In this document: positions 1 through 18,013 of the stretch, one piece after another
Layout: every line of letters starts with the position of its first letter
Numbering within the stretch: position 1 is the stretch's first letter
Origin: Candidatus Hydrogenedentota bacterium
GTDB lineage: Bacteria > Hydrogenedentota > Hydrogenedentia > Hydrogenedentales > CAITNO01
Direction: 5' to 3'
Length of the DNA stretch: 18,013 nt
Assembly (NCBI GenBank): GCA_029554925.1
Contig: JAKPUV010000007.1
Location: 1 to 18,013, forward strand
The notes under the pieces: generated by a model
Database searches by the model: none
The model's input: only the letters and a program-made list of their open reading frames with translations
Told to the model about the DNA's origin: nothing
Program-made: the position numbers and the translations under genes

Positions 1-1
1 C

Positions 2-172
2 CTGCCCCCTCCGGGCTACGCCCTGCGGGGTCCGGTCCCTACGCTGCGGGATGGGGACTGGACCCAGGAAAACGTGTTCCCGCGAAGGAGTAAAGACCAG
101 AACATCACGAACCTTTTTGCAGAACTTGTGTTACGCAACTATACTCGCCGCAAAAAGGCGGAGGCGCCATGA
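2..172 (+). CDS. possible 3' end of an unidentified gene (partial)
   Basis: A plus-strand frame is open from the left edge to a TGA at 170-172, about 56 codons. The last 27 residues or so (ending ...NYTRRKKAEAP) have protein-like composition, unlike the first part, which overlaps an inverted repeat. I recognise no family. A frame of this length without stops is expected often by chance at this GC content, so it may be non-coding. The sequence left of the window would decide. Confidence 0.2.
   Translation: MPPPGYALRGPVPTLRDGDWTQENVFPRRSKDQNITNLFAELVLRNYTRRKKAEAP
28..65. repeat. inverted repeat, 12-bp arms
   Basis: GGGTCCGGTCCC (28-39) and GGGACTGGACCC (54-65) are reverse complements except for one position, with a 14-nt loop. 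The hairpin could be an interspersed REP-like element or the end of a transcription unit entering from either side. No T-run follows on either strand, so it is not a classical intrinsic terminator. Confidence 0.5.
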
Positions 173-361
173 TTTCTTCGCATAGTCTACCACAGATGAA
201 TATATTTTAAAAAATAGAGAAGAATAGATAGGGGATGTGAGGCTGCTTAAGGATCCCGTCCATCTGCCGTATTTCAAGGCCGGTTTTCATGCCGCAGGCT
301 TCTCCGGGAAGGTTGGCATGGTTCTTCAGCAAGTGCCACTGTCCAAAAAACGGGGGTAACT
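173..361. other. non-coding gap with an AT-rich patch
   Basis: No convincing gene lies between the left edge and the phosphatase stop at 362. Roughly 176-240 is strikingly AT-rich, with a TATATTTTAAAAAATAG core near 199-215, in a window that is otherwise very GC-rich. This could be a promoter region, a DNA-bending or nucleoid-protein site, or transferred DNA. On the minus strand an uninterrupted frame of about 45 codons runs on just past the phosphatase stop, but it has no recognisable family. Confidence 0.4.
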
Positions 362-913
362 TCAACGCTGCAGCGGTTGCCACTCCAAAATCATCTTGCG
401 CTGGGCGAGTGTCTGCGGGGATCTTTGGCCCGCCAAATAGGGGTCATGCCGACGCAGGTCCGCAATGTGGTTAAGCGCCTCCTCGCCCGTCAGCCCCTGC
501 TCCCGCAGCCAGCAGCCCACCACGGTTGCCGTGCGCCCATGTCCGCCCCAGCAGTGGACATACACGCAGCGCCCGGCGCTTCGGGCATGCCGAATCTTTT
601 CAAGGATGGCGGCCATACATTCTTTGGTGGGCACGCCAAGGTCAACGATGGGATAATTCACGCGCTCAAGTTCAATGCCCGCCTCGCGGGCAAGCCGTTC
701 CGCCATGGGCATGTACGGCGCGAACGGCCCCCAGGGCGACGTCTCATCCGGCTCTTGAAGCGAAATGAAAACGCGGACGCCGGCATCCAGCAGCCCCTGG
801 AGTTTCTTTCGCGCCTCCCCCTGGTCCCTGTCGCCAGGGAAGCATCCCGCCAGCAAGAGGCCGTCCTCCACCCACCACGACTTTGGAAAGGGCGCTTTCT
901 TGTTCTCGTTCAT
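362..913 (-). CDS. dual-specificity / tyrosine-type protein phosphatase
   Basis: This 183-residue protein resembles cysteine-dependent phosphatases. The P-loop VHCWGGHGRTAT holds the HCX5R signature: Cys121 would be the nucleophile and Arg127 the phosphate binder. Asp91 in the segment YPIVDLGVPT is a candidate general acid, and a Q-loop-like SPQTLAQRKMIL lies near 165-175. There is no signal peptide or membrane segment, so it should act in the cytoplasm on a phosphoprotein, phospholipid or nucleotide. ATG at 913 is chosen because it starts the family-like sequence and has AAGTGAG just upstream; the same frame extends further upstream but reads as low-complexity shadow. Its start follows the stop of the PQQ remnant by one base, which suggests translational coupling. 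It is the last gene of the minus-strand operon. Substrate unknown. Confidence 0.85.
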   Translation of the reverse strand: MNENKKAPFPKSWWVEDGLLLAGCFPGDRDQGEARKKLQGLLDAGVRVFISLQEPDETSPWGPFAPYMPMAERLAREAGIELERVNYPIVDLGVPTKECMAAILEKIRHARSAGRCVYVHCWGGHGRTATVVGCWLREQGLTGEEALNHIADLRRHDPYLAGQRSPQTLAQRKMILEWQPLQR

Positions 914-914
914 C

Positions 915-1154
915 TCACTTGCTGGCCTGTTTTTGGATGCAATAGAGCCGGGCGGAGGTGCGCAGGAGGAGGCGGTCCCCGGCGATGGCGGGGGTGGCCA
1001 TGCCCATGTCGTCCTCGGCCAGCGGGTTTTTGCCCACCAGCTCGAACTGGTCGCCCGCCCTGACCACGAAGGTGACGCCGTCTTCATTGAGGCAGAAGAG
1101 CTTGTCCCCATAGCCGGGCGTGGCGAAACAGGCCGGCTTTTCACAGAGACTCAT
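915..1154 (-). pseudogene. truncated PQQ-like beta-propeller protein (C-terminal remnant)
   Basis: The 79 codons encode only the final one to two blades of a BamB/PQQ-binding-like propeller. Visible are GDKLFCLNEDGVTFVVRAG, then PLAEDD, then ATPAIAGDRLLLRTSARLYCI, which is the typical closing strand pattern. Full-length relatives have about seven or eight blades and a signal peptide; here both are absent. ATG at 1154 is preceded by GGAAAGGA at a somewhat long spacing, and an alternative start at 1190 would overlap the glycosidase stop. The simplest reading is a gene that lost its 5' part by deletion, leaving a short open frame between glycosidase and phosphatase. It may still be translated and serve mainly to couple the phosphatase. 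The family call is good; whether it still functions is doubtful. Confidence 0.65.
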
Positions 1155-1173
1155 GCGGGGTGTTTCCTTTCCG

Positions 1174-2502
1174 TCACGTTGTTTCGTCAAGGGACTTCTC
1201 GGCGAGTTTCCGTAGCTCCAGAATGGCCTTGCTCAGCACGCCTGTCTCGCCCCGAAAGGTGCCGGAGCCCTTGGGCCGGTTGTCCGGCGTGTACCATTCA
1301 TAGAAGCCGTTGTTCGCGATGACCCGGTCCACCATGGGTTCCAGTTCCCGGTAGGCCTCCTCCATCATGCCATAACGCGCGAGCTGCTGGATGGTCCGGC
1401 CGCCGAACCAGGTCCAGTCGCCGCCGTTCTGGTAGGAATAGGGGGCCATTCCCTTGTTCTTGAAGGCCCCCTTGGGATACGGCGGATAGAGCGTCAGGCC
1501 GATGGTGGCCGCGCCCGCGGCGCGGACGTTTTCCCGCATGCACTCCAGAGACGCCCGGACCTCCTCCTTCGTCAGGAGCCCGGCGGCGATGGCGATGGTG
1601 GTGCCGCCGTGGTAGTAGACGGCCGACTCGTCGAAGTCCTTCGGGAAGGGCGACCCGTCGAGGTAGAGATGCGGGATGAACTTGCCGGCCTTCGCGTCCC
1701 AGAGGTGTTTTCGCGCATTGGCCGCGAGGGATTCGCGGAACTCCCGCCAAGCCTTCGCCTTTTCGGGATCCAGCGGCACGGTGTCGAGATAGGCGCCCAT
1801 GGCGACCAGAAACAGGGCGTTGTCGTAGATGTCAATGGCCCGGTGGCTCGATTCATCCAGGCTGACGCCCCACGCGTGCTCCGGCTGGACATCGCCCCAG
1901 TCGGCGGTGGTCGCGCCCCAGATCAGGCCGTACTTCTCCGAAAACCGGTGCTCGCGCAGGTACTGCAGGGCGCGGCCCAGGCGCTCCGCCACCGGGACGC
2001 CCTCGATGGCCTCATCGAGAATGGACCGGTCGCCGGTGATCCGGACGTAGTCCGCCACGGCCAGAACGAGCGAACTTTCCTGGTCCGTCTCCACGGTGTT
2101 CTTGTGCGCCAGATACTCCGGGGCCGCGGCGCTCTTCCGGTAGTCGTAGCTGACGTTTGCCTTCTCCCTGGGGATGTAGCCGTCCACGACGTTCCCGTCG
2201 TCCCCCTGGAATTGGAAAAAGACGAGCAGGCGCCCCCTGACTTTCTCGGGGGGATGGACCTCGCAGGCCAGGTCTATGAACGTCGCCAGATCGCGGATCC
2301 AGACCTCGCCGTAGCCGTCGCCGGCGTTGAACCCGGTGGCCATGACCGCCTTCGCGCGCTCGCGGACCTCGTCGAGGCGCTTGTCCTCCAGAATCTTCCG
2401 CGCAAGCTCCCTCTCCGGCGTCTCCGCGGGACCGAGGGGCGCCGCGCACAGCGCGGCCAGCAGGACGAGTGCGGCCGTTTTTCCGGTCATCAGGTGTCCC
2501 AT
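1174..2502 (-). CDS. exported six-hairpin (alpha/alpha)6 glycosidase-like protein
   Basis: 442 residues. A Sec signal peptide (hydrophobic core TAALVLLAALCAAPLG) covers about residues 1-26. The rest looks like a six-hairpin glycosidase: GYGEVWIRDLATF near 63-75, DGNVVDGYIPRE near 102-113, a TDQESS helix start near 139, IDIYDNALFL near 223-232, and QNGGDWTWFGGRTIQQ near 358-373, followed by RGETGVLSKAI. Candidate catalytic acids are Asp71 in WIRD and Glu419 in RGET, but I cannot assign a GH family. The likely role is hydrolysis of an oligosaccharide in the periplasm or at the cell surface. ATG at 2502 is preferred over the ATG at 2490 because AAAAGGA lies about 7 nt upstream of it. It follows the HD-GYP gene by 28 bp, which places it in the same operon. 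Confidence 0.8.
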   Translation of the reverse strand: MGHLMTGKTAALVLLAALCAAPLGPAETPERELARKILEDKRLDEVRERAKAVMATGFNAGDGYGEVWIRDLATFIDLACEVHPPEKVRGRLLVFFQFQGDDGNVVDGYIPREKANVSYDYRKSAAAPEYLAHKNTVETDQESSLVLAVADYVRITGDRSILDEAIEGVPVAERLGRALQYLREHRFSEKYGLIWGATTADWGDVQPEHAWGVSLDESSHRAIDIYDNALFLVAMGAYLDTVPLDPEKAKAWREFRESLAANARKHLWDAKAGKFIPHLYLDGSPFPKDFDESAVYYHGGTTIAIAAGLLTKEEVRASLECMRENVRAAGAATIGLTLYPPYPKGAFKNKGMAPYSYQNGGDWTWFGGRTIQQLARYGMMEEAYRELEPMVDRVIANNGFYEWYTPDNRPKGSGTFRGETGVLSKAILELRKLAEKSLDETT

Positions 2503-2530
2503 GTCTTTCCTTTTCCGCGCCGCCGGGCGC

Positions 2531-3614
2531 TCACTGTTTCAGCGTCTCGCGCTCCTCGTCATAGTCGGCGTTCTCCAGGGCGACGGCGCGGAACTCCTCG
2601 GCCAGTTCCAGGAAGACGGCGACGATCTCGGGATCAAAGGCGGTGCCGGACCCCTCCTGGATGATGGCGACGGCCCGGCTGTGGGGCATGGACGCCTTGT
2701 AGACGCGGTGGCTGATGAGGGCGTCGTAGACGTCGGCGACGGCCATGATGCGCCCGGCCAGGGGGATGTCCTCGCCCGCCAGCCCGTTCGGGTAGCCGGA
2801 GCCGTCCCATTTCTCGTGGTGGGAGAGGGCGATCTCGTGGGCGTGGCGGAGGAAGGAGTTGGCGCCGAGCCGTTTTTCGGCGGCGGCGATGGCCTTCGCG
2901 CCGAGAAGGGTGTGGGTCTTCATCACGGCGAACTCCTCCGGCGTGAGCTTGCCCGGCTTCAGGAGGATGCTGTCGGGGATGCCGACCTTGCCGATGTCAT
3001 GGAGGGGCGCGGACCGGTGGAGGTTGAAGACCTCCGTGTCGTTCAGGACCCCGGCGTGCTTCGGGGCGCGGGCGAGGGCGGCGGCGATCATGCGGACGTA
3101 GTTGCGGGTGCGCTGGATGTGGCCCCCGGTCTCGGGGTCGCGGCACTCGGCGAGGGTGCCCAGGCTTTCCATGGCGGCCTCCTGGGTCATGGACAGCTCC
3201 CAGGTGCGCTCCTGGACCAGCTCCTCCAGGCGGTCGCGGTGGCGCTTCAGCTCGATGTGGTTGCGCACGCGCGCCTTGACCAGTTCGGGGCTGAAGGGCT
3301 TGGTGATGTAGTCCACCGCGCCGAGGGCGAGGCCGCGGGCCTCGTCGCGCTCGTCGGTGAGGGCGGTGAGGAAGATGACGGGCACGTTTCTCGTGAGGAG
3401 GGACCTGGACAGGGCCTCGCAGACCTGGTAGCCGTCCATGCCCGGCATCATGATGTCGAGGAGGATCAAGTCGGGCGGTGTGTCGCCGGCGAGGTCCAGG
3501 GCGGCCTCGCCGTCGAGGGCCACGGCGACGTCATACTCGTCGCCGAGGGTCTCCACCAGGATGTCCAGGTTGGCCTCCGTGTCGTCCACGGCGAGGATGA
3601 GCGGCAGCGCGCGT

Positions 3615-3622
<8 letters not shown>
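2531..3622 (-). CDS. response regulator with HD-GYP phosphodiesterase output
   Basis: About 363 residues. An N-terminal receiver (about 8-120) has the acidic pair DD at 13-14, phospho-acceptor Asp56 in [11 protein letters not shown] and Lys107 in ITKPF. A short helical linker (about 120-150) leads to an HD-GYP domain with LHDIGK (HD near 207-208), [22 protein letters not shown] (GYP near 276) and a downstream [13 protein letters not shown]. All visible metal-binding histidines and aspartates are intact, so hydrolysis of cyclic di-GMP is the expected activity, controlled by phosphorylation. Its ATG overlaps the end of the kinase gene by 8 bp, with AAGGAGA upstream, so the kinase is very probably the cognate phosphodonor. 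Usual length and layout for the RpfG-type family. Confidence 0.95.
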
Positions 3623-7427
<3,805 letters not shown>

Positions 7428-7433
7428 GCCTCG

Positions 7434-7439
7434 CCTCCT
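7434..7439 (-). promoter_or_regulatory. ribosome binding site of the hybrid kinase
   Basis: On the minus strand AGGAGG stands 6 nt before the ATG at 7427. It decides the start, because the frame is open for another 42 codons upstream, into the region that also serves the divergent typA gene. Confidence 0.8.
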
Positions 7440-7456
7440 GTCCGGCGACCCCGTCC

Positions 7457-7486
7457 AGCATGCATGCGCCGGACCGGGACTGTCAA
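7457..7486 (-). promoter_or_regulatory. possible promoter of the kinase operon
   Basis: A perfect TTGACA lies on the minus strand at 7486-7481. With an 18-bp spacer the -10 would be CATGCT (7462-7457), a poor match to TATAAT. Location (about 30 nt before the kinase ATG) is right for a promoter, but the weak -10 makes this tentative; an activator could compensate. Confidence 0.3.
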
Positions 7487-7503
7487 GAAAAACGGCCCAA
7501 AAC

Positions 7504-7533
7504 TTGCCTTTTCGCGCGCCAAAGCCCCATAAT
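7504..7533 (+). promoter_or_regulatory. sigma70-type promoter of typA
   Basis: TTGCCT (7504-7509) and CATAAT (7528-7533) are separated by 18 bp, with four and five matches to consensus. Transcription would start near 7540, giving a leader of about 97 nt. The region diverges from the kinase operon promoter. Confidence 0.5.
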
Positions 7534-7596
7534 ACATGGGAATTTCCCCCCATGCCCGCCGGGGGCGCGGTGTGTGGTCCTGCACCGTCCCCGCCC

Positions 7597-7610
7597 CCCG
7601 GACATCCGGG
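7597..7610. repeat. small inverted repeat in the typA leader
   Basis: CCCGGA-CA-TCCGGG is a perfect 6-bp inverted repeat about 27 bp before the typA start codon. It could be a binding site or an RNA hairpin. In such GC-rich DNA it may also be chance. Confidence 0.25.
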
Positions 7611-7636
7611 CGCCCCCGCACCCCGAAAGAGGCCCC

Positions 7637-9532
7637 ATGACCCCCATAGACAAGATCAGGAATGTGGCGATCATCGCGCACATTGACCACGGCAAGACCA
7701 CGCTCATTGACAGCATTTTCCGCGCCGCCCACGTGTTCCGCGACAACGCCCGCGTGGTCGAGCGCGTCATGGACAACAACGAGATCGAGCGCGAGCGCGG
7801 CATCACGATCCGCGCGAAGCACTGCACCGTCGAGTGGAAGGGGCACCTGATCAACATCATAGACACGCCGGGCCACGCCGATTTCTCCGGCGAGGTCGAG
7901 CGCGTCCTGTCCATGGTGGACTCCGTGCTCCTGCTGGTGGACGCCAACGAGGGGCCCATGCCCCAGACCCGCTACGTGCTCATGCGCGCCCTGCGGTCCG
8001 GCCTGCGGCCCATCGTCATCATCAACAAGGTGGACCGCCCCCTCGCCGACCCCCACACGGCGCTGAACAAGACCTTCGACCTGTTCTTCGCCCTCGGCGC
8101 CACGGACGAGCAGTGCGACTTCGCCACGCTCTACGGGTCCGGGCTCGACGGCTGGCTCTCGCGCACCCCCGACGGCGGCCCCGACTGCGGCATGGAGGCC
8201 CTGTTCGAGACGATTGTCGAGCATGTGCCCGCGCCCAAGGGCGACCCGGACGCCCCCTTCCTCATGCAGGTGAGCACCCTGGGCTGGCGCGACCACCTCG
8301 GCCGCACGGCCACCGGGCGCATCCTCCAGGGCCGCCTCACGCGCGGCATGGACCTGACGCGCTGGGTCACCCGCCGGCTGGACGCGGGCTGGGCCGCCAC
8401 CGACACCCCCGGGGAGATGGAGTGGGAGGTCGCCGAGACCACCGCCGAGCGCGCGGTCCATGTGTGGGTGACGCGCGGGCTGGAGTCGGTCTCCAAGCAC
8501 GACGTGTCCGCGGGCGACATCGTCACCATCTCCGGACCGAAGGAGCTGAACATCGGCGACACCCTCGCCGCGCCGGAGCTGGAAAACCCCGCCCTGCCGC
8601 CCCTCGACATCGAGGAGCCCACGGTCTCCATGATGTTCCTCATCAACAACGGCCCCTTCGCCGGGCGCGAGGGCCGCGCCGTCACCCTGCGCCAGCTCAA
8701 GCTGCGCCTCACCCGCGAGCTGCGCGTCAACGTGGCCCTGCGCGTCGAGGAGGTGGGCCGCATGGACGCCGTCAAGGTGTCCGGCCGCGGCGAGCTGCAC
8801 CTGGCCGTCCTCATCGAGGAGATGCGCCGCGAGGGCATGGAGTTCTGCGTGTCCGCCCCCGAGATCATCACCCACACGGACGCCCAGGGCCGCCTGCACG
8901 AGCCGGTCGAGGAGCTGATCATAGACGTGCCCACGGAGCACCAGGGCGTCGTCATCGAGAAGGTGTCCCAGCGCAAGGGCGAGCTGGCGGCCATGCACAC
9001 CGGCGAGACCGGCATGACCCGCCTCGAGTTCCGCATCCCCACCCGCGGGCTCATCGGCTACCGCAGTGAGTTCCTCACCGACACCCGCGGCCTCGGCATC
9101 ATGGCCTCCCGCTTCGCCTGCTACGCCCCCTGGACCGGCGACATCCCCGGGCGCAACCGCGGCTCCATGATCAGCCTCGACACCGGCGACGCCACCGGCT
9201 ACAGCCTCGAAAACCTCCAGCAGCGCGGCACCCTCTTCGTCACCCCCCTGTCCCCCGTGTACGAGGGCATGATCATCGGCGAAAACTCCCGCCCCGGCGA
9301 CCTCATCTGCAACCCCACCAAGCGCAAGGCCCTCACCAACCACCGCGCCTCCAACAAGGACCAGACCGTCACCCTCGACGTGCCCAGGATCCTCACCCTC
9401 GACGCCGCCATCGAGTGGGTCGCCAACGACGAGCTCGTCGAGGTCACCCCCGCCGCCATCCGCGTGCGGAAAACCGTCCTCTCCTACGAGCTCCGCAAGA
9501 AGTCGGAAAAGGTCGCCGCCGCCGCCGAGTAA
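7637..9532 (+). CDS. typA: translational GTPase TypA/BipA
   Basis: 631 residues, close to the usual 600-620. TypA is a ribosome-associated GTPase of the EF-G-like superfamily, linked to 50S assembly and growth under stress. G motifs are intact: G1 AHIDHGKTT (14-22), G2 ERGITI (53-58), G3 DTPGH (76-80) and G4 NKVD (130-133). The beta-barrel domain II follows (about 200-300). The EF-G III/V-like domains include [18 protein letters not shown] and [11 protein letters not shown]. The TypA-specific C-terminal domain includes [18 protein letters not shown] and [12 protein letters not shown] 7637 is chosen over upstream in-frame codons because it begins the conserved [20 protein letters not shown] and has AAAGAGG 4 nt before it. 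It is a single-gene unit with its own promoter, diverging from the kinase operon. Confidence 0.98.
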
Positions 9533-9546
9533 GACGCAGGGCGGAA

Positions 9547-9595
9547 AGGCTTCAGGCTACAGGCTTCAGGCCTCAGGCTTCAGGCCTCAGACTCC
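9547..9595. repeat. heptanucleotide tandem repeat (7 units)
   Basis: Seven consecutive 7-bp units fill 49 bp directly after typA: AGGCTTC, AGGCTAC, AGGCTTC, AGGCCTC, AGGCTTC, AGGCCTC and a degenerate AGACTCC. The phase is perfect. The pattern resembles the short tandemly repeated (STRR) heptamers known from some bacteria. It starts 15 bp after the typA stop and probably lies in its 3' untranslated region. Confidence 0.85.
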
Positions 9596-9610
9596 TCCCC
9601 CCTGGGATCG

Positions 9611-9646
9611 CCAGGCTCTAGCCTGGCACCGCGCGCCCAAGCGCGC
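9611..9646. repeat. two adjacent short hairpins after typA
   Basis: CCAGGC-TCTA-GCCTGG (9611-9626) and GCGCGC-CCAA-GCGCGC (9631-9646) are perfect 6-bp stems with 4-nt loops, separated by 4 nt. Together they could end or protect the typA message. There is no T-run, so an intrinsic terminator in the strict sense is not supported. They may belong to a dispersed repeat family. Confidence 0.5.
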
Positions 9647-9676
9647 GTTCGCTCTCTTCCTCCCCCAGACTCCTCT

Positions 9677-9705
9677 TTGACTCCGCCCACCCCCTCCGCT
9701 ATCAT
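9677..9705 (+). promoter_or_regulatory. near-consensus sigma70 promoter of the hydratase gene
   Basis: TTGACT (9677-9682) and TATCAT (9700-9705) are separated by exactly 17 bp, with five of six matches in each box. Transcription would start near 9712, leaving about 22 nt of leader that contains the CGGAGAG ribosome binding site. This is the best promoter in the window. Confidence 0.7.
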
Positions 9706-9733
9706 TCCCTCACGCCTCCGGAGAGCAGACCTC

Positions 9734-10594
9734 ATGAGGATTGAAACACAACACCGCATCACCGCCGCCCTGTTTGTTTTGGCGCTGGCATCCGTTCTTT
9801 CGCCGACCGCTGGGGCGGCGGACGCCGCGGCGCCGGACTGGGTGGCTCCCTTTGCCGACCGCGTCCACGACGCGTGGCGCGACGGCACACCCATGCCCCA
9901 GTTGAGCGCGGCGTATCCGGAGGCTTCCCTGGCGGAGGCGTATCTGGTGCAGAAGCACTTTGTGGCGCGCAGGATGAAGCCCGACGGCATTGGCGGGTTC
10001 AAGGCGGCGGGCGTGGCGAGCACGGCGCCCGACCACCCTCTGGTCGCCGTGATGCCCGCTTCGGGCGTGCTGCATGCGAAGGACAAGATCGTCATAGACC
10101 TGGCCGGTGACCCGCGCCGCCATGTGGAGAATGAAATTGGATACGTCTTTCACCGGCCTGTGACGGAACCGCCCGCGGATGTGGAAGCGCTGCGCCGGTG
10201 TGTCAAGGCCGTTGTGGCGGTTGTCGAGGTTCCCGGCGGCGCGGTGGAGGAGGCAGGTCCCTCCACCACAAACGACATTGTCGCCTGGAACATCAACGCC
10301 AAGGAAATGATCCTTGGCGGGGAGCGGGATCCCGCCGCCGTGGACCCCGACGCCGTCACCATCACCTGCACCCGCGACGGCGAGACGGTCAACACGGCGC
10401 GGGGCGACCTGGCCGCCGGCGGGCAGTGGCACACGCTGCTGAAGACCGTGAACCGTGTCCTGCAGCAGGGCTACACCGTGCAGCCCGGCCAAGTCATCAC
10501 CAACGGCGCCCTGGGCAAGATAACGCCCGCCGCGCCGGGCCGCTACCGCGCGGACTACGGGCCGCTCGGCGTCATCGAGTTCGAGGTGCGGTAG
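9734..10594 (+). CDS. exported 2-keto-4-pentenoate hydratase-like protein (FAH superfamily)
   Basis: 286 residues from ATG 9734, with CGGAGAG 8 nt upstream. Residues 1-28 form a Sec signal peptide (core ITAALFVLALASVL, probable cut after TAGA-A). The mature part matches the MhpD-type hydratase fold: GFKAAGVAST, VENEIGYVFHRP with the metal-binding pair Glu132/Glu134, a further acidic residue Glu165 in VVEVPG, and near the end PGQVITNGALGKI, a version of the usual GDVVLTGALG motif. Family members hydrate 2-hydroxypenta-2,4-dienoate in aromatic catabolism and are normally cytoplasmic, so export is odd. No other meta-cleavage gene is nearby. The substrate is therefore open; an exported metal-dependent C-O or C-C lyase or hydratase is the safest statement. 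It is probably monocistronic, with repeats before the next gene. Confidence 0.85.
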   Translation: MRIETQHRITAALFVLALASVLSPTAGAADAAAPDWVAPFADRVHDAWRDGTPMPQLSAAYPEASLAEAYLVQKHFVARRMKPDGIGGFKAAGVASTAPDHPLVAVMPASGVLHAKDKIVIDLAGDPRRHVENEIGYVFHRPVTEPPADVEALRRCVKAVVAVVEVPGGAVEEAGPSTTNDIVAWNINAKEMILGGERDPAAVDPDAVTITCTRDGETVNTARGDLAAGGQWHTLLKTVNRVLQQGYTVQPGQVITNGALGKITPAAPGRYRADYGPLGVIEFEVR

Positions 10595-10619
10595 CGCCGG
10601 TAAGGGGCGTTGGCGGGAA

Positions 10620-10715
10620 CGAGACGGCTTCGCTTCGCTCGCCATGACGCGCTCCCCGCCGATGCACCACCAGACCGCCCCCCATCCCGTCATTGCGAAC
10701 GAAGTGAAGCAATCG
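10620..10715. repeat. inverted pair of REP-like elements
   Basis: Two related elements face each other. One, read on the minus strand from 10649 to 10620, begins CGTCATGGCGAGCGAAGCG and ends GCCGTCTCG. The other, on the plus strand at 10688-10715, begins CGTCATTGCGAACGAAGTG and ends GCAATCG. This core (CGTCATTGCGAGCGAAGCGA) is a dispersed motif seen in many bacterial genomes. The arrangement is BIME-like and fills most of the gap between the hydratase and the first HzsA-like gene. The rest of the gap (10716-10805) shows nothing further. Confidence 0.7.
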
Positions 10716-10805
10716 TTTTCTCGCTTTGGCTCCGGTCCAAGTCCGCCTTCCTTGGTGCCCCCGCGTCCGTGTGCGGTGCGTTTCCCCCGGCCGCCCGAAA
10801 TCCGG

Positions 10806-10811
10806 TAGAAT
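10806..10811 (+). promoter_or_regulatory. -10 box placing the start of transcription on the ATG (possible leaderless mRNA)
   Basis: TAGAAT ends 6 nt before the ATG at 10818, and no ribosome binding sequence is visible between. If it is the -10 box, transcription would start at or next to the A of the start codon. No good -35 box is present (only T/C-rich sequence at 10780-10788). Confidence 0.4.
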
Positions 10812-10817
10812 CCCCGC

Positions 10818-12902
10818 ATGGGCAGAGCATCTCTTGGCTTCAGGCCGGCCCGTGTGGGAACCGGCGTTCTTGCGGTGGCGGCCGCGCTTTTCTTTTCCGT
10901 TTCCGGCGCGTTCGCGGAGGAGGTCGTCTTTGCCACGCGGCCGATCTACAAGGACGGACACTGGTACGCCAACATCAGCTACTTCGCGCGGGACGCGGAA
11001 GAGAAGACCTATGAAAAGGGCGGTGGCCTGTATGTGGTGGACACGGACACGGGCCGGGTGCGGACGCTGGTGGAGGATGACGAGGGAACGGTCCGCGACC
11101 CCGCCGTCCACTACGACGGCAAGACCATCCTGTTCTCCTGGCGGCGAGGCGGTTCGGAGACCTTCCACCTGTTCACCATCCAGTCGGACGGGTCCGGCCT
11201 GGTGCAGCTCACGGACGGCGAATACGACGACTTCGAGCCCGCGTGGCTGCCCGACGGCGGCATTGTGTTCGTCTCCACCCGGTGCAAGCGCTGGGTGAAC
11301 TGCTGGCTGACGCAGGTGGCGGTGGTCCACCGCTGCGACGCGGACGGCGGGAACATTACCCCCCTCTCGGCGAACATCGAGCACGACAACACGCCGTGGC
11401 CCCTGCCGGACGGGCGCATCCTCTACACCCGCTGGGAGTATGTGGACCGGAGCCAGGTGGACTACCACCACCTCTGGGCCATGAACCCCGACGGCACGGG
11501 GCAGATGACCCATTTCGGAAACATGCACCCCGGCGGGCTCTACATTGACGCGAAGCCCGTGCCGGGGTCGGCGGAGGAGATCCTCTTCATCAACTCGCCC
11601 GGCCACGGCGCGCGCGAGCACGCCGGACACGTCGCGCTGGTGCAGGTGAAGAGCGGAGCGGACGACCTGTCGTCCATCCGCAACCTCACGGAAAGGGCGG
11701 AATACCGCGACCCCTACCCGCTGGACCATGACCGGTTTCTGGCGGCGAGGGGACGGCGGCTGGTGCTGCTGGACCGGGAAGGCCGCGAGGAGACGCTGTT
11801 TGAGCTGAAGCGCGACCGGAGGAGACTGGAACTGCACGAGCCCCGGCCCCTGCACGCGCGGGACCGCGAGCCCGTCATCCCGAAGCGCACCGACTGGACC
11901 CGCGCCACGGGCCGGCTCATCCTCTCCGACGTCCGCGCCGGGCGCAACATGGGCGGCGTCGCCCCGGGGGAGATCACCCGCCTGCTCGTCGTGGAGTCGC
12001 TGCCCAAGCCCATCAACTACACCGGCGGCATGGACCCCCTCACCTACGGCGGCTCCTTCACCTTGGAGCGCGTTCTGGGCTCGGTGCCCGTGGAGCCGGA
12101 CGGCTCGGCGAACTTCGAGGTGCCCGCCAACCGGTCTCTGTTCCTCATCGCCCTCGACAAGGACGAAAACTCCGTGAAGCGGATGCAGAGCTTCCTCACC
12201 GTCATGCCGGGGGAGACCCTGAGCTGCGTCGGGTGCCACGAGCCCCGCAGCACCGCCGCGCTCAACACCGGCCGGCCCAAGCTGGCCGCCCTGGAGCGTC
12301 CCGCCAGCGCGATCACGCCCGTGCCGGGCATCCCGGAGGTGCTGGACTTCCCGCGCGACATCCAGCCCGTCCTCGACCGGCACTGCCTGCCCTGCCACGA
12401 CTACACTCCCCACCCGCGCGCGGACCGCGGCCCCCGCGCGGGCGGCGTCATCCTCAGCGGCGACCGGGGCCCCATGTTCTCGCACAGCTACGCGGCGCTC
12501 TTCGCGCATTTGCAGGTCGCCGACGGCCGCGACCTCGCCAAAAGCAACCTCGCCCCCCGCAGCATCGGCGCCACGGCCAGCCCGCTCATGGACAAGCTGG
12601 GCGGCGGGCACTACGGCGTGGAGCCGTCCCCGGAGGAGGTGCGGCTGGTCCGCTACTGGATCGAGACCGGCGCGACCTATCCCGGCACCTACGCCGCCCT
12701 CGGCGGCGGGTCCATCGGCGGCTACTACGAGAACAAAGTCGTGGAGAACGACGCCGAATGGCCCGAGGCGCGCGCCGTTGCGGAGGTGGTGGACCGCCGC
12801 TGCGCCGCCTGCCACGAGGGGCTGACGAGCCTCCCGCGCGCCTCTCCGACGAGAACGGCCTCTCCTTCTGGCGCCTCGACGACTGGGAGGACCCGCGCGT
12901 GA
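10818..12902 (+). CDS. HzsA-like multihaem cytochrome, N-terminal main part (frameshifted)
   Basis: 694 residues as read. A Sec signal peptide ends at AFA-EE (about 33). Residues of about 35-340 form a TolB/PD40-like beta-propeller with blade motifs such as DGGIVFVSTR, DNTPWPLPDGRILYTRWEYVD and WAMNPDGTGQ. A middle domain of the hydrazine synthase alpha type (about 365-480) has VPVEPDGSANFEVPANRS and ends PGETLSCVGCH. Three CxxCH haem c motifs are visible: CVGCH (470-474), CLPCH (523-527) and CAACH (662-666). The protein should be a periplasmic c-type cytochrome. Hydrazine synthase itself is not implied, since its partner genes are absent. After about residue 673 the frame turns into Arg/Ser/Thr-rich nonsense and stops at 12902, while the expected C-terminus continues in the -1 frame. 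ATG 10818 gives the clean signal peptide. Confidence 0.85.
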   Translation: MGRASLGFRPARVGTGVLAVAAALFFSVSGAFAEEVVFATRPIYKDGHWYANISYFARDAEEKTYEKGGGLYVVDTDTGRVRTLVEDDEGTVRDPAVHYDGKTILFSWRRGGSETFHLFTIQSDGSGLVQLTDGEYDDFEPAWLPDGGIVFVSTRCKRWVNCWLTQVAVVHRCDADGGNITPLSANIEHDNTPWPLPDGRILYTRWEYVDRSQVDYHHLWAMNPDGTGQMTHFGNMHPGGLYIDAKPVPGSAEEILFINSPGHGAREHAGHVALVQVKSGADDLSSIRNLTERAEYRDPYPLDHDRFLAARGRRLVLLDREGREETLFELKRDRRRLELHEPRPLHARDREPVIPKRTDWTRATGRLILSDVRAGRNMGGVAPGEITRLLVVESLPKPINYTGGMDPLTYGGSFTLERVLGSVPVEPDGSANFEVPANRSLFLIALDKDENSVKRMQSFLTVMPGETLSCVGCHEPRSTAALNTGRPKLAALERPASAITPVPGIPEVLDFPRDIQPVLDRHCLPCHDYTPHPRADRGPRAGGVILSGDRGPMFSHSYAALFAHLQVADGRDLAKSNLAPRSIGATASPLMDKLGGGHYGVEPSPEEVRLVRYWIETGATYPGTYAALGGGSIGGYYENKVVENDAEWPEARAVAEVVDRRCAACHEGLTSLPRASPTRTASPSGASTTGRTRA

Positions 12903-13267
12903 TGCGCACCCGCCACCTGATGTTCAACCTCACCCGCCCCGAGCTGTCCATGATGCTCCTCGCCCCGCTGTCCCCCGACGCGGGCGGCTACGGACGCTGC
13001 AAGAACGCCGACGGCACGCCGGTCATCGCCGGCAGGGACGACGCCGACTGGCGAACGATCCTGGCCCTCAGCGAGGCGGGAAAACGCCGCCTCGACGAGA
13101 TCAAGCGCTTCGACATGCCCGGATTCGTCCCGCCCGCCCCCTACACCCGCGAGATGAAACGCTACGGCATCCTCCCCCCCGACACCAACCCCGCGCAGCC
13201 CTACGACTTCCGCGCCGCCGACCTCGCCTACTGGAACTCGTTCGTGTTCTCCCCGGCGGGGAAGTGA
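12842..13267 (+). pseudogene. displaced C-terminal part of the HzsA-like cytochrome
   Basis: From about 12842 the -1 frame encodes LSDENGLSFWRLDDWEDPRV, then MRTRHLMFNLTRPELSMML, and runs about 140 codons to the TGA at 13265-13267. The text fits directly after the LPRA of the upstream frame: one extra C in the GCGCGCC stretch near 12836-12842 would restore a single protein of about 816 residues. The upstream stop and an ATG of this frame overlap as TGATG (12900-12904), so re-initiation could in principle yield a 121-residue piece. The conserved-looking residues before that ATG argue that a frameshift, real or a sequencing/assembly error, is the better explanation. Confidence 0.75.
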
Positions 13268-13289
13268 CGCCGGTGTCAACGCCCATAGC

Positions 13290-13362
13290 GTAGACGCGGC
13301 ATCTTGCCGCGTTCTTGGGGCCTTCTGTTGACCTGAAGAACGCGCCAAGATGGCGCGTCTAC
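13290..13362. repeat. twin-hairpin REP/BIME-like element
   Basis: Two 26-bp arms, 13290-13315 and 13337-13362, are reverse complements at 24 of 26 positions and are separated by 21 nt. Each arm also folds on itself: GCGGCA-TCT-TGCCGC in the left, GCGCCA-AGA-TGGCGC in the right. The two mismatches are a compensated G/C exchange that keeps each inner hairpin intact. It lies 22 bp past the end of the cytochrome remnant and may stabilise that message's 3' end. Confidence 0.8.
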
Positions 13363-13403
13363 ATTCCCGCCAACGTCCTGCCGTGCACGAGTACCCGCGT
13401 TTC

Positions 13404-13431
13404 TTGAGAAGGCGTTTCCGGCTGGTATATG
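13404..13431 (+). promoter_or_regulatory. possible promoter of fic
   Basis: TTGAGA (13404-13409) and TATATG (13426-13431) are 16 bp apart, five and four matches to consensus. The start of transcription would fall near 13438, about 54 nt before the fic ATG. A perfect 12-bp palindrome lies between them. Confidence 0.4.
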
Positions 13432-13450
13432 GTTTGACCATGCGGCGCTT

Positions 13451-13462
13451 CCCGGCGCCGGG
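13451..13462. promoter_or_regulatory. palindrome in the fic leader, possible operator
   Basis: CCCGGCGCCGGG is a perfect 12-bp palindrome located between the proposed fic promoter and the start codon. It could bind a dimeric repressor. Chance is a real alternative in this GC-rich DNA. Confidence 0.25.
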
Positions 13463-13491
13463 GTGTCCCACGCAGGTCTGGATTGCGGCCC

Positions 13492-14508
13492 ATGAGCAAG
13501 AGTCCCTATCAGCCGCCCTACACACTCACCCCCGCCATGCTTCGCCTGGTGGCGGAGATCGGCGAGATGGTGGGCCGCTACACGGCCCTGGCCGAACAGG
13601 CGCTGACACCAAAACTCCGGCGCGACAACCGCATCCGCACCATCCACGCCTCCCTGGCCATCGAGGCCAACACGCTCACCCTCGAACAGGTCACCGCCGT
13701 GATTGCGGGCCGGCGGGTGCTGGGACCGCCCCGCGAGGTGCAGGAGGTGAAAAACGCCTTTCAGGCCTATGAGGCCATGGAGCAGTGGGACCCCTCCCGG
13801 GAGGCGGACCTCCTCGCCGCCCACGGGACCCTGATGGCCGGTCTGGTGGACCGTCCCGGGGCCTACCGCCGGGGCAAGGTGGGGGTGTTCCGCGGGAAGA
13901 CCCTGGTCCACATGGCCCCGCCTGCGGCCCGGGTTCCGGGGCTGGTGGCGAATCTCCTGGGGTGGATCGCCAGGACGGAGGAACATCCGCTGGTGGTCGC
14001 CTGTCTCGCGCACTACGAGCTGGAGTTCATCCACCCCTTCGACGACGGCAACGGGCGCATGGGAAGACTGTGGCACACCCTCCTCCTGCGCACCTGGCGG
14101 CCCCTGCTTGCCTACCTGCCCGTCGAAACGGTGGTGCATGAATGCCAGGAGGACTACTACCGCGCCCTGGCCGAATCCGACAGGGCCGGGGACGCCTCCC
14201 CGTTTGTCATGTTCATGCTCGGGGCGCTGTCCCAGGCCCTTGCCAATGCGGCGACCGACCAAGTAACCGACCAAGTAACCGACCAAGTAGCGCGGCTGTT
14301 GCGTGTGTTCGGCGGGGGCGAGATGAAGGCAGGCGACCTGATGGCGGCGCTGAAGCTTTCCCACAAGGCATCTTTCCGGACCTCGTATCTGGATCCGGCA
14401 TTGGCGGGCGGATGGATCGAAAGAACAAATCCTGAATCCCCAAACAGTCCCATGCAGTCCTACCGGCTGACGGAGCGGGGGCGGAAGTGGGTGCGCGACA
14501 ATGAATAA
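13492..14508 (+). CDS. Fic/DOC family protein with C-terminal winged helix
   Basis: 338 residues. Fic enzymes transfer AMP or other phosphate-containing groups from nucleotides to proteins. The active-site motif HPFDDGNGRMGR (181-192) is complete, with catalytic His181. Upstream, SLAIEAN (54-60) matches the inhibitory helix motif of class II Fic proteins, with Glu58 present but Ala where Gly is usual; this suggests built-in autoinhibition. The flap region includes RRGKVGVFRG (127-136). Three TDQV units (255-266) link the Fic core to a predicted winged-helix domain (about 267-338) that may bind DNA, for instance its own palindrome. ATG 13492 starts the family-like sequence; its ribosome site is weak, and a TTG at 13483 is the alternative. 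The gene's end overlaps the start of the next gene by 8 bp. Confidence 0.92.
   Translation: MSKSPYQPPYTLTPAMLRLVAEIGEMVGRYTALAEQALTPKLRRDNRIRTIHASLAIEANTLTLEQVTAVIAGRRVLGPPREVQEVKNAFQAYEAMEQWDPSREADLLAAHGTLMAGLVDRPGAYRRGKVGVFRGKTLVHMAPPAARVPGLVANLLGWIARTEEHPLVVACLAHYELEFIHPFDDGNGRMGRLWHTLLLRTWRPLLAYLPVETVVHECQEDYYRALAESDRAGDASPFVMFMLGALSQALANAATDQVTDQVTDQVARLLRVFGGGEMKAGDLMAALKLSHKASFRTSYLDPALAGGWIERTNPESPNSPMQSYRLTERGRKWVRDNE
14254..14289. repeat. 12-bp tandem repeat inside fic (3 perfect copies)
   Basis: ACCGACCAAGTA is repeated three times without a mismatch. It keeps the reading frame and encodes Thr-Asp-Gln-Val each time. The repeat forms the linker between the Fic core and the winged helix. 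Copy number could change by slippage without breaking the frame. Confidence 0.9.
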
Positions 14509-17500
14509 ACAATTGCTGACCCTTGCCATCCCCGTCTTGTCGGTATTCATGGGCGCCGCGTCTGCCGCTCCCCTGAACATCGCCTTCCTGAGCGCCGAGA
14601 GCGCGGCGGAGAAGATCGGGCCGCATGAGCGGGGCGCGTGGGAGGCGGCGCGGACGCTGGGGAACGCCACGCTGCTGCTGTTGCAGGAGTCGGGGGCGTT
14701 TCAGGACACGCAGGGCGCGGTCCGGAAACTGGAGGAGTTCCAGGTGGTCTGGTACCACCAGGGGGACGCCATCGCCTACAACGCCATGTACGGCGGCCCG
14801 GCGATCACCGCCCTCCGGTCCTATGTTGGAAACGGCGGCGGCGCGCTGCTGTCGGGCGGCGCGCTCGCGCTGATTGACAACCTCGGCGTGGAGACCTATG
14901 TCCGTTCCCAGCGCCGGGACATCGAGAACTACCGCGACCCGGCCGCTCTGGTGCCGGAGGAGCCCGCCCACCCGGCTTTCGCCGGGCTGCCGCTGGAGGA
15001 CGGCCGCATCTGGCTGAGCGCGGGCGGGTGCCGGGCGCTGGCGGACTTCTACTGGGGCGGCCCGGGCGCGGCGATGGTGCTGGGGAACACGCCGCGCGGC
15101 GTGGAGCGCCCGCTGGCGGAGTACGCGCCCGGCAGCGGCCGTATCATCGTCTTCGGATGGCGCTGGCCCGACTACGCGGACGTGGAAAACCCCCACCGCG
15201 AGAATCTGCTGCGGCTGACGTCGAACCTGCTCGCCTATCTGGCCGCGCCGGACACCTGGGTGCCCTTCGCCATCCGCACCAAGTTCCCCGCACGGCGGCA
15301 TCCGGAAACGCCCGGCGTTTCCGCCCAGCAATGGCGCGCCCTCCGCATGGCCGTCGAGGACCTGTCGAAGTCGTTCCCGGACACCTATCCCGGCGGCGCG
15401 GGGTTCCTCGCGCGGCTGGCGGCGCTGGAGGCGGAGCAGGGCGCCCTTCCCGCCGGGAGCGGACCGGAGGCCCACGCGGGGATCGTGGAGCGGTTCGCGG
15501 CGCTCCAGCGCGAGGCACTGCTGGCCAACCCGCTGCTGGATTTCGAGCGCCTGCTGATGATCCGGCGCTCCGCTGAGAACCCCGGTCTCCTCCACAACTC
15601 CTATGGCAACGACGACCTGCCCCCCGCGGCGTACCAGAACACCGTGGTCGCTCTGGACTACAAAACCCCGGGGGCAACTCCGGAGACCCTCTACACGCCG
15701 CCCGCCGACGTGTATCTCGGCGATCTGGACCTGCACTGGGACGCCGAACGGATGCTCTTCTCCATGCCCGACGACACGGGCAAGTGGAACATCATGGAGC
15801 TGCGCCTCGCCGACGGCCAGTGCGCGCGGGTTCCCCTCATTGAGGACCCGGACATCCACAACTACGACGCGTGCTATCTGCCCGACGACCGCATCGTGTT
15901 CACCTCGACGGCCCCCATTGTCGGCGTGCCCTGCCTCGGCGGGCGGTCCAAGGTGGCCAATCTCTACCTGCGCGGGCTCGACGGCGGCATCCGTCGCCTG
16001 ACGAACGACCAGGACCACAACTGGTGCCCGGCGGTGCTCAACGACGGGCGGGTGCTTTACCAGCGCTGGGAGTACGCCGACATCGCCCACGCCTTCACGC
16101 GCCTGCTGTTCAGCATGAACCCCGACGGCAGCCGCCAGATGGAGTACTACGGCAGCAACTCCTTCTGGCCGACGGCCATGTTCTTCGCGCGGCCCGTGCC
16201 CGGCCACCCGACGAAGGTGGTCACCATCGTCGGCGGCCACCACGACGAACCCCGCCAGGGGGAGCTGGTCGTCCTCGACCCGACCCTCGGCCGCACGGAG
16301 GCGAACGGCGTGGTGCAGCGGATCCCCGGCTTCGGCGAAAAGGTGGAGCCCGTGATCCTCGACGGGCTCATCTCCACAAGCTGGCCCCGCTTCCTGCATC
16401 CGTACCCCCTCGGCGAGAAGTACTTCCTCGTGTCCTGCCGCCCCGCATGGGACGCCCTCTGGGGCGTGTACCTGGTGGACGTGTTCGACAACTTCACGCT
16501 CCTGTACGAGGAGCCGGGCCGGGCGATGTTCGAGCCCGTCGCCCTTCGGAAGACGCCGCGCCCCCCCGTGATCCCCGACGTGGTGAAACCGGAGATGACC
16601 ACTTCGGACGTCATGCTGGCGGATGTCTATGTGGGTCCCGGCCTGGCGGGGGTGCCCCGGGGCTCCGTGAAGTCCCTGCGGCTCATCAGCTACGACTTCA
16701 CCTTTCACGGCCTCGGCGCGGAACCGGACCGCGTCGGGCTGGACGGCCCGTGGGACGTGAAGAAGATCGTCGGCACGGTCCCCGTGGAGGACGACGGCTC
16801 CGCGTATTTCCGCATGCCCGCCATGACCCCTGTCGCCGTGCAGCCGCTGGACGCCGACGGCAAGGCGCTGGCCCTCATGCGGAGCTGGATGACCGGCGTG
16901 CCCGGCGAGACCCTTTCCTGCGTGGGCTGCCACGAGCGGCAGAACACCACCAGCCTGCCGGGGATGCAGCCGAAGGCCTTCCGGCGTCCGCCCTCCGACA
17001 TCGCGCCCTGGCACGGCCCCCAGCGGGGCTTCTCCTTCGAGCGCGAGGTGCAGCCCGTGCTCGACGCGTACTGTGTGGACTGCCACGGGCCGGACACAGG
17101 CCCCTTCGACCTTACGGCCAAACCGGCGGAGCGGGTGCCCTCGGCGTTCCAGATGCACTTCTCGCCGTCCTACATGGAGCTGCGCCGCTGGGTGCACACG
17201 CCCACCCTGGAGAGCGACGCGCACCTCCTTCCCGCGCGGGCCTTCCACGCGGACACCAGCCGCCTCGTCCAGATTCTCCGCGACGGGCATTACGGCGTGA
17301 ACCTCTCCCCCGAGGCATGGGACCGCATTGTCACCTGGATAGACCTCAACGCCCCCTTCCATGGCACATGGAAGGAGGTGGTCGCCGCCAACCCGGAGAA
17401 GCATGCATTGGCGCTTCAGGGCGCGGCACGGCGGCGGGAGCTGCACCTGCGGTATGCCGGGATGGACGAGGACCCCGAGGCGATTCATCCCGCACCGGTG

Positions 17501-18013
17501 CTGGAAAAGCAGGCGGCGGCTCCGGCGGAGACGAACGCTGAACTCGTCATGGGCGGCCCCGCGACCCCGCCGGTCGTGCCCGCCGCAAGCCCGGCCGTGG
17601 AGCGCGTGGACCTGGGCGACGGCGTGGCGCTGGAGCTGGTGCGCGTGGCGGCGGGCGAGTGTGTCCTGGGCACGGACCACGGGCTGCCCAACGAGGCGCC
17701 GGCGCGCCCGGTTCGCTTCGACCGGAGCTTCCTCATGGGACGCTGCGAAATCACCAACGCGCAGTTCCGGCGCTTTGACCCCGTGCACGACAGCGGCCTG
17801 GAGACCGGCGAGGCCTACCAGTTCGGCGACGACGAGCGCGGGTTCACCCTCAACCGCCGGGAGCAGCCCGCGGTGCGCGTGTCCTGGGAACAGGCCGCCG
17901 CCTTCTGCGAATGGCTCTCGGCGCGGACGGGCCGCCGCTTCGCCCTGCCCACGGAGGAGCAGTGGGAGTACGCCTGCCGCGCGGGCACGGCCACCCCGCT
18001 CTGGTACGGCACC
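14501..18013 (+). CDS. giant fusion: GATase-like domain + HzsA-like dihaem cytochrome + FGE/SUMF1 domain (3' partial)
   Basis: The frame is open for 1171 codons to the right edge without a stop. A Sec signal peptide (MNKQLLTLAIPVLSVFMGAASAA) covers about 1-23. Residues of about 24-250 resemble a class I glutamine-amidotransferase/ThuA-like fold (NIAFLSAES, SYVGNGGGALLSGGAL, GSGRIIVFGWRWPDY). A propeller follows (about 380-690) with NWCPAVLNDGRVLYQRWEYAD, FSMNPDGSRQMEYYGSN and FARPVPGHPTKVVTIVGGHH. An HzsA-type middle domain (about 725-815) has VPVEDDGSAYFRMPA and haem motif CVGCH (807-811). A cytochrome-like segment has CVDCH (858-862). After an Ala/Pro-rich linker (about 995-1033) an FGE-sulfatase domain begins: RCEITNAQFRRF, PAVRVSWEQAAAFCEWL and FALPTEEQWEYACRAGT, cut by the window end. 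It should be periplasmic. ATG 14501 overlaps the fic stop (ATGAATAA). Function unknown. Confidence 0.88.
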   Translation, partial: MNKQLLTLAIPVLSVFMGAASAAPLNIAFLSAESAAEKIGPHERGAWEAARTLGNATLLLLQESGAFQDTQGAVRKLEEFQVVWYHQGDAIAYNAMYGGPAITALRSYVGNGGGALLSGGALALIDNLGVETYVRSQRRDIENYRDPAALVPEEPAHPAFAGLPLEDGRIWLSAGGCRALADFYWGGPGAAMVLGNTPRGVERPLAEYAPGSGRIIVFGWRWPDYADVENPHRENLLRLTSNLLAYLAAPDTWVPFAIRTKFPARRHPETPGVSAQQWRALRMAVEDLSKSFPDTYPGGAGFLARLAALEAEQGALPAGSGPEAHAGIVERFAALQREALLANPLLDFERLLMIRRSAENPGLLHNSYGNDDLPPAAYQNTVVALDYKTPGATPETLYTPPADVYLGDLDLHWDAERMLFSMPDDTGKWNIMELRLADGQCARVPLIEDPDIHNYDACYLPDDRIVFTSTAPIVGVPCLGGRSKVANLYLRGLDGGIRRLTNDQDHNWCPAVLNDGRVLYQRWEYADIAHAFTRLLFSMNPDGSRQMEYYGSNSFWPTAMFFARPVPGHPTKVVTIVGGHHDEPRQGELVVLDPTLGRTEANGVVQRIPGFGEKVEPVILDGLISTSWPRFLHPYPLGEKYFLVSCRPAWDALWGVYLVDVFDNFTLLYEEPGRAMFEPVALRKTPRPPVIPDVVKPEMTTSDVMLADVYVGPGLAGVPRGSVKSLRLISYDFTFHGLGAEPDRVGLDGPWDVKKIVGTVPVEDDGSAYFRMPAMTPVAVQPLDADGKALALMRSWMTGVPGETLSCVGCHERQNTTSLPGMQPKAFRRPPSDIAPWHGPQRGFSFEREVQPVLDAYCVDCHGPDTGPFDLTAKPAERVPSAFQMHFSPSYMELRRWVHTPTLESDAHLLPARAFHADTSRLVQILRDGHYGVNLSPEAWDRIVTWIDLNAPFHGTWKEVVAANPEKHALALQGAARRRELHLRYAGMDEDPEAIHPAPVLEKQAAAPAETNAELVMGGPATPPVVPAASPAVERVDLGDGVALELVRVAAGECVLGTDHGLPNEAPARPVRFDRSFLMGRCEITNAQFRRFDPVHDSGLETGEAYQFGDDERGFTLNRREQPAVRVSWEQAAAFCEWLSARTGRRFALPTEEQWEYACRAGTATPLWYGT

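Follow-up and report, generated by a model that had tools for sequence, protein, structure and literature searches.

Two long open reading frames, each encoding a protein related to the alpha subunit of hydrazine synthase (HzsA), flank a Fic gene in DNA of a Candidatus Hydrogenedentota genome. The locus raises the question of what such HzsA-like multihaem proteins do in a non-anammox context, and whether the two belong together. The stretch analysed here (the window, 18,013 nucleotides) comes from one contig of a metagenome-assembled genome of 1350 contigs with 9.3% contamination. To judge from its sequence, the genome seems to mix strains, since the same 1424-base stretch occurs on contigs C352 and C1115 at 92% identity. 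The two proteins, referred to as A and B, are 31% identical; their features are collected in Table 1. The window gave no matches when scanned for Rfam families and tRNAs.

Table 1. Coordinates of the features in the window; residue numbers (aa) refer to the respective protein.
Feature	Position	Strand	Details
Protein A, ORF	10818..12902	+	694 aa; ORF list, Pfam search, model of the 94%-identical P0121
A, beta-propeller	10908..11864	+	about aa 31-349; VIA-align of model
A, HZS_alpha middle domain (PF18582)	12054..12242	+	aa 413-475; E 3.7e-20, 72.7 bits
A, haem I motif CVGCH	12225..12239	+	aa 470-474; Met456 lies 14 residues before
A, haem II motif CLPCH	12384..12398	+	aa 523-527; aligns with HzsA haem alphaII CAMCH
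A, third motif CAACH	12801..12815	+	aa 662-666; beyond the HzsA-aligning stretch
One-base difference from sister-species gene, shifting the A frame	12830..12848 (approximate)	+	sequence comparison
C-terminal remainder of the A gene, second frame	12848..13267	+	ORF 12233-13267; same C-terminus in P0121-P0123
Dispersed palindromic repeat	13268..13390	.	A/Fic junction
Fic/DOC protein with Fic-like C-terminal domain	13483..14508	+	PF02661; between A and B
Protein B, ORF	14501..18013	+	1171 aa; cut by contig end
B, N-terminal domain, ThuA-like/DUF4960-like	14567..15247	+	aa 23-249; Pfam search and fold match
B, beta-propeller	15536..16594	+	about aa 346-698
B, HZS_alpha middle domain (PF18582)	16661..16936	+	aa 721-812; E 4.8e-27, 94.8 bits
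B, haem I motif CVGCH	16919-16933	+	aa 807; Met793 lies 14 residues before
B, haem II motif CVDCH	17072..17086	+	aa 858-862
B, FGE-sulfatase/SUMF1-like domain (PF03781), start	17633..18013	+	cut by contig end

Protein A consists of a Sec-type signal peptide, a TolB/HzsA-type propeller, an HZS_alpha middle domain, the haem II region and a third CxxCH motif. B likewise begins with a Sec-type signal peptide (both signal peptides were judged by eye). The PF18582 scores of the two middle domains lie far above the curated cut-off of 26.6 bits, and in both proteins the domain ends in PGETLSCVGCH. In AlphaFold2 models, which represent the protein only, without haem, the HzsA chain 5c2v_D was the best VIA-align match for both: over residues 31-633 of P0121, a close relative that stands for A, and over residues 346-851 of B, where the haem II region and most of 840-1010 were modelled poorly. 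TolB chains matched about residues 24-348 of the P0121 model, and a Pfam search placed PD40 at residues 128-155 of A. Shuffled proteins of the same composition contained 0.0038 (A) and 0.0046 (B) CxxCH motifs per protein, and none of 5000 reached the observed number; the three motifs of A are kept throughout its alignment (79 of 79), as are the two of B (57 of 57). A gene for assembly of c-type cytochromes (PF01578) is present in the genome. Several conserved CxxCH motifs together with export signals mark A and B as c-type multihaem cytochromes at the sequence level, the haem itself being predicted, and both are almost certainly members of the HZS_alpha family. The initial annotation, which had described two large exported proteins around a Fic gene, each with a propeller and an HzsA-type middle domain closed by that motif, holds in these respects, the propellers being predicted by fold match. 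The refuting outcome named there, a predicted structure devoid of an HzsA-like middle domain, did not arise. The three and two further CxxCH motifs that it had counted are real and conserved, but those totals (aa 470, 523 and 662 in A; 807 and 858 in B) include the middle-domain motif.

Neither protein scores as a true HzsA: NF052339 gave 62.2 bits for A and 30.7 bits for B against an equivalog cut-off of 800. Compared with Kuenenia HzsA, the CxxCH motifs of haems I and II align, and the ligand Tyr591 has no counterpart. Around haem I, HzsA reads CHYGSYRGR, A reads CHEPRST and B reads CHERQNT, with no tyrosine at the place of Tyr591 in A or B. In our alignment the gap of two residues falls on Gly589-Ser590, which places Tyr591 opposite Pro476 of A; the available text of PMC12758564 places the gap at Ser590-Tyr591. 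A methionine stands 14 residues before the haem cysteine in 160 of 162 non-redundant middle domains, where HzsA has alanine; this residue is not described in the available text of PMC12758564. The residue following CH is glutamate in 149 and aspartate in 9 of the same 162 domains, in sequences picked without CHE in the pattern; 12 rows without a haem motif were secondary domain matches or cut contigs. The Cys303 zinc site corresponds to residue 276 of the chain, an offset of 27 that His689 confirms. It falls opposite Met236 of A in a weakly aligned stretch (5.6 bits), and B has no cysteine in YYGSNSFWP, the stretch matching this region. According to the accessible part of PMC12758564, Cys303 is kept in no homologue, nor in all anammox bacteria. 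A search for the distal histidine of HzsA with the haem II stretch of A aligned just 50 residues. With these scores, no Tyr591 and no HzsB or HzsC gene beside them, identity of A or B with hydrazine synthase was rejected; that neither is a hydrazine synthase, as initially proposed, is very likely.

The tandem placement of A and B had been taken to suggest related roles. Positions 7492-13271 of the window are collinear with contig C111 of a sister species and positions 13384-18013 with contig C104, so that the orthologues of A and B sit on separate contigs there. The synteny break falls on the repeat at the A/Fic join. With both strands of the palindrome counted, this repeat matches 57 times in the genome of the window and 76 times in that of the sister, where it lies within 30 bases of the start of six contigs (C36, C52, C71, C124, C125 and C153). 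A-Fic-B probably joins two distant regions, as an assembly chimera or through recent recombination at the dispersed palindrome, a reading that the fragmentation, contamination and apparent strain mixture of the assembly also favour; the pair would therefore not be a biological unit, and we rejected a tandem A-B unit as unlikely. It may, however, be the sister genome that is rearranged, and B-like and A-like HZS_alpha genes do adjoin, together with an HzsBC-like gene, at four loci in other phyla; those B-like genes score 1196-1269 (one cut, 537) on the B model versus 2301-2536 for eight B orthologues. In the sister species, too, B is preceded by the Fic gene, yet Fic is not among the neighbour families shared by three or more of 18 fetched B loci; it was rejected as a partner of B and is considered not to be part of the A/B system. 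In these loci, several of them on short contigs, the sole neighbour family found in at least three was Gfo/Idh/MocA (in 3), and no carbohydrate-enzyme family recurred beside B.

Nor is the pair special in its genome. A and B are two of 12 PF18582 matches there, of which one pair probably represents the same gene in two strains. Of 68 genomes in the phylum, 46 have PF18582. A single genome can hold as many as 21 matches; the family comprises thousands of homologues, with named loci in Planctomycetota, Verrucomicrobiota, Hydrogenedentota and others, and P0210 carries the NCBI name 'HzsA-related protein'. A and B are two distant members of this large, already known non-anammox superfamily, whose homologues (clades I-IV) and hzs-like genes are discussed in the available sections of PMC12758564 and PMC10732223, respectively. 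The literature found, accessible in part, reports no activity for any family member. Searches joining Hydrogenedentes with hydrazine synthase, or hydrazine synthase with polysaccharide, cytochrome c, Verrucomicrobi and sulfatase, found no literature. Absent from the accessible text of both papers are the methionine at -14, the F5/8C, ThuA/DUF4960-like and FGE-like accessory domains, and a chorismatase/Rid-like gene; the methionine and the likeness of the accessory domains to glycan-binding ones are new here.

Both ORFs of the window are incomplete. That of A is cut short by a frame-shifting difference of one base to the gene of the sister species, either a sequencing or assembly error or a real lesion; its three closest relatives (P0121-P0123) have 804-816 aa. 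A relative of B that is 99% identical over 1171 aa (P0001) is 1292 aa long. Its PF03781 domain is complete (E 1.1e-42; aa 1045-1165, E 1.2e-20 in B). The active-site cysteines of the formylglycine-generating enzyme (FGE), Cys336/Cys341 in human FGE, are replaced by Asp/Asn and Ala/Gly/Thr/Ser in 117 of 120 B homologues, P0001 being one of the 120; these are the 117 in which the RGGS motif was located, and B itself ends before the motif. A working FGE tail was rejected, and no FGE activity is expected of it because these cysteines are replaced. The front domain of B matches by fold both ThuA-like proteins and the levan utilisome chain 8aa2_G, presumably a surface glycan-binding protein; a sequence search of the PDB with this domain gave no match. 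The front domain was unmentioned in the initial annotation. Accessory-domain Pfam counts cover a 50-sequence alignment used for A; F5/8C is missing from 31 of the 50 at the threshold used, and also from A of the window. The accessory domains of the family resemble glycan-binding domains.

We suggest that A and B are periplasmic carbohydrate-associated multihaem redox proteins, an explanation that as a whole has about an even chance of being right; its carbohydrate-associated part is more tentative. The undescribed redox function postulated by the initial annotation is supported. Each exported protein would combine the propeller, the middle domain with haem I and the haem II domain. Haem I would be a normal c haem with histidine ligation, in which the near-invariant methionine may serve as sixth ligand, and would therefore relay electrons and not condense ammonia with hydroxylamine; the methionine may also be a structural residue. 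The accessory domains would tether the protein to glycans or to a substrate derived from sugars. Electrons would travel by way of haem II, and in A also haem III, to an acceptor in the periplasm. Homologues of A in other lineages adjoin a fused HzsBC-like gene (CCP/MauG-type dihaem plus propeller). The HzsBC-like gene of this genome belongs to a different operon, which also contains two other HZS_alpha genes; its product may be the partner of A. The lack of F5/8C in A of the window and the levan-utilisome match by fold alone count against the glycan reading, as do the match of ThuA-like proteins to the same front domain and the lack of a recurring carbohydrate-enzyme family beside B, whose most frequent neighbour is Gfo/Idh/MocA. 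Aldolase and kinase genes, too, adjoin paralogues other than A and B.

The HzsBC-like gene could play a larger part: A may be the alpha-like subunit of a hydrazine-synthase-like complex with the HzsBC-like protein, performing CCP/MauG-type oxidation of organic compounds or amines, with B a stand-alone paralogue. A genome search with the HzsBC-like alignment found no such gene on the contig of the window, so that the reported lack of beta and gamma genes stands for this contig, but the genome encodes one elsewhere (contigs C1115/C1273). Among BC-like proteins, one has matches to both 5c2v_B (E 2.2e-33) and 5c2v_C (E 1.5e-25) and two match MauG-type models; two relatives of the gene score 147 and 162 against the NF052342 cut-off of 1250. 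Of the 20 genomes in the phylum that bear A, 6 have, to judge by coordinates, a BC-like gene directly beside a relative of A. BC-like genes also flank 30 of 80 named loci and occur in 38 of 46 genomes with PF18582 versus 2 of 22 without it, a count uncorrected for kinship. A chorismatase/Rid-like gene follows BC; among 13 fetched A loci, BC-like genes occur in 4, chorismatase-like genes in 4 and Gfo/Idh/MocA in 3, and a further gene set recurs in three loci, all of one genus. In the window's own family, however, A adjoins BC at none of 7 fetched loci (some with short flanks), nor at two loci of two other families, and BC is grouped at four loci with two other HZS_alpha genes, which may monopolise it. 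We regard such a complex as rather unlikely for A.

It is also doubtful that A and B are electron-carrier or docking scaffolds without catalysis of their own, with low-spin haems only and the propeller as a protein-protein hub. The near-invariant methionine fits a His/Met low-spin haem, the tyrosine ligand of HzsA is absent, TolB propellers match the same stretch, and propellers often act as docking surfaces. Against this, the 79 aligned A sequences all keep R205-W206-E207-Y208, D210 and H263-G264 in the propeller, stricter conservation than a scaffold would seem to require, and the 12 matches carry varied accessory domains, which points to different substrates. A divergent hydrazine-synthase-type or NO/hydroxylamine enzyme, the action on nitrogen compounds raised initially, is very improbable: the overall fold is that of HzsA, an HzsBC-like gene is present and the available text of PMC10732223 proposes hzsABC-like genes of Phycisphaerae as possible novel anammox genes, but here nothing beyond the shared fold speaks positively for it, the NF052339 scores and missing tyrosine stand against it, gamma Cys165 is replaced by Gly in 10 of 10 BC-like proteins and gamma His144 by Ser (5), Val (2), Ala (2) or Gly (1), PF13447 (HAO/HDH type) has no match in the genome (though control genomes gave none either), and the accessible parts of PMC12758564, where key HzsA residues are likewise absent from other members, reach the same verdict, while those of PMC10732223 suggest for less similar copies a broader enzyme family with alternative substrates.

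Carried further, the carbohydrate-associated reading would make the HzsA-related superfamily outside anammox an undescribed class of haem oxidoreductases, periplasmic and tethered to glycans, in which haem I has His/Met ligation through the near-invariant methionine at -14. Where complete, these would join with a CCP/MauG-type partner of the HzsBC-like kind in an alpha/beta-gamma complex, and products derived from sugars would go on to a cytosolic kinase/thiolase and a chorismatase/Rid-like hydrolase. In this view, hydrazine synthase would be a derived branch in which loss of the methionine and gain of a nearby tyrosine opened haem I for new chemistry. This generalisation is speculative and improbable in full. 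The family nevertheless represents a large expansion of haem-motif proteins related to an enzyme unique in the nitrogen cycle, and the different conserved residue near haem I and the glycan-pointing accessory domains make both the origin of hydrazine synthase and the function of the family testable. PF18582 matches in metagenomes should be used with caution as anammox signals.

Compared with known systems, the tail of B has the SUMF1-like fold (PF03781) of FGE, PvdO and GldK, whereas the active-site cysteine pair of FGE has no counterpart in the 117 B homologues with the RGGS motif. Its front domain has a fold like that of 8aa2_G and ThuA-like proteins but no sequence match in the PDB, and glycan binding by B is putative. 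The homologues in the available text of PMC12758564 and PMC10732223 have PF18582 and the fold in common with A and B, and many have an HzsBC-like gene nearby; those copies adjoin HzsBC-like genes, whereas A and B lack one in the fetched loci of the window's family. With HzsA of Kuenenia (5c2v), A and B share the propeller, HZS_alpha middle domain and haem alphaII-type domain in the same order, with aligned haem I and II motifs, and 543 residues of the P0121 model superpose at 2.6 Å. The Tyr591 ligand of HzsA is missing from A and B, methionine at -14 replaces its alanine, and the third haem motif of A and the front and tail domains of B are additions to the HzsA plan.

The two HzsA-like proteins that the initial annotation described on either side of a Fic gene were correctly recognized, as borne out by open reading frames (ORFs) and family matches. 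Both exported haem proteins, A and B, are members of the HzsA-related family, which is already known. With 7999 candidates scored per protein, searches at E 0.001 returned at least 6364 homologues for A and at least 5145 for B, and one of the best 120 A matches listed carries the NCBI name "HzsA-related protein". Among the matches listed, the nearest named relatives are Candidatus Hydrogenedentes; the named loci include Verrucomicrobia, Planctomycetota, Acidobacteria, Armatimonadetes and Lentisphaerae. At least one match to HZS_alpha (PF18582), the middle domain that in A and B ends in the CVGCH motif of haem I, was found in 46 of 68 genomes of the phylum, with a maximum of 21 per genome. Strong A relatives (E <= 1e-100) occur in 20 and B relatives (E <= 1e-150, related paralogues counted in) in 31 of these genomes. 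The window makes up contig C14 in full. The MAG holding it (4.74 Mb, 1350 contigs, completeness 97.7%, contamination 9.3%) has 12 PF18582 matches on contigs including C352 and C1115, and a cytochrome c assembly gene (PF01578). A and B each start with a Sec signal peptide, as judged by eye, and share just 31% identity across 578 alignment columns; they are therefore old paralogues. The hybrid histidine kinase of the window contains PDC/Cache, HAMP, PAS and receiver stretches and Hpt, and adjoins the response regulator. The hydratase-like protein (FAA_hydrolase family) has an apparent N-terminal signal peptide (by eye), and in the sister species, too, the region of its gene is collinear with that of A.

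Features of the window and of related loci
Feature	Location	Basis or remark
Protein A	window 10818-12902	ORF and family search
Fic gene, between A and B	window 13483-14508	ORF and family search
Protein B, cut off by contig end	window 14501-18013	ORF and family search
Dispersed palindromic repeat, about 80 bases	window 13268-13390	repeat matches in own and sister genomes
Dual-specificity-type protein phosphatase (PTP-SAK)	window 362-1144 (-)	upstream part of ORF may be spurious
Response regulator with HD output domain	window 2531-3622 (-)	
Hybrid histidine kinase	window 3615-7553 (-)	
2-Keto-4-pentenoate-hydratase-like protein	window 9677-10594 (+)	
Aldolase-like gene, protein without family, HZS_alpha-1, part of HZS_alpha-2	C352	
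HZS_alpha-2, start of BC	C1115	
End of BC, chorismatase/Rid-like gene	C1273	
3-Hydroxy-5-phosphonooxypentane-2,4-dione thiolase-type genes by HZS_alpha operons	L051:1408-2295, L056:12264-14806, L074:104-988	above cut-off

As hydrazine synthase, A and B can be rejected, since their scores against the HzsA equivalog model (62.2 and 30.7 bits) are far below the cut-off of 800 and the Tyr591 ligand is missing. According to two reports, Tyr591 of HzsA is the iron ligand and His587 of the haem motif a zinc ligand (PMC12607021; PMC12758564). HzsA is reported to give a rhombic high-spin signal at g 6.29/5.65 (PMC12607021). The comparison of haem ligands with Kuenenia HzsA (PDB 5c2v) proposed in the initial annotation was run with a chain numbering offset of 27, verified with His689. 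The haem I stretch reads CSGCHYGSYRGR in HzsA versus GCHEPRST in A and GCHERQNT in B. In our profile alignment Tyr591 pairs with Pro476 of A and a two-residue gap falls on Gly589-Ser590; PMC12758564 places the gap at Ser590-Tyr591 instead. Neither placement leaves a tyrosine at the Tyr591 position in A or B, and as judged by alignment the HzsA tyrosine is lost in both. Cys303 of HzsA falls where the alignment is weak (5.6 bits) and there lies opposite Met236 of A; B has no cysteine at this place in the A-B alignment.

A newly noted regularity of the middle domains is a methionine 14 residues before the first cysteine of haem I (Met456 in A, Met793 in B). From 384 distinct windows around CxGCH immediately preceded by Gly-Glu or Gly-Gln, 162 remained at <80% identity; the methionine is present in 160, the other two having Trp and Lys, and the residue after the haem-motif His is Glu in 149. 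A redundant, profile-found set of haem-bearing ORFs has the methionine in 437 of 439 cases. The sample was drawn from A/B relatives and their genomes and therefore does not represent the whole family. Unlike these relatives, HzsA carries Ala at -14, and its haem-motif His is followed by Tyr; both positions lie in an ungapped part of the alignment. From this pattern we infer that the methionine may be the sixth ligand of haem I, and a His/Met haem would be plausible. PMC12758564 makes no mention of methionine.

No hydrazine synthase beta/gamma gene had been noted in the window; a genome search found none on the window's contig, but an HzsBC-like gene, related to a fusion of HzsB and HzsC, is present on other contigs of the same genome. 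In several relatives, the gene that comes after HZS_alpha encodes a protein of about 600-630 aa with a YVTN propeller and two CxxCH motifs. Two such proteins score 147 and 162 bits against the hydrazine synthase beta-gamma fusion model (NF052342, cut-off 1250), and a third matches 5c2v_B (E 2.2e-33) and 5c2v_C (E 1.5e-25). The position of gamma Cys165 is Gly in all ten aligned proteins, and that of gamma His144 is Ser in five, Val in two, Ala in two and Gly in one. The BC-like gene occurs in 40 of 68 phylum genomes (E <= 1e-80): 38 of 46 with PF18582 versus 2 of 22 without (Fisher 6e-9, kinship not corrected), and 19 of the 20 A-bearing genomes (Fisher 8e-5, kinship not corrected). By coordinates, A adjoins BC in six of these 20, all outside the window's family. 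Among 80 named A loci, fetched flanks, many of them short, contain a BC-like gene (>200 bits) in 30; counting by BLAST clustering gives 26.

In the genome under study, three contigs (C352, C1115 and C1273) cover an operon of the sister genome (L043) in turn, each at about 91-92% identity, and the gene order across them was inferred from the sister. Two of the 12 PF18582 matches, the HZS_alpha-2 stretches on C352 (L074) and C1115 (L002), share 1424 bases at 92% identity and so probably represent the same gene in two strains; the assembly thus probably mixes two strains. The aldolase-like gene on C352 scores 432.6 bits against NF006081 (cut-off 297), and dihydroxyacetone-kinase-type genes (Dak1/Dak2) lie near the HZS_alpha operon in L056. 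A chorismatase FkbO/Hyg5-like or Rid-like gene follows BC in L043, L048, L051, L052, L054, L055, L071, L072, L073 and L077; the own-genome copy is locus L169 on C1273. Two of these proteins score 55 and 63 bits against TIGR04444 (cut-off 325), and no signal peptide was seen by eye.

The tandem placement of A and B had been taken to suggest related roles, a reading that finds no support, and the sister species does not conserve it. By blastn, window 7492-13271 maps to sister contig C111 and 13384-18013 to sister contig C104. The 123-base junction between them recurs at 57 places of the own genome and at 76 of the sister's, counting both strands of the palindrome, and six sister contigs have this repeat within 30 bases of their start. 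Either a rearrangement or a chimera accounts for the A-Fic-B join, and A and B probably do not form a unit. A survey of homologue neighbourhoods, also proposed initially, yielded recurring neighbours for A: BC-like and chorismatase-like genes in four of 13 loci each and Gfo/Idh/MocA in three, with a further gene set in three loci of one genus. For B, Gfo/Idh/MocA (three of 18 loci) was the sole family in at least three. These counts are lower bounds because several contigs are short. Four loci from other phyla (L087, L090, L092 and L117) contain B-like HZS_alpha, A-type and HzsBC-like genes in a row; mixed HZS_alpha pairs thus do occur elsewhere.

The lead that merits further work is the superfamily, with its -14 methionine, the HzsBC-like partner and the sugar-related context. 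F5/8 type C domains are present in 19 of 50 A homologues in one alignment (A4), A of the window being without one, and the N-terminus of the profile of another (A1, 79 sequences) is similar to chitosanase modules. These likenesses and that of the front of B point indirectly to glycans, and a carbohydrate link is, tentatively, the likelier of several guesses. The front domain of B is predicted to be alike in fold to a levan-utilisome protein.
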